64,000 bases of DNA from Elusimicrobia bacterium GWA2_56_46 (GTDB taxonomy: Bacteria > Elusimicrobiota > Elusimicrobia > Elusimicrobiales > UBA9959): NCBI GenBank assembly GCA_001799575.1, contig MGTT01000009.1, forward strand, positions 1 through 64,000, written 5' to 3'. Within the stretch, counting starts at the first letter, position 1. Each line of letters begins with the position of its first letter. The position numbers and the translations under genes are program-made. The notes under the pieces are model-generated. The model was not told the DNA's origin, did not search any database, and saw only the letters and a list, made by a program, of their open reading frames with translations. Positions 1 through 64,000 of the stretch are shown here, piece by piece.

Positions 1-101
1 AGCTGATCTCGCCCGTGGCCATGACGAAGGGCCTGCGCTACGCGATCCGCGAGGGCGGCCACACGGTGGGTGCCGGCGTGGTGACGGAAATCATAGAATA
101 A
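1..101 (+). CDS. tuf: Elongation factor Tu, C-terminal end (partial)
   Basis: The last 32 codons of EF-Tu enter from the left edge and end with TAA at 99-101. The tail reads as the conserved EF-Tu C-terminus, with the [18 protein letters not shown] block of beta-barrel domain 3, which contacts the aminoacyl-tRNA. EF-Tu delivers aminoacyl-tRNA to the ribosome as a GTPase; the GTPase domain lies outside the window. It is followed after 9 bases by rpmG in the widespread order tuf, rpmG, tRNA-Trp, secE, nusG. Confidence 0.95.
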
Positions 102-110
102 AGGAAATTT

Positions 111-266
111 ATGGCTGATAGAATCACCATCACGATGGGCTGCACGGTCTGCAAGAACAAGAACTATCATTTTTCCAGAGGCAAGAAAAAGGAATTCAAG
201 ATAGAGATCTCGAAGTTCTGTAGGAATTGCGGCAAACAGACGGCCCATAAAGAAGTAAAATCGTAA
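111..266 (+). CDS. rpmG: 50S ribosomal protein L33
   Basis: A 51-residue basic protein of normal L33 length, a component of the large ribosomal subunit near the E site. Two CxxC pairs are present (CTVC at about residues 11-14 and CRNC at about 37-40), so this is the zinc-binding (C+) form. The start ATG is preceded by an AAGGA-like ribosome binding site. The gene is too short for many gene callers, but its position between tuf and tRNA-Trp is the conserved one. Confidence 0.95.
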   Translation: MADRITITMGCTVCKNKNYHFSRGKKKEFKIEISKFCRNCGKQTAHKEVKS

Positions 267-271
267 CAGCA

Positions 272-331
272 AGTGGCCAGTGATCAGTGGTCAGGGCGGT
301 TTTACTATCCACTGATCACTGATCACTGTTT
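272..331. repeat. Inverted heptamer repeat between rpmG and tRNA-Trp
   Basis: Heptamers on the left (272-299; for example agtggcc, agtgatc) are followed by reverse-complementary heptamers on the right (304-331; for example actgatc twice). Bases 278-290 pair perfectly with 309-321, giving a 13-bp stem with an 18-nt loop, and slipped pairings are also possible. It belongs to the period-7 family found at about a dozen intergenic sites in this window. It may end rpmG transcription, but there is no clear T tract. Confidence 0.75.
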
Positions 332-336
332 TCGCT

Positions 337-408
337 GGGAGCGTCGGTTAACTGGTAAACCAGCGGTCTCCAAAACCGCAACTGAAGGTTCGAGTCCTTC
401 CGCTCCCG
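337..408 (+). tRNA. trpT: tRNA-Trp (anticodon CCA)
   Basis: The cloverleaf folds fully by eye. The acceptor stem is 337-343 with 401-407, with discriminator G408. The D stem is 346-349 with 358-361. The anticodon stem is 363-367 with 375-379, and the loop places CCA at 370-372. The T stem is 384-388 with 396-400 around a TTCGAGT loop. The 3' CCA is not encoded. Its place between rpmG and secE is the common bacterial arrangement. Confidence 0.97.
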
Positions 409-444
409 AAGCAATATGACCAGATAATCGGCGGGTAAACATTT

Positions 445-633
445 ATGCAAAAAATAACCGGTTTTCTCAAAGAAGTTTATCAGGAATTGACCAAATGCGC
501 CTGGCTGGCCCGCAAGGACGTGGTGCGTTCCACCTTCGCCGTCAGCGTGGTCGTCATCCTGGTGGCCGTTTATGTCAGCGTGGTCGATTTCGGACTTTCA
601 GTAGTATTGGGCAGCATTCTGGGAGGTCGCTAA
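445..633 (+). CDS. secE: Preprotein translocase subunit SecE
   Basis: A 62-residue single-span SecE, the short form found outside enterobacteria. The amphipathic helix (residues about 1-28, with FLKEVYQELTKCAW matching the conserved VxxELxKVxWP pattern) precedes one membrane helix at about 31-55. SecE clamps SecY in the inner-membrane Sec channel. Its stop codon abuts the nusG start (TAAATG), so the two are translationally coupled. The nusG ribosome binding site (GGAGG) lies inside the last secE codons. Confidence 0.93.
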   Translation: MQKITGFLKEVYQELTKCAWLARKDVVRSTFAVSVVVILVAVYVSVVDFGLSVVLGSILGGR

Positions 634-1164
634 ATGGCAAAAGGGTGGTACGTCATACACACGCGCACCGGTTTTGAAGAACGCGTCAATAAAACGCTCC
701 AGCATAAACTGGACATCAACGAGCTTACCGGCAAGCTCTTTCAGGTGCTCATTCCCACCGAGGACATCGTCCAGGTGAAGCACAATAAAAAAATGGTCAG
801 CAAGAGGAAGTTTTTCCCCGGCTATGTCCTTGCCAACCTTGAACTGGACAACCAGACCTACTGGGCCATAAGAGGGATCCAGGGCGTTTCCGGATTCCTG
901 GGGGATCCCAAGCCCGTGCCCATGGACGAAAGCGAAGTGCAGCAGATTCTTGAGCTGGTGAACGCGGCCGGCCTGGAAAAGCCCAAGCCCGCCGTGCAGT
1001 TCGAGAAAGGCGAGAGCGTGCGCATCATAGAGGGGCCGTTCAAGCATTTTATGGGCGTGGTGGAAGAGGTGAACGAGCAGAAGGCCAAGATCAAGGTCAC
1101 CGTCACGGTCTTCGACCGCCCCACCCCGGTGGAACTGGACTTTCTGCAGGTGGAAAAAGTGTAG
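634..1164 (+). CDS. nusG: Transcription termination/antitermination protein NusG
   Basis: A 176-residue NusG of normal length. The NGN domain occupies about residues 1-110, starting WYVIHTRTGFEERV, and binds the RNA polymerase clamp. The C-terminal KOW domain (about 125-170, with the motif around GPFKHFMGVVEEV) contacts Rho or ribosomal protein S10. It starts immediately after secE with no gap. Its TAG stop lies at the first unit of a period-7 repeat. Confidence 0.96.
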   Translation: MAKGWYVIHTRTGFEERVNKTLQHKLDINELTGKLFQVLIPTEDIVQVKHNKKMVSKRKFFPGYVLANLELDNQTYWAIRGIQGVSGFLGDPKPVPMDESEVQQILELVNAAGLEKPKPAVQFEKGESVRIIEGPFKHFMGVVEEVNEQKAKIKVTVTVFDRPTPVELDFLQVEKV

Positions 1165-1190
1165 AGGGAAGTGGTTAGTGGATAGTTAAA
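1163..1190 (+). repeat. Period-7 repeat at the nusG stop codon
   Basis: Four consecutive heptamers all begin with AG; the second and third are agtggtt and agtggat. The array overlaps the last two bases of the nusG stop codon. It uses the same AGTGGTT-type unit as the loci at 272, 5006, 48411 and 54236. There is no right-hand inverted partner here. Confidence 0.6.
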
Positions 1191-1215
1191 TTTTTACAGT
1201 TCTGGAGAAAATTAT

Positions 1216-1650
1216 ATGGCTAAAGTAAAAGTGGTTAAGACAATGATAAAACTGCAGATCCCGGCCGGCGGCGCCAATCCCGCGCCCCCCGTGGGTCCGG
1301 CGCTCGGCCAGCATGGCGTGAATATCATGGACTTCTGCAAGCAGTTCAACGAAAAGACCAGGAAGCTCGAACAGGGCGTCCCGATCCCAGTCGTGATCAC
1401 GGTTTTCGAGGACAGGACTTTCACTTTCATCACCAAGATGCCCCCGATGGCGGCCCTTATCAAGAAAGCGGCCGGCCTGGCAAAGGGTTCCGGAGAACCG
1501 AACAAGAACAAGGTCGGCAAGATAACTCTGAAGCAGGTGGAGGAAGTGGCCAGGCAGAAGCTTGTGGATCTCAATACCAAAGACATCAACCAGGCGATGG
1601 AAATGGTGAAAGGCACCGCGCGCTCGATGGGCGTGGATGTTATTGGATAA
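1216..1650 (+). CDS. rplK: 50S ribosomal protein L11
   Basis: A 144-residue L11 of normal length, which with 23S rRNA forms the GTPase-associated centre. The N-terminal domain carries the proline-rich [18 protein letters not shown] segment that factors and thiopeptides contact. The C-terminal rRNA-binding domain follows from about residue 72. The ATG at 1216 has a GGAGAAA ribosome binding site. A period-7 repeat begins at the base directly after the stop codon. Confidence 0.97.
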
Positions 1651-1700
1651 GGTTCAGGGATCAGGGTTAGGAGGGAGCGGTTTACGCTAACGAAAACCGC
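1651..1700 (+). repeat. Period-7 repeat and hairpin between rplK and rplA
   Basis: Heptamers begin at the first base after the rplK stop: ggttcag, then ggatcag, then ggttagg. They are followed by a 7-bp hairpin, with 1677-1683 pairing with 1694-1700 around a 10-nt loop. The hairpin sits about 13 bp before the rplA ribosome binding site and might tune rplA expression. In bacteria L1 normally regulates this operon through a leader structure, but I cannot tell whether this is such a site. Confidence 0.55.
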
Positions 1701-1726
1701 GCATGAACCTCAAAGGAGATAATACA

Positions 1727-2410
1727 ATGGGTAAGAGAATAGCGAATATAAAGAAAGGGCTGGATCTGGTTAAAAAATATAAGCTCGAAGAAGCCGTGGA
1801 ACTGATCAAAAAGAACGCCACCGCCAAATTCGACGAGACGGTGGAAGTCCATCTGAAGCTCGGCATCGACGTTAAGCATTCCGATCAGCAGGTTCGCAGC
1901 ACCGTAAGCCTGCCCCACGGAACCGGCAAGACCAAGAAAGTGGCCGTCATCGCGAAAGGCGAAAAGGTTAAGGAAGCCGAAGCCGCCGGCGCCGATCTCG
2001 TGGGCGGGATGGAGCTGGTGGATACGATCTTCAAGGGAACCATTGATTTTGACGTCCTGGTGATCACCCCCGACATGATGAAAGACGCCGCCAAACTGGG
2101 CAAAGTGCTGGGCCCCAGGGGCCTCATGCCCAACCCCAAGAGCGGTACCGTGACTTTCGAACTGGCCAAGACCGTGAAGGAACTCAAAGCCGGCAGGATA
2201 GAATTCAAGGCCGATCCGCAGGGTATCGTCCACGCGCCGGCGGGCAAAGCGTCTTTCCCGGCCGGCAGCCTCGCCGAGAACGTGCAGACCATAATAGACG
2301 CCGTCGTCAAGGCGAAACCGTCGTCTTCCAAAGGTGTTTACGTGCAGTCGGTATACGTGTCGTCCACGATGGGTCCCGGCGTGCCGGTGGACTACGCGGG
2401 CAAAATATAG
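1727..2410 (+). CDS. rplA: 50S ribosomal protein L1
   Basis: A 227-residue L1, the protein of the mobile L1 stalk at the ribosomal E site and often a translational repressor of its own operon. Starting at MGKRIANIKKG gives the normal family N-terminus with a good AAAGGAG ribosome binding site. An upstream in-frame ATG at 1703 would add eight unlikely residues. The conserved GPRGLMPNPKSGTVT loop lies at about residues 128-142. The usual downstream genes rplJ, rplL, rpoB and rpoC are absent; a membrane pyrophosphatase follows instead. Confidence 0.96.
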   Translation: MGKRIANIKKGLDLVKKYKLEEAVELIKKNATAKFDETVEVHLKLGIDVKHSDQQVRSTVSLPHGTGKTKKVAVIAKGEKVKEAEAAGADLVGGMELVDTIFKGTIDFDVLVITPDMMKDAAKLGKVLGPRGLMPNPKSGTVTFELAKTVKELKAGRIEFKADPQGIVHAPAGKASFPAGSLAENVQTIIDAVVKAKPSSSKGVYVQSVYVSSTMGPGVPVDYAGKI

Positions 2411-2438
2411 TTTTTGAGATACAAAATTGTATTTCAGC

Positions 2439-2508
2439 CGTAAAGAGCGGAGCGTAAAGCGTGAAGAGTAAAAGGGAAAACTCTTTACGCTTTGCGTTTT
2501 ACGCTTCA
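2439..2508. repeat. Inverted period-7 repeat upstream of hppA
   Basis: Six left heptamers (2439-2480, including cgtaaag twice and cgtgaag) face four right heptamers (2481-2508, including cgctttg and cgcttca) that are their reverse complement, so the region can form a long hairpin. The unit resembles that at 49234. The sequence is open in the hppA frame, which gives a spurious N-terminal extension if the first ATG at 2461 is used. Confidence 0.7.
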
Positions 2509-2547
2509 CGGCGGGATGGTTCAGGGTCTACAAAAAACGGAGGAAAT

Positions 2548-4995
2548 ATGCGGAAACTAAAGACTTTTGCGGCCGCGGCGGTTTATACGGTTCTGTCTTC
2601 CGGAGCGGCTTTTGCCGGCGAAGCGCAACTGAAGATCCCGGATCTTTCCTCCGTATCTTTCCTGGGGCTCAATGGACATAATCTGCTGCTGGGCGGCCTT
2701 GTCGTCTGCGTGCTGGGGGTGCTTTTCGGCCTCGTTCAATCCGCGCAGATCTCCCGGCTCCCCGTGCATAAGTCGATGAAAGATATTTCCGAGCTCATAT
2801 ACGAAACCTGTAAAACATACCTCATAACCCAGGGAAAATTCCTGGCGGTTCTCTGGACTTTCATCGCGGCCATCATGATCTGGTACTTCAGCCTGGATCC
2901 CTCGATGACCGCGTTCAAGATCCTTGTCATAGTCATTTTCTCCATTGTGGGCATCCTGGGTTCCTACTCGGTGGCGTGGTTCGGGATACGCATAAATACC
3001 TACGCCAATTCCCGCACCGCTTTCGCCGGCCTTAAAGGTCTGCCCTATCCGACGATGGCGATCCCGCTCAAGGCCGGCATGAGCATCGGCATGCTGCTGA
3101 TCAGCGTCGAGCTGATCATGATGCTGTTCATCATCCTCTTCGTCCCCGGCGACTACGCGGGCCCCTGCTTTATCGGCTTCGCCATCGGAGAATCCCTGGG
3201 CGCGGCCGCTTTGAGGATAGCCGGCGGCATCTTCACCAAGATCGCCGATATCGGTTCCGACCTGATGAAGATAGTTTTCAAGATAAAGGAAGACGACATC
3301 CGCAACCCCGGCGTTATCGCGGATTGCACCGGCGACAACGCGGGCGATTCCGTCGGGCCCACGGCCGACGGTTTCGAGACCTATGGCGTGACGGGCGTGG
3401 CGCTTATAACTTTCATCCTCCTGGCGGTTTCGCCCGAAGTGTTTATGAAAGGCGGATTGACGGAGGAAGCGGCAGGGGCCGCCGCCCGGACCACCCAGAT
3501 CCAGCTCCTGGTCTGGATCTTCGTCATGCGCATCGGCATGATCGTCACCAGCGCTTTTTCCTATCGGCTCAACGGTCTTATTACGCGCGCCATGTACGGT
3601 TCGGCCAAAAAATTCAACTTCGAACATCCGCTCACCATGCTGGTGTGGCTGACCTCGTTCGTATCCATCGCGATGACCTATCTGCTCAGTTACCTGCTGG
3701 TTCCGGAACTGGGCGACGGCACGCTCTGGTGGAAACTCTCCACCATCATCACCTGCGGCACGATCGCGGCCGCGCTGATCCCGGAACTGGTGAAAGTCTT
3801 CACCTCCACCAACTCCGGCCACGTGCGCGAAGTGCTGGCGGCCTCCCGCGAGGGCGGCCCCTCGCTTAACATCCTGTCCGGCCTGGTAGCCGGAAACTTC
3901 AGCGCCTACTGGATGGGCATGACCATCGTGTTTTTGATGGCCGCGGCTTACGCCGTTTCGACTCTGGGCCTGGCTTCGCTTATGGCGGCCCCGGCCATTT
4001 TCGCTTTCGGCCTGGTGGCGTTCGGCTTCCTGGGGATGGGCCCGGTGACCATCGCCGTGGACTCTTACGGCCCCGTTACCGATAACGCGCAGTCGGTGTA
4101 CGAACTTTCCGCCATCGAGACCATCCCCGGCATCAGGGAAGAGATAAAGAAAGACTTCGGCTTTGACGTGGACTTCGAGAACGCCAAGCGGTTCCTGGAA
4201 GAGAACGACGGCGCCGGCAACACTTTCAAGGCCACGGCCAAGCCCGTGCTCATCGGCACCGCGGTGGTGGGCGCTACGACGCTTATCTTCTCCATTATCC
4301 AGCTGCTTTCCGCCAGATTCGGCACCGTAGGGCCCGCCGGCATTTACGAGGGCCTGTCTATCATGAACCCGCTGTTCCTGCTGGGCCTGGTCACCGGCGG
4401 CGCGATCATCTTCTGGTTCGCGGGCGCTTCCATACAGGCCGTTTCCACCGGCGCGTACCGGGCCGTGGAATTCATCAAGAAGAACATAAAACTGGAAGGC
4501 GGCGGGGAAAGGGCCTCCGTGGCCGACTCCAAGAAAGTTGTTGAGATCTGCACGCAATACGCGCAGAAAGGTATGTTCAATATCTTCCTGGCGGTGTTCT
4601 TCAGCACGCTGGCCTTCGCCTGCGTGGATCATTACTTCTTTATCGGTTACCTCATCTCCATCGCCATTTTCGGTCTCTATCAGGCCATTTTCATGGCCGA
4701 TGCCGGCGGCGCCTGGGATAACGCCAAGAAGCTGGTGGAGACCGAACTGAACATGAAGGGAACGCCGCTGCACGACGCCACGATAGTCGGCGACACCGTG
4801 GGCGACCCTTTCAAGGACACCTCTTCGGTGGCCATGAATCCGATCATTAAATTTACCACGCTCTTCGGCCTGCTGGCCGTGGAACTGGCCATCACGCTGG
4901 ATCCGAACGTCAGCAGGACGCTGGCGGTGGTATTCTTCCTTATCAGCGTCACCTTTGTGTGGCGGTCTTTCTATTCCATGCGCATCAAGAACTGA
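2548..4995 (+). CDS. hppA: Membrane-bound proton-translocating pyrophosphatase
   Basis: An 815-residue polytopic protein that hydrolyses PPi and pumps H+ (or Na+) across the inner membrane. The active-site block at about residues 225-280 includes IADIGSDL, EDDIRNPGVIAD and GDNAGDSVG, and a second block near the C-terminus reads GDTVGDPFKDTSS. The GNTFKATAK segment has Lys where K+-dependent enzymes have Ala, which points to the K+-independent H+-pumping class. The ATG at 2548 has a GGAGG site, and the protein then begins with a signal-like helix. Several motif positions differ from plant and Rhodospirillum enzymes, so it is a divergent member. Confidence 0.93.
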   Translation: MRKLKTFAAAAVYTVLSSGAAFAGEAQLKIPDLSSVSFLGLNGHNLLLGGLVVCVLGVLFGLVQSAQISRLPVHKSMKDISELIYETCKTYLITQGKFLAVLWTFIAAIMIWYFSLDPSMTAFKILVIVIFSIVGILGSYSVAWFGIRINTYANSRTAFAGLKGLPYPTMAIPLKAGMSIGMLLISVELIMMLFIILFVPGDYAGPCFIGFAIGESLGAAALRIAGGIFTKIADIGSDLMKIVFKIKEDDIRNPGVIADCTGDNAGDSVGPTADGFETYGVTGVALITFILLAVSPEVFMKGGLTEEAAGAAARTTQIQLLVWIFVMRIGMIVTSAFSYRLNGLITRAMYGSAKKFNFEHPLTMLVWLTSFVSIAMTYLLSYLLVPELGDGTLWWKLSTIITCGTIAAALIPELVKVFTSTNSGHVREVLAASREGGPSLNILSGLVAGNFSAYWMGMTIVFLMAAAYAVSTLGLASLMAAPAIFAFGLVAFGFLGMGPVTIAVDSYGPVTDNAQSVYELSAIETIPGIREEIKKDFGFDVDFENAKRFLEENDGAGNTFKATAKPVLIGTAVVGATTLIFSIIQLLSARFGTVGPAGIYEGLSIMNPLFLLGLVTGGAIIFWFAGASIQAVSTGAYRAVEFIKKNIKLEGGGERASVADSKKVVEICTQYAQKGMFNIFLAVFFSTLAFACVDHYFFIGYLISIAIFGLYQAIFMADAGGAWDNAKKLVETELNMKGTPLHDATIVGDTVGDPFKDTSSVAMNPIIKFTTLFGLLAVELAITLDPNVSRTLAVVFFLISVTFVWRSFYSMRIKN

Positions 4996-5005
4996 CGGTA
5001 GCGGC

Positions 5006-5028
5006 TAGTGGTTAGTCACTAACCACTA
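5006..5028. repeat. Perfect 11-bp palindromic hairpin before a DUF218 gene
   Basis: Bases 5006-5016 pair with 5018-5028 without mismatch around a single C. Read as units it is tagtggt, tagtcac, taaccac, so it also fits the 7-bp register of the AGTGGTT-type repeats. It lies between the hppA stop and the next ATG, only 5 bp before that start codon. It could form a DNA cruciform or an RNA hairpin that restricts ribosome access. Confidence 0.65.
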
Positions 5029-5033
5029 TAGTT

Positions 5034-5780
5034 ATGTTTTTATTCAAAAAACTGCTGACACCTTTCTTTCTGCCGCCGGGTATTTTCGCGGCGCTGGCCC
5101 TGGGCGCGGCCGTTCTGCTGTTCCGGAAAAACAGAAAACAGGCGCTGGCCTGGGCCGCTTTCGGCGCGCTGATCTGGGCTGCTTCCATAAAGCCGGTTGG
5201 CGATCTGGCGCTGGCCGGGCTGGAATACGCGTATCTGCCGCCGGCGGAGATAAAGGCGGATGCGGTGGTGGTGCTGACCGGGGGGGTGCGCGAGAGCGTT
5301 CCCGGGCTTTTCGGGGAAAGCGCTCTTTCCAGCGTGTCGCTTGAGCGCGCCGTGGAAGCGGCCGGGCTTTACCGGCGGTTTAAGTTCCCCATCGTAGTCA
5401 CGGGCGGAGCGGTGTTTTCAAAGGGGTCCGAGGCCGCCGCGGTAAAAACATATCTGGCGGGCCTGGGCGTGCCGCGGGAGAAGATCTTCACCGAAGACCG
5501 GGCCCGCGATACCGGTGAGAACGCTGTTTTTTCCAAAAGGATCTGCGACGGGAGAGGTTATAAGAAGATAATCCTGCTTACGTCGGCGTATCATATGAGA
5601 CGGGCGGTCCGGAGTTTTGAGAATGCGGGCTTCGGGGAAATCGTTCCTTATCCCGCGGCTTATAAAACTTCGAGATCCCCGCGGTATTATTACGTTGATT
5701 TCCTTCCGGGCTGCTGGGAAAACCTGCGTCTGGCGGCGCACGAATATCTGGGCCTTATTTTCTACCGGCTGCGGGCTTAA
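5034..5780 (+). CDS. DUF218 (YdcF/SanA-like) membrane protein
   Basis: A 248-residue protein with two N-terminal membrane helices (about residues 8-30 and 33-52) and a DUF218 domain (about 75-235). DUF218 landmarks are the strand ADAVVVLTGG, the GGAVF turn, RDTGENAVFSKRI, and the LLTSAYHMRRA motif. YdcF and SanA/ElyC relatives act at the cell envelope, and ElyC affects peptidoglycan and lipid-carrier metabolism. The exact reaction here is unknown. No ribosome binding site is evident because a palindrome ends 5 bp before the ATG. Confidence 0.85.
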   Translation: MFLFKKLLTPFFLPPGIFAALALGAAVLLFRKNRKQALAWAAFGALIWAASIKPVGDLALAGLEYAYLPPAEIKADAVVVLTGGVRESVPGLFGESALSSVSLERAVEAAGLYRRFKFPIVVTGGAVFSKGSEAAAVKTYLAGLGVPREKIFTEDRARDTGENAVFSKRICDGRGYKKIILLTSAYHMRRAVRSFENAGFGEIVPYPAAYKTSRSPRYYYVDFLPGCWENLRLAAHEYLGLIFYRLRA

Positions 5781-5807
5781 GGATAAAGCCGCCCCCGGCG
5801 GCGCCCA

Positions 5808-5836
5808 TTGACTAACGGGGGCAAAGTTTGTAATTT
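5808..5836 (+). promoter_or_regulatory. Sigma-70-type promoter for infC-rpmI-rplT-pheST
   Basis: TTGACT and TAATTT are separated by exactly 17 bp. They lie 36 bp upstream of the infC start and downstream of the preceding gene's stop. This would drive the initiation factor, ribosomal protein and PheRS genes. Confidence 0.5.
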
Positions 5837-5871
5837 ATTACCTATAGTTTAACAGGTACGGGAGGAGCAAT

Positions 5872-6465
5872 TTGTATCACGATAATAGAAGGGTGAGGAT
5901 CAACAGGTTCATAAACGTGGCGCAGGTGAGACTGATCGCGACCGACGGGACTATGATAGGCGTGAAGCCTATCCTGGAGGCGCAGAACATGGCGAGAGGC
6001 GCCGGCCTTGATCTGGTCGAGATCGCTCCGATGGCGAATCCTCCCGTCTGCAAGATAATGGATTTTTCGAAGTATCTCTACGAACTGGACAAACAGGCCA
6101 GGGAGAACCGCAAGAAGCAGAAAGCGGGCGTTCTGAAGGAAATACGCTTCAATCCCCGTATAGCCAAGCACGACCTTGAAACCAAGATCAAACACATAGA
6201 AACATTTCTCAAAGAACAGAATAAAGTGCGCGTGACCGTGGTGTTCCACGGACGTGAAAACCAGCACCGGAACCTCGGCGAAGCGATCCTGATGACAGTG
6301 AAGAACAATCTGGCCGCGGTGGGCGTCGTGGAAGGCCGCACCCAGATGATGGGCAACAGGATGAGCATCATGCTGACCCCGGTCGCTCCGGCCGCGGTGA
6401 AAGCCGCTCCGGCCGCGCCGAAAGCTCCCGCCGCGAAGACTCCGGAAGCCCCTAAACAGCAGTAA
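5872..6465 (+). CDS. infC: Translation initiation factor IF-3 (TTG start)
   Basis: A 197-residue IF-3 that prevents subunit joining and checks initiator tRNA on the 30S subunit. The N-domain begins HDNRRVRINRFI, the linker is rich in Lys/Arg (about 75-90), and the C-domain follows to about residue 170. A strong GGGAGGA site precedes TTG at 5872 and no in-frame ATG suits. Unusual start codons are typical of infC, since IF-3 discriminates against them and so regulates itself. The C-terminus carries an extra Ala/Pro/Lys tail of about 27 residues. Confidence 0.93.
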   Translation: MYHDNRRVRINRFINVAQVRLIATDGTMIGVKPILEAQNMARGAGLDLVEIAPMANPPVCKIMDFSKYLYELDKQARENRKKQKAGVLKEIRFNPRIAKHDLETKIKHIETFLKEQNKVRVTVVFHGRENQHRNLGEAILMTVKNNLAAVGVVEGRTQMMGNRMSIMLTPVAPAAVKAAPAAPKAPAAKTPEAPKQQ

Positions 6466-6507
6466 CCGGTATCCCGTGTCCGGTAACCGGTTGCCGAATA
6501 CCGGATG
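6466..6507 (+). repeat. Six tandem heptamers directly after infC
   Basis: Immediately after the infC stop codon there are exactly six 7-bp units with consensus CCGGTAN, including ccggtat, ccggtaa and ccggttg. The next unit boundary continues weakly. CCGG is self-complementary, so several hairpins are possible. The same unit type recurs at 63391-63438. It separates infC from the promoter-like TATAAT before rpmI. Confidence 0.7.
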
Positions 6508-6531
6508 CAATTCGGCACCGGCTTTGAGGGA

Positions 6532-6562
6532 TTGCAAGGCCGCCGGTCTATTTAATATAATT
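6532..6562 (+). promoter_or_regulatory. Possible promoter before rpmI
   Basis: TTGCAA and TATAAT are separated by 19 bp. The TATAAT lies inside the 12-mer atttaatataat, which recurs exactly at 15421 and 24711, each time upstream of a start codon. The spacer is longer than ideal. It could supply rpmI-rplT-pheST with transcripts independent of infC. Confidence 0.4.
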
Positions 6563-6579
6563 ATCTCAAGGACAATATT

Positions 6580-6783
6580 ATGCCCAAAATGAAAAGCCAT
6601 AGCGGCGCAAAAAAACGGTTCCGGAAGTCCAAAGGCGGCAAGTGGCTGCACAGAAAAGCGGGTCTCCGCCACCTTCTGACGGGAATGTCGGCCAAGAGAG
6701 GCCGCCAGCTTCGGCGGGAAAAGGTGGAAGAACCGACCAGCGTCGAGGGCAAACTGCTGAAAAGTTATTTGCCGTACGAATAG
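6580..6783 (+). CDS. rpmI: 50S ribosomal protein L35
   Basis: A 67-residue, highly basic protein of normal L35 length, with the conserved starting pattern PKMKSHSGAKKRFRKSKGGK and a HLLTGMSAKRGRQLR segment. It is a late-assembling 50S protein. The ATG follows a CAAGGA-like ribosome binding site. It sits between infC and rplT, the near-universal order. Confidence 0.96.
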   Translation: MPKMKSHSGAKKRFRKSKGGKWLHRKAGLRHLLTGMSAKRGRQLRREKVEEPTSVEGKLLKSYLPYE

Positions 6784-6815
6784 CGACTCCTTAAAATTGC
6801 GGCACGGAAACTACC

Positions 6816-7178
6816 ATGAGAATAAAATACAGCGTCGCCAGAAACAAAAGAAAGAAAAAGATTTTCAAGCTCGCCAAAGGTTATTACGGCGATAAAAAGA
6901 ATCGTCTGCGGATGGCGACCCAGCAGGTCAAGAAGTCCCTGACCGCCGCCTACACCGACCGCAAAGACAAGAAAGGCAATGTCCGCCAGATGTGGATAGT
7001 CCGCCTCAACGCCGCCACCCGCGAAGAGGGGATGACCTACAGCACTTTTATCAACGGCCTCAAGAAAGCGAACATCCTCCTGAACAGGAAGATGCTTTCC
7101 GAGATAGCCATAAAGGATCCGGGTTCTTTCACGCGGCTTGTTGAGCTTGCCAAGGCTTCACTTAAAAAAACCTCATGA
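6816..7178 (+). CDS. rplT: 50S ribosomal protein L20
   Basis: A 120-residue basic protein that nucleates early 50S assembly and in many bacteria represses its own operon. The extended N-terminal arm is rich in Lys/Arg (RNKRKKKIFKLAKGYYG). The globular domain contains the conserved WIVRLNAATREEGMTYS region at about residues 60-80. It overlaps pheS by four bases (ATGA), indicating translational coupling of L20 with PheRS. Confidence 0.96.
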   Translation: MRIKYSVARNKRKKKIFKLAKGYYGDKKNRLRMATQQVKKSLTAAYTDRKDKKGNVRQMWIVRLNAATREEGMTYSTFINGLKKANILLNRKMLSEIAIKDPGSFTRLVELAKASLKKTS

Positions 7179-8224
7179 ACCAGGACGACTGGAAAGCGAG
7201 ACTAGCCCTTATCCGGGATGGTTCCCTTTCCGCGCTTGGAAAAACCGATGCCGCCGGCCTCGCGGAGTTCGAAACACATTATCTGGGCAGGAAAGGGGAA
7301 CTTACCCTGCTTTTGAGGGATCTCAAGGATTTTCCGGTGGAAGAACGGAAAATCCTCGGGGCGCTCGGCAACGCCCTGAAAACGGAGCTTTCCGCCGCGC
7401 TTGACGTCCGCAAGGCCGAAACCGGCGCTGGCGCCGCGGATCTCAAAAAATCCAGGCTCGACCTTACGCTGGCCGGCTACCCTTTCCCGCAAGGAAGCCT
7501 TCACCCCCTGACCGTCACCGCCAATAAGATGTGCGACGGTTTCCAGAAGCTGGGCTTCTCTATCGCCGACGGGCCTTTGATAGAGGAAGACTATTTCAAT
7601 TTCGAAGCCCTGAATTTTGCGCCGGATCATCCAGCGCGCGATATGCAGGACACTTTTTACGTGGATCTCAAAGACGCGAAAGGCGGGGATCTGCTTTTAA
7701 GAACCCACACTTCGCCTGTCCAGATCCGCGCCATGAAGAGCCAGGAGCCGCCGCTGCGCGTGGTTTCAGCGGGGCGCGTGTTCCGTTCCGAGGCCGTGGA
7801 CGCCAGCCACTCTTTCGTCTTTCACCAGCTGGAGGGTTTTTACGTAGACAGGAACGTCACCATGGCGGATCTTAAGTGGACGCTTGAGGCTTTCATGAAA
7901 GATCTCTTCGGCTCTCAGGCCAAAGTCTCTTTTTCTCCGTCTTTCTTCCCGTTCGTGGAGCCCGGCGCGCAGGTCGCCGTGTCCTGCGTGTTCTGCAAAG
8001 GTTCCGGCGCCTGCCCGGTATGCAAAGGCACCGGCTGGCTTGAGCTGCTGGGGGCGGGAGTGATCCACCCCAATGTCATTAAGGGCTGCGGCTACGACCC
8101 GGAAAAATGGAGCGGTTTCGCTTTCGGAGCAGGCATAGAGCGGTTCGCTATGCTCCTTTACGGCATCCGCGATATGCGCATGCTGTACGAGAACGATCTC
8201 AGGATCTTAAAGCAGATTCAATAA
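7175..8224 (+). CDS. pheS: Phenylalanyl-tRNA synthetase alpha subunit
   Basis: A 349-residue class II synthetase subunit. An N-terminal coiled coil for tRNA contact (about 1-90) precedes the catalytic core with motif 2 around RVFRSEAVDASHSFVFHQLEG and motif 3 at GFAFGAGIERFAMLLYGI. Between them lies a cysteine-rich insert at about residues 270-287 (CVFC, CPVC with Gly-rich spacing). This likely binds zinc and is seen in some but not all PheS proteins. PheS pairs with PheT to charge tRNA-Phe, and the two genes are 18 bp apart. Confidence 0.95.
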   Translation: MNQDDWKARLALIRDGSLSALGKTDAAGLAEFETHYLGRKGELTLLLRDLKDFPVEERKILGALGNALKTELSAALDVRKAETGAGAADLKKSRLDLTLAGYPFPQGSLHPLTVTANKMCDGFQKLGFSIADGPLIEEDYFNFEALNFAPDHPARDMQDTFYVDLKDAKGGDLLLRTHTSPVQIRAMKSQEPPLRVVSAGRVFRSEAVDASHSFVFHQLEGFYVDRNVTMADLKWTLEAFMKDLFGSQAKVSFSPSFFPFVEPGAQVAVSCVFCKGSGACPVCKGTGWLELLGAGVIHPNVIKGCGYDPEKWSGFAFGAGIERFAMLLYGIRDMRMLYENDLRILKQIQ

Positions 8225-8242
8225 TTAACTTACGGCTATTGA

Positions 8243-10627
8243 ATGAAAATACAACATTCCTGGCTTATGGATTTCATCGGCGCTCCGCTGAGCGTGGAAG
8301 AGCTTGCCGCCAAGCTTACGCGTCTGGGCTTCAACATAGAAGGGATAAAAAAGACGGGCGCGGATTTTTCGGGCGTTGTCGTGGGGCGGATCCTGACCAT
8401 CGAAAAACATCCTAACGCCGACAAACTTTCTTTGTGCGGCGTGGACGACGGCTCGGCTGTGACAAAAGTGGTCTGCGGCGCGAAGAATATCGCCGTCGGC
8501 CAGAAGATCCCTTTCGCCAAAGTCGGCGCGGTGCTGTCCGGGGAAACGCTGAAGAAAGCCAGAATACGCGGCGTGGAATCGGAAGGGATGATCTGCTCGG
8601 CGGGGGAACTTGGACTCGAAGGCTATGACAACTCCGGTATCCTGGTTCTCCCGGAGAGCGCTCCGCTGGGCGCGGACGCCGCGGCGCTTTTCTCCAAACC
8701 GGACTGCGTCCTTGAAGTCGAGATCACCCCTAACCTCGCCTACTGCCTGTCGCATTACGCGCTGGCCCGCGAGCTCTGCGTTTTTTACGGCCTGCCGTTC
8801 AAAACACCGGCCGTGCCTGAGCTTCCCGCCGCCGGCCCCGCCCCGGTAAAGATAGAGGCCCCGGAGCTTTGCCGCAGATATACCGGGGTCGTGGTGGAAA
8901 ACCTCGCCGCCGCCAAAACGCCGGAGTGGATGGCGAACCGCCTGCGCGCCATGGGTTCCAACCCTAAGAATAATATCCTGATAGACGTTTCCAACTTCGT
9001 GATGTACGAGCTGGGCCAGCCCACGCACTGCTTCGACCTGGCGAAACTCGCCGGCCCCGAGATACTCGTCCGTCCCGCCAGGGCGGGGGAAACGCTTAAA
9101 TCCCTGGACAACCAGGAATTAAAACTGGACGCGGCGATGCTGGTCATCGCGGACAGGGATCACCCGGCGGCCCTTGCCGGAGTCATCGGCGGCCTGGACA
9201 GCGCCGTTTCGGACTCGACCAGGGCCGTTCTGATAGAATCCGCTTCTTTCAACTCTTCCGCGGTCAGGCTGTCTTCAAAGAAGACGGGCGTCAGGACCGA
9301 ATCTTCCTACCGGTTCGAGCGCGGCACGGATCCGGAACTGACCGTGTTCGCGGCCCGGCGCATGGCGCAGTTGATCATCGAGGCCTCTCCGGGGGCGAAA
9401 ATAAGCATGGTCACGGACGCTTATCCTTCGAAGCGCCCTCCCAGGGTCATCGAAGTCCGGCCTGAGAGGATCAACGCCATCCTGGGAGCCGGGATAGCGG
9501 AAAAAGACATCTTCGCCTGCCTCAAGGCCATACAGCCCGAACTGGAAGACGCCAAGCCCTGGCAGTTCCAGGTTCCCGGCTACCGGGCCGATATAGAGAG
9601 CGTCTGGGATCTGGCGGAGGAAGCGGCCCGCTATATCGGTTACGACGTCATACCGGCCAGATCCGGTATGCCGGTGATGCTCGCGGCCGCTACGCCCGCT
9701 TTCGAAATCACCAGAGAATTCCGGAACCGGCTGTCCGGCCTGGGGTTTTCGGAGGTTTATAATTACGATTTCATCGCCCTGAAAGATTTCCGGAACTGCC
9801 TCCTGAACGAGGAGGAGGCGGTGGAACTGAAGAACCCGCTCTCGGCCGATTTCCAGTTTATGCGCACCGCCATGGTCGCCGGACTGCTGAAGACTTTAAA
9901 ATATAACCTGAACCGCGGCAGGACCTCGGTCTCTATTTTTGAGACCGGGAATGTTTTCAGGAAGACGGGGAAAGGCTACTCTGAAGAAACAATGTTCGCC
10001 GGACTGATGTACGGGACCTTCCCGGCGGAGGAATTCTGGCGCGGAGGGGCCGTTCCGGCCGATCTTTATCATCTTAAGGGCGTTCTGGGCCGTCTGTTCC
10101 GGGAATACGGCGGTTTCAGATTCGAGAAAGCAAAGACCCCGCCGGCCTATTTTCATCCGGACGCGGTCCTGGAAATGAAACTGGGCAATTCCCCGGCCGG
10201 TTTTCTGGGCCTGCTGAATCCGATGGCTGCGATGAACAGCGATCTTAAAGACAACCAGATCTGTTATTTCGAGCTGCCGCTCAAAGCGCCGGCCGCGGCC
10301 TATAAACCGGAATTTTGCGCCCGGCTGGCGGCGGTGAAGCCGGTATCGGCGTTCCCCGGCGCCTGGCGGGATCTGTCGGTGGTGATAGAGGACAAATTCG
10401 AATGGGGCGAGATCGAGAAAGAGATCGCCAGGGCGCCGGACCTGGCGGCGGTGAAGCTTATCGACGTATATAAAGGGAAAAGCATAGGCGAAAATCTGAA
10501 GAGCATCACCGTCCGGTTCGTTTTCTCGTCCATGGAGAAAACTTTGACCGACGCGGAGATAAACGCCCATATCTCCGCGATCCTGCTGAAGCTCTCGCTT
10601 AACTTCGGCGCCAAACTCCGGAGTTGA
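8243..10627 (+). CDS. pheT: Phenylalanyl-tRNA synthetase beta subunit
   Basis: A 794-residue subunit of the alpha2-beta2 enzyme, normal for the long bacterial form. An EMAP/OB-type tRNA-binding domain lies at about residues 40-155. The B3/B4 editing domain that removes mischarged tyrosine is at about 200-380, the B5 domain at about 400-475 and the catalytic-like core at about 480-690. The C-terminal anticodon-binding FDX-ACB domain is at about 700-794 and starts near VSAFPGAWRDLSVV. All domains are intact. It forms one transcription unit with pheS. Confidence 0.95.
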   Translation: MKIQHSWLMDFIGAPLSVEELAAKLTRLGFNIEGIKKTGADFSGVVVGRILTIEKHPNADKLSLCGVDDGSAVTKVVCGAKNIAVGQKIPFAKVGAVLSGETLKKARIRGVESEGMICSAGELGLEGYDNSGILVLPESAPLGADAAALFSKPDCVLEVEITPNLAYCLSHYALARELCVFYGLPFKTPAVPELPAAGPAPVKIEAPELCRRYTGVVVENLAAAKTPEWMANRLRAMGSNPKNNILIDVSNFVMYELGQPTHCFDLAKLAGPEILVRPARAGETLKSLDNQELKLDAAMLVIADRDHPAALAGVIGGLDSAVSDSTRAVLIESASFNSSAVRLSSKKTGVRTESSYRFERGTDPELTVFAARRMAQLIIEASPGAKISMVTDAYPSKRPPRVIEVRPERINAILGAGIAEKDIFACLKAIQPELEDAKPWQFQVPGYRADIESVWDLAEEAARYIGYDVIPARSGMPVMLAAATPAFEITREFRNRLSGLGFSEVYNYDFIALKDFRNCLLNEEEAVELKNPLSADFQFMRTAMVAGLLKTLKYNLNRGRTSVSIFETGNVFRKTGKGYSEETMFAGLMYGTFPAEEFWRGGAVPADLYHLKGVLGRLFREYGGFRFEKAKTPPAYFHPDAVLEMKLGNSPAGFLGLLNPMAAMNSDLKDNQICYFELPLKAPAAAYKPEFCARLAAVKPVSAFPGAWRDLSVVIEDKFEWGEIEKEIARAPDLAAVKLIDVYKGKSIGENLKSITVRFVFSSMEKTLTDAEINAHISAILLKLSLNFGAKLRS

Positions 10628-10670
10628 TGTCGTATCGGGGATCGGTAAAATAATATCCGGGGGGATTATA

Positions 10671-12905
10671 ATGAAGAAACTCCTGATTTCATCCGTTTGC
10701 CTGGCCTGTTTCGTGTTTTCCGTGCGCGCTTCCGCCAGCGCGGCGGGCGCTCCTCTTTACAAAAATTCCAAGGCTTCGCCCCGCGAGCGGGCCGCCGATC
10801 TGCTGGGCAGAATGACCGTTGAAGAAAAACTGGGCCAGCTTCAGCAGCTTGACGGTTTTTCCGAAGGCGGTTACCGAGAAGAACATCTTAAAATGGCCCG
10901 CGAAGGCCGTCTCGGCTCCACGCTCAACGTGCGCTTCGCCGGGAACGTGAACAAATTACAGAAAGAGGCGGTTGAGCATTCCCGGTTAGGTATTCCGCTC
11001 CTTTTCGCGTTCGATGTGATCCACGGTTACAGGACGATTTTCCCCATCCCGCTTGCCGAAGCGGCCCAGTGGAAGCCGGAGCTCGCGGAGAAATCCGCCG
11101 CCGCGGCCGCCGCGGAAGCTTACGCGGCGGGGCTTAAGTGGACTTTTGCGCCGATGGTCGATATCGCCAGGGATCCGCGCTGGGGCCGCATAGCGGAGGG
11201 GGCGGGAGAGGATCCTTACCTCGGAGCGGCTATGGCCGCGGCCAGAGTCCGCGGTTTTCAGGGCGATGATTTTGCGGCGCCGGGCAAAGTGATGGCCTGC
11301 GTAAAACACTGGGCCGGCTACGGGGCGGCGGAGGCCGGCAGGGACTATAACAGCACGGACATCTCCCAAACCTCGCTGCGTAATATCTATTACCCTCCTT
11401 TCAAAGCGGCCGCCGCGGCGGGGGCCGCGACGGTGATGAGCGCGTTTAACGATCTTAACGGCGTTCCGTCCAGCGCCAATAAGTCCACGATCGACGGTGT
11501 TTTGCGCGGAGACTGGAAATTTGACGGTTTTGTCGTAAGCGATTATACGTCCGTACAGGAACTTCTCGCCCACGGCCTCGCCGAAGACGGGGAAGACGCC
11601 GCCTTGAAAGCGCTGCGCGCCGGAGTGGATATGGAAATGGTCAGCACGCTTTACAGGGATAAGATCCCGGCCGCCCTGTCCGGAAAAAAAATATCCCTGA
11701 CGACGCTGGATAGATCTGTGCGGCGGGTGCTGGAAGCCAAATTCCGGGCGGGAATATTCGAAGATCCGTATATCGATCCGAAACTGGAGACGACCGCCCT
11801 TAAGACGCCGCGGGCTTTGGAATTGGCGGAGGAGGCCGCGCTTAAATCCCTGGTTCTGCTTAAAAACGAAGGCGGCCTGCTGCCGCTGGATCCCGCCGTA
11901 AAAAAGGTGGCGGTAATCGGCGTCCTGGCCGGCAGCCGGGCGGATATGCTGGGCTCCTGGTTCGCGGACGGCAAGCCGGAGGACGCGGACACGCTGCTGG
12001 AAGGCGTCAGAGCAATGGTTTCCAGCGGAACTATAGTGGTTTATTCTTCCGGCTGCCCCGTAAACGGCGGAACCGATGAGGATTTGGAAAAAGCGGCGGC
12101 GGCCGCCTCCGGCGCGGATGTTATAATCGTCGCGGCGGGCGAGTCCGCGGAGATGAGCGGAGAGGCCGCTTCCAGAGCGTTCCTCTCGCTGCCTGGCCGT
12201 CAGTTGGAACTGCTTGAACGGCTTAAAAAGACGGGAAAGCCCGTGGTGGTCGTGCTCTTTAACGGCAGGCCGCTGGAATTGGGCTGGCTTGACGCGAATG
12301 TGCCGGCTATTCTGGAGGCATGGTATCCGGGAGTCAGGGGCGGGCGCGCCGTGGCGCGTACTATTTTCGGGCTGGAGAATCCGGGGGGGAAACTGCCGGT
12401 GACGTTTCCCCGCACCCTGGGACAGGTTCCGCTTTACTATAATCATCGCAGTACCGGCCGTCCCCCCAGCCCCTCGGAGAAATACACCTCCAGATATATT
12501 GATTCGCCGACAGAGCCGCTGTATCCTTTCGGCTATGGCCTGAGCTACAGTTCGTTCGCGCTGTCCGGCCTTTCTCTGTCATCCGGGGAAATCACTCCGG
12601 ACGGCGCCGTTAAAGTGAGCGTGGATATCGCCAATCTGTCTTCAAGGGCCGGCGACGAGGTCGTGCAGCTTTACATACGCGACGCCGCCGGTTCCGAAAC
12701 CAGGCCGGTGCGCGAGTTGAAAGGTTTTAAGCGCGTGACGCTTGCGCCCGGAGAAAAGAAAATGCTGGAATTTGAGCTGGGGCCGGCCGAGCTGGGTTAC
12801 TATTATTCCGGCGGTTTTGCCGTTGAGCCGGGGGTGTTTAAAATTTATGTCTCGACCTCGTCCGCGGGAGGGCTTGAGGCCGTGCTGAGGGTTTCCGCCA
12901 GATGA
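10671..12905 (+). CDS. bglX: Exported GH3 beta-glucosidase, BglX-like
   Basis: A 744-residue glycoside hydrolase family 3 enzyme with a Sec signal peptide (about residues 1-24), so it acts in the periplasm or outside. The (beta/alpha)8 domain contains KHWAGYGAAEAGRDYN and the nucleophile motif VVSDY at about residue 290. The alpha/beta sandwich follows (about 390-620), then a fibronectin-III-like domain (about 650-740). A GGGGGG-type ribosome binding site precedes the ATG. It overlaps the next gene by ATGA. The partner GH144 suggests that the substrate is beta-1,2-linked glucose disaccharide (sophorose), which is inference. Confidence 0.9.
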   Translation: MKKLLISSVCLACFVFSVRASASAAGAPLYKNSKASPRERAADLLGRMTVEEKLGQLQQLDGFSEGGYREEHLKMAREGRLGSTLNVRFAGNVNKLQKEAVEHSRLGIPLLFAFDVIHGYRTIFPIPLAEAAQWKPELAEKSAAAAAAEAYAAGLKWTFAPMVDIARDPRWGRIAEGAGEDPYLGAAMAAARVRGFQGDDFAAPGKVMACVKHWAGYGAAEAGRDYNSTDISQTSLRNIYYPPFKAAAAAGAATVMSAFNDLNGVPSSANKSTIDGVLRGDWKFDGFVVSDYTSVQELLAHGLAEDGEDAALKALRAGVDMEMVSTLYRDKIPAALSGKKISLTTLDRSVRRVLEAKFRAGIFEDPYIDPKLETTALKTPRALELAEEAALKSLVLLKNEGGLLPLDPAVKKVAVIGVLAGSRADMLGSWFADGKPEDADTLLEGVRAMVSSGTIVVYSSGCPVNGGTDEDLEKAAAAASGADVIIVAAGESAEMSGEAASRAFLSLPGRQLELLERLKKTGKPVVVVLFNGRPLELGWLDANVPAILEAWYPGVRGGRAVARTIFGLENPGGKLPVTFPRTLGQVPLYYNHRSTGRPPSPSEKYTSRYIDSPTEPLYPFGYGLSYSSFALSGLSLSSGEITPDGAVKVSVDIANLSSRAGDEVVQLYIRDAAGSETRPVRELKGFKRVTLAPGEKKMLEFELGPAELGYYYSGGFAVEPGVFKIYVSTSSAGGLEAVLRVSAR

Positions 12906-14173
12906 AGCTATTTTTGTTGACGCTGTTGTCCGTCTCCTCCGTCTTCCCGGTTCACTCCGCGGCCGCGGGAAATGCCGCCGGGGAGACCGATGACGCGTTT
13001 CTGGAAGATCTCTCCCGCCGGTCATTCCGGTTTTTTACGGAGAATGCGGACGGCAAAACCGGGCTTGTGGCGGATCGCGCCCGCGTCGACGGTTCCGCCG
13101 CCGGTTCAAAACGAGCCAGATCAGCCAGCATCGCTTCCACCGGCTTCGGCCTTTCGGCTCTGTGCGTAGGGACTGAACGCGGCTGGATAAGTTCCGGGGA
13201 GGCGGTTTCCCGCGCGGTGAAGACGCTGGAATTTTTCGCCGGAAAGGCCGACAACGCGCATGGCTGGTTTTACCATTGGATGGATGCGGGTACGGGAGCG
13301 AGAATGCCGGACAGCGAAGTGTCGTCCATAGACACCGCGCTGCTGCTGGCCGGCGTTCTCACGGTGAAACAATGCTTTTCTTCCAATGCCGAAATAGGGG
13401 CGCTGGCCGATAAGATATACCGGCGCGTGGATTTTAAGTGGATGCTGAACGGCGACAGGGAGATCCTTTCCCACGGCTGGAAGCCGGAAACAGGTTTTAT
13501 CCCCTACCGCTGGGAAATCCATTCGGAAGCCATGATCCTGTATCTGCTGGGAATTGGTTCTCCTTCTTTTCCTTTGCCGGCTTCTTCCTGGCGGGCGTGG
13601 AAACGCCCTGTCATAGAATACGGGGGGTTCCGCTATATAAGCGGCGCCGGGCCTCTTTTCATCCATCAGTATTCCCAGGCGTGGCTGGATTTCAGGACTA
13701 AACGGGATAACGGGGTGGACTGGTTCGATAATTCCGTCCAGGCCACTAAAGCCAACCGACAGATGTGTCTTGACCTGGCGTTCCGCTTTCCGGATTACAC
13801 CCCGGAGATCTGGGGCATAACCGCTTCGGACGGCGCTTCCGGCTATATGGCCTGGGGCGGTCCCCCGGCTACTTCAGATATAGACGGGACGGTGGTTCCC
13901 AGCGCGGCGGGTGGGTCGCTTATGTTCGCCCCGGAGATAGCCATTCCGGCGCTTAAAAAAATGAAGAAGATTTATGGCGGCCGGCTTTACAACGTCTACG
14001 GGTTTGCCGACGCTTTCAATCCCGCCACAGGATGGTTCGACGCCGATGTCGTGGGGATAGACACGGGTATCATACTGCTCAGCGCGGAAAATCTCCGTTC
14101 CGGTTCGGTGTGGCGCTGGTTTATGGCTAATCCGGAGATCCAGGCCGCGCTGAAAACAGCCGGAGTGCGTTGA
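12902..14173 (+). CDS. Exported glucoamylase-like/GH144 glucanase
   Basis: A 423-residue protein with a signal peptide (about 1-22) and an (alpha/alpha)6-type domain of the family once called Glycoamylase and now GH144. Recognisable blocks are ENADGKTGLVADR, FFAGKADNAHGWFYHWMD, the WGITASDGASGYMAWGG segment and the C-terminal DVVGIDTGIILLSAENLR. Characterised GH144 members are endo-beta-1,2-glucanases and also carry GH3 partners nearby. Together with the overlapping GH3 gene it forms a two-step glucan-degrading unit. The substrate is inferred from the family, not proven. Confidence 0.82.
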   Translation: MKLFLLTLLSVSSVFPVHSAAAGNAAGETDDAFLEDLSRRSFRFFTENADGKTGLVADRARVDGSAAGSKRARSASIASTGFGLSALCVGTERGWISSGEAVSRAVKTLEFFAGKADNAHGWFYHWMDAGTGARMPDSEVSSIDTALLLAGVLTVKQCFSSNAEIGALADKIYRRVDFKWMLNGDREILSHGWKPETGFIPYRWEIHSEAMILYLLGIGSPSFPLPASSWRAWKRPVIEYGGFRYISGAGPLFIHQYSQAWLDFRTKRDNGVDWFDNSVQATKANRQMCLDLAFRFPDYTPEIWGITASDGASGYMAWGGPPATSDIDGTVVPSAAGGSLMFAPEIAIPALKKMKKIYGGRLYNVYGFADAFNPATGWFDADVVGIDTGIILLSAENLRSGSVWRWFMANPEIQAALKTAGVR

Positions 14174-14176
14174 CCC

Positions 14177-14198
14177 GAAAAATTCAGTTGAATTTTTC
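14177..14198. terminator. Hairpin between convergent genes, possible bidirectional terminator
   Basis: A perfect 10-bp stem (14177-14186 with 14189-14198) has a 2-nt loop and A/T runs inside the arms. It lies just after the GH144 stop, before the convergent protease gene. The T run is part of the stem, as in some bidirectional terminators. Confidence 0.4.
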
Positions 14199-14204
14199 AG
14201 GTCA

Positions 14205-14271
14205 GGATAAAGGCTGAGGGATAAAGGCTAAAGGACGAAAAAAACCCTGTGTCTTTTCCTTTATCCTTTAG
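14205..14271. repeat. Period-7 inverted repeat between convergent genes
   Basis: Five left heptamers (14205-14239) have consensus GGNTAAA, for example ggataaa twice and ggctaaa. On the right, 14251-14271 carries their reverse complement (tttatcc). The right arm overlaps the end of the protease gene on the minus strand, so the last protease codons lie in the repeat. Confidence 0.65.
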
Positions 14272-15278
14272 AATTTCACGCCAAACCTGTCGGAGATTTC
14301 ATTCTGCGCGTCGGCCAGGCTTTCCACGCGCATATCCCGGAATTCATCGGGGGCTTTGTCCCCGGCTTTACCACCCGGGATTAGATCGGCCAGCACCGAG
14401 ATCCTGGTAACGTATTCTCCCTCGCCTTTCTCCTGGGCCACAACGTAGGAATGTTTGCAGCCTACGGGAGGATCCACGAAGTCTTCGCCGCCGTCAAATA
14501 AAACGCCTTCAATAAGCCCGGTCTCGGCGCTGAAAACGGGGCTGCCTGAATTGCCTTCGTAAGTGTCCAGATCGGCCATGAAAAAATCTTTGGGCGAGAC
14601 GTCTCGGATCTTGGCGTCGCCGGCCACTTTAAGCGGCAGACCGCTGGGGTGGCCGATAGCGAACAGCCGGTCGCCTTTGGCGAGTTTCTGTTTCCGGTTG
14701 ATCGGCAGCGGTTTATGGCCGGAAACTTTCCTGTCCAGCCGGATAAGCGCGTAATCCGGGCCTGCCCACCGGGGGCCGATCCATCTCGCCACAAAATTGG
14801 CGGTGGTGGGGAGACGGCTTTCTATGATCCTTTTGCACCCGTAAACCTCGCCCGCGGGCCGGGTCGAGGCGGCCGTTTCTCCCTCTTTCTTTATGGCGAA
14901 GCCGAAAACTATTTTAGTACTGGAGCAGGCGGCTTCATCCGCGATGCAGTGCCCGGACGTCATTATCATATCTTCACCCACAAGGACGCCGGAGCAGAAA
15001 GCGCCCTTGGGCTGATCGTAGAATCTTTCATCGGGGCAGAGGCTCATGGACTGGCCGAAATTCCTGGTGGTTAACGCGAAAACATTTCCATCCCGGGTAA
15101 CCTTATCGGATCGCCAGAGCGAGACCACGGAATCGGCGAGCTGCCGCACCTCGCCGGGAACCTGGAAATAGTCCTGGCGGCCGTCTTCGCCATAAATGCC
15201 CTTGCCCTGGGCAAAGGCCGAAAAAGGCGCGATTATGATTAACGCGGGCAGCAAGAGGTTCAGCAGGATGTTTTTCAT
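14268..15278 (-). CDS. Secreted trypsin-like serine protease
   Basis: A 336-residue protein with a clear signal peptide (about residues 1-23, ending AFAQ). It has an S1/S46-like chymotrypsin fold: catalytic His in TSGHC at residue 110, Asp in GPDYALIRL at about 186, and Ser in the EGNSGSPVF motif at about 248. The start at 15278 has a GGAGA ribosome binding site; an upstream ATG at 15302 does not. Extra cysteines around positions 81-137 suggest disulphides. It probably degrades proteins outside the cytoplasm. It is convergent with the glucanase gene. Confidence 0.85.
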   Translation of the reverse strand: MKNILLNLLLPALIIIAPFSAFAQGKGIYGEDGRQDYFQVPGEVRQLADSVVSLWRSDKVTRDGNVFALTTRNFGQSMSLCPDERFYDQPKGAFCSGVLVGEDMIMTSGHCIADEAACSSTKIVFGFAIKKEGETAASTRPAGEVYGCKRIIESRLPTTANFVARWIGPRWAGPDYALIRLDRKVSGHKPLPINRKQKLAKGDRLFAIGHPSGLPLKVAGDAKIRDVSPKDFFMADLDTYEGNSGSPVFSAETGLIEGVLFDGGEDFVDPPVGCKHSYVVAQEKGEGEYVTRISVLADLIPGGKAGDKAPDEFRDMRVESLADAQNEISDRFGVKF

Positions 15279-15420
15279 AGGTTCTCCGTTTTCGCGGAAC
15301 AACTAATCTCCGGTATGTTATACATTCTGGTTTGATAAAAGTCAATAAACGCAAGGCCCCGGCGGAGATAGGCCGAAAGGCCTACCCGTGGAGAACTGTC
15401 ATGGAACCCGCGGCGGGGTT

Positions 15421-15432
15421 ATTTAATATAAT
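15421..15432 (+). promoter_or_regulatory. TATAAT box directly before the zapA cluster
   Basis: The 12-mer atttaatataat contains a perfect TATAAT at 15427-15432, 9 bp before the ATG at 15442. No good -35 element is visible. Initiation from it would give a nearly leaderless mRNA. The upstream 15303-15420 region also holds a short GNRA-type hairpin at 15369-15384. Confidence 0.4.
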
Positions 15433-15441
15433 CTAAGTATC

Positions 15442-15711
15442 ATGCATACCCGGATAAAGAGGCTGGAAGAACTGGTGAACAGTTCTGTGGCCCTCATAAA
15501 AAAGCTTGAGGAAGAGAATTCCGTTCTGCGTCAGCAGGCGGAGGCCCTGGCCGCCGATCGTCAGAAAATAATAAAAAACACCGGCGGCGGCAGGGAACTG
15601 GCCGATTTTAAAAGCAGGGTCAGGAAGAAACTTGTCCGCGTGGCCGCCAGGATAGACAAAGCCATAACGCTGCAGGACACCCTTTTCCCGGAGGATCCGG
15701 ATGAGCAATAA
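15442..15711 (+). CDS. Small coiled-coil protein upstream of zapA
   Basis: An 89-residue, charged, helical protein with heptad leucines in its first half (RLEELVNSSVALIKKLEEE) and a basic second half. Size and context resemble small division-associated coiled-coil proteins such as ZapB, but I do not see enough to name it. It overlaps zapA by 11 bases, so the two are co-translated. It has no signal peptide or membrane segment and should be cytoplasmic. Confidence 0.7.
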   Translation: MHTRIKRLEELVNSSVALIKKLEEENSVLRQQAEALAADRQKIIKNTGGGRELADFKSRVRKKLVRVAARIDKAITLQDTLFPEDPDEQ

Positions 15712-16000
15712 CGAAGCCGTAATAACCATACGCAAACGCCAGTACTCAATGTCCGTGGACGGCCTTACCGAAATGGAGATAGGCGGCATCGCCGACCAGG
15801 TTGAGAAAAAAATGGGCGAGATCGAAAAGAAAACCAATATCCCCGATACTTCCAAGCTGGCCGTTATGGCGGCCATGGAATTCGCCACCGAACTTTACAA
15901 TCTTAAGCAAAAGTCCGAGAACATCCGGGAAGCCGACTCAAGGAAAATAGACGAACTGGTCGCCAGGCTTGAGAAAACGCTGGATAAAGAGCTGTTTTAA
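15701..16000 (+). CDS. zapA: Cell division protein ZapA
   Basis: A 99-residue ZapA-family protein that binds and bundles FtsZ at the division ring. The N-terminal globular part (about 1-50) has the family pattern VTIRKRQYSMSVDGL, and the C-terminal half is a long helix for dimer coiled-coil formation. The order zapA, rarA, xseA, xseB on one strand, with tight spacing, indicates one operon for division and DNA maintenance. Confidence 0.85.
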   Translation: MSNNEAVITIRKRQYSMSVDGLTEMEIGGIADQVEKKMGEIEKKTNIPDTSKLAVMAAMEFATELYNLKQKSENIREADSRKIDELVARLEKTLDKELF

Positions 16001-16004
16001 TTTT

Positions 16005-17342
16005 ATGCCCGATTCCCTTTTTGAGGCGGACGCCGGAGCCGCGCCCGAGGCGGAGGCCGCGCCGCTGGCCGCCCGGATGGCCCCGCTTGAGCTTGACGAA
16101 TTCGCCGGCCAGGAGCATATCCTGGGCGAGGGCAAGCTTTTGAGGCGCGCCATTATGGCCGACAGCCTTCAGTCGGCGGTGTTTTACGGCCCGTCCGGCG
16201 CCGGCAAGACCGCGCTGGCACGCTACATCTCATCAAAAACGAAAGCCCGCACTTTTGAACTGAACGCCGTGACCGCGGGCGTGGCTGAGCTTAAAAAGAT
16301 CCTGGAATTTTCAAAAGGCCTTTCCGGCGGCCTGATGAAAAAGACCCGCGTCCTTCTTGTTCTGGATGAGATACATCACTTCAACCGCACCCAGCAGGAC
16401 GTGCTGCTGCCCTCGGTGGAAAAGGGCGAGGTCATACTCATCGGCATGACCACGGAAAACCCTTTCTTCTACATAAACGGCGCCCTGCTTTCAAGATTTA
16501 TAGTGGTTGAATTCAAATCCCTGAACGAAGGCCATCTGCGCAAGATCCTCGCCGGCGCTTTATCGGAAGAAAGGGGGCTTAAGGGCGCCAATGTCGAACT
16601 GAGCGCGGAAGCCGCCGATTACCTGGTTTCCAATTCCATGGGCGACGCCCGCCGCCTTTTGAACGCCCTTGAACTGGCCGCCGTCACCACCGCGCCGGAT
16701 GACGGGGGAAAGCGTAAAATCGGCCTGGATACCGCCAGGGAATCCATACAGCGGCGGAGCCTGCGCTACGATAAGAGCTCGGACGAGCATTACGACCATA
16801 TTTCCGCTTTCATAAAATCCATGCGCGGCTCCGACCCCGACGCCGCGGTTTACTGGCTGGCCAGGATGCTGGAGGCCGGGGAAGACCCCCGTTTTCTGGC
16901 CCGCCGGATACTCATCTGCGCTTCCGAGGATGTGGGCAACGCCAATCCGACGGCCCTGCTGGTGGCCGAGAGCGCGTTCAAAGCGGTGGAAGTTCTGGGT
17001 ATGCCGGAAAGCCGCATAACGCTGGCCCAGGCCGCCATCTACGTGGCGGTTTCGCCCAAATCCAACGCTTCCTACATGGCCATCAATAAGGCTATGGCGG
17101 AAATAGCGCACGGCCCGGAACGGCCCGTGCCCATGCACCTGCGGGACGCCTCCAGGGACGGCGAGGCCCTGGGCCACGGCAAGGGGTACAAGTACCCGCA
17201 CGATTTCCCCGGCCATTACGTCAAACAGGAATATATGCCGGAGCCGAAGAGATTTTACAAACCGTCGGAACAGGGCTTCGAGGCGGAAATCGGAAAAAGA
17301 TTGGCGCGGCTCAAAGGGGACGCGCAGGATGGTCATAAGTGA
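16005..17342 (+). CDS. rarA: Replication-associated recombination protein A (RarA/MgsA)
   Basis: A 445-residue AAA+ ATPase of the clamp-loader-like RarA/WRNIP1 family, which acts at stalled replication forks. Walker A is GPSGAGKTALA at about residues 59-69, Walker B is VLDEIHHFN, and sensor residues lie in GMTTENP. The C-terminal MgsA tetramerisation domain is intact and includes the conserved PMHLRDASRDGEALGHGKGY segment. ATG at 16005 is preferred over an upstream start inside zapA. It lies 4 bases after zapA. Confidence 0.94.
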   Translation: MPDSLFEADAGAAPEAEAAPLAARMAPLELDEFAGQEHILGEGKLLRRAIMADSLQSAVFYGPSGAGKTALARYISSKTKARTFELNAVTAGVAELKKILEFSKGLSGGLMKKTRVLLVLDEIHHFNRTQQDVLLPSVEKGEVILIGMTTENPFFYINGALLSRFIVVEFKSLNEGHLRKILAGALSEERGLKGANVELSAEAADYLVSNSMGDARRLLNALELAAVTTAPDDGGKRKIGLDTARESIQRRSLRYDKSSDEHYDHISAFIKSMRGSDPDAAVYWLARMLEAGEDPRFLARRILICASEDVGNANPTALLVAESAFKAVEVLGMPESRITLAQAAIYVAVSPKSNASYMAINKAMAEIAHGPERPVPMHLRDASRDGEALGHGKGYKYPHDFPGHYVKQEYMPEPKRFYKPSEQGFEAEIGKRLARLKGDAQDGHK

Positions 17343-17357
17343 CCTGTGCCTTGTGAT

Positions 17358-18596
17358 ATGGACTCCAAAATTTACACCGTAAGCGAGCTCAGCCAGGGCA
17401 TAAAGCATCTGCTTGAAACTTCTTTCCGCGAGATCCGGGTGGAGGGGGAAATTTCAGGGCTTAAGATCTCGTCCCTGGGCCATACTTATTTCGACCTGAA
17501 AGATTCCGTTTCCAATATTTCCGGCGTGATGTTCCGCGGCTTCGCCTCCGGGTTGACGTTCGATCTGGAGAACGGCCTCCTGGTGCGCGTTCGCGGCAAT
17601 ATAACCACTTACGATAAGCAGAGCAAGTACCAGCTTATGGCGCGCGAGATCCAGCCCGCGGGCCAGGGGCCCCTGCAGCTGGCTTTCGAGCGGTTAAAGA
17701 AAAAATTACAGGCTGAAGGACTGTTCGACGCCGCGCGAAAGCGCCCCATCCCCGCCCTGCCGCAGAAAATAGCCGTGGTCACTTCTCCCACAGGGGCGGC
17801 CATAAGGGATATCCTTTCGATACTCAAGCGCCGCTACGCCAATCTGCACATAATAATAGCGCCGGTAAAGGTGCAGGGCGCGGGCTCAAAAGAAGAGATC
17901 GCCCAGGCCATAAAAGACCTGAACGGGATCCCGGATATAGACGTGATGCTGGTGGGCCGCGGCGGCGGTTCCATGGAAGACCTGTGGGCTTTCAACGAAG
18001 AAATCGTCGCCCGGGCCATCGCCGGTTCCAGGATACCGGTGATCTCCTGCGTGGGACACGAGACCGATTTCACCATAGCCGACTTCGCGGCCGATCTGCG
18101 CGCGGCCACGCCTTCGGCCGCGGCGGAACTGGTGGTCAAAAGCAAGGTGGAACTGGCCGCCAATATAGCCGGGCTGGAAAAGCGTCTGCTGCAGTCGCTG
18201 CGCATTTATTACGAGAATCTCTCCGGAAAGTTCAGGCGCCTGGCCTCAAGCCGGGCGCTTGTAAACCCGCTGTACCTGCTTGAAAGGCCCGTTCAGCGGC
18301 TCGACAGAGCCGCGGAGGGTTTGTTTGACGGCTCCGCCGAGAGGCTCCGCCGCTGCGAAGAAAAACTTAATCTGCAGAGGGAAAAACTTAAGGCCCTCAG
18401 CCCGCTTTTCCCTCTTAAGAAAGGTTACGCTATAGTGAAAACAGCCGACGGCAGGGCCGTGAAAAAAGCGGCCGGTTTGCGCGCCGGGGACCGGCTTTCC
18501 CTGCAGTTCGCCGAAGGCAGGGCCGAAGCGGAAGTTCTGAAGAGCGAGAATGGGGACAACTTGCCGCAAGGCGTCCCCCAGGAGACTTTATGGTGA
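17358..18596 (+). CDS. xseA: Exodeoxyribonuclease VII large subunit
   Basis: A 412-residue catalytic subunit of exonuclease VII, which degrades single-stranded DNA. An N-terminal OB-fold (about 1-100, starting YTVSELSQGIKHLLE) precedes the catalytic domain with AVVTSPTGAAIRDI, VGRGGGSMEDLWAFN and SCVGHETDFTIADFAADLRAATPSAAAEL. A long helical region follows. An alternative GTG at 17346 adds four residues. The last 14 codons run through a palindrome (18552-18578), so the C-terminus seems extended by inserted repeat DNA. Confidence 0.94.
   Translation: MDSKIYTVSELSQGIKHLLETSFREIRVEGEISGLKISSLGHTYFDLKDSVSNISGVMFRGFASGLTFDLENGLLVRVRGNITTYDKQSKYQLMAREIQPAGQGPLQLAFERLKKKLQAEGLFDAARKRPIPALPQKIAVVTSPTGAAIRDILSILKRRYANLHIIIAPVKVQGAGSKEEIAQAIKDLNGIPDIDVMLVGRGGGSMEDLWAFNEEIVARAIAGSRIPVISCVGHETDFTIADFAADLRAATPSAAAELVVKSKVELAANIAGLEKRLLQSLRIYYENLSGKFRRLASSRALVNPLYLLERPVQRLDRAAEGLFDGSAERLRRCEEKLNLQREKLKALSPLFPLKKGYAIVKTADGRAVKKAAGLRAGDRLSLQFAEGRAEAEVLKSENGDNLPQGVPQETLW
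18552..18578. repeat. Palindrome at the end of xseA, same family as 50322
   Basis: Arms 18552-18562 and 18568-18578 pair with two mismatches around a GCCGC loop. The sequence is nearly identical to the perfect copy at 50322-50348. In both places the palindrome is followed by AGGAG or AGGGAG and a start codon about 12 bp later. Here it also encodes the C-terminal residues of XseA. Confidence 0.65.
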
Positions 18597-18850
18597 AAAA
18601 GGAAAAGACCGCCGGTTTTGAGGAAAAACTGATGAAACTAGAAGAGATAGTCGGCAAACTGGAAGATGAAAGTACGCCGATAGAGGAATCCCTGACGCTT
18701 TTTGAGGAAGGGGTAGTGATCTCAAAGGAGCTTTCCGAGAAGCTGGAAGAGATCAGGCGCAAGATAGAGGTTTTAAAGAAAGACGCCGAAGGCAAACTAA
18801 AACTGGAAAAGTTCGAAGACGAAGACGAGAATGAAGACCGCTTAAAATAA
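18590..18850 (+). CDS. xseB: Exodeoxyribonuclease VII small subunit
   Basis: An 86-residue, acidic, helical protein matching XseB: GFEEKLMKLEEIVGKLEDESTPIEESLTLFEEG. Several small subunits bind the long helix of one XseA. It overlaps xseA by 7 bases, giving coupled translation. A GGAG ribosome binding site lies immediately after the palindrome in xseA. The C-terminal 15 residues are mainly Asp/Glu/Lys. Confidence 0.92.
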   Translation: MVKKEKTAGFEEKLMKLEEIVGKLEDESTPIEESLTLFEEGVVISKELSEKLEEIRRKIEVLKKDAEGKLKLEKFEDEDENEDRLK

Positions 18851-19015
18851 CCCGCCCTGTTGCATTTCCCGCGTAATTTTGTAAGATTACTCCGGGGGGA
18901 TAATCTTATTGTCCCGTATATTAAAAAGTTCCTGAAAGAGCGTAGGACGGCGCCGGATTCCCTTTAAGGGGCAGCCCTGTGTCGTCGGTCGCGCTTCCGG
19001 GAGAAAGGGGGAAAA

Positions 19016-19672
19016 ATGAGCAAAGATACTGCCACGGTAGCGAAGCATTTCTACGCCGAGGCTTACGCTGATTATCTGCGGAGCGGGAATCTGTATGAGG
19101 CGACCTGCAAGGTGGCGTACGACCTGTACCTGCGGAGGGGGAACACCCCGAGCAGCCAGGAAGCGGACTGGGCGGAGGCCGAGAGGATAACGAGGGACTG
19201 GCCGCATACCATCACCGAAACTTCCCAGGTGCATCTGTTCGATAAGTCTTTGGCGAAGACCAGGGAGTGGCTGAAGGAGATAGAAGCCGAACTTGGTTTA
19301 ACCAACCCCAACGAAGCCTACAGGGTGTTGAGAGCTGTGCTCCACGCCGTAAGGGAGAGGCTCCCTGTAAAGGAAACTGCGGAATTCGCCGCGCAGCTGC
19401 CGATAATGATAACCGGCGTCTATTACTCCGGCTGGATCCCGAACGACAAGCCGGCGAGGATGAGGCATGCCAGCGAGTTCGTTGACAGGGTGGAAGCGGA
19501 ATTGCCTAAAAACCTGGATCCCGTGCGCATGACGCAGGGGATAATAAGGGTTCTGGGGCGGCATATCAGCAAGGGCGCGCTGGAGGACGTAAAGCGAAAT
19601 CTTTCCGCGGCGATCCGGGAATTTTGGATGGAAAGTCTGTCTGAAGACCGGGTTGAAGCCGGAAAACGCTGA
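19016..19672 (+). CDS. DUF2934-DUF2267 fusion protein
   Basis: A 218-residue soluble protein. Residues about 15-65 resemble DUF2934 (a short helical unit with KVAYDLYLRRG and EADWAEAERI). Residues about 95-200 resemble DUF2267 (AYRVLRAVLHAVRERLPVKETAEFAAQLP and YYSGW). Neither domain has a proven function, and both are frequent in stress-associated bacterial genes. An AGGGGGAAAA-type ribosome binding site precedes the ATG. A strong terminator-like hairpin follows, so it is probably monocistronic. Confidence 0.8.
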   Translation: MSKDTATVAKHFYAEAYADYLRSGNLYEATCKVAYDLYLRRGNTPSSQEADWAEAERITRDWPHTITETSQVHLFDKSLAKTREWLKEIEAELGLTNPNEAYRVLRAVLHAVRERLPVKETAEFAAQLPIMITGVYYSGWIPNDKPARMRHASEFVDRVEAELPKNLDPVRMTQGIIRVLGRHISKGALEDVKRNLSAAIREFWMESLSEDRVEAGKR

Positions 19673-19682
19673 CGGCTGACGT

Positions 19683-19735
19683 CCGGCACGCCGAACAAAA
19701 GGCCGCTCTTCGGGGGCCTTTGTTTGGCGTGCCGG
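19683..19735 (+). terminator. Strong hairpin terminator
   Basis: A stem of about 20 bp with one bulge pairs 19683-19704 with 19715-19735 around the loop gctcttcggg. GGGTTTCATTT follows. It separates the DUF2934-DUF2267 gene from tlyA. Confidence 0.6.
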
Positions 19736-19762
19736 GTTTCATTTGGTAGTATATTGTGTCTT

Positions 19763-20497
19763 ATGAAAACCCGTCTGGATATCGCCTGCGTGGAACGCGG
19801 CATCTTTGAGTCCCGGGTAAAGGCTCAGGCTTCCATCATGGCGGGCCTGGTGCTGGTCAACGGCCGGCCGGCGGATAAGGCCGGGAAGCCGGTAGGGGAG
19901 GATGATCTGATAGCGGTGGCGAAATCCGATTGCCCCTACGTTTCAAGGGGCGGGATTAAACTGAAAGGGGCCATAGACGTTTTTAAGATAGAAGTGAGGG
20001 ATAAAGTCTGCCTGGACGTGGGTGCGTCCACCGGCGGGTTCGCCGATTGTTTTTTGCAGGAGGGCGCTAAAAAAGTCTATGCCGTTGACGTGGGCGAGGG
20101 GCAGCTCCATGAAAAAATAAAAAGCCATCCGAAAGTGGTCTTCTTGCCGCGGATCAATGCCCGGTTCCTGACTCCCGGTATTTTCGCCGAGCCGCCGGAG
20201 CTTGCCGCCATAGACGTGTCCTTCATCTCCCTCAAACTCATCCTCGGCCCGGTTTTTAATTCCACCTCCCCCGCAGCGAGGATCGTAGCGCTTATCAAGC
20301 CGCAGTTCGAACTGGAGCCCAAAGACCTGAAAAAAGGAATCGTAAAGTCCGATGAGACCCGTCTTCAGGCCGTTGAAGCGCTTCGGACTTTCGTAAAAGA
20401 CAATTTCAGGGAAGTTGAAGAAGCCGGTCTCATAATGTCGCCCATCAAGGGCGCAAAAGGCAACGTGGAATACTTATGGTATCTAAAGAAGTTATAG
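19763..20497 (+). CDS. tlyA: TlyA-family rRNA 2'-O-methyltransferase
   Basis: A 244-residue protein with an N-terminal S4 RNA-binding domain (about 1-60, KTRLDIACVERGIFESRVKA) and an FtsJ-like methyltransferase domain. The SAM motif is LDVGASTGGFADCFL at about residues 80-94, and DVSFISL lies at about 153. Actinobacterial TlyA methylates 16S and 23S rRNA cytidines; a short hemolysin label is historical. ATG at 19763 is chosen because it starts the S4 domain. TATATT lies 7 bp before the ATG with no ribosome binding site, which suggests a leaderless mRNA. Confidence 0.9.
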   Translation: MKTRLDIACVERGIFESRVKAQASIMAGLVLVNGRPADKAGKPVGEDDLIAVAKSDCPYVSRGGIKLKGAIDVFKIEVRDKVCLDVGASTGGFADCFLQEGAKKVYAVDVGEGQLHEKIKSHPKVVFLPRINARFLTPGIFAEPPELAAIDVSFISLKLILGPVFNSTSPAARIVALIKPQFELEPKDLKKGIVKSDETRLQAVEALRTFVKDNFREVEEAGLIMSPIKGAKGNVEYLWYLKKL

Positions 20498-22065
20498 GGT
20501 CTGAAGCTGGAGAGTTCGGAAAGTTTTTGGCAATTACGCGACTCTTCAAAACGGCGTTCAACAGGCTCCCGATCTTTCTTCCGTCCTTGCTGTTGCTGGC
20601 CGGCTGCGGCAATTATTATTCCGTTAAGATCCCCTACTACCTGCCTGAAAACCGGAATATCATAGAGACCAGAAAGGCTCTATCCGCGCTTTATATAGCG
20701 GTGAAAGCTCCGCCCCTTCCGGAGGAGAGCGCTCTTGGCGGCGTACTCGGAAATCCGGGCAGCGCGCGCCGGCCGGAACTGGACACCTATAATTTTGCCA
20801 GGAAAGTCGCCCAGGTGTTTTCCCGGCCCGGCATAAGCGTAAAGGCCTGCCGGGTTTTCCGGACCGAAGAGGACACCGATCCGTATATGCGCTACTTCAG
20901 CCCGTCCGGGCTTCTGGCGCTGGAGATCTCGGATCTTTCGGTTTCGGCCAAAAAAGAGGTTCGCTCCAGCGTATATTACGATAAGAACAAACAGAAGCAG
21001 ACCATCAAGACCGCGGTCTGGGTTTATTCGGCATCCATCAGGGCCGATGTCCGGCTGCTTTTGGCCGCCGATATGCGGACTCTGGACAAAATATCGGAGA
21101 CTTTCTCCTACGTGGAGGACAGGTCTGACGGAAACAAGAACGCCGCCGAATGGTATGAGGAGAATGAAGCCAGGCTGGTCGGCGCCGCGACGGCCCGGCT
21201 TTCCGACCGCTATATAGGAAAACAGACGCTCCGTATGCGTCCGCTCTTCAGGAAAAAAGACGATCCCGAGTCGTCCCGCGCGGCGGATCTGGCCCGGCGC
21301 GGCGGCTGGGGCGAGGCCGAAGTGGTATGGACCCGGCGTCTGAAAAACAAGGAGGACTGGCGGGACATGATGGATCTGGGGGTTTCGGCCGAGGTGCGGA
21401 AAGATTATCCCGCGGCCAGGGACTATTATGTCAGGGCCCGCGAGGCTTCCTCCGGGGATAAGGAAGCCAGGCCCGTGAGGTGGGACGAGATTCTCGGCGA
21501 TCTTGAGGTAATGCTTTCCACCGGCTCCGCCGCCCAGTCCGCGGGGGACGACTGGTTTGCGCCGGCTCTCGCCGTGCTTCCCTTCGCCGACGAAACCACC
21601 AGTATCGACGGGCCGCCCATGCTCCGGACTTTGATCCACGCGGCGCTTACGGCCGCCGGCTACCGCGTGCAGGCACTTGAGGACACGGATCGGATCCTTC
21701 TCTCTCACGGGCTCAGCCAGGGCGGCCAGCTTGGGGCGGCCGACCGGGCGGAAATCTGCAAATGGCTGGGAGTGGAACGGCTTTTTTACGGCGATATAAG
21801 CGAGTTTTCCGAAGTGACGGCCGGAATTTACAACCGCCGCATGATAAAAGGCCAGACCATGCTCTGGGATCTCAAGGCCGGTGATTTTATCTGGGGGCTC
21901 AACCCCTCGGTGATACGGGTGAGCACCGCCAGAAGTTTTCTGGGCGGAATGTTTTCCCAGCTGGCGAAAGGCCTGATAGAGCGCATAAAGAACAAGCCGT
22001 TAGCCTACGAAAGTTCCCTCTTCGCCGCCAGGGCGGCTGAAGCCCTCCCGAACAAAATCAAGTAA
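20476..22065 (+). CDS. Lipoprotein with a GNA1162/DUF799-like domain
   Basis: A 529-residue envelope lipoprotein. A basic, hydrophobic signal ends in the lipobox LLAGC at about residues 40-44 of the longest reading. TTG at 20527 would give a more normal-length signal peptide than ATG at 20476, which overlaps tlyA by 22 bases. The middle holds a TPR-like helical stretch (about 270-340). The C-terminal domain (AVLPFADETTSIDGP and following) resembles GNA1162, a CsgG/LpoB-related fold of outer-membrane-anchored factors. Function unknown. Confidence 0.78.
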   Translation: MVSKEVIGSEAGEFGKFLAITRLFKTAFNRLPIFLPSLLLLAGCGNYYSVKIPYYLPENRNIIETRKALSALYIAVKAPPLPEESALGGVLGNPGSARRPELDTYNFARKVAQVFSRPGISVKACRVFRTEEDTDPYMRYFSPSGLLALEISDLSVSAKKEVRSSVYYDKNKQKQTIKTAVWVYSASIRADVRLLLAADMRTLDKISETFSYVEDRSDGNKNAAEWYEENEARLVGAATARLSDRYIGKQTLRMRPLFRKKDDPESSRAADLARRGGWGEAEVVWTRRLKNKEDWRDMMDLGVSAEVRKDYPAARDYYVRAREASSGDKEARPVRWDEILGDLEVMLSTGSAAQSAGDDWFAPALAVLPFADETTSIDGPPMLRTLIHAALTAAGYRVQALEDTDRILLSHGLSQGGQLGAADRAEICKWLGVERLFYGDISEFSEVTAGIYNRRMIKGQTMLWDLKAGDFIWGLNPSVIRVSTARSFLGGMFSQLAKGLIERIKNKPLAYESSLFAARAAEALPNKIK

Positions 22066-22148
22066 CGCATAATTTTAACCACACCCATTCACGCTCCGTA
22101 ATTGCCCGCCCATTTTTACCCGACAGGACGCTGTCGGGGTGGCCTGCT

Positions 22149-22592
22149 ATGACCTCAATTGAGGTAAAAAAATTCTTTTATAAAAAAGTCTGCCAAATTG
22201 ATTTCAAACTATACGCCGTTACCTTAAACAAAAAGCGAGTTTATGAGTGTCTTGCGAAAGATAAAGAACGCATTTACAACTATATAGCCCGGATGACGTT
22301 GGAGCGGGTGGATTTTAAAGACGCGGCTGTAAGGGTAATAATAACGGTGGATAAAAGCAAATCCAAGCATGAAATACTTGGTTTTAACGAATATATAATC
22401 AATCAGATCAAAGCCCGCATTGATCCGCTTGTGCCCCTAGATATTTTCCACGCTCTTTCGCAGGAAAACCCCGGATTACAGGCTGCGGATATGTTCGCCT
22501 GGGGGCTTTTTAGAAAATATGAGAATAAAGATTGCGCGTGGTACGACATTTTTAAAACGCGCTTGAGAGTAGATCGGCTTTATCTGCCGTAA
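22149..22592 (+). pseudogene. DUF3800 gene remnant lacking its N-terminus
   Basis: The 147 residues match only the middle and C-terminal parts of DUF3800 proteins: KKFFYKKVCQIDFKLYAV, then VRVIITVDKSKSK, then the hallmark QENPGLQAADMFAWGLFRKYE. The usual N-terminal DESG segment, with a conserved acidic residue, is missing and is not encoded upstream. Full members have about 200-240 residues. Base composition is clearly more A/T-rich than the neighbours, which suggests acquisition. The fold may be nuclease-like in other studies; activity here is unlikely without the N-terminus. Confidence 0.7.
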
Positions 22593-22598
22593 AAAGAA

Positions 22599-22692
22599 GA
22601 AGAGCGTGCCGCGTAGACTAAAATGCCCAGGCTATGGCCCACACGATGGAAGGGAACACCTGGAACGGCCTACAACGGGCTTACCGCTCTTC
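22599..22692 (+). ncRNA. Candidate structured RNA downstream of DUF3800
   Basis: Directly after the DUF3800 remnant a nested fold can be drawn. P1 is 22599-22606 with 22685-22692 (8 bp). P2 is 22608-22610 with 22678-22680 and 22613-22616 with 22670-22673. P3 is 22627-22631 with 22659-22663. A further hairpin follows at 22692-22711. Several conserved RNA classes named DUF3800 motifs are known beside DUF3800 genes, so the position is suggestive. I cannot match it to a specific class without a covariance model. Confidence 0.35.
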
Positions 22693-22879
22693 CTCTATAG
22701 TATATCAGAGGCCGTATCTCCCGTCAATAGAAATTTTTTCTGACGGGCCATGAAGAAGGATTGCGTTGAGGAGGATCGGTTGGAGATCTTTCAGCCCTCT
22801 AAGGCTAAATGGGGGTATAGTACTCGTGACAAGGAATGTTCGTTAGATTAAAACGCTGAGTGTCCGGCGCGGATATGAG

Positions 22880-22914
22880 GCGCCAGGCTGCCTTAAAAAG
22901 CAGCCTGGCGCTTT
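22880..22914. terminator. Strong GC-rich hairpin with T run
   Basis: A perfect 12-bp stem (22880-22891 with 22900-22911) has the loop cttaaaaa and is followed by TTT. It could terminate transcription leaving the DUF3800 region. An A run in the loop and the AAAG on the other side make it less convincing on the minus strand. Confidence 0.5.
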
Positions 22915-22970
22915 AACGTGGGTGGGTGGATATGGATTCACCAACGACCTGGGCGGGAACAACTATATTT

Positions 22971-23116
22971 TTAAGGATCTCAGAGTAAGGGAACAGTGAA
23001 GGGGTGGCGATGGGCAGCCTTTTTGACCCGGCAGGCTGCCGACGGAAGCAAAAAGGCTGCCCGTCGACAGGCCCCCGCTCTGTCGTGCGCCACTTCCTAT
23101 TAAGTAACTGTGTCAA
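22971..23116 (-). repeat. Structured dispersed repeat, copy 1
   Basis: The first 36 bases match 41631-41666 with three differences. An 18-bp hairpin (23008-23025 with 23049-23066, one mismatch) follows, then a right block shared with copy 2 (gctctgtcgtgcgc). The stem sequence is unlike copy 2, but the 23-nt loop is similar (CCCG, CAGG, CCGA and GGAAG in the same order). The element lies just beyond the stop of the minus-strand methyltransferase gene, as copy 2 does beyond transketolase. Confidence 0.7.
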
Positions 23117-23144
23117 TCTCCTTTCCGAATAGGCAGGATAAGTG

Positions 23145-24425
23145 TCAATTCTTCTCGAAGACCAGGAGGGTTTCTACGTGGGGGGTGTTGGGGTAGAAAT
23201 CGAAAGCGGCGGAGCGGACCAGCTTGTACTTCTCCAGGAAGAACGCCGCGTCGCGGCCCTGCGTTATCGGGTTGCAGGACAGATAGATTATTTTCCCCGG
23301 CAGTAACTCCATTATATTCTTCACCACTTTCTGGTGCAGCCCCGCCCTCGGCGGATCCAGCACCAGGATGTCAGCGCCCTTGAGCAGAGCCGCGTCGGCT
23401 TTTTCCATCATAGAACAGAGTATCTCAAAATTCCCGGCCTTATTCTGCTCCGCGTTAAGCGAAGCGTACCTGACCGAGTTAGGCACGCATTCCACGGCGT
23501 AAACCTTGTCCGCCAGATCCCTGAGCGCCAGACCTATGGCGCCCACGCCGGAATACAGGTCTATGAGCTTTCCGCACTTGAACGCCGCGCCGCGTATTTC
23601 CTTCAGAGCTTCTTCAAAAAGCTCCATATTGTTCTGAAAAAAACAGTCGAAACCGTATGAAAGGAGCGTGCCGCAGACCTTTTCGGTGACGAAATCATTT
23701 CCCCAGGCGCTTATGATCTCGTCGGCGGAGCTCATGGGACTTAAGGGATTGGAATACGCGGCTATGAAGCCGTTCAGGCCTTCCGGCCTGAATTCCTTCA
23801 GGGCGATATCTTTTCTTTTCAGGAACAGAACCGCTATCCGTTCGCCGGTATTCTTGGCCTCGCGGAAAATAAGGGTTTTCAGGTCGGCCGGGGTCAGTCC
23901 GGCTTCGTTAAGTTTTTCAAGGATCTCAAGGGCGATGGCGTTGGTCTTGTCGCTCATCAGGGCGCAGCCTTTTGGCAGCGCGTACATCTCACGGTAGTTG
24001 CCGCGCTTATGGAAAGCGAAAGCCAGCCGGCCGTTTTCGGAGGCGAAGCTGTATTCTATCTTGGTGCGGTAGCCGAAGAGCTGTTTGGCCTCGTAAAACT
24101 TATCCAGCCGGATGGTCTCATGGGTGGTCTGGTACAGGAGGTCTTCCACCAGGCCTTTTTTTGTCTCGGCCTGCAGGGGATAGTCCATGATCTGCCAGGG
24201 AGAGCAGCTGAGGTAATGGTCTTCTTTCGGTTCGACTCTCCTCGGCGAGGGCGTGAGCACTTCCAGCAGTTCCGCCTCCATGAAATTGCGTTTTTCCATG
24301 GTCACGCGGACGCGGGCGGTTTCGCCGGGCAGGAGTCCGTAGGCGAAGACCACTTTGCCGTCATGGCGGCCGAGAGCTTTTCCTTCCCCGACGATTTTTT
24401 TGAATTCAAGAGTGATTTCTTTCAT
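23145..24425 (-). CDS. TrmA/RumA-family RNA uracil-5 methyltransferase
   Basis: A 426-residue SAM-dependent enzyme that makes 5-methyluridine in rRNA or tRNA. It has an N-terminal TRAM RNA-binding domain (about 1-58), a central domain, and the catalytic Rossmann fold with DLYSGVGAIGLALRD at about 284. The catalytic Cys is in YLSCNP near residue 380. Unlike E. coli RlmD it lacks a full four-cysteine cluster motif near residue 75; only LSCSPW remains. The start at 24425 is at the TRAM domain. An upstream in-frame start would run into the palindromic element. Confidence 0.88.
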   Translation of the reverse strand: MKEITLEFKKIVGEGKALGRHDGKVVFAYGLLPGETARVRVTMEKRNFMEAELLEVLTPSPRRVEPKEDHYLSCSPWQIMDYPLQAETKKGLVEDLLYQTTHETIRLDKFYEAKQLFGYRTKIEYSFASENGRLAFAFHKRGNYREMYALPKGCALMSDKTNAIALEILEKLNEAGLTPADLKTLIFREAKNTGERIAVLFLKRKDIALKEFRPEGLNGFIAAYSNPLSPMSSADEIISAWGNDFVTEKVCGTLLSYGFDCFFQNNMELFEEALKEIRGAAFKCGKLIDLYSGVGAIGLALRDLADKVYAVECVPNSVRYASLNAEQNKAGNFEILCSMMEKADAALLKGADILVLDPPRAGLHQKVVKNIMELLPGKIIYLSCNPITQGRDAAFFLEKYKLVRSAAFDFYPNTPHVETLLVFEKN

Positions 24426-24432
24426 AGTTGCC

Positions 24433-24705
24433 GCTAGTGCTCTGACCGGATAATACGCGGCGTTTATGACGCGGCGATTTTGACTTCCGGCTAGGCGCGA
24501 GGAGCGAGCATGCCTTGCGGCATGTAAGCGACGAGCAACGACGCCGGAAGTCAAAAGCGCCGCGCCCCCCGGGGGAGGCCCGCTCTTGGCCGATTGCTTC
24601 GTTGCTCCTCATTCAGATATGCGCCGCTATCCTCATTCGTCGCGCCTCGCACTCGCCCAAGACTCGGGCCTTCAAAACGCCGCGTATTATCCGGTCAGAG
24701 CACTA
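24433..24705. mobile_element. MITE-like element with 32-bp perfect inverted ends
   Basis: Bases 24433-24464 are the exact reverse complement of 24674-24705. Inside, 24471-24491 pairs with 24543-24563 (two differences), and a further hairpin joins ggcccg near 24578 to cgggcc near 24665. No transposase gene is present. The 273-bp length, terminal inverted repeats and lack of coding content fit a miniature inverted-repeat transposable element. No clear target duplication is visible at the ends. It fills most of the 363-bp gap before the Cache gene. Confidence 0.6.
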
Positions 24706-24788
24706 GTTACATTTAATATAATTTGGAGAGCGGCAACAAACTAAATTTTGGTAGGATATACAAGGGATGTTCAAAAGGGGAGAAATGC

Positions 24789-25730
24789 ATGGACGGCAAT
24801 AATAAATACAAGTTTCTGGCGGCGGTTTCTTTCATGTTCCTGCTGCCGTTCCTGATCCTCAGCGGGCATTTCTTCAGCGGCAACAGGGAGCTTGAAAAGA
24901 GGGACGCGCTCTCTTACATGGAATTCAGGACCAGAACCGCGGCGAATATCGCCTCCGATCTCCTGACGCTTAATTACGATATTTCCAAACTCGCCGCTTC
25001 CCCGGAACTTCTCGGCGTTTCCGGCGCGGCCCGGAAAAAACTCCTGGAGGAGAAGATCCGGGAAAAACCCAGCATATATTCCGAGTTTTCCATTCTGAAC
25101 GCCGCCGGGAAAGAAGTTCTGAAAACCGGTTCGCCGGCCCCCAAAGAACTGAAAGATTATTCAAAGACCGAACTTTTCAGGAGCGCGGTTTCAGGAACCG
25201 GGCCGGCGGGCGCGGTCGAGTACGGCGAGTATACCCCGCCGGCCCTTGTGCTGGCGGAACCGCTTGCCGGACGCCGCGGCTCCAGGGCCGATGGCTTTTT
25301 GCTGGCCCGCATGAGCCTGGCTTATCTGGGCGAGGTCGTGCGGGCTATGGGGCGCAATTCCTCCGGCGATCTTGGCTTCATGGACGCCGGCGGCCAGGTG
25401 ATAGGCGATTCGCTGGGGCGCTCTATAATAACGCCCGGCATCAGAGCCCCGGCGGAAGTGCTGAGGGCCGCGGAAGCGGCGTCCGCAAGGGGACTGGACT
25501 CTTTCAAAGGCGAACTTCCCTCCGGGGGGCGGTCCAGCCTTGTGTCCCTGGCCAATATCTCCGGCACCCGCTGGTGGGTATTTGAAGTAGTGGATGCCTC
25601 CGCTCCATTGGATTATTCCGCCGCTTTATGGGCCGGACGGGTGGTTCTGACCGGGGTGTTTCTTATCCTGATCTTTTCGTTCATTTCCTACAAACTGGCC
25701 CTGCTGTGGCTGACAAAGGATTTTGTATAA
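24789..25730 (+). CDS. Orphan Cache-type membrane sensor without output domain
   Basis: A 313-residue protein with a membrane helix at about residues 9-30, an extracytoplasmic domain of about 250 residues with double-Cache features, and a second helix at about 283-307. Cache features include the long helix after the first membrane span and the ILNAAGKEVLKTG strand-turn. The protein ends six residues after the second helix, so no HAMP, kinase, GGDEF or chemotaxis domain follows. A GGGGAG ribosome binding site supports ATG at 24789. It may signal through a partner, or it may be a truncated receptor. Confidence 0.75.
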   Translation: MDGNNKYKFLAAVSFMFLLPFLILSGHFFSGNRELEKRDALSYMEFRTRTAANIASDLLTLNYDISKLAASPELLGVSGAARKKLLEEKIREKPSIYSEFSILNAAGKEVLKTGSPAPKELKDYSKTELFRSAVSGTGPAGAVEYGEYTPPALVLAEPLAGRRGSRADGFLLARMSLAYLGEVVRAMGRNSSGDLGFMDAGGQVIGDSLGRSIITPGIRAPAEVLRAAEAASARGLDSFKGELPSGGRSSLVSLANISGTRWWVFEVVDASAPLDYSAALWAGRVVLTGVFLILIFSFISYKLALLWLTKDFV

Positions 25731-25768
25731 TAACAACGGGGGCTTCTGTTAAATAATCCGAGGTGACT

Positions 25769-27265
25769 GTGCTGCGCGCGAATCCGCATCTCATTGAGAT
25801 AAATGCCAGGCTGTGGCTTAAGGCGTTGAGGAAGAAATATTCCCTCAACGAGATGACTCTTTCCACTATTCCGGAAGAAGAGTGGCTTGAACTCAGGCAC
25901 CTGGGTATAGATATAGTGTGGCTTATGGGCGTCTGGGCGCCCAGCCCGGAATCCGCAGCCATAGCGCTCGCCGACGAGGGGCTGCTTGCGGAAATAAAAA
26001 AGATCTCTCCGGAACTGGGGCCGGCGGACATCGGCCCCTCCCCGTACGCGATCCACAATTACAAACTTAACCCGGAACTCGGCTTCGAATGGGAATTAAA
26101 GGCCCTGAAAGAGAGGCTTAATTCCATGGGGATGAAACTTCTGCTGGATTTCGTTTCCAACCATACGGCCAAGGATAATAATTTTTTGCGGGAGTGCCCC
26201 GAGTGTTTTATCACCGGCTCGGAGGAGGATCATAAGGCGCATCCCGGCTGGTTCTTTCCGCTGGAGATAAACGGCAAAAAAACCTACGTGGCCTATGGCC
26301 GCGACCCCAATTTTCCGCCCTGGACCGATTCGGCCCAGTTCAATTATTTCAACCCGTTCACCAGGGAAAAAAGACTGGAACTCCTGCTCCAGCTGGCTGA
26401 GGTCTGCGACGGGGTGCGCTGCGACATGGTGATGCTTACGCTTAACGATACCCACGAGAGCACCTGGGGCTGGCTGCTGCGCAAGCAGGGTTTCAAGAAG
26501 CCGGGGGAGGAATTCTGGGAACGGGCTATCCGGACGGTGCAGGAACAATACCCGGAATTTATTTTTCTGGCCGAAGTGTACTGGGGGCTTGAGTGGCGGG
26601 TTCAGCTGATGGGTTTTGATTACACTTACGATAAGGTGACCTACGACCGTCTGCGCTTCATGGGCGCCGACGAGGTCAGGGGCCATCTGCGCGCGGAAAA
26701 GCTTTACCAGAAACGGTCGGTGCGCTTTATAGACAACCATGACGAGACGCCGTCCATTACGGCGTTCGGGCCCGAAAAGGCTTTCGCGGCCGCGGTCATT
26801 ATCTCCACCATAAAGGGCCTCAGGTTCTACAGCGATCTGCAGCTGGAGGGCCTGCGGCACAAGGTGCCCCTTCAGTTGAACGGGATCTGGGAGCGCTCCC
26901 CGGATCTGGCCGTGCGCAAGTTTTACGAGAAGCTTTTAAAGATCGTGGATCATCCCGCGTTCCACGGCGGAGAGTGGAATCTGCTGGATGTGCGCCAGTG
27001 CGGCGCGCAGAACCAGTCCGGCAGGAATATCCTGGCCTGGAGCTGGGTGCAGCGGCGCACCATAAAGATCGTGGCGGTCAATTACTCCAACACTCCGTCC
27101 TGCGGCATTATTAATATTTCCGTTAAAGGCGCGGGCGACGGCGCCACCATCTTCGAGGAGCTGTCGGACAGGTTTTTTTCTTTCAGCGCCGAGGATCTCG
27201 CCGGAGGCCTGGTCCTGAGGGAGATGCCCCCCTACTCAGCCCGCATCTTCGACGTGGAATTTTAA
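25769..27265 (+). CDS. GH13 alpha-amylase-family glycosidase
   Basis: A 498-residue cytoplasmic (no signal peptide) GH13 enzyme. Conserved regions are DFVSNHT (region I), GVRCDMVML with the nucleophile Asp at about 218, FLAEVYWG with the acid/base Glu at about 268, and FIDNHDE with the transition-state Asp at about 325. An all-beta C-terminal domain follows. GTG at 25769 follows a CGAGG site at about 5 bp; GTG at 25763 is possible. It probably acts on alpha-glucans such as glycogen or maltodextrin, though the exact specificity is unclear. Its stop shares TTAA with the convergent comF stop. Confidence 0.87.
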   Translation: MLRANPHLIEINARLWLKALRKKYSLNEMTLSTIPEEEWLELRHLGIDIVWLMGVWAPSPESAAIALADEGLLAEIKKISPELGPADIGPSPYAIHNYKLNPELGFEWELKALKERLNSMGMKLLLDFVSNHTAKDNNFLRECPECFITGSEEDHKAHPGWFFPLEINGKKTYVAYGRDPNFPPWTDSAQFNYFNPFTREKRLELLLQLAEVCDGVRCDMVMLTLNDTHESTWGWLLRKQGFKKPGEEFWERAIRTVQEQYPEFIFLAEVYWGLEWRVQLMGFDYTYDKVTYDRLRFMGADEVRGHLRAEKLYQKRSVRFIDNHDETPSITAFGPEKAFAAAVIISTIKGLRFYSDLQLEGLRHKVPLQLNGIWERSPDLAVRKFYEKLLKIVDHPAFHGGEWNLLDVRQCGAQNQSGRNILAWSWVQRRTIKIVAVNYSNTPSCGIINISVKGAGDGATIFEELSDRFFSFSAEDLAGGLVLREMPPYSARIFDVEF

Positions 27266-27996
27266 GGTTCCCTTGCCAGCGTTAGCGCCGCCGCGTCTTT
27301 GGCCCCGGCTTTCAGAAGCGTTCCCGCCAATTCATTCACCGTGGAAAGAGTGGTCGCCACATCGTCTATAATAAGCACCCGCCGGCCTTTCAGGAGTTCC
27401 GGTTTCACCGCCTTAAAAGCCCCTTTCACGTTCCCGCGCCGGTCTTCTTTTGAAAGTCCGGTCTGGGAGGGGGTATTTCTCACCCTTTCCACCGCGCCTT
27501 CAAGCAAAAACAGGTTTTTTTCCCGCGCCAGAACCCTGGCCAGCAGTTCCGACTGGTTGAAACCGCGTTCCCGCTCTTTGTCACTGAAAAGAGGAACAGC
27601 GACGAGGAACTTGTAGCCGTTAAGTTCCGCGCTTCCGCCGTAAGCCGCGGCCATTTCCCGGCCCAGTGGTTCCGCCAGATCTCTCCTGCCCCGGTATTTA
27701 AAAGCGTGGATGAGCGATCTGAGTTCCGGATTAAAGGCGAAAGCCGAGCGAACCAGTTCCACATTCGGCCCGCCGCCTTTATGGCCGCGGCAGTCAAAGC
27801 AGTATTCCCCGCCCGACTCAAGCGGGCTGCCGCATTTCCGGCAGCAAAGCCCGGTCAGCGGCTCAAGCGCGCCGCGGCAGTGCGGACATAAGGGTTCGTC
27901 ATCCGTATAAAGCAGATCTTCCCTGCAGTGGGCGCAGGTTCTGGGGAGTAATACGTGCAATAAATATTTCCCGATGTTCTGAAAATTGAGAATCAT
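27262..27996 (-). CDS. comF: ComF-family phosphoribosyltransferase-like protein
   Basis: A 244-residue ComF protein. Residues about 18-70 hold paired CxxC zinc knuckles (CAHC, CPHC, CRKC, CFDC). The C-terminal PRTase domain contains the PRPP-binding motif VLIIDDVATTLST at about 205. ComF supports DNA uptake in competent bacteria and related proteins occur widely outside competence, so the role here is uncertain. It is the gene downstream of the SprA-like gene on the same strand, 3 bases apart. Confidence 0.9.
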   Translation of the reverse strand: MILNFQNIGKYLLHVLLPRTCAHCREDLLYTDDEPLCPHCRGALEPLTGLCCRKCGSPLESGGEYCFDCRGHKGGGPNVELVRSAFAFNPELRSLIHAFKYRGRRDLAEPLGREMAAAYGGSAELNGYKFLVAVPLFSDKERERGFNQSELLARVLAREKNLFLLEGAVERVRNTPSQTGLSKEDRRGNVKGAFKAVKPELLKGRRVLIIDDVATTLSTVNELAGTLLKAGAKDAAALTLAREP

Positions 27997-27999
27997 ATT

Positions 28000-30900
28000 T
28001 TAGAACTGGAACGTCAGGGTGCTGCCGGCCTGATAGGAAATATATTCTTCCTGCTTAAGATAACGGTGCCATAACCGCTGCAGCCCCGCGTTGAAAGTCA
28101 GGCGCAGATTTTTGGCCGCCTCGTAGTCGGCGCTGGAATTAAGCGAGAACAGGCGGTTATTCTCGGCCACGGTTATGGGCGATTTCCTGATAGCGTAGTT
28201 TATAGTGGTCGTCCAGACTATGCGGTTGGTGAAGATGAAGACTTTCTTCATGAAAGGCAGCTTCAGCCCCCTGGGCAGCTGGAGATCCGCCTTTATCAGA
28301 AGGCTGGGGGTGATGGTCAGCGTGTTCTGGGTCACGACCCCAAGGCCGCCTTTGGAAATATCGGAGGCATAGTCTATTTTGGGCGTGAAGCGGAATTTTT
28401 TATAGTCAAAGGTGCTTTGCAGGGTGGCGTCGTTATGGCGCGAACTGCTGACTTTCCGGTCGATCCGGAGATCCTGGCGGCTGGTGAGCCGCGTATTATA
28501 ACTCATCGCGGTGTCGAAGTGATTCCACAGTTTCAGGCGCAAGTCCATTCCATAGGCGTCGGCCAGATCCAGGCTGATGTCCCTGGTCAGATTTGTGTTT
28601 TTTGAGTACTTGAGGTTTATGGTCGCGTTCTGCGTCCAGCGTTCGGATCTGGTCAGTATTTCCAGCTGCGACATGGAAAGGATCATGTCCGGGAAAGTGC
28701 GGTTGACGCTCTTGGTCAGGGTGCCGGTGACCTCCGATCTCTGCACTGAATTCGTGAAATTGTTGCTGATATTCATGGTGTTGAACGGGGCGTTCCTGCC
28801 TTTCAGGGCGAAGCCCTCGAAAGGCTGCCAGCGCTGCGAGGAGCTTACCGTGTCGCGCAGGGTGACGGAATTTCTCTGGGCGAAAGGGCCTTTGGGCTTG
28901 AAGGAATCCCGGAGCCAGAGTTTCTGTTTGAGGTCCAGGCCTTTTTCGATGTTGGCCCAGGAGTCTCCGTCCTGGATCTGGTAGTTGGAGGAGACGACCA
29001 TGGAGCGCAGCAGCCGGTTCCTGGGCGTGAGATCGTTCATGTTGAGGGTCAGGTTGAGCGCGCCCTGGGCGTTGCGGGTGACGGTCTTGATCTCGCCCAC
29101 CTGGTAAACCGCGGAGGATTTCAGCACGGTCACGACCGTCGTATTAAGATTGTTGTTCTCCATCGTGGTGATGGAATAGTTGACGCCCGGGTTCAGCCAG
29201 TTGAAAAGTCTGAAATTGGAATTGAATTCCGCGGTCTGCTGCATGGATTTCGGATACCTGTCGATCCTGTCCGGCGAGGCCGGGGAAAAGCGCTTCTCCC
29301 TGACCTGGGAGAGGGAGTAGCCGGGGTTGAAGGAGGAGCCCCGCCACGGAACGAACGACAGCTTGGCCCCGTAGCTGTCGGTTCTTTCATCCGTGGTGAA
29401 AAGGCCGGCCGCGGCCGCGGTGGACAGTTCTACGGCGTTATAGGCCACCTTGTTCCTGCCCAGCGAATAATTCAGCGCGATATTGCTGGGTACGGCGAAG
29501 AAGTTCAGCGGCGGAGCGTAGGAAAGGTTGGCCGTGTAAACGTCCCTGTCGTCGCGGCGCTTGAGCAGGCTGTAGTCGGCGCGGTTCTTGTTATAGTTAA
29601 AACCCAGCCTGGGCAGGGAGGCTACGTTGAAAGTGCCCGCCGCCGAGCCGTCGAAAGTTTTTACTTTGCCCTGCTGCAGCGAACTGACCAGATTGTTGCC
29701 GCCGGTCACCGCGGTGTTGGCGGTGGTGACCAGCTGGCGCGCGGCCGTGAAGCTCATAGGCAGGAAAGCGAGGCGGGTGATGTTCAGGTAACCGGTCTGG
29801 TGTTCGTTGTCCTGGTTTGAAATAGCCGTCACAGGGGTCTGGAAGTTCTTATCCACGAACCGGTGCTTGCCGCCGAAGTTCATCCACCCCGGGATTTCGA
29901 AAGAGCCCTCCACCTTCCTGGCGTTGCCGACGCGCGTCAGGGGCTTGGCCACGTGGATCTCGTTCAGGTAAACCGTGCCTGAGTGCGCGCCGCCGTCTTT
30001 CACGGAAACTCCGGCCGTTATCTGCGGAACCTGCTGCAGGCTCAGCAGGCCCTTGGATAGGATCGTCACATCGCCCCCCGACGCGGCCCATACGTCCGGG
30101 ACATTGTCGCCGGTGAGATCCGTCTGCTTTATGGTGACCAGTTTCCAGCCTGTGAAGTCAAGCGGGAGCTCAGCCTTGAAATAGTTGTTATCGTCGCCTA
30201 TGCGCAGGAAGAAACTGGCCCCGGAAACCAGGGCGTTTTTAGTCCCTTCGCTGGACTCGTTCTTGACCAGGAAGCGGAACTCCTCGTGCTGGGAAATGTC
30301 TATCGGCCGGACGAATTTGCGGTAGACGAAGTCCGTGGAGGTGGAGGCTGTCCTGGTGTAATTGAGCGCGAGGGTCTGTTCCGAAAGGTTCTTGGAGTTG
30401 GTTTTTTCTTTCTGCTCCGATACGGAGCCGTAAAGCTTGTTGAAAACGTCCGTGGCCGCGCCGCCCGCGGAGAAGATGGGCGTGTAGTCCGGGTTGTCTA
30501 TATTGTTTACCGCCTGAACCTGCAGGGCGGCGGCCGCGGTGGTCTGGCTGACGCTCCAGGTGTTGCCGACCGCGGCCACTCTCGCGAACTTGATGATCCC
30601 GGCGGTGGGGCCCGCGCCGCTGTATTTAAGGGAGATGCGGACCTGCCTGACGCCGCTCCACTTGTAAGTCTCGCCGGCGGCGATGGTCATAGGCGCGAAA
30701 AGAGTGCGCCAGCCGGTGAAATTAACGCTGTCTTTCTGGCTGGAGTCGCTGGTGTCCGTGAACTTGGAGCCGCTGAAGTAACCGAAAGAGCCTCCTGTGA
30801 GATCCTGCGGATCCAGGCGGCCGTTCCTGTTCAGGTCTTCGGAGTCCAGCCGGCCGTTCCCGGCGCCGTAGCGGACCGCGGTCTTCCCGGCCGGCGCGTA

Positions 30901-33351
30901 AAGCCAGCCTGAGTCCTCGGCCGGGGCCAGCTGGTTGTCGCAGTTCGTGTCTTCGCTCTTGGGGGCGTTGTTAAGCGTGATGCCTTTCGAACAGACGAAA
31001 TTCTGGCCGCCGGTCGCGTCGGCGTCTTCGCTGATCTGCCCCAGGTGAATATTGATCAGCGGGCCGCTGCCGTCTCCGTTTACCACCATTTCCAGCGCCG
31101 TTTTCTGGGAAAAGTCCAGCCCGGTGGGCGAGAGGGGGTAAACCACTGAAATTTCGTTGGATTTGGTGAAATCGTAGTTGATGGCGAGCACCTGCTGGCT
31201 GCCTTCCGACGCCGCCGCCGGGTTGATATCACGTTCCTTGACATCTTCGGAGTGCCAGTTCAGGGCGGCCGGATCTGCTGGGCCCAGGGTGGGGTTGGCC
31301 GCTATCTGCCAGGAATTGGCGTCCATGGAGGCGGCGTCGTCCTGCTTTACGCCCTCCATGTTGTCTATCAGCGCGAATTCGTTAAGATTGGGATTGAGCC
31401 GCGACTGCGCCACTTCTCCGCCCAGCGTGGTTCTCAGGCCGAAAATGTTCAGGCTCTTGAGCTGGGTGTCGCCTTCGTAGACCAGCATACTGTCGGTCAG
31501 GTCGGTGATATTGGGGACGGTGTTGGACTTGATGCCGCCCTGGTAGAGCATCGTGCTGCCGATCGAAAAGTGCTGGTTCATGTCGTAGGAGATCCGGCCG
31601 CCCACCATGGACTGGTTTCCTATCCCGCCGAAAGGGGAGACTTCGTAGACGATCTCTATTTTGGAATCCTGCTTTATGCGTTCCGGGTAGTAGAAAGTTA
31701 TGAAGCCGGAGTCGTAGTCTATGAAGTAATCCTCGTTGCGGTTCAGCCTGGCGCCGTCCACGCGCACATTGTCGGACTGCACCACGATATTGGGTTCCAG
31801 GATAAAAGTTTTGAACCTGTAGGAATATTCCACGCGGAACACGCGTTTCGAAACCGGCGCGGCCGAATAGAGCTGCGGATCCGGCAGGGCGGCGTCGGTC
31901 TCCGAGGCGAAAGGCGCCGCGAGATTAAAGACGCCCTGCTCGAAATCCACGAAAATGGGCCCAGGGTAGGTCTGCGGGGGGTTCAGGGAAGCTCCCACTT
32001 CGTTGCGGTTAAGATCCTGCACCTTAAGGCTGAAACTGCCGCGTCCGTCGTCGTGCACGATATTGGTCTGGCCGATGCTGTAATAGGTCTTCAGTTCGCG
32101 GCTGCGGCCCACTTCCGCGGCCCCGAGGGCGGCGTTGGTGGAGATCGCCAGGTCGTTCTGCGTCTTAAGAAGTTTGTAAAGGCCGGAGCCGCCGCCGGTG
32201 AGAGTGGAGGTTGAAGTGTTCTGGGAAAGCTTCGTGCCGCCTCCGAGCCCGCCGTTCTCAAAATCTATGATGACCACATCCTGCGGGTTAAGTGTACGGC
32301 TGAAAGTCACCAGTCCGGTGACGTAGTCGATTATATAATCTATGCCCGGGTTCAGGATCTGGAAGCGCCCGGTATAGGTGGAGGAGGGTACGGCGAGGTC
32401 GTCGGCGCTCATATTGAACACCGTCACCCCGTCGGCCACGGCCTGGTTCTGCTGGTCGATATAGATGCGCTCGGATCGGGATTGGATCGGGAGACGGTCC
32501 CTGTTGCCGAACGTGACGTCGTAGTATTTGCGCCGGAGATAATCCACGTCCCGTATATCCGCGCTCTGGAACTGGGTGTTGCCGGTGAACTGCTTGGTCT
32601 TGGTGATACCCTTGGTGCGAGAGCCGACCAGGGTGAACTTGAAGCGGCTGGTCTTCAGGTCGGCGCGTATGCCGAAGAGCTGCTTGTTATAGGAAACGAA
32701 CTCGGTGGCCGGCAGGGAAAGGTCTATGTCGCCGAAAGAGACATTCTGGACCACGTCGTTAGGGTCGCCCTGGTATACTACGGAAATATCCTGCTTATCC
32801 AGTTTGGTGTCGTCGTAGTCCACGTTGACGGTTATTTTCTGACCCACCTTGCCCTGCATCCGTACCTGCATCTGCTGGGTGATCTCGAACAGGCTCAGCG
32901 AACGCGGCCTGGTGACGGAAGTCTGGTCGTTTATGAAGCGTTTTGACGTGTAGTTCAGGGAAATGACCTTTCTGCCGGTGACGGAGAGCGAGGTGCCGGA
33001 ATCCTTGAATTCAACTTCGGGCGGCGGGGACAGCGGAGTTTCGGTGGAGGCGGCCACTTCCTGGATAGGTTTGAGTTCCGCGCGGTTGAAGCGGCCGGTC
33101 TCTATCTGTTCCCTGACGTTGTTCCAGGCGCCGGGAGAATATTCCGGCGGCGTAATAGCGTCGAGATCGGGCTCAGCGTCCGGCGGATTCTCTTCAGAGC
33201 CGGTGTTCAGCAGCCGCCCCGGGTCGGACCGCTCCAGCAGCAGGAAACGCGCCGTGCCGGTGGAGGGGGACGCCAGATACGGTTCCCCGGCCCGGGCGGG
33301 GCCCGGGAACACTGCAAGCGCGAGGAACAGAATAGTTAAGTTCTTTTTCAC
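28000..33351 (-). CDS. Giant SprA-like outer-membrane beta-barrel protein
   Basis: About 1783 residues, with a signal peptide ending ARAG. The protein is rich in beta strands and ends in a phenylalanine, as outer-membrane barrels do. SprA-like features include NVSFGDIDLSLPATEF followed by NKQLFGIRADLKTSRFKFTL, repeated IDYDSGFITF-type strands, and an Asp-rich EDLNRNGRLDPQDL segment resembling dockerin or calcium repeats. In Bacteroidota SprA is the type IX secretion channel. No other T9SS gene lies in the window. GTG at 33351 gives the best signal peptide; GTG at 33387 is an alternative. Confidence 0.75.
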   Translation of the reverse strand: MKKNLTILFLALAVFPGPARAGEPYLASPSTGTARFLLLERSDPGRLLNTGSEENPPDAEPDLDAITPPEYSPGAWNNVREQIETGRFNRAELKPIQEVAASTETPLSPPPEVEFKDSGTSLSVTGRKVISLNYTSKRFINDQTSVTRPRSLSLFEITQQMQVRMQGKVGQKITVNVDYDDTKLDKQDISVVYQGDPNDVVQNVSFGDIDLSLPATEFVSYNKQLFGIRADLKTSRFKFTLVGSRTKGITKTKQFTGNTQFQSADIRDVDYLRRKYYDVTFGNRDRLPIQSRSERIYIDQQNQAVADGVTVFNMSADDLAVPSSTYTGRFQILNPGIDYIIDYVTGLVTFSRTLNPQDVVIIDFENGGLGGGTKLSQNTSTSTLTGGGSGLYKLLKTQNDLAISTNAALGAAEVGRSRELKTYYSIGQTNIVHDDGRGSFSLKVQDLNRNEVGASLNPPQTYPGPIFVDFEQGVFNLAAPFASETDAALPDPQLYSAAPVSKRVFRVEYSYRFKTFILEPNIVVQSDNVRVDGARLNRNEDYFIDYDSGFITFYYPERIKQDSKIEIVYEVSPFGGIGNQSMVGGRISYDMNQHFSIGSTMLYQGGIKSNTVPNITDLTDSMLVYEGDTQLKSLNIFGLRTTLGGEVAQSRLNPNLNEFALIDNMEGVKQDDAASMDANSWQIAANPTLGPADPAALNWHSEDVKERDINPAAASEGSQQVLAINYDFTKSNEISVVYPLSPTGLDFSQKTALEMVVNGDGSGPLINIHLGQISEDADATGGQNFVCSKGITLNNAPKSEDTNCDNQLAPAEDSGWLYAPAGKTAVRYGAGNGRLDSEDLNRNGRLDPQDLTGGSFGYFSGSKFTDTSDSSQKDSVNFTGWRTLFAPMTIAAGETYKWSGVRQVRISLKYSGAGPTAGIIKFARVAAVGNTWSVSQTTAAAALQVQAVNNIDNPDYTPIFSAGGAATDVFNKLYGSVSEQKEKTNSKNLSEQTLALNYTRTASTSTDFVYRKFVRPIDISQHEEFRFLVKNESSEGTKNALVSGASFFLRIGDDNNYFKAELPLDFTGWKLVTIKQTDLTGDNVPDVWAASGGDVTILSKGLLSLQQVPQITAGVSVKDGGAHSGTVYLNEIHVAKPLTRVGNARKVEGSFEIPGWMNFGGKHRFVDKNFQTPVTAISNQDNEHQTGYLNITRLAFLPMSFTAARQLVTTANTAVTGGNNLVSSLQQGKVKTFDGSAAGTFNVASLPRLGFNYNKNRADYSLLKRRDDRDVYTANLSYAPPLNFFAVPSNIALNYSLGRNKVAYNAVELSTAAAAGLFTTDERTDSYGAKLSFVPWRGSSFNPGYSLSQVREKRFSPASPDRIDRYPKSMQQTAEFNSNFRLFNWLNPGVNYSITTMENNNLNTTVVTVLKSSAVYQVGEIKTVTRNAQGALNLTLNMNDLTPRNRLLRSMVVSSNYQIQDGDSWANIEKGLDLKQKLWLRDSFKPKGPFAQRNSVTLRDTVSSSQRWQPFEGFALKGRNAPFNTMNISNNFTNSVQRSEVTGTLTKSVNRTFPDMILSMSQLEILTRSERWTQNATINLKYSKNTNLTRDISLDLADAYGMDLRLKLWNHFDTAMSYNTRLTSRQDLRIDRKVSSSRHNDATLQSTFDYKKFRFTPKIDYASDISKGGLGVVTQNTLTITPSLLIKADLQLPRGLKLPFMKKVFIFTNRIVWTTTINYAIRKSPITVAENNRLFSLNSSADYEAAKNLRLTFNAGLQRLWHRYLKQEEYISYQAGSTLTFQF

Positions 33352-33464
33352 TTTGAAAACGGAAAATCCACTTCTGGCCCCAGTCACCTGAATGCCAATG
33401 TCCGGCAGACGCGGAAACTTATATTATAATATACTGTAGTGTAAAGGCGTTAAGGATTTATTGC

Positions 33465-34583
33465 ATGAAATTACGCGTATCCCTGTCGCAAAAGTATGTT
33501 CTGCGGGTCTTTTCGCATTTTCTGGCCCTTTCCCTTTTTGTTTTCGCCTCTATTTTTGTGATGGTTAATTTCGTGCAGATGGTGGTCCAGGGCGCCCTGG
33601 GCGGTTTTTCTTTTTATTTCCTCTTCAAAAGCATCCTCTATCTGCTGCCCAATATAGTTTCCATGTCGCTGCCGCTGTCTTTTCTGATGGCGGTGCTGCT
33701 GAGCCTGGGCCGGCTTTCCCAGGACGGGGAGATCGTGGCTCTGAGGGCCGGGGGATTTTCATTCACCGAGATCCTGGCGGCTATGTTCTGGGCCTCGGTT
33801 CTGGCCTCATTCGTCCTTCTGGCGGTCAATAACTGGTTCGGGCCGGCCGCGCTCAAGCGCTCCACGGATTATACGATCTCCATGGTGAACCGGGTGACTA
33901 AAGTGGAACTGAAGCCCCGCACATTCCAGCGGATCTCGGACTGGGTGATCTATTCGGACGAGGTCGATTCCCGATCCAGCGGGTTGAAGGGAGTCAAGCT
34001 GATCCGGCGCATCAATGCGGACGGGGAACCCTCTCTTGTGACCAAAATAAATTCCGCGGACGGCACTTACTCGGTACTGAGAGAACGCGGGATAGCCATA
34101 GAGCTGCGGAACGGGCAGTTCAGCCAGACGGATTATAAAGACGACGATAAGGTGCTCTACGGCGAATTCGTTTCTTACAAGACGCTTATTCCGTTCTTTT
34201 CGGAGAGCGCGGGCTCGCGCAGGCTCTACGCGCGGGAGATCCCCACCGCGGGGCTGGTAAAGCGGCTTTCGGATACGGCTCTTGAAGTCGAGACCGCGGC
34301 TAAATACCGCGCAGAGATAGCCTCGCGCTTCGCCCTGGCGCTCACCCCGCTGGTGTTTTTCCTTATAGGCGCGCCGTTGGGAGTGGTGCTGGAGAAAAAG
34401 AGCCGCTCCGCAGGTTTTGCTTTGAGCCTGCTGATCATATTTATTTACTATGGATTCAGCATAATTGCCATGGTGCTGGCCAGGAAACACTCCTGGCTTT
34501 TTCCCTGGGCCATGTTTGCGCCCGCGGTTTCCGGCGCGGCCCTCGGGCTGTGGATGTGGAAGAAGCGGCTGTACGCGCGCTGA
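33465..34583 (+). CDS. lptF: LptF/LptG-family LPS export permease (first)
   Basis: A 372-residue inner-membrane protein of the YjgP/YjgQ family. It has three membrane helices in the N-terminal 120 residues, a periplasmic beta-jellyroll domain (about 130-270), and three C-terminal helices. The family signature lies in YLLPNIVSMSLPLSFLMAVLLSLGRLSQDGEIVALRAGG. With its partner and LptB it drives lipopolysaccharide to the outer membrane. TATAAT at 33425-33430 lies upstream, facing the divergent SprA-like gene. The F versus G assignment rests on order only. Confidence 0.88.
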   Translation: MKLRVSLSQKYVLRVFSHFLALSLFVFASIFVMVNFVQMVVQGALGGFSFYFLFKSILYLLPNIVSMSLPLSFLMAVLLSLGRLSQDGEIVALRAGGFSFTEILAAMFWASVLASFVLLAVNNWFGPAALKRSTDYTISMVNRVTKVELKPRTFQRISDWVIYSDEVDSRSSGLKGVKLIRRINADGEPSLVTKINSADGTYSVLRERGIAIELRNGQFSQTDYKDDDKVLYGEFVSYKTLIPFFSESAGSRRLYAREIPTAGLVKRLSDTALEVETAAKYRAEIASRFALALTPLVFFLIGAPLGVVLEKKSRSAGFALSLLIIFIYYGFSIIAMVLARKHSWLFPWAMFAPAVSGAALGLWMWKKRLYAR

Positions 34584-34594
34584 TGTAAGTTCTT

Positions 34595-35686
34595 ATGACC
34601 AAGGTTTTCTTTAAATATATCGCCAAAAGTTTCTGGGGACCGTTTTTTTTCGGCCTGGGGGTTTTTGTTTCCCTGCTCCTTTTCGGCAGCCTTTTTGACA
34701 AGATAAATTATTTCATGAAAAGTTCTTCCGGCTTCGATATTTTCCTCAAATACCTTCTTTACCAGCTGCCTTATTTTACCGTCAGGATGATGCCGATGGC
34801 CACTCTTCTGGCCGTCCTGTTCGCCCTCAGCGGGATGATCTCCAGGGGGGAATGGAAAGCGGGTATGGCCGGCGGCTGGCGCCCGTTCGACATGGCGCTG
34901 CCGCTCCTGGCGTGTTCCGCAGCCGCTGCCCTGCTTCAGCTCGGGGTGCAGGAGACGGTGGCACCGTCGTTTTTTATGAGGTCGGAGTACCTCTTCCAGG
35001 GGAAGATCTGGGGCCGGAGCGACTGGAAGAAACTGGTGCGTCGTGAGGTCTCCTTCTCCGCGGGGCCCGATCTTTTCGTGACAGCCCAGGTATTCGACGG
35101 CGGCAGTAAGACGATGGAGCGCGTGCTGGTGAACGTTTACGACGGCGGCAGGGTATCCACCGAAGTGAACGCCAGGAAAGCGGTATGGGACGAAGCCTCC
35201 GGCGCCTGGGTCTTCGAAGACGGCGTCCTGATAAAATACGGGGAGGGTTCCGGTTCAAGGCCGGTCACTTCGGCTTTCAAAAGTTATTCAGGCTTTTTGC
35301 GCAGTCCGCCGGACACCCTGATCCTGGAACGGCTGGTTCCCGACGGGGTCAGCATACTGGATCTTACCGGCAGGATCCGGCGCCTGGAGGCGATAGGGGC
35401 GCCGGTGGTGGTGGAAAAGGTGCAGCTTTACTCAAAACTGGCCGGGCCGCTGGCCAATATCGTTATGGCGGTGACCGGTCTTACGCTGGTACTTCTGGTC
35501 AGGATGAACAGGATCTTCGGTTTCGGGGTGGCGCTGGCCACGGGTTTTTCTTTCTGGGTGTTCATGATCATGGCCCAGCACGCCGGGGAGGCGGAGCTGA
35601 TATCGCCCTCTGCCGCGGGTTTCGGGCCGGCCCTTATTTTTCTTGTTTTGTCGTTTCTCGGCCTGAGAAAGGCCAGTGTGTTTTAA
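34595..35686 (+). CDS. lptG: LptF/LptG-family LPS export permease (second)
   Basis: A 363-residue partner with the same layout of three helices, a periplasmic jellyroll and three helices. Conserved motifs include YQLPYFTVRMMPMATLLAVLFALSGMISRGEWKAGMAGG and the C-terminal VVEKVQLYSKLAGPLANIVMAVTGL. It begins 11 bases after the first permease gene, so both come from one transcript. Presence of the pair indicates a lipopolysaccharide-bearing outer membrane, although lptB, lptA, lptC and lptD are not in the window. Confidence 0.88.
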   Translation: MTKVFFKYIAKSFWGPFFFGLGVFVSLLLFGSLFDKINYFMKSSSGFDIFLKYLLYQLPYFTVRMMPMATLLAVLFALSGMISRGEWKAGMAGGWRPFDMALPLLACSAAAALLQLGVQETVAPSFFMRSEYLFQGKIWGRSDWKKLVRREVSFSAGPDLFVTAQVFDGGSKTMERVLVNVYDGGRVSTEVNARKAVWDEASGAWVFEDGVLIKYGEGSGSRPVTSAFKSYSGFLRSPPDTLILERLVPDGVSILDLTGRIRRLEAIGAPVVVEKVQLYSKLAGPLANIVMAVTGLTLVLLVRMNRIFGFGVALATGFSFWVFMIMAQHAGEAELISPSAAGFGPALIFLVLSFLGLRKASVF

Positions 35687-35690
35687 TTGT

Positions 35691-35999
35691 ATGGAAACTA
35701 CGCCTTATGTCTGCTGGGCCTGCGGGGAGCGCATCTCCGACGAAGATAATTATTGCAGAAAATGCGGCAAGGGCCAGGGTGCGTTTGTGGACTGGTATTA
35801 CAGGCACTGGGGAATACTCGTCCTGATATTCTGCGCCGGACCTTTCGCCCTCTATTTCGTCTGGCGTTCCCCCGCGCTGTCCAGGAACGCGAAATGGATC
35901 TACACCGGCCTCATCTCCCTGTTCACCTGGTATATGGCAAATATGTTTTACGGCATCTGGACCTTCTTCCAGACCGCTTTAGGCGGAATGGCGCTGTAA
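35691..35999 (+). CDS. Small zinc-ribbon membrane protein
   Basis: A 102-residue protein starting with a zinc ribbon (CWAC and CRKC at about residues 8-28) followed by two membrane helices (about 43-62 and 74-96). The C-terminus is short. Such zinc ribbon plus helix proteins are common and mostly uncharacterised. It starts 4 bases after the lptG stop and ends 2 bases before trmJ, so it belongs to this operon. GTG at 35676 would add five residues inside lptG. Confidence 0.8.
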   Translation: METTPYVCWACGERISDEDNYCRKCGKGQGAFVDWYYRHWGILVLIFCAGPFALYFVWRSPALSRNAKWIYTGLISLFTWYMANMFYGIWTFFQTALGGMAL

Positions 36000-36001
36000 G
36001 C

Positions 36002-36784
36002 ATGGAAAATATTTCCATCAAAATAATTCTGGCGAGGCCGCGGAATCCGGACAATATCGGGGCGGCCGCCAGGGCCATGGCCAACTTCGGCCTTGGTGAA
36101 CTTATACTCGTCGCGCCCCATATCCCCACCTGGAGGGAAACCGCCGAAACCGCCGCCACCGCCGGCAGCGGAGAACCCGTCTGGCTCATGGAAAGGGCCC
36201 GGGCCGCCGTCGGGGCCGCCGACGTCATCAAATCCGCCCGGATCTGCGCCACCCTGGCAGAGGCCGCCGCCGATTGCGGCCTTCTCCTGGGCACCTCCGC
36301 GCTCCAGCGGCGCACGCCGGACAGGGATGTCGTGCTTCTGCGTGACTTGCAGGGGTATCTGTCGGAAAGGCTTCCAAACGGCAGGGGAGAGGGCGGAGGG
36401 GCCGGGATAGGAGTGCTTTTCGGTTCCGAAAGAACCGGGCTGTCTAACGAAGACCTTTCCCATTGCCATGTGGTATTGAATATCCCCACCCGCGAAAACC
36501 AGCCCTCCATCAATCTCGGCCAGGCTGTGGCGCTGGTGTGCTATGAATTGGCCGGGCGCTCGTCCGGCGCGCTGCCGCGGGCCGTCCGTCCGAAAGCGCC
36601 GGTTCCGACCATGGGCGAGCTGGACAGGGTGGTTTCTGAGATATGCGCCGTCCTGGCCGGGGCGGAAGGGCTGGACAAAGGCGGCAAGAATTATACGGCC
36701 GAGATACGCCGGGCGCTTTTAGACGCCAGGCTGACAAAAGGCGCGATGGGCGTGCTGAAAACCCTTCTCCGCAGATTACGGTAA
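36002..36784 (+). CDS. trmJ: TrmJ-like tRNA/rRNA 2'-O-methyltransferase (SPOUT)
   Basis: A 260-residue SPOUT-class methyltransferase. It begins IILARPRNPDNIGAAARAMANFGL, the TrmH/TrmJ motif 1. Motifs 2 and 3, which form the SAM-binding knot, are IGVLFGSERTGLSNEDLSHC and IPTRENQPSINLGQAVAL. The C-terminal helical extension fits TrmJ, which methylates position 32 of several tRNAs. The ATG directly follows the zinc-ribbon gene. The exact target nucleoside is inferred. Confidence 0.88.
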   Translation: MENISIKIILARPRNPDNIGAAARAMANFGLGELILVAPHIPTWRETAETAATAGSGEPVWLMERARAAVGAADVIKSARICATLAEAAADCGLLLGTSALQRRTPDRDVVLLRDLQGYLSERLPNGRGEGGGAGIGVLFGSERTGLSNEDLSHCHVVLNIPTRENQPSINLGQAVALVCYELAGRSSGALPRAVRPKAPVPTMGELDRVVSEICAVLAGAEGLDKGGKNYTAEIRRALLDARLTKGAMGVLKTLLRRLR

Positions 36785-36804
36785 CGCCGGTTTTAAAAAA
36801 GGGA

Positions 36805-36833
36805 TTGACAAGGTGGAACACTTGTGGTACACT
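36805..36833 (+). promoter_or_regulatory. Promoter and operator of the toxin-antitoxin pair
   Basis: TTGACA and TACACT are separated by 17 bp. Two palindromic half-site pairs of form GTG-N3-CAC (gtggaacac and gtggtacac) lie 12 bp apart within and just after the spacer, overlapping the -10 box. This spacing of about one helical turn suits two ribbon-helix-helix antitoxin dimers that repress the operon. Confidence 0.65.
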
Positions 36834-36852
36834 GTATTTAAAAGAGGGGAAT

Positions 36853-37080
36853 ATGCCTGCTAAAAATCCTAGAGTTAACATCGTGCTGGATCGGCTGCTT
36901 TATGCCGCCCTGGGGCGGCTGGCGGAGCGCGACGGTATTTCGATGTCGCTGGAAGCGCGCGATCTCATAAAAGAGGCTTTGGAGGCCAAGGAAGACGTTT
37001 ATTGGGATCTGGTCGCGGCCGACAGGGCCGGGACATACAACGCCAAGAAGTCCGTTTCCCATAAGGACGTCTGGCGATAA
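36853..37080 (+). CDS. Ribbon-helix-helix antitoxin (RelB-like)
   Basis: A 75-residue protein. The N-terminal part (about 1-45) reads as a ribbon-helix-helix DNA-binding fold: NPRVNIVLDRLLYAALGRLAERDGISMSLEARDLIKEAL. The C-terminal part (DVYWDLVAADRAGTYNAKKSVSHKDVW) is the toxin-binding tail typical of RelB/DUF6290 antitoxins. GAGGGGA gives a good ribosome binding site. It overlaps the toxin by one base (TAATG), the usual arrangement, and probably represses its own promoter just upstream. Confidence 0.88.
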   Translation: MPAKNPRVNIVLDRLLYAALGRLAERDGISMSLEARDLIKEALEAKEDVYWDLVAADRAGTYNAKKSVSHKDVWR

Positions 37081-37349
37081 TGCTTTTCGAGCCGAAATAT
37101 CATTCCGAAGTCTCGCGGGATATCGCCGGTTTTCCGCAAAATATCAAGAATCGGATCCGTAAAGCCATCGAAGACCGCCTCATCCTGGATCCCGTGAGAT
37201 TCGGCGAGCCGCTGCGCCGCAGTCTGGCCGGATTCCGCAAGTTGCGGGTAGGTGATCACCGCGTCATCTATCAGATCCGGGGACAGACCGTAGTGATCCT
37301 GAAAATAGGCCATCGTAAGGAAGTTTACAAAAAATTAAGACGCGCTTGA
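37080..37349 (+). CDS. RelE/ParE-superfamily toxin
   Basis: An 89-residue basic protein of the RelE type: an N-terminal helix pair (KYHSEVSRDIAGFPQNIKNRIRKAIEDRL) then beta strands with LAGFRKLRVGDHRVIYQIRGQTVVILKIGHRKEVYK. The basic residues and the HRKEVY end match mRNA-cleaving RelE homologues, which act in the ribosomal A site; gyrase-targeting ParE remains possible. No frameshift or stop interrupts it. The pair is isolated, with a 202-bp gene-free gap after it. Confidence 0.88.
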   Translation: MLFEPKYHSEVSRDIAGFPQNIKNRIRKAIEDRLILDPVRFGEPLRRSLAGFRKLRVGDHRVIYQIRGQTVVILKIGHRKEVYKKLRRA

Positions 37350-37551
37350 GCCACCGCCGGCAATTCCGCAAACAACCGCGGAACCTCTGCCGCGTACCCG
37401 CACAGGTGGTAACAGACCTCCCGAAGATTTACCGCCTCCAAACCGCAGGGCGCCTCGTTGCGGAAGTCGGGCAAAAGCGGCGTACCGGCGTAATTACGAA
37501 CCGAAATAAATTAGGTTCCGTTTGGGGCGTGGATAGGTTGGGTGGCAATTT

Positions 37552-38376
37552 TCAATCGACGCCATTCAGATATCTGACGAAAGCCATCGCGAACGCGGCC
37601 AGCGGGTTGGAGTCTCCGGCCGCGCCCCGCACTATGATCCTCCGGCCCCCGAAGTCGTCGATTTTTATTTCCAGATCCATGCCGCAGCCGCGGATCCTGG
37701 CGCCGCCGGTTCCCAGAAAAACGCCGTCCCTTTCGAATTTCAGCTCGTCGGCGCCGTCAAAATCCTTTCCGAAACCTCTGCCTCTGACCGTATAGCGGTA
37801 GTTCTGTCCGAAGAAATCTCGATCGACCCTGACGTTCAAAAGTCCCGGCCCTTGCACTAACGTCGTGTCCCCGAACTGCCTTAAGCTGAAGCTCTGCGTG
37901 GGCTGATGGTCGTCCTCAAATGAGGACGCGCCTGGGATCTTAGGCAGATAGTTCGCTAAAACCGAAAAAAGAACCACGGCCCGGGTGTCTGCGTCGGGGG
38001 CTAGGCGTGTTTCAATCCGCAGTTCCGGCCAGCCGGTCTGTTTTGAGAATCTGGCGTAGATGCCCTCCGCGTCTATGACCACTCCGGACGTACCGCCGAA
38101 ATTCTCGTTTGTTATGGAATTGCCGTCCTCGAGGCGGCGCCCGAACAAGCTGCCTTTAATGTCATGTTTGGCGAAAGGGTCGTTAGGGAAAGAGTCGTTG
38201 TATACTTTCAGATTCACGCCGGCGCCGCTGATATCGTAGAGCGGGCTGAAGGCTCCCACGGAACCGGGATTTTTCTCGACCCTAAAATCTAGGCAGGGGG
38301 CTTCGGCCGCTCCATGAGTTGCCGTGAAAAAATGGAACGCCGCCGCCAGCAGCGCTTTGTTTAATGTCGGGTTCAT
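37552..38376 (-). CDS. Secreted protein of unknown function
   Basis: A 274-residue protein with a signal peptide (about 1-25, AAAFHFFTATHGAAEA). It is predicted soluble and beta-rich, with many short charged and glycine segments (ADELKFERDGVFLGTGGARIRGCGMDLEIKIDDFGGRR). Two cysteines near 28 and 235 could form a disulphide. I do not recognise a family. A GGGAGG ribosome binding site supports ATG at 38376. It is not obviously in an operon with its neighbours. Confidence 0.75.
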   Translation of the reverse strand: MNPTLNKALLAAAFHFFTATHGAAEAPCLDFRVEKNPGSVGAFSPLYDISGAGVNLKVYNDSFPNDPFAKHDIKGSLFGRRLEDGNSITNENFGGTSGVVIDAEGIYARFSKQTGWPELRIETRLAPDADTRAVVLFSVLANYLPKIPGASSFEDDHQPTQSFSLRQFGDTTLVQGPGLLNVRVDRDFFGQNYRYTVRGRGFGKDFDGADELKFERDGVFLGTGGARIRGCGMDLEIKIDDFGGRRIIVRGAAGDSNPLAAFAMAFVRYLNGVD

Positions 38377-38518
38377 CCGTGCCTCCCGGCCGCTATTTTT
38401 CTTTGCCGATATACAAATCATATCAGTAATCAGGACATCCTATAATGGTCCAAATGCCCATTGCCACTAAGTCTTCCGGCCCGGTTTTAATAGGTCTCCG
38501 GGCTCCGATCGAAGGGCG

Positions 38519-39214
38519 TTATTTGGAATAAAAGAGGTATAAGTGCGCAGCCGGCCTGATTCCTGAGGCCGGCAGATTTTTTTGGGCTTTGACCAGGGAG
38601 TCGAAGGCCGTTTTTTTTGCCCGGCCGGAAACGAGAAAAACGGCGATTTTGGCGGAGTTCAGAGCGCTCAACGTCAGGGTTACGCGCCGCCTGGGCCTGG
38701 CGTAGGGCGGAGCCAAAACTGATATGGCGAGTTTTTTCTTTTCCCCGAGGGCCGGGCTGCCGGGGAAGAGGGAAGCCGTGTGGCCGTCGGTTCCGAGTCC
38801 TAAAAAAACCAGGTCAAAAGAGAGCCCGCCGCCCTTGCTCCTGAAAAAGCCGCGGATGATTTTTTCATACGCGGCCGCCGTCCCGGAACCTTCGGAGACC
38901 GGGACGGTGAAAATATTTAAAGGTGGGATCGGCGCTTTTGAAAATAAAAGATCGTTTGCGGTTTTGAAATTACTGTTTTTATTCTTCCGATCCACAAGCC
39001 TTTCATCGGCGAAAAAAAAGAATATCCTTCTCCAGTCCAGGCCTTTCTGCGCGGCCAGTTTCCTGAAAAAAAGCGCCGGCGTCCGGCCGCCGGACAGAAC
39101 CATGCTGAAAAACCCTTTCCCTGGAGCCGCTTTGGCGTACTCTTCCCTGAATATCCCCACCGCCCGCTCCGCCATCCCTTTTTCGCTCCCAAAATATTCA
39201 ACGTTTTTGGTCAT
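38519..39214 (-). CDS. pgl: 6-phosphogluconolactonase
   Basis: A 231-residue DevB-type lactonase that hydrolyses 6-phosphogluconolactone in the oxidative pentose phosphate pathway. Motifs are VLSGGRTPALFFRKLA (about 38-53), FFADERLV (about 67-74) and the catalytic GLGTDGHTASLFPGSPAL (about 128-145). The ATG at 39214 is preferred since it starts the family N-terminus. It lies 26 bp after zwf, separated by a palindrome. Further upstream in-frame sequence is inside zwf. Confidence 0.93.
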   Translation of the reverse strand: MTKNVEYFGSEKGMAERAVGIFREEYAKAAPGKGFFSMVLSGGRTPALFFRKLAAQKGLDWRRIFFFFADERLVDRKNKNSNFKTANDLLFSKAPIPPLNIFTVPVSEGSGTAAAYEKIIRGFFRSKGGGLSFDLVFLGLGTDGHTASLFPGSPALGEKKKLAISVLAPPYARPRRRVTLTLSALNSAKIAVFLVSGRAKKTAFDSLVKAQKNLPASGIRPAAHLYLFYSK

Positions 39215-39220
39215 ATTTTC

Positions 39221-39241
39221 AAAAGGTGCCTGGCACCTTTT
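39221..39241. repeat. Palindrome between zwf and pgl
   Basis: Arms 39221-39230 and 39232-39241 pair perfectly around one T, containing GGTGCC and GGCACC. It touches the last base of the zwf stop codon and lies 6 bp before the pgl ATG on the minus strand. It is a third case here of a palindrome next to a start codon inside an operon. Similar GGTGCC/GGCACC palindromes are widespread short repeats in bacteria. Confidence 0.6.
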
Positions 39242-40722
39242 TACAACCACGCTCTTCCGTCTTGTTTCGGGAGGTTGGCGGCTTCTTTTGGGCCTTCGGC
39301 GCCTGAGGGGTAGGCGTAGAGCGGGATGTTCGCCGCGCCGTCGTTCCACGCCGCCAGGATGGGCGAAAGGAATTGCCACATGAAGCGCACCTCAAAAGCG
39401 CTGAGGAAAAGCGTCTGGTCTCCGGCCATGGCGTCTATAAGCAGGCGTTCGTAATCGGTGGGGGAGGCGAACTCCTCCCGGTGCTCGCGGTAATTGAGAT
39501 CCATCGTGCGTGAGGTCAGGCAGAATTTAGGTCCCGGATGTTTGGCGATAAGGGAGAAATTCATGTTCTCCGCCGGCTGGATTTCGAACGAGAAAATATT
39601 GGGGTAGCCGATCTCGAGGGTTTTGAAGATGCCGTGCTCCGGTTTTTTGTAGACCAGATCTATTTTGGTCTTTTTAATCCCGGTTTTTTTTCCGGCCCGG
39701 ACGTAAAAGGGCACCCCGCGCCAGCGGTCGTTGTTTACGTGGAATTTAAAAGCCAGGAAAGTCTCGGCCCTGGAGCCGGCGGCCACGCCGGTTTCCCCGA
39801 GGTAGCCGTCATACTGGGCGCGGACTACCTGGCGGGAGACGGCCTCCGCGTCAAGCAGCGGGATGCTTTCGAAGAAGCGCCGCTTTTCTGCTTTGAAGTC
39901 GGTATCCTTGAACGAGGCCGGGAGATCCATGGCCGTTATGGCCGCCAACTGGAGGATATGGCTCATCATGTCCCGCGCCAGGCCCATTTTCTCGAAAAAA
40001 CCGGCCCGGCCTTCAAGCCCCAGTTCTTCAAAAACGGTGATTTGCACATGATCTATAAAACCGCTGTTCCAGGTTTCATCGAAGACGCTGTTGGCCGCCC
40101 TCAGCGCCAGGACGTTCTGCACCGTTTCCTTGCCGGTAAAATGGTCTATGCGGTAGATCTGGGCCTCCGAAGCCGTCTCTTTGAGGCCGGTGTCCAGCGC
40201 GGAGGCGGTCTCAAGGCTTGAGCCGTACGGCTTTTCGATGATTATCCTCGACCAGCAGCCGCAGTCCCTGGGGTCGAACAGGAGGCTGTGGGCCTTGAGT
40301 TTTTCGGTGATGGATTTGAAAGCGGCCGGGGGTGTGGCGAGGTAAAAAAGCCTTTTCTTTTTCAGGCCGGATTTCGCGTCCAGTTCGTCCAGGCGGACGG
40401 AGAGCCGGCGGTAAAAATCGTCGCTTTCGTAATCGGCCCGGAGGTATTCTACTTTCTCCAGGAAATTTTTCAGTTCGCGCGGAGAGGGTCTTGCCCCGGC
40501 CGCGGAGACGGCGGCGGCCAGGTGTTCCTCGAAAGTCCGGCGGTCGAGTTCGGTGCGGGCCGCGAACAGGAAATAGAGGTTTTCAGGCGCCAGGTTTTTG
40601 GCGCAGAGTCCGAAGAGAGCGGGTATTATTTTTCCGGCGGCCAGGTGGCCGGTGGCGCCGAAAAGTACAAACCCGCAGTTCTCCGGCCGCGTTTCCTGGC
40701 AGAAGCCTATGGTTTGTTCCAT
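39241..40722 (-). CDS. zwf: Glucose-6-phosphate 1-dehydrogenase
   Basis: A 493-residue enzyme that oxidises glucose 6-phosphate to the lactone while reducing NADP+. The Rossmann motif FGATGHLAAGKIIPAL lies at about residues 20-35. The substrate-binding signature RIDHFTGKETVQNVLALR is at about 179-196, with the catalytic His 5 residues after its Asp. MEQTIGF at 40722 is the chosen start. It is followed by pgl, giving consecutive steps of the oxidative pentose phosphate route; transketolase is 1.1 kb upstream on the same strand. Confidence 0.95.
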   Translation of the reverse strand: MEQTIGFCQETRPENCGFVLFGATGHLAAGKIIPALFGLCAKNLAPENLYFLFAARTELDRRTFEEHLAAAVSAAGARPSPRELKNFLEKVEYLRADYESDDFYRRLSVRLDELDAKSGLKKKRLFYLATPPAAFKSITEKLKAHSLLFDPRDCGCWSRIIIEKPYGSSLETASALDTGLKETASEAQIYRIDHFTGKETVQNVLALRAANSVFDETWNSGFIDHVQITVFEELGLEGRAGFFEKMGLARDMMSHILQLAAITAMDLPASFKDTDFKAEKRRFFESIPLLDAEAVSRQVVRAQYDGYLGETGVAAGSRAETFLAFKFHVNNDRWRGVPFYVRAGKKTGIKKTKIDLVYKKPEHGIFKTLEIGYPNIFSFEIQPAENMNFSLIAKHPGPKFCLTSRTMDLNYREHREEFASPTDYERLLIDAMAGDQTLFLSAFEVRFMWQFLSPILAAWNDGAANIPLYAYPSGAEGPKEAANLPKQDGRAWL

Positions 40723-40740
40723 CCGATTTCCATTACCGGA

Positions 40741-40764
40741 TTCTTTGCCTGTTCCGGCAAAGAA
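40741..40764. terminator. Hairpin between the SWIB gene and zwf
   Basis: A perfect 9-bp stem (40741-40749 with 40756-40764) has a 6-nt loop. It lies 54 bp after the SWIB gene and 18 bp before zwf on the minus strand. There is no T tract, so attenuation or a simple RNA structure is as likely as termination. Confidence 0.35.
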
Positions 40765-40818
40765 CGCCACAGGCCATACGCTTACGGCCCATGGCCAATA
40801 ACGCGTGTGTCTTCCCGG

Positions 40819-41064
40819 TTATTTCAGGTGTTTTGAAATTAAGCCGGCTATCTCGAACATCGTTACCTGCGGCTTGCCGAAAACTTTCAGCAGCTTTTCG
40901 TCGGAGTTGACGTTCCTCTTGTTTACCTTGTCCTGCAGACCGTTCGCCTTTATGTAGACCCACAGTTTCTTTACCACTTCCGTCCTCGGAAGGGGGTCGC
41001 TTCCCACTACCGCCGCAAGCTCGGCGTCGGGCTGAAGAGGTTTCATGAACTTAGGATTTGCCAT
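40819..41064 (-). CDS. SWIB/MDM2-domain protein
   Basis: An 81-residue protein that is almost entirely one SWIB domain: FMKPLQPDAELAAVVGSDPLPRTEVVKKLWVYIKANGLQD, then NVNSDEKLLKVFGKPQVTMFEIAGLISKHL. SWIB folds occur in eukaryotic chromatin remodelers and in bacteria such as Chlamydia, where a fused form is linked to topoisomerase. The bacterial stand-alone role is not established but DNA or nucleoid binding is likely. A GGAG site precedes the ATG. Confidence 0.9.
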   Translation of the reverse strand: MANPKFMKPLQPDAELAAVVGSDPLPRTEVVKKLWVYIKANGLQDKVNKRNVNSDEKLLKVFGKPQVTMFEIAGLISKHLK

Positions 41065-41102
41065 TTTAGTCTCCTTTGCATCCAGGGGCAGTGTGTTCAG
41101 TC

Positions 41103-41504
41103 GGAATTGGTTCCATCCAATTCCCAGCCCCCATAAACATCATAATAAAAACCCGCCCCGTTTTCAAAGCGTTTGATAGTTGCATTAGAAATGTAACGCC
41201 GGGCCGGCCCCGCACTTTGGCTCGTTTAGAAAAAGTGCGGGGCTGGTAGGCTTTGGGTTTGCGAACCGCAGGATAGCCCAGTCGGTGCGGCGGCGGGTTT
41301 CCCGCGCGCTCCGGGTTCGGGTTTTATGGAGAAGAAGACCGGGGTCTTCCGCCGGCGTGCGAACCTGCTCACTGAATTGTGCTTCGCACCCGGCCAAAAG
41401 ACAATGCTTTTGGCCTCAAACATTCACCGCCGTCCCGGAGGGATACGCTCCAGATCCCGGTCTTAAAACCCTCCGAATGGAGCACGCGGGAAACCCGCCG
41501 CCGC
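41103..41504. repeat. Multi-palindrome intergenic region
   Basis: Within a 767-bp gene-free gap there are several strong palindromes. 41103-41110 pairs with 41117-41124, and 41207-41218 pairs with 41232-41243 (12 bp). A long imperfect pair has perfect 20-bp outer arms, 41287-41306 and 41485-41504, enclosing the hairpins ccggcgtgcgaa/ttcgcacccgg and ggccaaaag/cttttggcc. Short open frames here follow repeat sequence and lack ribosome binding sites. It could be a MITE-like insertion or a structured RNA; I see no coding gene. Confidence 0.5.
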
Positions 41505-41577
41505 CCCTCCATTAAACCTGCGCGTATTATGTTAGCTCGGCTTTATTCCCCGGCGCTTCCTTATAAATAAAACATCT

Positions 41578-41820
41578 TTACCCCGCCCAGTCACGATACG
41601 GCGTAATTGCCCGCCCCTTTATTCTATGTTTTAAGGATTTCAGGGTAAGGGAACAGGGAAGGGGTGTCGGCGGGTATTGTTGGAGGGGTGACGGGATCAG
41701 GCCTTTTCGTCCCGCAGGTTTCCGAGGGAAGCGAAAAGGCCTGATCCCGGCAGGCCCCCGAACTGGCAGCCGCCGACAGCCCGCTCTGTCGTGCGCGACT
41801 TCTATAAGTATCTGGATCAA
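41578..41820 (-). mobile_element. Structured dispersed repeat, copy 2 (short derivative)
   Basis: The left end carries the 15-mer cgtaattgcccgccc at 41602-41616, shared with 22097-22111. From 41631 it follows copy 1 at 22971. A perfect 17-bp hairpin (41693-41709 with 41732-41748) and an outer 9-bp helix (tgtcggcgg near 41666 with ccgccgaca near 41771) are present. The right block gctctgtcgtgcgc matches copy 1. The element ends 12 bp before the transketolase stop. It lacks the DUF3800 region found between the same ends at 22077-23116. Confidence 0.5.
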
Positions 41821-41831
41821 TTCTTATCGGC

Positions 41832-43799
41832 TTACTTTTTCAGGAATTCCTTGATCTTGGCCGTTACGGCTTCGGGGGTGAAGCCGAAATGGGCTAAGAC
41901 TTCCTTTTCGGGGGCCGACAGGCCGAAAGTTTCCACGCTTATCGTCAGGGAGCGCCCGTCGGCTAATTCCCGCCAGCCCGAACCGCGCCCCGCTTCTATA
42001 AAAACCTTAGGCAAAGCCTTGTCCAGCACCTCGGACCGGTGCTCCGCGGACTGCGCCGCGAAAACTTCCGCGCAGGGCATGGAAACGACTTTGGCCATTA
42101 TCCCCGCTTTCTCCAGCAGCGCGGCCGCGTCAAGCGCCAGCGAAACTTCGGAGCCGGTGGCGACTATCTCCAGGTCCGCCCGGCCCGGCGTGCCCTTGAT
42201 CACATACCCGCCTTTTTTCAGCCCTTCCTTTATCCTCTCCTTATGCTGCGCCTGTACCGGCAGTTTCTGCCTTGAAAGCACCAGAACCGCCGGTTTCCTG
42301 TTTTTCAGGATCCGTTCCCAGGCGTAAAAGGTTTCGTAAGCGTCGCACGGGCGCCACACCGCCAGGTTCGGGATCAGGCGCAGAGACATGAGCTGCTCCA
42401 CAGGCTGGTGAGTGGGACCGTCCTCGCCCAGGCCCACGCTGTCGTGAGTGAAAACGAACGTTGAGGGGATGTTCATGATCGCCGCCAGGCGTATGGCCGG
42501 GCGCATATAGTCCGAGAAGACAAGAAAAGTGGAGCCGAAAGGGCGCAGACCCCCGTGCAGCGCCATGCCGTTCACGATAGCGCCCATGGCGTGTTCCCTG
42601 ATGCCGAAATGCAGATTGCGCTCCGGATGTGCGGCGAAGTCGGTTTTGGCGGAGGCCGCCAGATCGGCCGAGCCGCTGATGAGGTTCTCTACCCGCTCCG
42701 CCAGCAGGTTCAGGGCCTTGCTGGAAGCCTCGCGGGTGGCCAGCGGCTTATCGAATACCAGATCCTCGTCCCTGATAATATTCTCAGGCAGTTCCGGGGA
42801 AAAATACTCGCTGAGCCTGGCGGCCAATTCCGGGGCTTTCTCCCTGTAGGATTTAAGCGACTTAAGCCATTTCTTTTCGGCCTTGCCGCCTTCCTGCGCA
42901 AACGCGGAAAAATGGGGGAGCAGCTCTTCAGGATATTTGAAAGGCTCTTCCCAGGGCCAGCAGAGAGCTTTTTTCGTGGCCAGAACTTCGTCGTGATTGA
43001 GCGGTTCGCCGTGCACGCCTTTGGTATCCTGTTTGGGGCTGCCGAAGCCGATGTGGGTTTTGGCGATGATGAGAGTCGGCTTATCCGCGCTTTTTCCGGC
43101 TTTTCTGAAAGCCCGGTCAAGTTCTTCCAGGTCGTTGCCGTTTTCCACATCGAGGACATTCCATTCCTGGGCGAGGAAATGCTTTTTAACGTCCTCGGTG
43201 AAAGTTATGGCGGTGGAGCCGTCGATGGTGATGCCGTTGGAATCATAGAGGCAGATAAGCTTGTTCAGTTTCAGGTGGCCGGCCAGCGACGCGGCCTCGT
43301 TGCTCACGCCCTCCATCATGTCGCCGTCGCCCGCGAAGACGTAAGTATGATGGTCTATAAGGCCGAATTCCGGCGTATTGAAGACGGCCGCGAGGCGTTT
43401 TTCAGCGATAGCCATGCCGACCGCGTTGGCAAAGCCCTGGCCGAGGGGGCCGGTGGTCGTTTCCACGCCTTTGGTATGGCCGTATTCCGGATGCCCCGGG
43501 GTTTTGCTGCCCGCCTGGCGGAAGCGTTTTATCTCATCCATCGGCAGGCCGTACCCGAACAGATGCAGCATGGCGTACAGCATGGCCGAGCCGTGGCCGG
43601 CGGACAGCACAAAACGGTCCCGGTCAAGCCATTCGGGGTTGGAGGGGTTGTGTTTCAGGTGGCGGCTCCATAAAACGTAGGCGGCGGGCGCGAGGCCCAG
43701 CGGCAGGCCGGGATGGCCCGAATTGGCTTTTTCCACCATATCGATAGCCAGAGTCCTGATGGCGTTCACCGCAAGGTTGTCCGTTTCGTTGAAAGACAT
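41832..43799 (-). CDS. tkt: Transketolase
   Basis: A 655-residue thiamine-diphosphate enzyme of the non-oxidative pentose phosphate pathway, moving two-carbon ketol units between sugar phosphates. The N-terminal TPP domain shows [11 protein letters not shown], then [25 protein letters not shown]; the pyrimidine domain shows [23 protein letters not shown]. The C-terminal domain is complete. Length is normal and a GGAG ribosome binding site precedes the ATG. The neighbouring zwf and pgl genes support a pentose phosphate cluster. Confidence 0.96.
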
Positions 43800-43820
43800 G
43801 AAGTTTCTCCTGTTTGTATG

Positions 43821-43895
43821 AGGGTTTGAAGGTTAGAGGATTAGAGGGTTGGAAGAAAGAATAAAGAACTCATTCCTCCAACCCTCTAACCCTCG
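43821..43895. repeat. Inverted period-7 repeat between tkt and the NUDIX gene
   Basis: The left part (43823-43857) has heptamers such as aggttag, aggatta and gagggtt. The right part (43878-43891) has ccaaccc and tctaacc, their reverse complement. The right part overlaps the last codons and TAG stop of the minus-strand NUDIX gene. A hairpin can form between the parts. Confidence 0.65.
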
Positions 43896-44449
43896 TAGTT
43901 CCTTAACGCGTACGCTTGCAGCGCAATGATGGTCTTGGCGTCTTTTATTTGGCCGTTCCGCGCGAGTTTTAAAGCTTTTTTGAACGGCATTTTCTCCACT
44001 TTGATGAATTCGTCTTCGTCGGGGGCGGCTTTGCCCGCCTTGAGCCCGGTGGCCAGATAGATATGCAGGAGTTCGTTGGAAAATGCCGGGGTGGGCCAGA
44101 AAGCGGTAAGCTTGTTCATCCGTGCGGCGGTATAACCCGTTTCTTCCCTGAGTTCGGCCCGGGCTCTTTTAACCGGGGAGTCGTTGGAAGAGTGCAGTTT
44201 GCCGGCCGGTATTTCAAGCGTGACCTTGCCCACGGGATAGCGGTACTGGCGCACCAGCACGATGCCGCCGTCGTCCAGCACGGGCAGGATGGCCACCGCG
44301 CCGGGGTGGTCCAGGAATTCTCGCGTGGCGGGCTTGCCGTCCGGCAGGCGGATGGCGTCCGCCCTGAACTTTACGGCATTGCCGGAAAAGACCAGGCGTT
44401 TTTTTACCAGTTTTTCAACGTGTCCGTTTACCGCTTTAAGTTTCAGCAT
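43886..44449 (-). CDS. nudF: NUDIX hydrolase, ADP-ribose pyrophosphatase-like
   Basis: A 187-residue NUDIX enzyme. The Nudix box is at about residues 84-108, with AGKLHSS followed by RARAELREETGYTA, close to the canonical GX5EX7REUXEEXGU; the first Gly is in AGK. A downstream WPTPAFSNE segment fits ADP-ribose pyrophosphatases, which split ADP-ribose to AMP and ribose 5-phosphate, but other substrates are possible. Its C-terminal Tyr-Glu-Gly and stop are encoded by the period-7 repeat. It is divergent from dnaE. Confidence 0.88.
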   Translation of the reverse strand: MLKLKAVNGHVEKLVKKRLVFSGNAVKFRADAIRLPDGKPATREFLDHPGAVAILPVLDDGGIVLVRQYRYPVGKVTLEIPAGKLHSSNDSPVKRARAELREETGYTAARMNKLTAFWPTPAFSNELLHIYLATGLKAGKAAPDEDEFIKVEKMPFKKALKLARNGQIKDAKTIIALQAYALRNYEG

Positions 44450-44499
44450 ACCTGAGATTATATAAATAAACTCCGGCTTTCCGCCGCCCCATAAATTTA

Positions 44500-44505
44500 T
44501 ATAAT
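44500..44505 (+). promoter_or_regulatory. TATAAT box directly before dnaE
   Basis: A perfect TATAAT lies 10 bp before the dnaE ATG, in the sequence ataaatttatataat. There is no good -35 at 17 bp and no ribosome binding site between box and ATG. A transcript from it would have a leader of only a few bases. Confidence 0.4.
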
Positions 44506-44515
44506 CTTATCTATA

Positions 44516-47500
44516 ATGAAATCCGCGGGCTTTATCCATCTTCATAATCACTCGGAATATTCGCTCCTGGACGGGATGCTGCGCATCACCGACGGCGATG
44601 GAAAGCCGTCCGAGTTCCTCAAAGGGCTGGCGGACAGGAAAGTCCCCGCTCTGGCTTTCACCGACCACGGCAATATGTACGGCGCCATGGAATTCTATTT
44701 CACCGCCTCCGCCGCCGGCGTCAGGCCCATCATCGGCTGCGAGGTTTACACCGCCAAAGGTTCCCGCCTGGAGAAGGATAAGACTTCGTCCAGAAAAGAC
44801 AACGGCCACCTCACGATCCTGGCCAGGAACCAGGCCGGTTACCAGAATCTGCTGAAACTGGTTTCCAACAGCTATCTTGAAGGTTTCTATCACGACCCGC
44901 GCATAGACCTGGAGCTCCTGGCCCGGCACTCGGAAGGCCTGGTGGTTCTTTCCGGCTGTCTCAAATCCCATGTGGCCCGCGCCTGCGCCCTCGGCGACGT
45001 GGACGGGGCGGTGAAGGCCGCCTCCCAGTATTCGGATATTCTGGGCAAGGGCAACTTTTTTATCGAGCTGATGGATCACGGAATTCCCGAGGAGACCGTC
45101 GCGCTCAAAGGGCTGCTGGAGGTCGCCCGGCGCACCGGGCTGCCCGTCGTGGCCACCAACGACTGCCACTACCAGAAAAAAGAGGATTGGGAGGCGCACG
45201 ACGCCCATATCTGCATCTCCACCGGTTCGCTGGCGAGCGATCCGGACCGCATGAAGATGACCACGCACGAGCTTTATTTCAAGAGCCCGGAAGAGATGAT
45301 CCGGCTTTTCTCGCACACGCCCGAAGCCGTGAAGAACACCATCGCGATAGCCGAGATGTGCAATCTGAAAATAGAATCCGGCAAGCTTTATCTTCCCGAT
45401 TTCGACATCCCCGCCGAGTATAAGACGAAGTACAAGGAAGAAGACGCCCAGTTCGAATATCTGAAAGCCCTCTGCGCCGGCGGTCTGGAGGCTAAACTGG
45501 GCCGGGTCGGGGACGAATATAAAAAGCGGCTGGAGTACGAGCTCGGCGTCATAAGGCGGATGGGGTTTTCCAGCTACTTCCTGATCGTCATGGATTTTAT
45601 ACGGTATTCCCGGGCGCACGGCGTTCCCGTGGGGCCGGGCCGCGGCTCCGGCGCCGGGTCGCTGGTGGCTTTCGCCCTGGACATTACGCGGGTGGATCCG
45701 ATCGTCAACGGCCTCCTGTTCGAGCGGTTCCTCAATCCGGATCGCAAGAGTATGCCCGACCTGGACATCGATTTCGCCGACTCCGGTCGCGAGAAGATCA
45801 TAGAATACGTCCGCCAGAAATACGGGATCAACAACGTGGCCAATATCATCACCTACGGCACCATCAAGTCCAAGACCGCGGTGCGCGACGTGGGCCGCGT
45901 CATGAATATCCCCCTGGCGGAAATAAACGCCATCGCCAAGCTTATCCCCGACGGCGAAACTCTTTACAAAGCCATGTCCACCGTGCCCGACATCCAGAAA
46001 TGTCAGAAAGACCCTAAGATAAAAAAGATGTTCGAAATCGCGCTTAAGATCGAGGGCCTGCGCCGCCAGACCGGCGTGCACGCCGCCGGAGTGGTCATCA
46101 CCAAAGAGCCGGTCGTCAACTACGTGCCGCTGGCCAACCGCAACAACAAAGACGTTATTACCACGCAGTACGACGGCAACATGCTGACCAGACTCGGCCT
46201 GCTGAAAGTCGACTTCCTGGGCCTCCGGACCCTTACCATCATCGAGACGGCTTCGGAGCTGATCCGGGCCGGGAAAGACAAGGATTTCGACATCTACAAG
46301 GTTCCGCTGGACGATAAGAAGACTTACGATCTCCTGTGCGACGGACGCACGACCGGCGTCTTCCAGCTGGAGAGCGAAGGCATGAGAAAGCTGATCAAGG
46401 GTCTGAAGCCCTCGCAGTTCAGCGATATCGCGGCCTTAGTGGCCCTCTACCGGCCAGGTCCCATCCAGAGCGGTATGCTGGACCTGTTCGTGGAGCGCAA
46501 GCACGGCCGCAAGAAGATCGTTTACGATCACCCGATCCTGGAGCCCATCCTGAAAGATACTTACGGCACCATGGTCTACCAGGAACAGGTCATGGAGATC
46601 TCCAAGAAACTCGCCCTGTTCACCCCCGGTGAGGCCGACTCTCTGCGCAAGGCCATGGGCAAGAAGAAACCGGAAGAAATGGAGCTCCTGCGCGTAAAGT
46701 TCACGGACGGCGCCAAAAAGAACGAGATCCCGCTCAAGCTTTCCACCAAGATCTTCGACCAGATGTTGCAATTCGCCGGTTACGGCTTCAATAAATCCCA
46801 CTCGGTGGCGTACGCCCTTGTGGCCTATCAGACCGCCTGGCTCAAGGCCAATTATCCCGTGGAGTTCATGTGCGCCCTTCTGACCAGCGAGATAGGCCAC
46901 AACGCCGTGAATTCGGACGACAAAGAGAACAAGCAGGTCACCTATATCGGCGAGGCTCAGGCCATGGACATAGAGATCCTGGGCCCCGACCTGAACCATT
47001 CGGGCAGGATCTTCGCCATAGAGGCGAAGAACGGCAAGCCGGCTGTGCGCTTCGCCCTGACCGCCGTCAAGAACGTGGGGGAGGGGGTGGCGGATGCCGT
47101 TGTGGCCGAGCGGATCAAAAACGGCCCCTTCAAATCTTTCGAGGAATTCACGCTGCGCGCCGACAACAAACAGCTTAACAAGCGCGTTATCGAGTCGCTG
47201 GCCAAAAGCGGGGCCTATGACAATCTTTACCCCTCTCCGACGGTGGAACTGGCCCGCACCAAGGCGCTTAAAGCCGTGGAGAACTTCAGCGATACCGGCT
47301 CCAAAAGCCGCCGGGAGGCCGAGGGGCAGGATCTTCTTTTCGGGGTGGAGGCTTCCCGCAAACCCTCCAACACGGCGGTGCTGCCGTCCGAAGCGCTCAA
47401 CGAGCATACGATCCTGAAATACGAGAAAGAAGTGCTGGGGTTTTATTTTTCCGGCCACCCGCTTAACAGTTACCGGCGTCACATTTCCATGATCTCCAAT

Positions 47501-48055
47501 TCCAATATCGAGAAAATCCTGACCGCCGGCTTCAAGCCGGGAGAAACGGTCCGCGTGGCGGGTATTGTCCTGCAGTCCAAGGTCATGCAGACCAAAAAAG
47601 GCGATACTATGGCAAAGTTCGAACTGGAAGACCTCTCCGGCAGTATCGGGGTGTGCCTGTTCCCCAAAAAATACGCGGTCTACGGCCACCAGCTTGGGCC
47701 GAATAAGATCGTGGTCGTTACGGGCAGGGTGCAGGAGTCGGATTTCGGCCGGACCCCGTTCGAGTTGATAGCCGAGGAGGTTCTGGGATTGTTCGACGCG
47801 ATGAACAAATGGGGAAAAAATATTATAATACGGCTGCCCGAGGGCATCCTGTTCGACGAGAAGCAATTGACTGAACTCAGGAATACGCTCGGCAGAAGCC
47901 ACGGGGAGTGCCCGGTTTACCTGAAAATAGACACAAAAGTCAGGAGTTCGTACATGGTGGAGACCCGCGACAGGGTAGCGCTCAGCGAGACCCTGTTAAA
48001 AGACCTGGAAAAACTACTGGGGGAAAAAACATGGCAGGTGGAAAGCGCATACTGA
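44516..48055 (+). CDS. dnaE: DNA polymerase III alpha subunit
   Basis: A 1179-residue replicative polymerase. The N-terminal PHP domain begins FIHLHNHSEYSLLDG (metal-binding His residues). The palm has PDLDIDFADSGREKI with catalytic aspartates near residue 415, and a third lies further on. A tandem helix-hairpin-helix segment and a C-terminal OB-fold (about 1005-1090, VRVAGIVLQSKVMQTKKGDTMAKFE) follow. This is the DnaE1 type without an exonuclease domain. A response regulator gene overlaps its last 25 bases. Confidence 0.97.
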   Translation: MKSAGFIHLHNHSEYSLLDGMLRITDGDGKPSEFLKGLADRKVPALAFTDHGNMYGAMEFYFTASAAGVRPIIGCEVYTAKGSRLEKDKTSSRKDNGHLTILARNQAGYQNLLKLVSNSYLEGFYHDPRIDLELLARHSEGLVVLSGCLKSHVARACALGDVDGAVKAASQYSDILGKGNFFIELMDHGIPEETVALKGLLEVARRTGLPVVATNDCHYQKKEDWEAHDAHICISTGSLASDPDRMKMTTHELYFKSPEEMIRLFSHTPEAVKNTIAIAEMCNLKIESGKLYLPDFDIPAEYKTKYKEEDAQFEYLKALCAGGLEAKLGRVGDEYKKRLEYELGVIRRMGFSSYFLIVMDFIRYSRAHGVPVGPGRGSGAGSLVAFALDITRVDPIVNGLLFERFLNPDRKSMPDLDIDFADSGREKIIEYVRQKYGINNVANIITYGTIKSKTAVRDVGRVMNIPLAEINAIAKLIPDGETLYKAMSTVPDIQKCQKDPKIKKMFEIALKIEGLRRQTGVHAAGVVITKEPVVNYVPLANRNNKDVITTQYDGNMLTRLGLLKVDFLGLRTLTIIETASELIRAGKDKDFDIYKVPLDDKKTYDLLCDGRTTGVFQLESEGMRKLIKGLKPSQFSDIAALVALYRPGPIQSGMLDLFVERKHGRKKIVYDHPILEPILKDTYGTMVYQEQVMEISKKLALFTPGEADSLRKAMGKKKPEEMELLRVKFTDGAKKNEIPLKLSTKIFDQMLQFAGYGFNKSHSVAYALVAYQTAWLKANYPVEFMCALLTSEIGHNAVNSDDKENKQVTYIGEAQAMDIEILGPDLNHSGRIFAIEAKNGKPAVRFALTAVKNVGEGVADAVVAERIKNGPFKSFEEFTLRADNKQLNKRVIESLAKSGAYDNLYPSPTVELARTKALKAVENFSDTGSKSRREAEGQDLLFGVEASRKPSNTAVLPSEALNEHTILKYEKEVLGFYFSGHPLNSYRRHISMISNSNIEKILTAGFKPGETVRVAGIVLQSKVMQTKKGDTMAKFELEDLSGSIGVCLFPKKYAVYGHQLGPNKIVVVTGRVQESDFGRTPFELIAEEVLGLFDAMNKWGKNIIIRLPEGILFDEKQLTELRNTLGRSHGECPVYLKIDTKVRSSYMVETRDRVALSETLLKDLEKLLGEKTWQVESAY

Positions 48056-48405
48056 TAGCCGACGACGACCCGGACATAGTGGATTTGCTGGAAACTTATT
48101 ACAGGAAGAAAGGTCACGCGGTGGCCGTGGTGGTGAACGGCAAAGACGCCCTGCAGAAGCTGGAGGCCGAAAAGTTCGACCTGGTGCTTATGGACGTGAT
48201 GATGCCGTACATAGACGGTTATCACGTGGCTTATGAGATCAGCTCCAAGCTGGGCGCGGACGCGCCGAAGATAATCATCATGACGTCCAGGGATGTAGCC
48301 AGCGAAAAGGGCATCGCGATGCTGAGCGGAGCCCATGACGTGGTACAGAAACCGTTCACGCTTGACGAACTGGACAAAAGGGTGGCGGCGCTGCTGGGAG
48401 CGTAA
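48031..48405 (+). CDS. Single-domain response regulator
   Basis: A 124-residue CheY-like receiver. The acidic pocket is ADDD (about 10-13), the phosphorylated residue is Asp55 in LVLMDVMMP, Thr lies in IIMTSRD, and Lys is in VVQKPF at about 107. There is no output domain. It starts inside the 3' end of dnaE (25-base overlap) with a GGGGGAAA ribosome binding site, so it is co-transcribed with dnaE. No histidine kinase lies nearby. Confidence 0.92.
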   Translation: MAGGKRILIADDDPDIVDLLETYYRKKGHAVAVVVNGKDALQKLEAEKFDLVLMDVMMPYIDGYHVAYEISSKLGADAPKIIIMTSRDVASEKGIAMLSGAHDVVQKPFTLDELDKRVAALLGA

Positions 48406-48410
48406 GCGGG

Positions 48411-48438
48411 AGTGGTTAGTGATTAGTGGCAGAGTAAA
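48411..48438 (+). repeat. Period-7 repeat after a response regulator gene
   Basis: Heptamers agtggtt, agtgatt and agtggca start 6 bp after the stop codon and are followed by gagtaaa. The unit is the same as at 272, 1163 and 54236. No inverted partner is visible here. Confidence 0.55.
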
Positions 48439-48469
48439 TCTATTTGTACAAAATACAAAGGATGGTAAT

Positions 48470-49228
48470 ATGAAAAAACTTAAACTGCCGGCGGCGCTTG
48501 CGTGCGCCCTGTTAGTTATTAATTCAGCGGCTTTTGCCGCCAGGGACAAGGAGAAAGGCGAGAACGTCGTCCTGCCGGATACCGAGCTTATCGATATCCC
48601 CACGGCGGGCATCCTTGACTATTACGGTTTTCAGGTCAAGAACAGGGCCTATTCGCAAGGCGGCGTGGTCACCGCGCTCAATTTCGGAGTGCTGGAGCGG
48701 CTCAATCTCGGCGCCTCGATGGCCGTGGATAAACTGATAGGCTCGGATTCGCCCATCAAGATGCGCCGGCCGGAGATCCAGGTCAAGTTCCGCTTCTTTG
48801 ACGGCGGCTACTACGTTCCCGCCGCGGCGCTGGGATATGACGGCCAGGGATATTATTACGACTCGGATTCCAAAAAGTACATGGAAAAAGGCAAAGGCCT
48901 TTACCTGGCCGGTTCAAAAGAGATAGGCATTCCCAATTTAACGGCGCACGGCGGGTTCAATGTCCCCGATTTCGACACCAGCTACCTGTTCGGTTTCCTG
49001 GGCGCCAATTACACGCTGGAGGACAAGGTATCTTTTCTCCTGGAATTCGACAACCTGTTCCATAAGGACGATCCTTCCCGGTTCAACGTCGGAACCAGGG
49101 TTTACATCACCCCTTACTTCCAACTGGATATAGGCGTAAGGGAGCTCAGTCCCAGCCGGGACTTCTCCAATGGACTTCCGCGCAAAACCGAGCGCATAGT
49201 ACAGCTGAGGTACAATACGAATTTTTAA
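48470..49228 (+). CDS. Probable outer-membrane beta-barrel protein
   Basis: A 252-residue protein with a signal peptide (about 1-23, ending AFAA). Alternating hydrophobic strands and a terminal phenylalanine (YNTNF) fit a small outer-membrane barrel. Landmarks include VLPDTELIDIPTAGILDYYGFQ and VTALNFGVLERLNLGASMA, a strand-turn-strand pattern seen in YjbH-like and other barrels. I cannot name the family. An AAAGGATGG ribosome binding site precedes the ATG. It lies between the response regulator and pfk. Confidence 0.75.
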   Translation: MKKLKLPAALACALLVINSAAFAARDKEKGENVVLPDTELIDIPTAGILDYYGFQVKNRAYSQGGVVTALNFGVLERLNLGASMAVDKLIGSDSPIKMRRPEIQVKFRFFDGGYYVPAAALGYDGQGYYYDSDSKKYMEKGKGLYLAGSKEIGIPNLTAHGGFNVPDFDTSYLFGFLGANYTLEDKVSFLLEFDNLFHKDDPSRFNVGTRVYITPYFQLDIGVRELSPSRDFSNGLPRKTERIVQLRYNTNF

Positions 49229-49233
49229 AAAAT

Positions 49234-49268
49234 GTAAAGCGTAAAGGGCAACCTGCAAACCGAAAAAT
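49234..49268 (+). repeat. Period-7 repeat before pfk
   Basis: Five heptamers all begin with G; the first two are gtaaagc and gtaaagg. They run from the end of the barrel gene to just before the pfk ribosome binding site. The unit resembles that at 2439. A diverged tail follows. Confidence 0.55.
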
Positions 49269-49282
49269 CAAGGAGGGCTTTT

Positions 49283-50317
49283 ATGAAGAAAAAAATCGGA
49301 ATTTTAACCGGCGGCGGAGACTGTCCCGGACTTAACCCCGCTATACGCGGCTGCGTTTACGCGGCCGAAAAGCGCGGCTATGAATGCGTGGGGCTGCTGG
49401 ACGGCTGGAAGGGGCTGGTGGAAGGCCTCACCACGCCGCTGAACAAGGACATAACCGAGTATATCGTCATGAAAGGCGGCACGATGCTCGGCACCTCGCG
49501 CACCAATCCTTTCAAGCGGGAAGAGAACGTAGGGAAATGTCTTGAGACCTTTAAAAAACTGGGGCTTCATGCCCTGGTCGCCATGGGGGGGGATGATACG
49601 CTGGGCGTGGCCACCAGGCTTTACCGCGACCACAAGCTCAATGTCGTGGGCGTGCCCAAGACCATGGACAACGATCTTAACGTCACCGACTACACTTTCG
49701 GTTTCGATACCTCGGTCACGCACGCCATGGAAGCCGCGCAGTCCCTGATAGACACCGGCAACAGCCACCACCGCATTATGGTGCTGGAAGTCATGGGCCG
49801 GCACGCCGGCTGGGTGGCGTTATATACGGCCATCGCTTCGGCGGCGGATTTTGTCTGCATCCCGGAGAGGAAAATAGACACCGCGGAGATGCTCAGGAAA
49901 CTCAAAGAATCCTACGCGAGGAAACGGTTCGCGCTGGTAGTCACCAGCGAGGCCGCCGAGCTGCCGGAAGCGGGCGAGGGCGTCTCCAAGAGGGACGTTG
50001 ACCAGTTCGGCCACGCCATCCTTAAGGATCGTGGGATGGGCGAGCGCATCTCCCAGTTCATAGAGAAGCAGACCGGCATAGAGACCCGCTTCGCCGTCAT
50101 CGGCCATATGCAGCGGGGCGGGGCTCCGACGCTGTTCGACAGGATGCTTGCCACGCGCGTAGGCATGAAAGCCGCGGAGCTGGTGCACGCGGGGCAGTTC
50201 GGCATGATGAGCGCCCTGGTGGGGAACCAGATCGTAGGGGTGCCGCTTGAAAAAGCCACCGGCGAGCTGAAAACGGTCTCAAAAGAATGGTTCGACACGA
50301 TGGAAGTGTTGTTCTAA
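49283..50317 (+). CDS. pfp: 6-phosphofructokinase, pyrophosphate-dependent type
   Basis: A 344-residue PfkA-family enzyme converting fructose 6-phosphate to fructose 1,6-bisphosphate. The phosphoryl-donor loop reads GGDDT at residues 102-106 and PKTMDND at 125-131. ATP-dependent enzymes have Gly at both diagnostic positions (GGDGS and PGTIDND), whereas Asp plus Lys marks the PPi-dependent class. The reaction would be reversible. An AAGGAGG site precedes the ATG. Together with the membrane pyrophosphatase at 2548 this suggests PPi as an energy currency. Confidence 0.92.
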   Translation: MKKKIGILTGGGDCPGLNPAIRGCVYAAEKRGYECVGLLDGWKGLVEGLTTPLNKDITEYIVMKGGTMLGTSRTNPFKREENVGKCLETFKKLGLHALVAMGGDDTLGVATRLYRDHKLNVVGVPKTMDNDLNVTDYTFGFDTSVTHAMEAAQSLIDTGNSHHRIMVLEVMGRHAGWVALYTAIASAADFVCIPERKIDTAEMLRKLKESYARKRFALVVTSEAAELPEAGEGVSKRDVDQFGHAILKDRGMGERISQFIEKQTGIETRFAVIGHMQRGGAPTLFDRMLATRVGMKAAELVHAGQFGMMSALVGNQIVGVPLEKATGELKTVSKEWFDTMEVLF

Positions 50318-50321
50318 GGAG

Positions 50322-50348
50322 GGGGACACCTTGCCGCAAGGTGTCCCC
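50322..50348. repeat. Perfect palindrome before the HAMP gene
   Basis: Arms 50322-50332 and 50338-50348 pair perfectly (11 bp) around the loop GCCGC. The copy at 18552 differs at a few bases. It lies between the pfk stop and the AGGGAG ribosome binding site of the next gene, 12 bp before that start codon. RNA folding could modulate ribosome access; a REP-type repeat is also possible. Confidence 0.7.
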
Positions 50349-50360
50349 AGGGAGAAATTC

Positions 50361-50912
50361 ATGGCAGATAACGCACAAGCTAAACCGGCCCAGCAGTTCC
50401 AGCGCAGGACCATACTTATCAAGAAAGGCCTGCAATACCGCTACATGGCGCTGATCTTCCTGAGCGTCCTGGTGGCGTTCCTCATCGTCGGGCTGGATCT
50501 GATCTGGACCGTTTCCAAGGTCGTGAACGACCATCCCATGATGCAGCCTCTTCTGGAGGATATTTTCACCATGGCGCCGCTTTTCGTCCTTAAGATAGGT
50601 ATGTACATGGTGATCGTGCTCATCGTGTCGGCCGTGGTTTCCCACCGCATGGCCGGGCCTATCTATAAATTCGAGAAAAGCTGCGCCATCGTGGCTTCCG
50701 GCGACCTGACCCACCGGGTTTACCTGCGCAAGGGCGATCAGTTGACCGATCTGCAGGATCACTTCAACGAGATGACGGGCGCGGTCAACGAAGTGGTGAA
50801 GGAACTGGAGTCTTTCAGGGCCGAAGCCGCGGCCAAGGATCCCGCCCTCAGGGCCAGGGCCGATGAGGTTTCCGGGAAAATAGCCGGGATCATGCCGGGG
50901 TATAAGATATAA
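50361..50912 (+). CDS. HAMP-domain membrane protein without output domain
   Basis: A 183-residue inner-membrane protein with helices at about 29-50 and 73-95, a short periplasmic loop, and a HAMP domain at about 92-145 (HRMAGPIYKFEKSCAIVASGDLTHRVYLRKGD). A short helical coiled coil (NEMTGAVNEVVKELESFRAEA) follows, and then the protein ends. Similar two-helix plus HAMP proteins are usually sensors, but no kinase or methyl-accepting domain is present. It sits in a gene row with pfk and an efflux-type TolC. Confidence 0.8.
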   Translation: MADNAQAKPAQQFQRRTILIKKGLQYRYMALIFLSVLVAFLIVGLDLIWTVSKVVNDHPMMQPLLEDIFTMAPLFVLKIGMYMVIVLIVSAVVSHRMAGPIYKFEKSCAIVASGDLTHRVYLRKGDQLTDLQDHFNEMTGAVNEVVKELESFRAEAAAKDPALRARADEVSGKIAGIMPGYKI

Positions 50913-50940
50913 ACCGAAAATTGCAACGCAATTTTCGTAG

Positions 50941-51031
50941 GGATGAAAGATGAGGGATGAGGGATGAGACAGAAGAATACTTCAAAAATAAAAATTATTT
51001 TTTCATCCCTCATCCCTCATCCCTCATCTTT
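50941..51031. repeat. Long inverted period-7 repeat overlapping the tolC start
   Basis: The left heptamers (50941-50968, with ggatgag repeated) and right heptamers (51003-51030, with tcatccc three times) are reverse complements. Bases 50946-50968 pair perfectly with 51009-51031, a 23-bp stem. It contains the ATG assigned to the TolC gene at 50964. A separate 10-bp hairpin (50915-50924 with 50928-50937) lies just before it, and another (about 51032-51055) follows. Confidence 0.8.
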
Positions 51032-52334
51032 CCGAATTCCACGCTTGGAATTCGGGTTTGCGGCGCTGGTTCTCCTGTCCCCGGCCCAGCCGTGCCGCGC
51101 CGAGCCTGCCAGGGTGCAGGACGTCCTTGCCCTGGACGAAGTTGTCGCGCTTGCCGTAAAGAACGACCCCGCGCTGCTCGCTTCGGAGCAGGACATTATC
51201 ATCGCCAAACAGCGCGTGCGTGAAGCGCGTTTCATGAATATGCCGCAGTTGGCGCTTTCCGGCACCTATTCCAAGGTAAATCTGGCGTACCCGATGGCGT
51301 TGGGGCCCGAGTTGGGCGACAGGTACCTGGATCCGTCCATCAGCAGAAATCTGTATACCATGCGCGCCTCCGCTCTCCAGCCGCTTTACACCGGCGGCCG
51401 CAATAAGAACACCCTGCGCATGGCCAAGACGGCCCATAACCAGGCCAAGGTGAATTATGAGACGGTCAGGACCGACGCCGTCTACAGGGCCAAGAAAGTA
51501 TTCTATACCCTGCTCAGGAACAAGAAACTGGAGGAACTGGCGCTCAAAACGCGGAACCGCGCCCGCGCCCTTGACGGCAGGATCCGGAAAGACGCCTGGG
51601 AATCCATGGAAGCCGGCATCCTGCTGGCCGGACTGGAGAGACAGGTTGAGGAAGCGTCCCACGAGGTGGAGGCTTCAAAAACCGAACTTATCAAGGTGCT
51701 CAACCGCGAGCCCTCCTACCAGGCGGATATCTCCGGCGAGTTCGTCCCTCAGCCGGTGAGCGCCACGATGCAGAAAAGCCTGGTGACGGCCATGGAGTTG
51801 CGCTCCGAGCTCAAGAGCGAGATTTACAAAGCCCAGATGGACGACATAGCGGTGAATATGGCCATGATAAGGCGCTACCCCAACGTCTATCTCGGCGCCA
51901 ATTACGACGTTATCGGTTACAAAATAGATTCACTGAACGATAATTCCATCCGCTCCAACAACTGGGCCGCCTCCATCGCCATCCATTTCCCTCTTTCCTA
52001 CGATATCTGGACGCAGGTCGTGCAGCGCAGAGCCCAGCAGCGCCAGGGCGACCTGAAACGCGTGGAACTGCAGGACAAGATCCGTTTTGAGATCCTGGCC
52101 GCGCATAAGGATCTGGAATTCTGGGGCGCGGAGACCGTAAAACGGAAAGCGGCCCTGGACGCGGTGGAGGGGAAATATGCGGAGGCGGCCAAAACTTCTC
52201 CGGCTTCGCTTTCGGCCCTGCGGGCGGCCTCCTCGATAGCCGGTCTTGAAAGGATCTGGCTCGAAAGCGTCTATGCCCAGCTCATGGCCAGGATAAAGCT
52301 TGAGTGGGCCCAGGGGCGGGATCTTGCGGAGTAA
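50964..52334 (+). CDS. TolC-family outer-membrane efflux protein
   Basis: A 456-residue TolC-like trimeric channel protein. After a signal-like hydrophobic segment (FGFAALVLLSPAQPCRA) there are two tandem repeats of helical hairpins and strand pairs, with LALDEVVALAVKNDPALLASEQDI at the first and NMAMIRRYPNVYLGANYDVIG at the second. The N-terminal 27 residues come largely from the period-7 inverted repeat. A TTG at 51045 is an alternative start but lacks basic residues in its signal. It overlaps the patatin gene by 11 bases. Confidence 0.85.
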   Translation: MRQKNTSKIKIIFSSLIPHPSSFRIPRLEFGFAALVLLSPAQPCRAEPARVQDVLALDEVVALAVKNDPALLASEQDIIIAKQRVREARFMNMPQLALSGTYSKVNLAYPMALGPELGDRYLDPSISRNLYTMRASALQPLYTGGRNKNTLRMAKTAHNQAKVNYETVRTDAVYRAKKVFYTLLRNKKLEELALKTRNRARALDGRIRKDAWESMEAGILLAGLERQVEEASHEVEASKTELIKVLNREPSYQADISGEFVPQPVSATMQKSLVTAMELRSELKSEIYKAQMDDIAVNMAMIRRYPNVYLGANYDVIGYKIDSLNDNSIRSNNWAASIAIHFPLSYDIWTQVVQRRAQQRQGDLKRVELQDKIRFEILAAHKDLEFWGAETVKRKAALDAVEGKYAEAAKTSPASLSALRAASSIAGLERIWLESVYAQLMARIKLEWAQGRDLAE

Positions 52335-53283
52335 AATCTTCCTTGTTCTGGCGCTGCTGGTTTCGGGGCTTTTCGCCCTCCGGGCTTCCGCGCAGGAATT
52401 TTCCAAAGACGATGGGATCTTTCGCGAGCTCATGTGGGATAAACTCGTCCAGACCGGGCCTGCCGGGCGCCCCGGCGTCGGGCTGGCGCTTTCCGGCGGC
52501 GGGGCCAGGGGGTTTGCTCATACCGGCGTCCTGGAGGCGCTGGACTACGCCGGGTTCCCGGTGGATTATGTTTCCGGCACCTCCATGGGTTCCGTTATAG
52601 GCGGGCTTTACGCTTCCGGCATGAGCGTTACCGAGATGTGGAAGTTCGCCAGGGCGACCGCCACTTTAAAAGTGTCCAGGGATTTCAAAGGTATAAAACT
52701 GCTGAAGCTGCTGCTAAGCAATAAACTGATAACGCCCACCTATATAAATCAGTTCATAGAAAAGAACCTGGGTTCCCTCACTTTCGGCCAGCTTAAAAAA
52801 CCGTTCTCCTGTGTGGCCATGGATTTCAGGACCGGCGAAAAGATAATTTTCGACGAAGGACCGCTTGCTATCGCCGTAAAGGCGAGCGTTAATCTGCCCG
52901 GCATCTTCGCGCCGGTCGAATACCGCCACCGCTACCTGGTGGACGGCGGCGTGGTGGATTTTATTCCCGTGGACGCCGCCCGGCTGCTGGGGGCGGACTG
53001 GGTGCTGGCCAGCGTTACCGCGGGCTCCTCCACCGAATTGCCGGGGAACGTGCTTATGTCGCTGCTGCAAGTCATAGACATCAGGGGCTCCATGCTTGCC
53101 GGCAGCGAGGAAAAGGAAGCCGACTTCGTTATAAAGCCGGAGGTCGGCTCCATCAAAATGGCCGATTTCGAAGAATGTGACGCGGCCGGCGCGGCCGGGC
53201 TCCTGGAGGCGGCGAAGCGGATAGACTGGGCCCGGGAATCTTACCTCATATTCTCGGCGCCGCGCCTGCTGGAGGGGTTGTGA
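52324..53283 (+). CDS. Patatin-like phospholipase with signal peptide
   Basis: A 319-residue exported lipid acyl hydrolase of the patatin/RssA family. The oxyanion hole is GGGARGFAH (about 57-65), the nucleophile Ser is in GTSMG (about 85), and the dyad Asp is in VDGGVVDF (about 206). The signal peptide MRSKIFLVLALLVSGLFALRASAQ supports TTG at 52324; another TTG at 52300 is possible. Overlap with tolC and with the next gene suggests one operon acting on the envelope. Confidence 0.9.
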   Translation: MRSKIFLVLALLVSGLFALRASAQEFSKDDGIFRELMWDKLVQTGPAGRPGVGLALSGGGARGFAHTGVLEALDYAGFPVDYVSGTSMGSVIGGLYASGMSVTEMWKFARATATLKVSRDFKGIKLLKLLLSNKLITPTYINQFIEKNLGSLTFGQLKKPFSCVAMDFRTGEKIIFDEGPLAIAVKASVNLPGIFAPVEYRHRYLVDGGVVDFIPVDAARLLGADWVLASVTAGSSTELPGNVLMSLLQVIDIRGSMLAGSEEKEADFVIKPEVGSIKMADFEECDAAGAAGLLEAAKRIDWARESYLIFSAPRLLEGL

Positions 53284-54242
53284 GCAGGAGAGATCTTGAA
53301 TCTTTAATTCTTTTACTGTTTTTCGTTCCCCTTGACGCTTCGGCATTCCTTTTCGGCGGAATTTCAGATAGAAAGGCGGAAGATATGCTCAGCGGCATGA
53401 GCGCCAATTTTGAGCGTGGCGATTGCCAGGCCGTTTCCGAGATCTCGGAATCGTTGTTTAAAGAAAAGCCCTCCTCCCAGATAAGGGAGAGAGCATATTC
53501 ATACCTCGGGCGCTGCTATGAATCCCAGGGACTTCCGGATAAGGCCATAACGGTCTATAAGCTGGCCAACGGCCTTTATCCTGAAAACGATTTTTTTGCC
53601 GTGCGCCTCGCCTCCATTTATCTTAAGACCGGGTTTTACGCCACCGCCGTCCCGCTTTTTGAAAAAGCGCTCCAGGGCCGTTCCGACGACATAGAGGCCA
53701 ACGCCGGCCTGGCGCGCTGTTACGCCGCGCAGGGGTTCCTTTCAAAGGCCAAGCTTTATTATTCCAGGGCCGTCATTCTGGGGGACTTCGGCGATCCGGC
53801 CCTGCTGAAAGAATACGCCGCCCAGATGCTCCGAAAGAGGGATTGGGAGGAGGCCGCTCTTATAACCGGCTATGCCCTGAAGCTCTCTCCGGGCGACGCC
53901 GGTTTATATGAGATATCGGCGCGCATAGCGGCCGGCCGGGGCGATTACAAGAATGCCGCCGGGCAGATGCGCGCGGCCCTGAAATTGGCGCCCTCCGACG
54001 CCGGTTTCGCTCTTGAACTGGCGTTGCTGGAGCTTCTGGCGGGGGATTATGAGACGGCGCTCGGCGCCATCCCCGCCGTGGGAACGGAGCACGGCGCCCT
54101 TGCCCTTGTGATACGGGGCATGGCCCTGCACAAGAAAGGGGAACGCGCCAGGGCGCTGGAATATTTTAAAGAGGCGGCCGCCTCGGGCGGGCACCCTTTC
54201 ATCTCCGCTTTCGCGGCGGCGCTGGCCAGGGGCAGTGACTAG
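53280..54242 (+). CDS. TPR-repeat protein, exported
   Basis: A 320-residue protein that starts GTG and overlaps the patatin stop by four bases (GTGA). A short hydrophobic N-terminal segment (LILLLFFVPLDASA) may be a signal. Then come tandem TPR motifs (about 60-310), for example RAYSYLGRCYESQGLPDKAITVY and ANAGLARCYAAQGFLSKAKLYYSRA. TPR arrays mediate protein contact. Its last codons and TAG stop are part of a period-7 repeat. Confidence 0.85.
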   Translation: MSRRDLESLILLLFFVPLDASAFLFGGISDRKAEDMLSGMSANFERGDCQAVSEISESLFKEKPSSQIRERAYSYLGRCYESQGLPDKAITVYKLANGLYPENDFFAVRLASIYLKTGFYATAVPLFEKALQGRSDDIEANAGLARCYAAQGFLSKAKLYYSRAVILGDFGDPALLKEYAAQMLRKRDWEEAALITGYALKLSPGDAGLYEISARIAAGRGDYKNAAGQMRAALKLAPSDAGFALELALLELLAGDYETALGAIPAVGTEHGALALVIRGMALHKKGERARALEYFKEAAASGGHPFISAFAAALARGSD

Positions 54243-54270
54243 TGGTTAGTGGATAGTGGTTCGTGACCGA
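54236..54270 (+). repeat. Period-7 repeat at the TPR gene stop
   Basis: Five heptamers of the form TGNNTAG run without shift: the second and third are tggttag and tggatag. The TPR gene's TAG stop at 54240-54242 lies within the first unit. The same AGTGGTT-type unit occurs at 272, 1163 and 48411. Confidence 0.65.
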
Positions 54271-54296
54271 TACTGCGATACATCAGGGGACGTGTT

Positions 54297-55103
54297 GTGA
54301 AAGTAAAATTTTGGAAAATGTCTGGTGCGGGAAACGACTTCGTGCTGATAAGCGTACGGGGGCTGTCTTCCGCCCGTCTTAAAAGCCTGGCGGTCAGGCT
54401 TTGCGGCAGGAAAGCGGGCATCGGAGCCGACGGGCTTTTGTGCGCGGATAAAGCCGGCGCCGGAAAGATCGCCCTGCGTTACTTCAATTCCGACGGGTCG
54501 GAAGCTTTCTGCGGCAACGGCTCCCGCTGCGCCGCCTGGTGGGCGCGCGCCGCGGGGCTGATGAAAGGCGGGGAGCTGGAACTGGCCACTATCCGGGGGA
54601 TCCTGCCCGCGTGGATAACGGGCCGTGAAAAAGTGAAGATGAGGATGCCCGCCGTGCCGGCAGTGTGCCTTTGTCATAAGGGAAAATATCCGGAACCTGT
54701 AAAAACCGTTCATTTCCTGGACACCGGCGTGCCCCACGCCGTAGTGCCGCTGAAGAATATAGACTCCCTCGACGTTAACGCGCTTGGCCGCCGACTGCGT
54801 TTTAATAAGGCTTTCGGGCCGGCCGGCGCTAACGTGGATTTCGTGGAATTTAAAGGCCCCCTGCTGCGTATCAGGACTTACGAAAGGGGCGTGGAAGCCG
54901 AAACCCTGGCCTGCGGCACCGGCATTACAGCCGCCGCCCTGGCCCTCGGTCTTGAGAGAGGCCTCCGCCCGCCTGTCAGGGTCGTCGCCAGAAGCGGAGA
55001 ACGTTTCAAGGTCTGGTTCAAATCAGCCCCGCGTGGTTCCGCGGACGACATCTATATAGAGGGCCCCGCGAAAATTATTTTTGAGGGGACGATAGCAGTA
55101 TAA
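54297..55103 (+). CDS. dapF: Diaminopimelate epimerase
   Basis: A 268-residue enzyme converting LL- to meso-diaminopimelate for lysine and peptidoglycan. The two catalytic cysteines are in FCGNGSRC at about residue 71 and LACGTGITAAAL at about 205. Two related alpha/beta halves are intact. The start is GTG at 54297 after AGGGGA. dapA follows after a 170-bp gap that holds a palindromic insertion. Confidence 0.93.
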   Translation: MKVKFWKMSGAGNDFVLISVRGLSSARLKSLAVRLCGRKAGIGADGLLCADKAGAGKIALRYFNSDGSEAFCGNGSRCAAWWARAAGLMKGGELELATIRGILPAWITGREKVKMRMPAVPAVCLCHKGKYPEPVKTVHFLDTGVPHAVVPLKNIDSLDVNALGRRLRFNKAFGPAGANVDFVEFKGPLLRIRTYERGVEAETLACGTGITAAALALGLERGLRPPVRVVARSGERFKVWFKSAPRGSADDIYIEGPAKIIFEGTIAV

Positions 55104-55109
55104 ACTGGG

Positions 55110-55245
55110 GTAAATATTCGGTACCCCCGTCATCCCGGCGAGCTGTTGGCCGGGATCCATTAATAAAAGATTTATGGATTCCCGCTAAAAGCACGCGGGA
55201 ATGACAGGCGAAAAAGCGGGGATGATGGGTTTATCGAATATTTAC
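55110..55245. mobile_element. Palindromic insertion between dapF and dapA
   Basis: Terminal 11-bp inverted repeats (55110-55120 and 55235-55245) enclose two hairpins, 55132-55138 with 55150-55156 and 55178-55185 with 55195-55202. The GTCATCCCGG and GATTCCCGC elements resemble common bacterial palindromic repeats, for example Neisseria dRS3, whose core is ATTCCC-N8-GGGAAT. It is non-coding and looks like a MITE-type insertion in the dap operon. No target duplication was identified. Confidence 0.5.
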
Positions 55246-55273
55246 AACTGGGTGTACTTTCTGCCGGAGGTTT

Positions 55274-56164
55274 ATGCTTGAGCTTAAAGGCTGTTTTACC
55301 GCGGTAATAACGCCGTTTCTGGACGGGAAACCGGATCTTGCCGCTTTCCGAAAGATCGTTCGGGCGCAGATAAAAGCGGGGATCAACGGCCTGGTCCCCT
55401 GCGGCTCCACCGGCGAGGCCGCCACGCTGACGGAAGAGGAATATCTCGACGTCATAAAGATCGCGGTGGAAGAGGCGAAAGGTAAGGTTCCGGTCATGCC
55501 CGGGGTCGGCACCAACTCCACCGCGCGATCCGTGGAAATGATCGGGAAAGTGGAGAAACTCGGCGTGGACGGAGCGCTGGCCATAGTGCCCTATTACAAC
55601 AAGCCCACGCAGGACGGGATGCTGGCGCATTTTTCCGAACTGGCGGGGAATACCCGTCTGCCGGTGGTCCTTTATAATGTCCCCGGCCGCACCGGAGTCA
55701 ATATGCCGCCCGCCACGGCGCTCGCGCTCAGAAAAAAATTCGGAAACATCGTCGGCATAAAAGAGGCCTCCGGCAATCTTGACCAGGTCAGCGAGATAGT
55801 AAACGGCGCCGACAAGGATTTCGCCGTTATGAGCGGGGACGATTCCCTTACCCTGCCGATGATGTCGGTGGGCGCCAGGGGCGTGATCTCCGTCGTAAGC
55901 AATGTCGTTCCCGGAGAAATGGTCCGGCTGTGCGGACTGTTTTTAAAAGGGGAAACGGAGGAAGCCCGGAAAATACATCACCGGCTTTTCGGGCTGATAA
56001 AAACTCTTTTTGCGGAAACCAATCCTATCCCGGTGAAATACGCCATGCATCTTATGGGCTATTGCGCCCCGGATCTGCGGCTCCCCCTGACCGTCCTCAG
56101 TGGGAAGCGCCGCGAAGCGGTAAAAGAAGCGCTGCTCGCGGCAGGTATAACACTGGCTAAATAA
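55274..56164 (+). CDS. dapA: 4-hydroxy-tetrahydrodipicolinate synthase
   Basis: A 296-residue TIM-barrel aldolase-type enzyme that condenses pyruvate with aspartate semialdehyde, the first committed step of DAP/lysine synthesis. The Schiff-base Lys is in IKEAS at about 162. The catalytic Tyr is in LYNVPGRTG at about 134, and the GSTGEA motif at about 43 binds substrate. Its length and ending are typical. It forms, with dapF, part of the meso-DAP peptidoglycan pathway. Confidence 0.95.
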   Translation: MLELKGCFTAVITPFLDGKPDLAAFRKIVRAQIKAGINGLVPCGSTGEAATLTEEEYLDVIKIAVEEAKGKVPVMPGVGTNSTARSVEMIGKVEKLGVDGALAIVPYYNKPTQDGMLAHFSELAGNTRLPVVLYNVPGRTGVNMPPATALALRKKFGNIVGIKEASGNLDQVSEIVNGADKDFAVMSGDDSLTLPMMSVGARGVISVVSNVVPGEMVRLCGLFLKGETEEARKIHHRLFGLIKTLFAETNPIPVKYAMHLMGYCAPDLRLPLTVLSGKRREAVKEALLAAGITLAK

Positions 56165-56170
56165 GCGCCG

Positions 56171-57490
56171 TCATCCCGCAATCAGCAGTTCCCGGGCCGT
56201 TTCCAGGCCTTCCTTTACGCTCTCTTCCATGAAAGAATATTTCCACGCGCCGTAGCGGCCTATGGATCGTATGCCGCGCGCTTTGAGGAGGGAGAGTATG
56301 GCGGGCAGGGCTTTATTCCGGTCGGCGTCATAGATCACATAGGCGCAGGGAATATCGAGCCAAAGTTTCTCTACGATATCGCTTTCTCTTTTTATTATTC
56401 CGCCTTTTACCAGGCCGCGGAAAATATTTTTTTCGGCCGCCGCATGATCCAGCTTCCCGCCGTCCGTGGCTGTCTCTATATACAGCGAATCGCGGCCTTT
56501 AGGCGCCAGGTTCCTGGAAAAATTGGTGGCTATGCCGGCCCGGTAGAAAAGAAATTCCCTTTCCGGGAAGTACGTCCAATGCTTCTTTGAAGAAGTTCCT
56601 TTCACGCCCAGGTTCAGGACATGGACGGAGTTATGGCGGAGGCGCGCGCTGAGCTTCCTTAGGCCGTCCGGGGGGGATTTTATAAGCCCCGCAAAATATT
56701 TGAGCGGCATAGTGTTGATAAGCGACTTGTATTTTACGGCCCCGAGCCGCCTGATGAAAGCGGTTTTATTCTTTATATCCAGCGATTCCAGTTGGCAGCC
56801 GGTATGAATATCCTTCAGGCCCGCGGCCAGGGCGTCCGGCAGGGCCTGTATGCCATCGCGTTCCGGATAATAGAAGACCGGATTATAGCCCATAGCCCTC
56901 TTTTTCCGCGCGTAGGCTGCCTCCAGGACTTCCCGGGGTTCGGGCATGGGGACAAAAGGGGCGCACCAGTCCGCGGTAAGGCGATCAAGCGGGTACTGCC
57001 AGAGCTTGGCGTTATACGGCAGCATGAAGTATTTCGAGATCCCTTCCCCGAAAACCCGCCGCGTCCACCGGCTGAACACTTCAGGGCTTTTCTGCGTATG
57101 GCCTAGGGCGTATGGCTTATGGCTGTTGTTGTACGCCGCAAGAAACCCGCTCACGCATTCCGATTTTATCTTTTCCGGCAGGCCGTAAAGATTGGCCTGG
57201 AACGGATAGGGGACTTCCACGCCAGCCAGATGTATCCAGGCGTTCCGTTTCAGTTTAAAGTGATTGTTTTTGAGGAGGCGCAGGATCAGATCCCCGGTCT
57301 CTTTCCAGTGGAGATGCAGCAAATGCCCCGAATAATCGAAGGTGAACCCGTTCCTGGAGACCGAAGACGCCAGTCCCCCGATCCGGGCCTCTTTTTCAAC
57401 CAGAAGATATTTTTTTTTGCCCCGCAGCCCGCGCGCCGCGGAAAGCCCCGCCAGCCCGCCCCCCACGATAAGAACATCGGTTTCCGTCAT
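56171..57490 (-). CDS. FAD-dependent oxidoreductase, amine oxidase/UGM-like
   Basis: A 439-residue flavoprotein. The Rossmann motif VLIVGGGLAGLSAARGL lies at about residues 6-22 and is followed by the RIGGLASS dinucleotide-binding motif. The family includes protoporphyrinogen oxidase-like proteins and UDP-galactopyranose mutases; the layout fits NAD(P)-binding FAD proteins of surface-sugar clusters. I cannot choose a substrate. It faces dapA, with stop codons 6 bp apart, and diverges from the YkuD genes. Confidence 0.75.
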   Translation of the reverse strand: MTETDVLIVGGGLAGLSAARGLRGKKKYLLVEKEARIGGLASSVSRNGFTFDYSGHLLHLHWKETGDLILRLLKNNHFKLKRNAWIHLAGVEVPYPFQANLYGLPEKIKSECVSGFLAAYNNSHKPYALGHTQKSPEVFSRWTRRVFGEGISKYFMLPYNAKLWQYPLDRLTADWCAPFVPMPEPREVLEAAYARKKRAMGYNPVFYYPERDGIQALPDALAAGLKDIHTGCQLESLDIKNKTAFIRRLGAVKYKSLINTMPLKYFAGLIKSPPDGLRKLSARLRHNSVHVLNLGVKGTSSKKHWTYFPEREFLFYRAGIATNFSRNLAPKGRDSLYIETATDGGKLDHAAAEKNIFRGLVKGGIIKRESDIVEKLWLDIPCAYVIYDADRNKALPAILSLLKARGIRSIGRYGAWKYSFMEESVKEGLETARELLIAG

Positions 57491-57547
57491 TTAAGGATAT
57501 TATAGCAAGAGAGCCCCGTTCCATGCCTGGCCTGGCGGCTGAAGCCC

Positions 57548-57576
57548 TTGGCATTTCGTTCGGTATCGCCTATAAT
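57548..57576 (+). promoter_or_regulatory. Promoter giving a leaderless L,D-transpeptidase mRNA
   Basis: TTGGCA and TATAAT are separated by 17 bp. The ATG at 57583 begins 6 bp after the -10 box, the position expected for the transcription start itself. There is no ribosome binding site. Confidence 0.6.
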
Positions 57577-57582
57577 ACTCTA

Positions 57583-58353
57583 ATGACCACCGGAAAGCCG
57601 TCCAAGACGGCTCTGTACCTGGCCGCGGCCTGGCTGGCGGTTTTTGCCGCGCTGGCGGCGGCCGCCGCGCGCAATTACGGCAGACTCGCGACCGCGGCGG
57701 AAAAACTTGATTCGCTCAATTCGGCGCTTGGTTTTGATGTCAGAACCGCGGCGGAACTTTCCAAAGAGATCGGTTCGGCGGACGAGGATCTCGTTTATCT
57801 GAGCGGGCTGGCGGCGCGGTACCCGGAAAACAAGGGCCATTTCAGAACGCAGAACGCCATCGCCGCGGAAGTCAGGGAATTGCGGAAAGACGTGGAGCGG
57901 AAAATCGGACGGAAACTTTACGCGGTTGTGGACAGCAGGGCCAATAAACTTTACCTCAAACGGGGAGTGAAACTTCTGTGGGAGGCGGATTGTTCCGTGG
58001 GCAAGGGCGGTACTCTCAGGGACAAAAAAACGGGCCGGATCTGGGAATTCGCCACGCCGAGAGGCGAATTCACGGTTCTCTATAAAATAGACGACCCCGC
58101 CTGGATAAAACCGGACTGGGCTTATGTGGAGAGCGGCGAGGCGGTTCCTCCCCGCGAAGATCCTTCCCGTCTAGTCCGCGGGGAGCTCGGTAAATACGCA
58201 CTCGATATCGGCAACGGCTATCTTCTCCACGGTACCAGGAACGAAGACGCCCTCGGCACCGCCGTGTCGCACGGGTGCGTGCGCCTTGGAGCGGAAGCGC
58301 TTGAAAAACTTTACAAAACGCTGCCGGTCGGCGCGAAGATCTATATTTATTAA
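57583..58353 (+). CDS. L,D-transpeptidase (YkuD domain)
   Basis: A 256-residue protein anchored by an N-terminal membrane helix (about 12-30). After a charged helical region comes the YkuD domain with the HGT strand (about 210) and the catalytic SHGCVRLG motif (about 226-233) containing Cys and His. It forms 3-3 cross-links or attaches proteins to peptidoglycan. The start is chosen at MTTGKPSK because the longer reading begins upstream of the promoter. The following gene is a degenerate paralogue. Confidence 0.9.
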   Translation: MTTGKPSKTALYLAAAWLAVFAALAAAAARNYGRLATAAEKLDSLNSALGFDVRTAAELSKEIGSADEDLVYLSGLAARYPENKGHFRTQNAIAAEVRELRKDVERKIGRKLYAVVDSRANKLYLKRGVKLLWEADCSVGKGGTLRDKKTGRIWEFATPRGEFTVLYKIDDPAWIKPDWAYVESGEAVPPREDPSRLVRGELGKYALDIGNGYLLHGTRNEDALGTAVSHGCVRLGAEALEKLYKTLPVGAKIYIY

Positions 58354-58354
58354 C

Positions 58355-59161
58355 ATGACCTTTATCGAAAAGATCCATCAAAACGCCGGCCGCGGCTGGC
58401 TTCTGGCCGCAGGCGGGCTGGTATTGGCCCTGCTGCTGGCCGTCAACGCCCGCGTCACCCGGCAGCTTTCCGATCTTGAAAAAGATATAAAGATCGCGGA
58501 GGAGGCCGGTCGGCGATCCTCCGTTTACGCGGAGGAACTGCGCTCGGCCAGGGAGCGGAAAGCTAAAGCCGCCAGGGACGTGAAAGCCGCCCTGACGGAT
58601 ATGGCGGCGGCGAAAAAAATGATCTATGAGGCCGGGCTTTCGCTTCAGGAGGAAAAACGCCTGCTGGAAAAGCAGCTTGAGATCATGACTACCTATCTGG
58701 AACTGGATGGGGAAGCCGCCAAGATACATCTCATGAGGGGGGATCAGACACTGAAAAGCTTCGGTTTCTCAGCCCCGCTGCGAGCCCTCGGCGGGGAGAA
58801 GCCGGCTACTCCGGAGTTGTGCCGCATAACCGCCAAAGAACGGTTCGCTTCGCCTGAACGGGGAAAGGCCGAAAAAACGGCCGCCGGGCTTAACTGGGAA
58901 CCTCCCCAGACCGGGCGGAGCCGGCGCGACAGCCCTTTAGGGGAATATGTGATTTTTACCGACGGGCCCCTGATCCTGCACGCTCCCGTGCCGAACGCCG
59001 CTTTGCACAACGCTTATCCGCATCTCTGCGCGGGCCTCACTCTTTATTCCGCCAAAAGGCTTTACGAAAGCGTTTTTATAGGCAATAAGCTGCTGATAAA
59101 AGTTTCCGTCCCCGCCAAACCACCGCCTCCGCGGATCCAGGGGGCCAAAAAGAAAAAATAA
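58355..59161 (+). CDS. Degenerate YkuD-like paralogue with coiled coil
   Basis: A 268-residue protein with a membrane helix (about 16-35), a charged coiled coil (about 37-110), and a C-terminal part that aligns with the YkuD domain of the gene before it. LGEYVIFTDGPLILHA corresponds to LGKYALDIGNGYLLHG. At the active site SHGCVRLG is replaced by PHLCAGLT: His and Cys remain but Gly and Arg are lost, and HGT has become HAP. It probably binds or scaffolds peptidoglycan without full activity. It starts 1 base after the first gene's stop. Confidence 0.78.
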   Translation: MTFIEKIHQNAGRGWLLAAGGLVLALLLAVNARVTRQLSDLEKDIKIAEEAGRRSSVYAEELRSARERKAKAARDVKAALTDMAAAKKMIYEAGLSLQEEKRLLEKQLEIMTTYLELDGEAAKIHLMRGDQTLKSFGFSAPLRALGGEKPATPELCRITAKERFASPERGKAEKTAAGLNWEPPQTGRSRRDSPLGEYVIFTDGPLILHAPVPNAALHNAYPHLCAGLTLYSAKRLYESVFIGNKLLIKVSVPAKPPPPRIQGAKKKK

Positions 59162-59177
59162 GTTATAATTATATCCG

Positions 59178-59212
59178 GCCTCGGGATAGGCCGAAAGTAT
59201 CCGCTTGGAGGC
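59178..59212 (+). promoter_or_regulatory. Hairpin that can sequester the ahcY ribosome binding site
   Basis: In the ahcY leader gcctc (59178-59182) can pair with gaggc (59208-59212), and an inner stem ggata/tatcc (59184-59188 with 59198-59202) encloses the loop ggccgaaag. The outer pairing covers the GGAGG ribosome binding site at 59207-59211, 7 bp before the ATG. TATAAT lies upstream at 59164-59169. The 13-mer gataggccgaaag is also found at 15367-15379, so this could be a regulatory RNA motif. Confidence 0.45.
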
Positions 59213-59218
59213 ATTGGC

Positions 59219-60664
59219 ATGACCAGTCCTGTTAAAAATAAAATCCGGGAGACGCGCTCTACCATGACAAATGATTTCAAAGTCAAAGACCTTACCCTGG
59301 CGGACTGGGGCCGCAGGGAAATAGATATCGCCGAGAAAGAAATGCCCGGTCTTATGGCCATCCGCGAAAAATTCTCGGCAAAAAAACCGCTGAAAGGCGC
59401 GAGGGTCATGGGTTCCCTTCACATGACCACGCAGACGGCGGTTCTGATCGAAACCCTCGCGGCGCTCGGCGCCGACGTGCGCTGGTGCTCCTGCAATATT
59501 TTTTCCACCCAGGATCAGGCCGCGGCCGCCATAGCCGCGGCCGGTATCCCCGTCTTTGCCTGGAAAGGAGAAACGCTGGCCGAATACTGGTGGTGCACCG
59601 AACAGGCGCTCGCTTTCCCGGGCGGCAAGGGCCCCAACCTTGTAGTGGACGACGGCGGGGACGCCACCATGATGCTTCACAGGGGCGTCGCCGCGGAAAA
59701 GAACCCTAAGATCCTGGACGCCAAAGCCGGCGGAGAAGACGAGCGGGAGCTGAATAATTGCCTGCGCGCGGAGCTCGGAAAAAATCCCAGGCGCTGGCAC
59801 GCGGCGGTAAAAGAGTGGAAAGGCGTTTCCGAGGAGACCACAACGGGCGTCCACCGCCTTTACCAGATGCACGAAGCCGGGCAGCTTATGGTTCCCGCCA
59901 TAAACGTCAACGACTCGGTCACAAAATCCAAGTTCGATAACCTCTACGGCTGCCGGGAGTCCCTCGCGGACGGCATCAAGAGGGCGACGGATGTTATGAT
60001 AGCCGGAAAAGTCTGCGTGGTCTGCGGCTACGGCGATGTGGGCAAGGGCTCGGCACGTTCCCTCAGGGGGTTTGGCGCGCGTGTGATAGTAACCGAAATA
60101 GACCCGATCTGCGCCCTGCAGGCCGCGATGGAAGGTTTTGAAGTCGCCACGGTCGAGGACACTCTCGGCGAAGGCGATATCTATGTCACCACCACCGGCA
60201 ACAAGGATATCATCCGCGTGGAACATATGCTCAGGATGAAGGACCAGGCCATAGTCTGCAATATAGGCCATTTCGACAACGAGATCCAGGTGGAGCAGCT
60301 CAGGAAGACCAAGGGTGTGTCGGTGCTCAACATCAAGCCCCAGGTGGACAAGTTCAACCTGCCCGGCGGCAGATGTATCTATCTGCTGGCGGAAGGACGT
60401 CTGGTTAACCTCGGCTGCGCCAAAGGCCACCCCTCGTTCGTGATGAGCAACTCATTTTCGAACCAGACCCTCGCCCAACTGGAGCTCTGGACCAAAAAAA
60501 TGGCCGTAGGCGTGTACAGGCTGCCTAAGCACCTGGACGAGGAAGTCGCCAGGCTTCATCTGGAGAAAATCGGCGTTAAACTGACCAGGCTGACCAGGGA
60601 ACAGGCCGATTACATCGGGGTAAAACAGGACGGCCCGTACAAGCCCGATCATTACCGTTATTGA
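59219..60664 (+). CDS. ahcY: Adenosylhomocysteinase
   Basis: A 481-residue NAD-dependent enzyme that splits S-adenosylhomocysteine to homocysteine and adenosine, removing the inhibitor of methyltransferases. The substrate domain contains [13 protein letters not shown] and the NAD-binding motif [15 protein letters not shown] lies at about residues 266-280. A C-terminal [18 protein letters not shown] then a Tyr-rich end fit the family. The ATG at 59219 has the GGAGG site; ATG at 59264 does not. The genome has several SAM-using enzymes nearby (tlyA, trmJ, RumA-like). Confidence 0.96.
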
Positions 60665-60729
60665 GGTGTTGAACGGGGTATCGCGCCGGATTATGATGTA
60701 AGTATGGCACGGTTAGGTTAGGGGAAAAT

Positions 60730-61140
60730 ATGGCGTATGATAACACGAAAATACTGATAGTTGAGGACGACACGTTCGTGGCCGAAAGTATGCGGCGCGT
60801 TTTGAAAGGCGGTGATGTGGAGTTTCTGCTCTCCAATTCCATAGCGCAAGCCGAAAAACTTCTTGAAAGCTCGGTCGTGGATATGATCATCCTGGATCGG
60901 ATGCTGCCGGACGGGGATGGGGTGGAACTGTTAAAAAAACTGAGGAGAACGCCCGCCCTGAAAAAGATACCTATTCTGATCCTCAGCGGCAGAGCGGAGA
61001 CGCTTGACCAGGTTACCGGCCTGGATCTGGGCGCGGACGATTATATGACCAAACCGTTTTCAACGCTGGAGTTGAAAGCGCGGGTGGACGCGCTCCTGCG
61101 GCGGTCGCGCAAGTTCGCCGCCCCGGCGGTGGAAGAATAA
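60730..61140 (+). CDS. Response regulator receiver protein
   Basis: A 136-residue CheY-like receiver. The acidic pair is EDD at about 12-14, the phosphorylated Asp56 is in MIILDRMLP, and Lys is in MTKPF (about 99). A short C-terminal tail (ALLRRSRKFAAPAVEE) adds no output domain. It converges with the next receiver gene: their stop codons are 1 bp apart. No histidine kinase is nearby. Confidence 0.9.
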   Translation: MAYDNTKILIVEDDTFVAESMRRVLKGGDVEFLLSNSIAQAEKLLESSVVDMIILDRMLPDGDGVELLKKLRRTPALKKIPILILSGRAETLDQVTGLDLGADDYMTKPFSTLELKARVDALLRRSRKFAAPAVEE

Positions 61141-61141
61141 T

Positions 61142-61498
61142 TCAAAAAACGGTCTGCAGCGCGGTTTCCAGTTCCTCGATCTGGAACGGTTTGCGCAGGC
61201 AGACGCTTGCTTTCCGCGCAAGCGCTTCCTGGACCCGCTCTTCAACAGCGTACCCCGTCATAAGGACAACAGGTATCCCGGGGCGCAGCTGCCTGCCGGC
61301 TATCAAAACGTCAAGCCCGTCCATTTTCGGCATTTTCATGTCCGTAATGATGAGATCCACCTCTTCCCTCTTTAAAATCTCCAAAGCCTCGGCTCCGCCC
61401 TCGGCTGTCAGCACCGCGTAACCGCGGTCGGAAAGCTCCATATAAAGCAGATCCCTGTAACCCTGCTCATCATCGACCAATAAAATTGTTTTATTCAT
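61142..61498 (-). CDS. Response regulator receiver protein
   Basis: A 118-residue single-domain receiver (CheY/PleD-like). Asp9/Asp10 are in LVDD, phosphorylated Asp53 is in LIITDMKMP, Thr is in VVLMTGYAVEE and Lys in LRKPF. The gene lies convergent to another receiver. It has no DNA-binding domain, so it probably acts by protein contact in a phosphorelay with a distant kinase. Confidence 0.9.
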   Translation of the reverse strand: MNKTILLVDDEQGYRDLLYMELSDRGYAVLTAEGGAEALEILKREEVDLIITDMKMPKMDGLDVLIAGRQLRPGIPVVLMTGYAVEERVQEALARKASVCLRKPFQIEELETALQTVF

Positions 61499-61568
61499 GG
61501 GGTTTTCGCCCTCCGCGTTTCATCCGGGCTCCCGGGCGGCTGAACGATAAGCGCGGTAATCACCGTAG

Positions 61569-63362
61569 TTATTCTTCCGTTCCCCCAGGTTCTTCTTCAT
61601 ACGCATATTCATATTCGTCATCGGGAGCGGTAACTTTGGCCTTGACCCGTTTTGCCGTCTGCTTCGGCCGTTTAGCGTCCGCGGCTGCGCCGGGCACTTT
61701 CCCGGTTTTTCCGATCCGAGGCGCCTGGGTTCGTTCCGATAAATCTTTTTCCCTGATCAGGGCGTTCATAGGTTTTTGGGCCGTCCCGTTCAGCGGTGTA
61801 ACGGTTCTCCGGATGTAATCCACTTCGTAGCGGTATGTCAGCTGTTCCGCGCCGCCGCTCACGGGTACCGCGCCCGTCAGTTCGAATACTCCGTCCCTGA
61901 TCTTTCCGACCTGCCAGACCGTCTTGTTGAAATCTCCGTTTTGGGCTGCCGCGTCTTCCTGGATCTTGTTTTCCAGGGTGCTCCCGCCGGCTTTTAAGGC
62001 GAAAGTCCTGCCTATGTAGATGATCTCCGGCGAGAGGTCTTTTTCAGGGGAGGCGGCCGGGGCCGGAGTCGGAACCGCGTCCGCCTGCTGGGAAGGCTGA
62101 GGAACCGGGGCCCCGGCGGCCCGTTTCTCCGGGGGGGCGTGTAAAAAAGGGATCCTGAGCGGCAGCGACCTGGTAATATCTAAAATCCCGAGCTGCCTGA
62201 GGACAAAGGCCGCTACTATCGGCACCGAGGCCAGCAAGACCAAAGTTACGATGATCCTGGGCAATTTTTTCACGATGCCGGAGAGTATTGAAGCCCCACC
62301 GCTGGAACCTTTGTCCACTATTACGGTTCTGGTTTCCTGTTTCTTCGGCTGCCTCGGCTCCGAGGGGGCCAGAACCTCTACTTTCAGCGACTGTGGGGCC
62401 GGCGCGTTGTATAAAATCCGTTCTGTGACCGCGGCTTTGGGCGCCGCGGCGGCGGGCGCCTGCGTCAGGGCGGATTTTATCTCCGATATTGAATTTTCAA
62501 GAACCCGCATTTTATCCATCATCTCGCGCTGGATCTGGTCGATTTTTGTCGAGGACTGGGCGGCTTGTTCGCTGAACTGGGGCCAGGTACGGCGCAGGAA
62601 CGAGGCAAATTCCGCCTCAGCCTGATCCAGTTTTTCCCTGAGCGGCTCGAGATCCTGTTTTGTCAGGGCGGCTTTCGTCAGCGTTTCAAGCTTCAAATTT
62701 ATCGAGTTCAGGGACTGTGCGTCTTCTCCGAAAGCCGGCGCATCCAGGGGCTTTTCGGGGGCCGCCCGGCCGGGGGAGGGCTCGTTCTGATCGGGCATTT
62801 CAAAGGCCGGGGTTTGGATCAGCCGGAAAGAGGGGCCCGCGTCCGGCGCCGGGGAGGGGGCGGCGGCATGGGGCGGATTTAACTCAGCGGCGGCCGGTTC
62901 CCGGTCGGGCGTTTCCGCCGGTCTGGTTATCTGGGAAAGGCTCATCGGATCGAAATTGTCTCCGGTGAAACCGGGCTGCTCTTTTTCCCGGATCCTGCCG
63001 GAGGAGTTCAGGCGGTTCACTTTAAGATCCACGCCTTCCAAAGGCTGGGAGGCCGCCGGCGGGGCGGGGTCTATGTGATGGAAAGAAAGCGGTTTCAGAT
63101 GCGCCTCCGGCTGGGGCGCGGCGGCTTCCGCCGCGGAGGGCGGGACGGCCGGCTTGGGCGTATCAACGGCCGGGATCGCGGGGGAATTGAACAAGGGGGC
63201 TATTTCCGGATAGGCGGAAGCCTCTTTCCAATCCTCGGTTTTTTCCCCTGCCGGGGTCTGGGGAACCAGCAGGGTGGACGCGCTGAAAGCGCGGAGTTCC
63301 AGAAGCTTCTCCTTTTCGTAAGGGCCGAGAATTTCGCTGTTTATATATGCCCAGTATTTCAT
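61569..63362 (-). CDS. GYF_2-domain membrane protein
   Basis: A 597-residue protein. Residues about 1-55 fold as a GYF_2 domain (YWAYINSEILGPYEKEKLLELRAF then WKEASAYPEI). A long Pro/Ala-rich linker (about 60-235) follows, a coiled-coil region (about 245-310) and one membrane helix (about 396-416, IIVTLVLLASVPIVAAFVL). The remaining 180 residues face the other side of the membrane. The linker's length suggests a spanning tether, with the GYF-like domain binding a partner. Chosen start has a GAGG site 8 bp away. Confidence 0.8.
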   Translation of the reverse strand: MKYWAYINSEILGPYEKEKLLELRAFSASTLLVPQTPAGEKTEDWKEASAYPEIAPLFNSPAIPAVDTPKPAVPPSAAEAAAPQPEAHLKPLSFHHIDPAPPAASQPLEGVDLKVNRLNSSGRIREKEQPGFTGDNFDPMSLSQITRPAETPDREPAAAELNPPHAAAPSPAPDAGPSFRLIQTPAFEMPDQNEPSPGRAAPEKPLDAPAFGEDAQSLNSINLKLETLTKAALTKQDLEPLREKLDQAEAEFASFLRRTWPQFSEQAAQSSTKIDQIQREMMDKMRVLENSISEIKSALTQAPAAAAPKAAVTERILYNAPAPQSLKVEVLAPSEPRQPKKQETRTVIVDKGSSGGASILSGIVKKLPRIIVTLVLLASVPIVAAFVLRQLGILDITRSLPLRIPFLHAPPEKRAAGAPVPQPSQQADAVPTPAPAASPEKDLSPEIIYIGRTFALKAGGSTLENKIQEDAAAQNGDFNKTVWQVGKIRDGVFELTGAVPVSGGAEQLTYRYEVDYIRRTVTPLNGTAQKPMNALIREKDLSERTQAPRIGKTGKVPGAAADAKRPKQTAKRVKAKVTAPDDEYEYAYEEEPGGTEE

Positions 63363-63390
63363 ATTTACAGCCTCTTGATAAGCACAATGG

Positions 63391-63438
63391 TGATCTGTAT
63401 CCGGTGGCCGGTACCTGGTATCAGTGACCAGTAACCGG
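63391..63438. repeat. Period-7 repeat upstream of the GYF_2 gene
   Basis: Units such as tatccgg, tggccgg, tacctgg and taaccgg repeat with a 7-bp step and one 6-bp slip. The unit type matches the repeat after infC (6466). It lies 29 bp upstream of the minus-strand GYF_2 start codon, possibly within its promoter region. A separate 6-bp hairpin (agccgt/acggct) follows at about 63442-63460. Confidence 0.6.
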
Positions 63439-63574
63439 TTCAGCCGTTTCACATACGGCTATTCTAGCTCAGGGCTGTTACGGAAATGATAACTTATAGT
63501 TAAATTATTGTACAATTAGAAACTGCGCGGGGGATCGTTCGGGGGACAACCCTGAACCGTGAGTCGGCAATAAA

Positions 63575-64000
63575 ATGAATATAAAAACCATCAAGATCCT
63601 TATCGCTTTTTTTGCGGGGCTTATATCGCTTTTTTTGGCTTTCATGGCTTTTAACCATTACGACACCGCAGCAGTTCCGGCTCCGGGGTTCAGCGCCACC
63701 GCCGCCGCACAGAGGGTACTCGCGGAGGCCGCGGCCGGCGCCAGGGAAAACACGCCGCCTTCCTACAGAACCGGCCTTTCCACCGAAAGTATAAGATCCG
63801 AGGGAGCCATAATGCTGGTCAAAAGCGGAGAATTTGAGGGAGTTGCGGAAGACCCTCAAAGTATGCTGGACACGCTTTCCGAAATGTCCGGCTCGGGCAG
63901 GAAGAAAATTACCCCTGTGAGTCTGACGGACAAAGATCTGGAGAAAACCGTGACGCCTGTCCGTTCCGGGCTTCCAGGGGGCGCTCCCGCTGTTTCCGTG
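63575..64000 (+). CDS. Exported or membrane-anchored protein, N-terminal part
   Basis: An open frame runs from ATG at 63575 to the right edge (142 codons, no stop). The N-terminal helix (IKILIAFFAGLISLFLAFMAF) is a signal anchor. The rest is polar and Ala/Pro/Ser-rich (VPAPGFSATAAAQRVLAEAA) and I do not recognise a domain. Divergent from the GYF_2 gene and possibly functionally linked. Not assignable beyond this from the fragment. Confidence 0.6.
   Translation, partial: MNIKTIKILIAFFAGLISLFLAFMAFNHYDTAAVPAPGFSATAAAQRVLAEAAAGARENTPPSYRTGLSTESIRSEGAIMLVKSGEFEGVAEDPQSMLDTLSEMSGSGRKKITPVSLTDKDLEKTVTPVRSGLPGGAPAVSV

Follow-up and report, generated by a model that had tools for sequence, protein, structure and literature searches.

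The window, i.e., the whole 64,000-nucleotide stretch analysed, contains a DUF3800 gene remnant and a structured RNA between two pieces of an interspersed repeat, here designated M (site 1), and a second pair of M copies with nothing between them (site 2). The features are as follows:

22066–22111, minus strand, 46 bp: inverted stub of the M 5′ terminus; its reverse complement begins GGGCGGGCAATTACG, as in other M copies
22119–22151, plus strand, 33 bp: R3 promoter/operator module, a CGACA-N6-TGTCG dyad followed by a TATR-type −10 element; sole match in the window, with 0.04 expected
22149–22592, plus strand: DUF3800 gene remnant with the first ~72 codons deleted (PF12686 positions 62–149; alignment with intact homologues)
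22597–22694, minus strand: DUF3800-V RNA, convergent with the DUF3800 gene (RF02964, 58.4 bits against a cut-off of 37.4, positions 1–96, full length; T-run downstream)
22699–22727, minus strand: predicted sigma-70-like promoter of the DUF3800-V RNA, TTGACG-N17-TATACT (from sequence; relatives have the same arrangement)
22880–22911, no strand assigned: hairpin followed by T's, a possible intrinsic terminator (self-inverse match and sequence)
22922–23117, plus strand: diverged M-family repeat with the hairpin core at 23001–23079 (repeat searches, alignments)
41190–41616, minus strand: M repeat with a long alternative hairpin domain (5′ core 60 bits, 3′ core 36 bits)
41629–41821, plus strand: M-family repeat, forming with 41190–41616 a doublet without cargo (alignments, HMM)

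A preliminary description of this DNA had reported that two ends found at site 1 recur at site 2, and this recurrence was reproduced. The 15-mer CGTAATTGCCCGCCC is present in exact copies at 22097–22111 and 41602–41616, and the right blocks align in two pieces, at 90% for 22969–23009 with 41629–41669 and at 82% for 23061–23117 with 41770–41821. In its middle, the right block contains the hairpin of a high-copy repeat, and this part is not the same at the two sites; outside the 15-mer, the left ends align weakly. The gaps between the ends, given earlier as ~860 and ~14 bp, measured ~859 bp at site 1 and ~14 bp at site 2. The lower-GC patch was likewise found, with 45.4% GC in the site 1 cargo (22112–22921) compared with 56.8%, below 99.9% of 810-bp windows. 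Direct repeats of at least 15 nt number 13 in the window (1–5 in shuffles), and a single 15-mer repeat by itself would mean little. The longest word common to the left regions of blocks 1 and 2 was 15 nt, compared with a maximum of 12 in 200 dinucleotide shuffles; these local shuffles, together with further exact or one-mismatch copies in the same repeat context elsewhere, rule out chance as the origin of the 15-mer.

Beyond site 1, the first ~57 codons of the ORF at 23145–24554 (about 24384–24554) have 83–93% matches at C15:109898 and C4:46833 (contig:position in the host assembly). The start of this ORF may overlap another dispersed repeat, and its true start is probably later.

Both ends at site 1 proved to be copies of one interspersed structured repeat, M, in opposite orientation, and not the distinct left and right ends assumed earlier. 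Their boundaries were corrected: the left piece runs from 22066 and the right from about 22922, and the left copy at site 2 extends back to 41190. When the host assembly (2.66 Mb, 30 contigs) was searched, the right block matched 47 places and the whole element 56, and three merged searches gave 63 M copies. The majority of matched places have in common just the ~75-bp hairpin, whose arms vary by copy yet stay paired; the arms covary, with both sides changed in 11 of the 33 predicted pairs. M comprises a ~195-bp conserved core and this variable, covarying hairpin of 75–300 bp. Its 5′ end is GGGCGGGCAATTACGCCGTACCATGATTTGGGCGGG and its 3′ end is ...AGCCCCGGCGTTACNTTA.

Read on the opposite strand, the left 15-mer corresponds to the 5′ terminus of M; it also occurs, with at most one mismatch, at C28:203787, C28:84336 and C22:74748. 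The right block (22922–23117) is a diverged forward M, the linking form being the copy at C20:36936 in minus direction. The HMM ranks these two pieces as the weakest of the family (3.4 bits, weak, for the stub taken alone; 7.5 bits, marginal, for the 5′ part of 22922–23117), while the reversed copy at site 2 is strong. Site 1 is a head-to-head M pair made of a reversed stub and a diverged forward copy; it is not an intact doublet, the left copy being without its outer part.

Comparison of M with known RNA families returned only sub-threshold matches to microRNA-type hairpins. Integron attC sites were considered for the M ends and rejected, the end motifs not fitting on inspection. In some M copies, including 41240–41530 and locus L065, the usual hairpin is replaced by a multi-branched palindrome of 250–300 bp (GGCGGGTTTCCCGCGCGCTCC...), and congener G002 has a related domain at the orthologous site. 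Three contigs stop within an M hairpin loop (L110 at the end of C8, L109 at the end of C14, and L111 at the start of C1). The sequences at these points, CTCATTAGCGGTTCCCGTGTCAAGAGG and GAGGAGGAGACTTATGAAAT, resemble both termini of a multi-copy insertion sequence and hint that it targets the loop.

The orientation of M copies was strongly biased towards inverted pairs. Among 12 pairs of neighbours within 1.5 kb, 10 were head to head, none tail to tail and two in the same direction; within 5 kb the corresponding counts were 13, 0 and 6, a distribution unmatched in 20,000 orientation permutations. Some doublets are empty and others hold one gene, encoding a class I methyltransferase, a Bro-N protein (PADLOC candidate PDC-S13), an M23 peptidase or a 319-aa unknown protein. 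The outer ends of the units on C28 and C30 are inverted M 3′ ends, i.e., terminal inverted repeats, and the inverted terminal copies have the outer consensus TAANGTAACGCCGGG.

Empty sites, which the preliminary description had suggested looking for, were found in congeners. In G001 and G002, the spacer corresponding to site 1 lies between the same convergent genes and holds a head-to-head M pair, with neither DUF3800 nor the RNA. The M-cargo-M unit with the methyltransferase (C28:202705–204010) is absent as a whole in three congeners, with spacers of 76–125 bp, and that with Bro-N (C30:42268–43483) is absent as a whole in one, with a spacer of 89 bp. No target duplication was readable at the C28 and C30 sites, where the relatives are ~72–82% identical and the spacers differ in sequence; these absences could instead be deletions in the relatives. 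Since the site 1 spacer is a bare doublet in two congeners, insertion of the cargo between repeats already in place would be a simpler history for the three genomes compared, although loss in the two congeners may also account for the pattern. This bare doublet, together with the two other units missing whole, establishes a recurrent, polymorphic M-bracketed unit as real. The unit is not DUF3800-specific, and its cargo varies.

The preliminary description had proposed a DUF3800-associated element whose ends are fixed, with the site at 41.6 kb as its internally deleted derivative. The same two end types do occur in the same order at both sites; however, there are tens of independent occurrences in which DUF3800 is missing, some with other genes inside, an outcome which that description had itself named as counting against its proposal. 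DUF3800 in turn occurs elsewhere without these ends. M is present in congeners, and its matches numbered zero in 128 DUF3800/DUF3800-V loci outside the genus (610 kb), none of which showed the same ends. We reject a DUF3800-specific element as highly improbable, because its supposed ends belong to a repeat of 63 copies that brackets other genes or nothing. The idea of a full and an emptied unit holds insofar as site 2 is the same pair with nothing between; site 2 as a deletion derivative of a DUF3800 element finds no support. The earlier account was thus partly supported: the structure it saw is real and recurrent, and its guess at how the filled and the cargo-free forms are related was a good one, but it linked the structure to the wrong partner.

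M copies might alternatively be non-mobile regulatory or termination structures, selected at the 3′ ends of genes, with a doublet representing one copy for each of two convergent genes. In many cases a stop codon is only a few bases away from the M 3′ end, and the hairpins are strong and conserved. However, doublets also bracket single genes and are then missing whole in congeners, and the presence of M varies at orthologous gene ends, which makes this explanation unlikely. We consider it probable that site 1 is a REPIN-like inverted M doublet that has taken up a small accessory module of RNA and nuclease.

The cargo at site 1 includes both elements suspected from the initial inspection, namely a DUF3800 remnant and an RNA-like fold, the latter identified as Rfam family RF02964. 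The remnant retains R3 but has lost PF12686 positions 1–61, corresponding to homologue residues 1–72, and with them D7, E8 and E63; it does not contain the DES motif and acidic catalytic set of a complete domain. Because the catalytic N-terminus is deleted, the host DUF3800 nuclease must, judging from its sequence, be inactive. DUF3800 and DUF3800-V are each present in a single copy in the host genome.

R3 also precedes intact DUF3800 genes in relatives and, in the host genome, about ten further genes, including those for Bro-N, ORF6N, DUF1016 and Gp49/RelE-like proteins. The arrangement looks like a regulon of solitary accessory genes that are unrelated to one another. Further occurrences of the R3 module (CGACA-N6-TGTCGGGGTGGYCTGCTATRMTAT) in the host genome, G000, are at C11:17756, C11:7342, C4:38138, C30:42379, C30:52501, C23:3954 and C21:31139. 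Three of the R3-preceded genes match PADLOC candidate defence families (DUF1016, PDC-S02; ORF6N, PDC-S05; Bro-N, PDC-S13).

The DUF3800-V RNA ends 4 bp from the stop codon of the remnant, and its gene and promoter at site 1 look intact. In the phylum, DUF3800-V was detected in 22 of 341 genomes. The 29 RNA sites comprised 19 with a full-length convergent DUF3800 gene, five with a remnant and five with none; orphan RNAs were found via RNA searches, and their number is therefore biased. In loci found independently via the protein, mostly from other phyla, the RNA was at the same place in 52 of 60. A predicted RNA promoter with at most two mismatches to TTGACA-N16–18-TATAAT was present in 53 of 80 upstream regions, compared with about one in shuffles; this count is based on mismatches relative to shuffles, an earlier pattern having been too strict for distant phyla. 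A T-run ends 73 of the 80 RNAs. No variable guide segment was seen in these 80 RNAs, where the longest variable unpaired run was 5 columns.

These pairs could themselves be mobile, in which case one would have inserted into a spacer that happened to be rich in repeats, with no connection to the M copies beside it. The pair is patchily distributed over many phyla, at differing sites, and in one genus it lies between wza and wzz in some species, with a plain junction in others. The lack of M near any of the 128 other loci and the presence of M repeats in the site 1 spacer of congeners also favour a mobile pair. However, no terminal repeats or target duplication surround the pair, and homology between copies ends at the two promoters. 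Chance neighbours would also leave unexplained why, where the cargo is a different one, the entire M doublet is either there or missing. We give the mobile-pair explanation an appreciable chance, though one short of even, and retain the acquisition of the module by an M doublet as the probable account.

Locus L169 (G148, contig C62) carries a tandem array of three intact DUF3800/DUF3800-V units with strongly different DUF3800 genes. After two of the units comes a duplicate of the final ~145 bp of wza, joined at exactly the same point in both. Repeated insertion was considered for this array and set aside in view of the single junction common to the units and the wza 3′ fragment that recurs in them; tandem amplification fits better. 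Among 50,697 phage records, none carried the DUF3800-V type; one related viral contig and one close plasmid hit were noted. At L242 and L243 (planctomycete, Kuenenia), an int-alpA RNA is the next feature past the DUF3800-V RNA, hinting at integrative islands.

For an intact DUF3800 homologue, an AlphaFold2 model was obtained with a pLDDT of 89. The top Foldseek match of this model in the PDB was RNase HII (1eke; E = 1.7e-7, probability 1.00, TM 0.57), and D7, E8, D135 and D181 are invariant in intact homologues. Earlier papers assign DUF3800 an RNase H fold and describe DUF3800 proteins accompanying some type V and VI CRISPR loci (PMC10910872, PMC12669027). The modelled RNase H fold, the occurrence at such CRISPR loci (PMC10910872, PMC12669027) and the nearly obligate pairing with a structured RNA would suit an OMEGA- or CRISPR-accessory-like nuclease that the RNA directs to its target. 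However, the conserved RNA begins directly after the promoter and ends in a T-run, leaving no guide-like variable unpaired stretch, and the fold is nearest to RNase HII, not RuvC/TnpB; RNA guidance thus appears improbable. None of the papers searched described a function for DUF3800-V. Most likely, we infer, the intact pair forms an accessory or defence module of two components, with the RNA controlling or licensing the nuclease and being antidote-like rather than guide-like. The RNA outlasting loss of the nuclease fits such an antidote-like role.

According to the favoured account, the accessory module would be lodged between the inward-facing 5′ ends of a head-to-head M doublet. Its low-GC, RNase HII-like gene would lie behind the repeated operator-promoter R3, and on the opposite strand a strong promoter of its own would drive an RNA of ~96 nt, which would end against the 3′ end of the DUF3800 gene. 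By analogy with REPINs (PMC3116915), M doublets may act as very large REPINs or as a composite MITE that a transposase moves or excises in trans, and small genes may become trapped between two M copies. Neither a transposase tied to M nor a clean target duplication was found, which counts against this account. A bolder proposal is that M doublets represent a new kind of structured repeat, mobilised in trans and able to carry cargo. They would be giant REPINs that take up and move single accessory or defence genes, several of them under one common operator, so that defence cassettes are shuffled with no integrase or transposase in the unit; we regard this as speculative and rather doubtful.

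If M doublets carry genes, small non-autonomous repeats would be vehicles of accessory genes and not just intergenic litter, which would help to explain the spread of single-gene candidate defence modules without visible mobile machinery. The association of DUF3800-V with DUF3800 is known, and the M doublets and the common R3 operator are the newer part. So far only a motif beside a gene of unknown function, the pair gains testable features: its own promoter, a convergent layout across many phyla, a predicted RNase HII-like partner, tandem arrays, and RNAs outlasting a decayed nuclease.

Among known systems, REPINs and BIMEs consist of REP sequences paired in inverted orientation, and REPINs are associated with RAYT transposases (PMC3116915); REP units are short, 20–40 bp (PMC3733652). 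M resembles REPINs and BIMEs in being high-copy, extragenic, palindromic and non-autonomous, with predicted hairpins and neighbours mostly in inverted pairs, and its inverted doublets are over-represented, as in REPINs. However, the M unit is several times longer (a 195-bp core plus a hairpin of 75–300 bp), outside the 20–40 bp range, and the gap in a doublet can hold a whole gene. Because the unit size does not fit, we do not claim REPIN membership for M and use REPINs as an analogy for how M may work. MITEs and composite non-autonomous transposons are similar in the inverted terminal M copies around variable DNA and in the presence or absence of units between close species, but M units have no visible target duplication or known parent transposase.

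The intact DUF3800 protein resembles RNase HII in its predicted fold, the D-E start motif and two later aspartates. The two differ in that identity is only 14%, DUF3800 is nearly always paired with an RNA, and the start motif is DESGDLG in DUF3800 and what we take to be DE-x-GRG in RNase HII. Finally, the RNA at site 1 agrees with Rfam RF02964, which belongs to the DUF3800 RNA motifs, in its full-length match above the gathering score and its convergent position adjacent to a DUF3800 gene, but departs from the usual pairing in that DUF3800 is N-terminally deleted here, with the RNA and its predicted promoter apparently intact.
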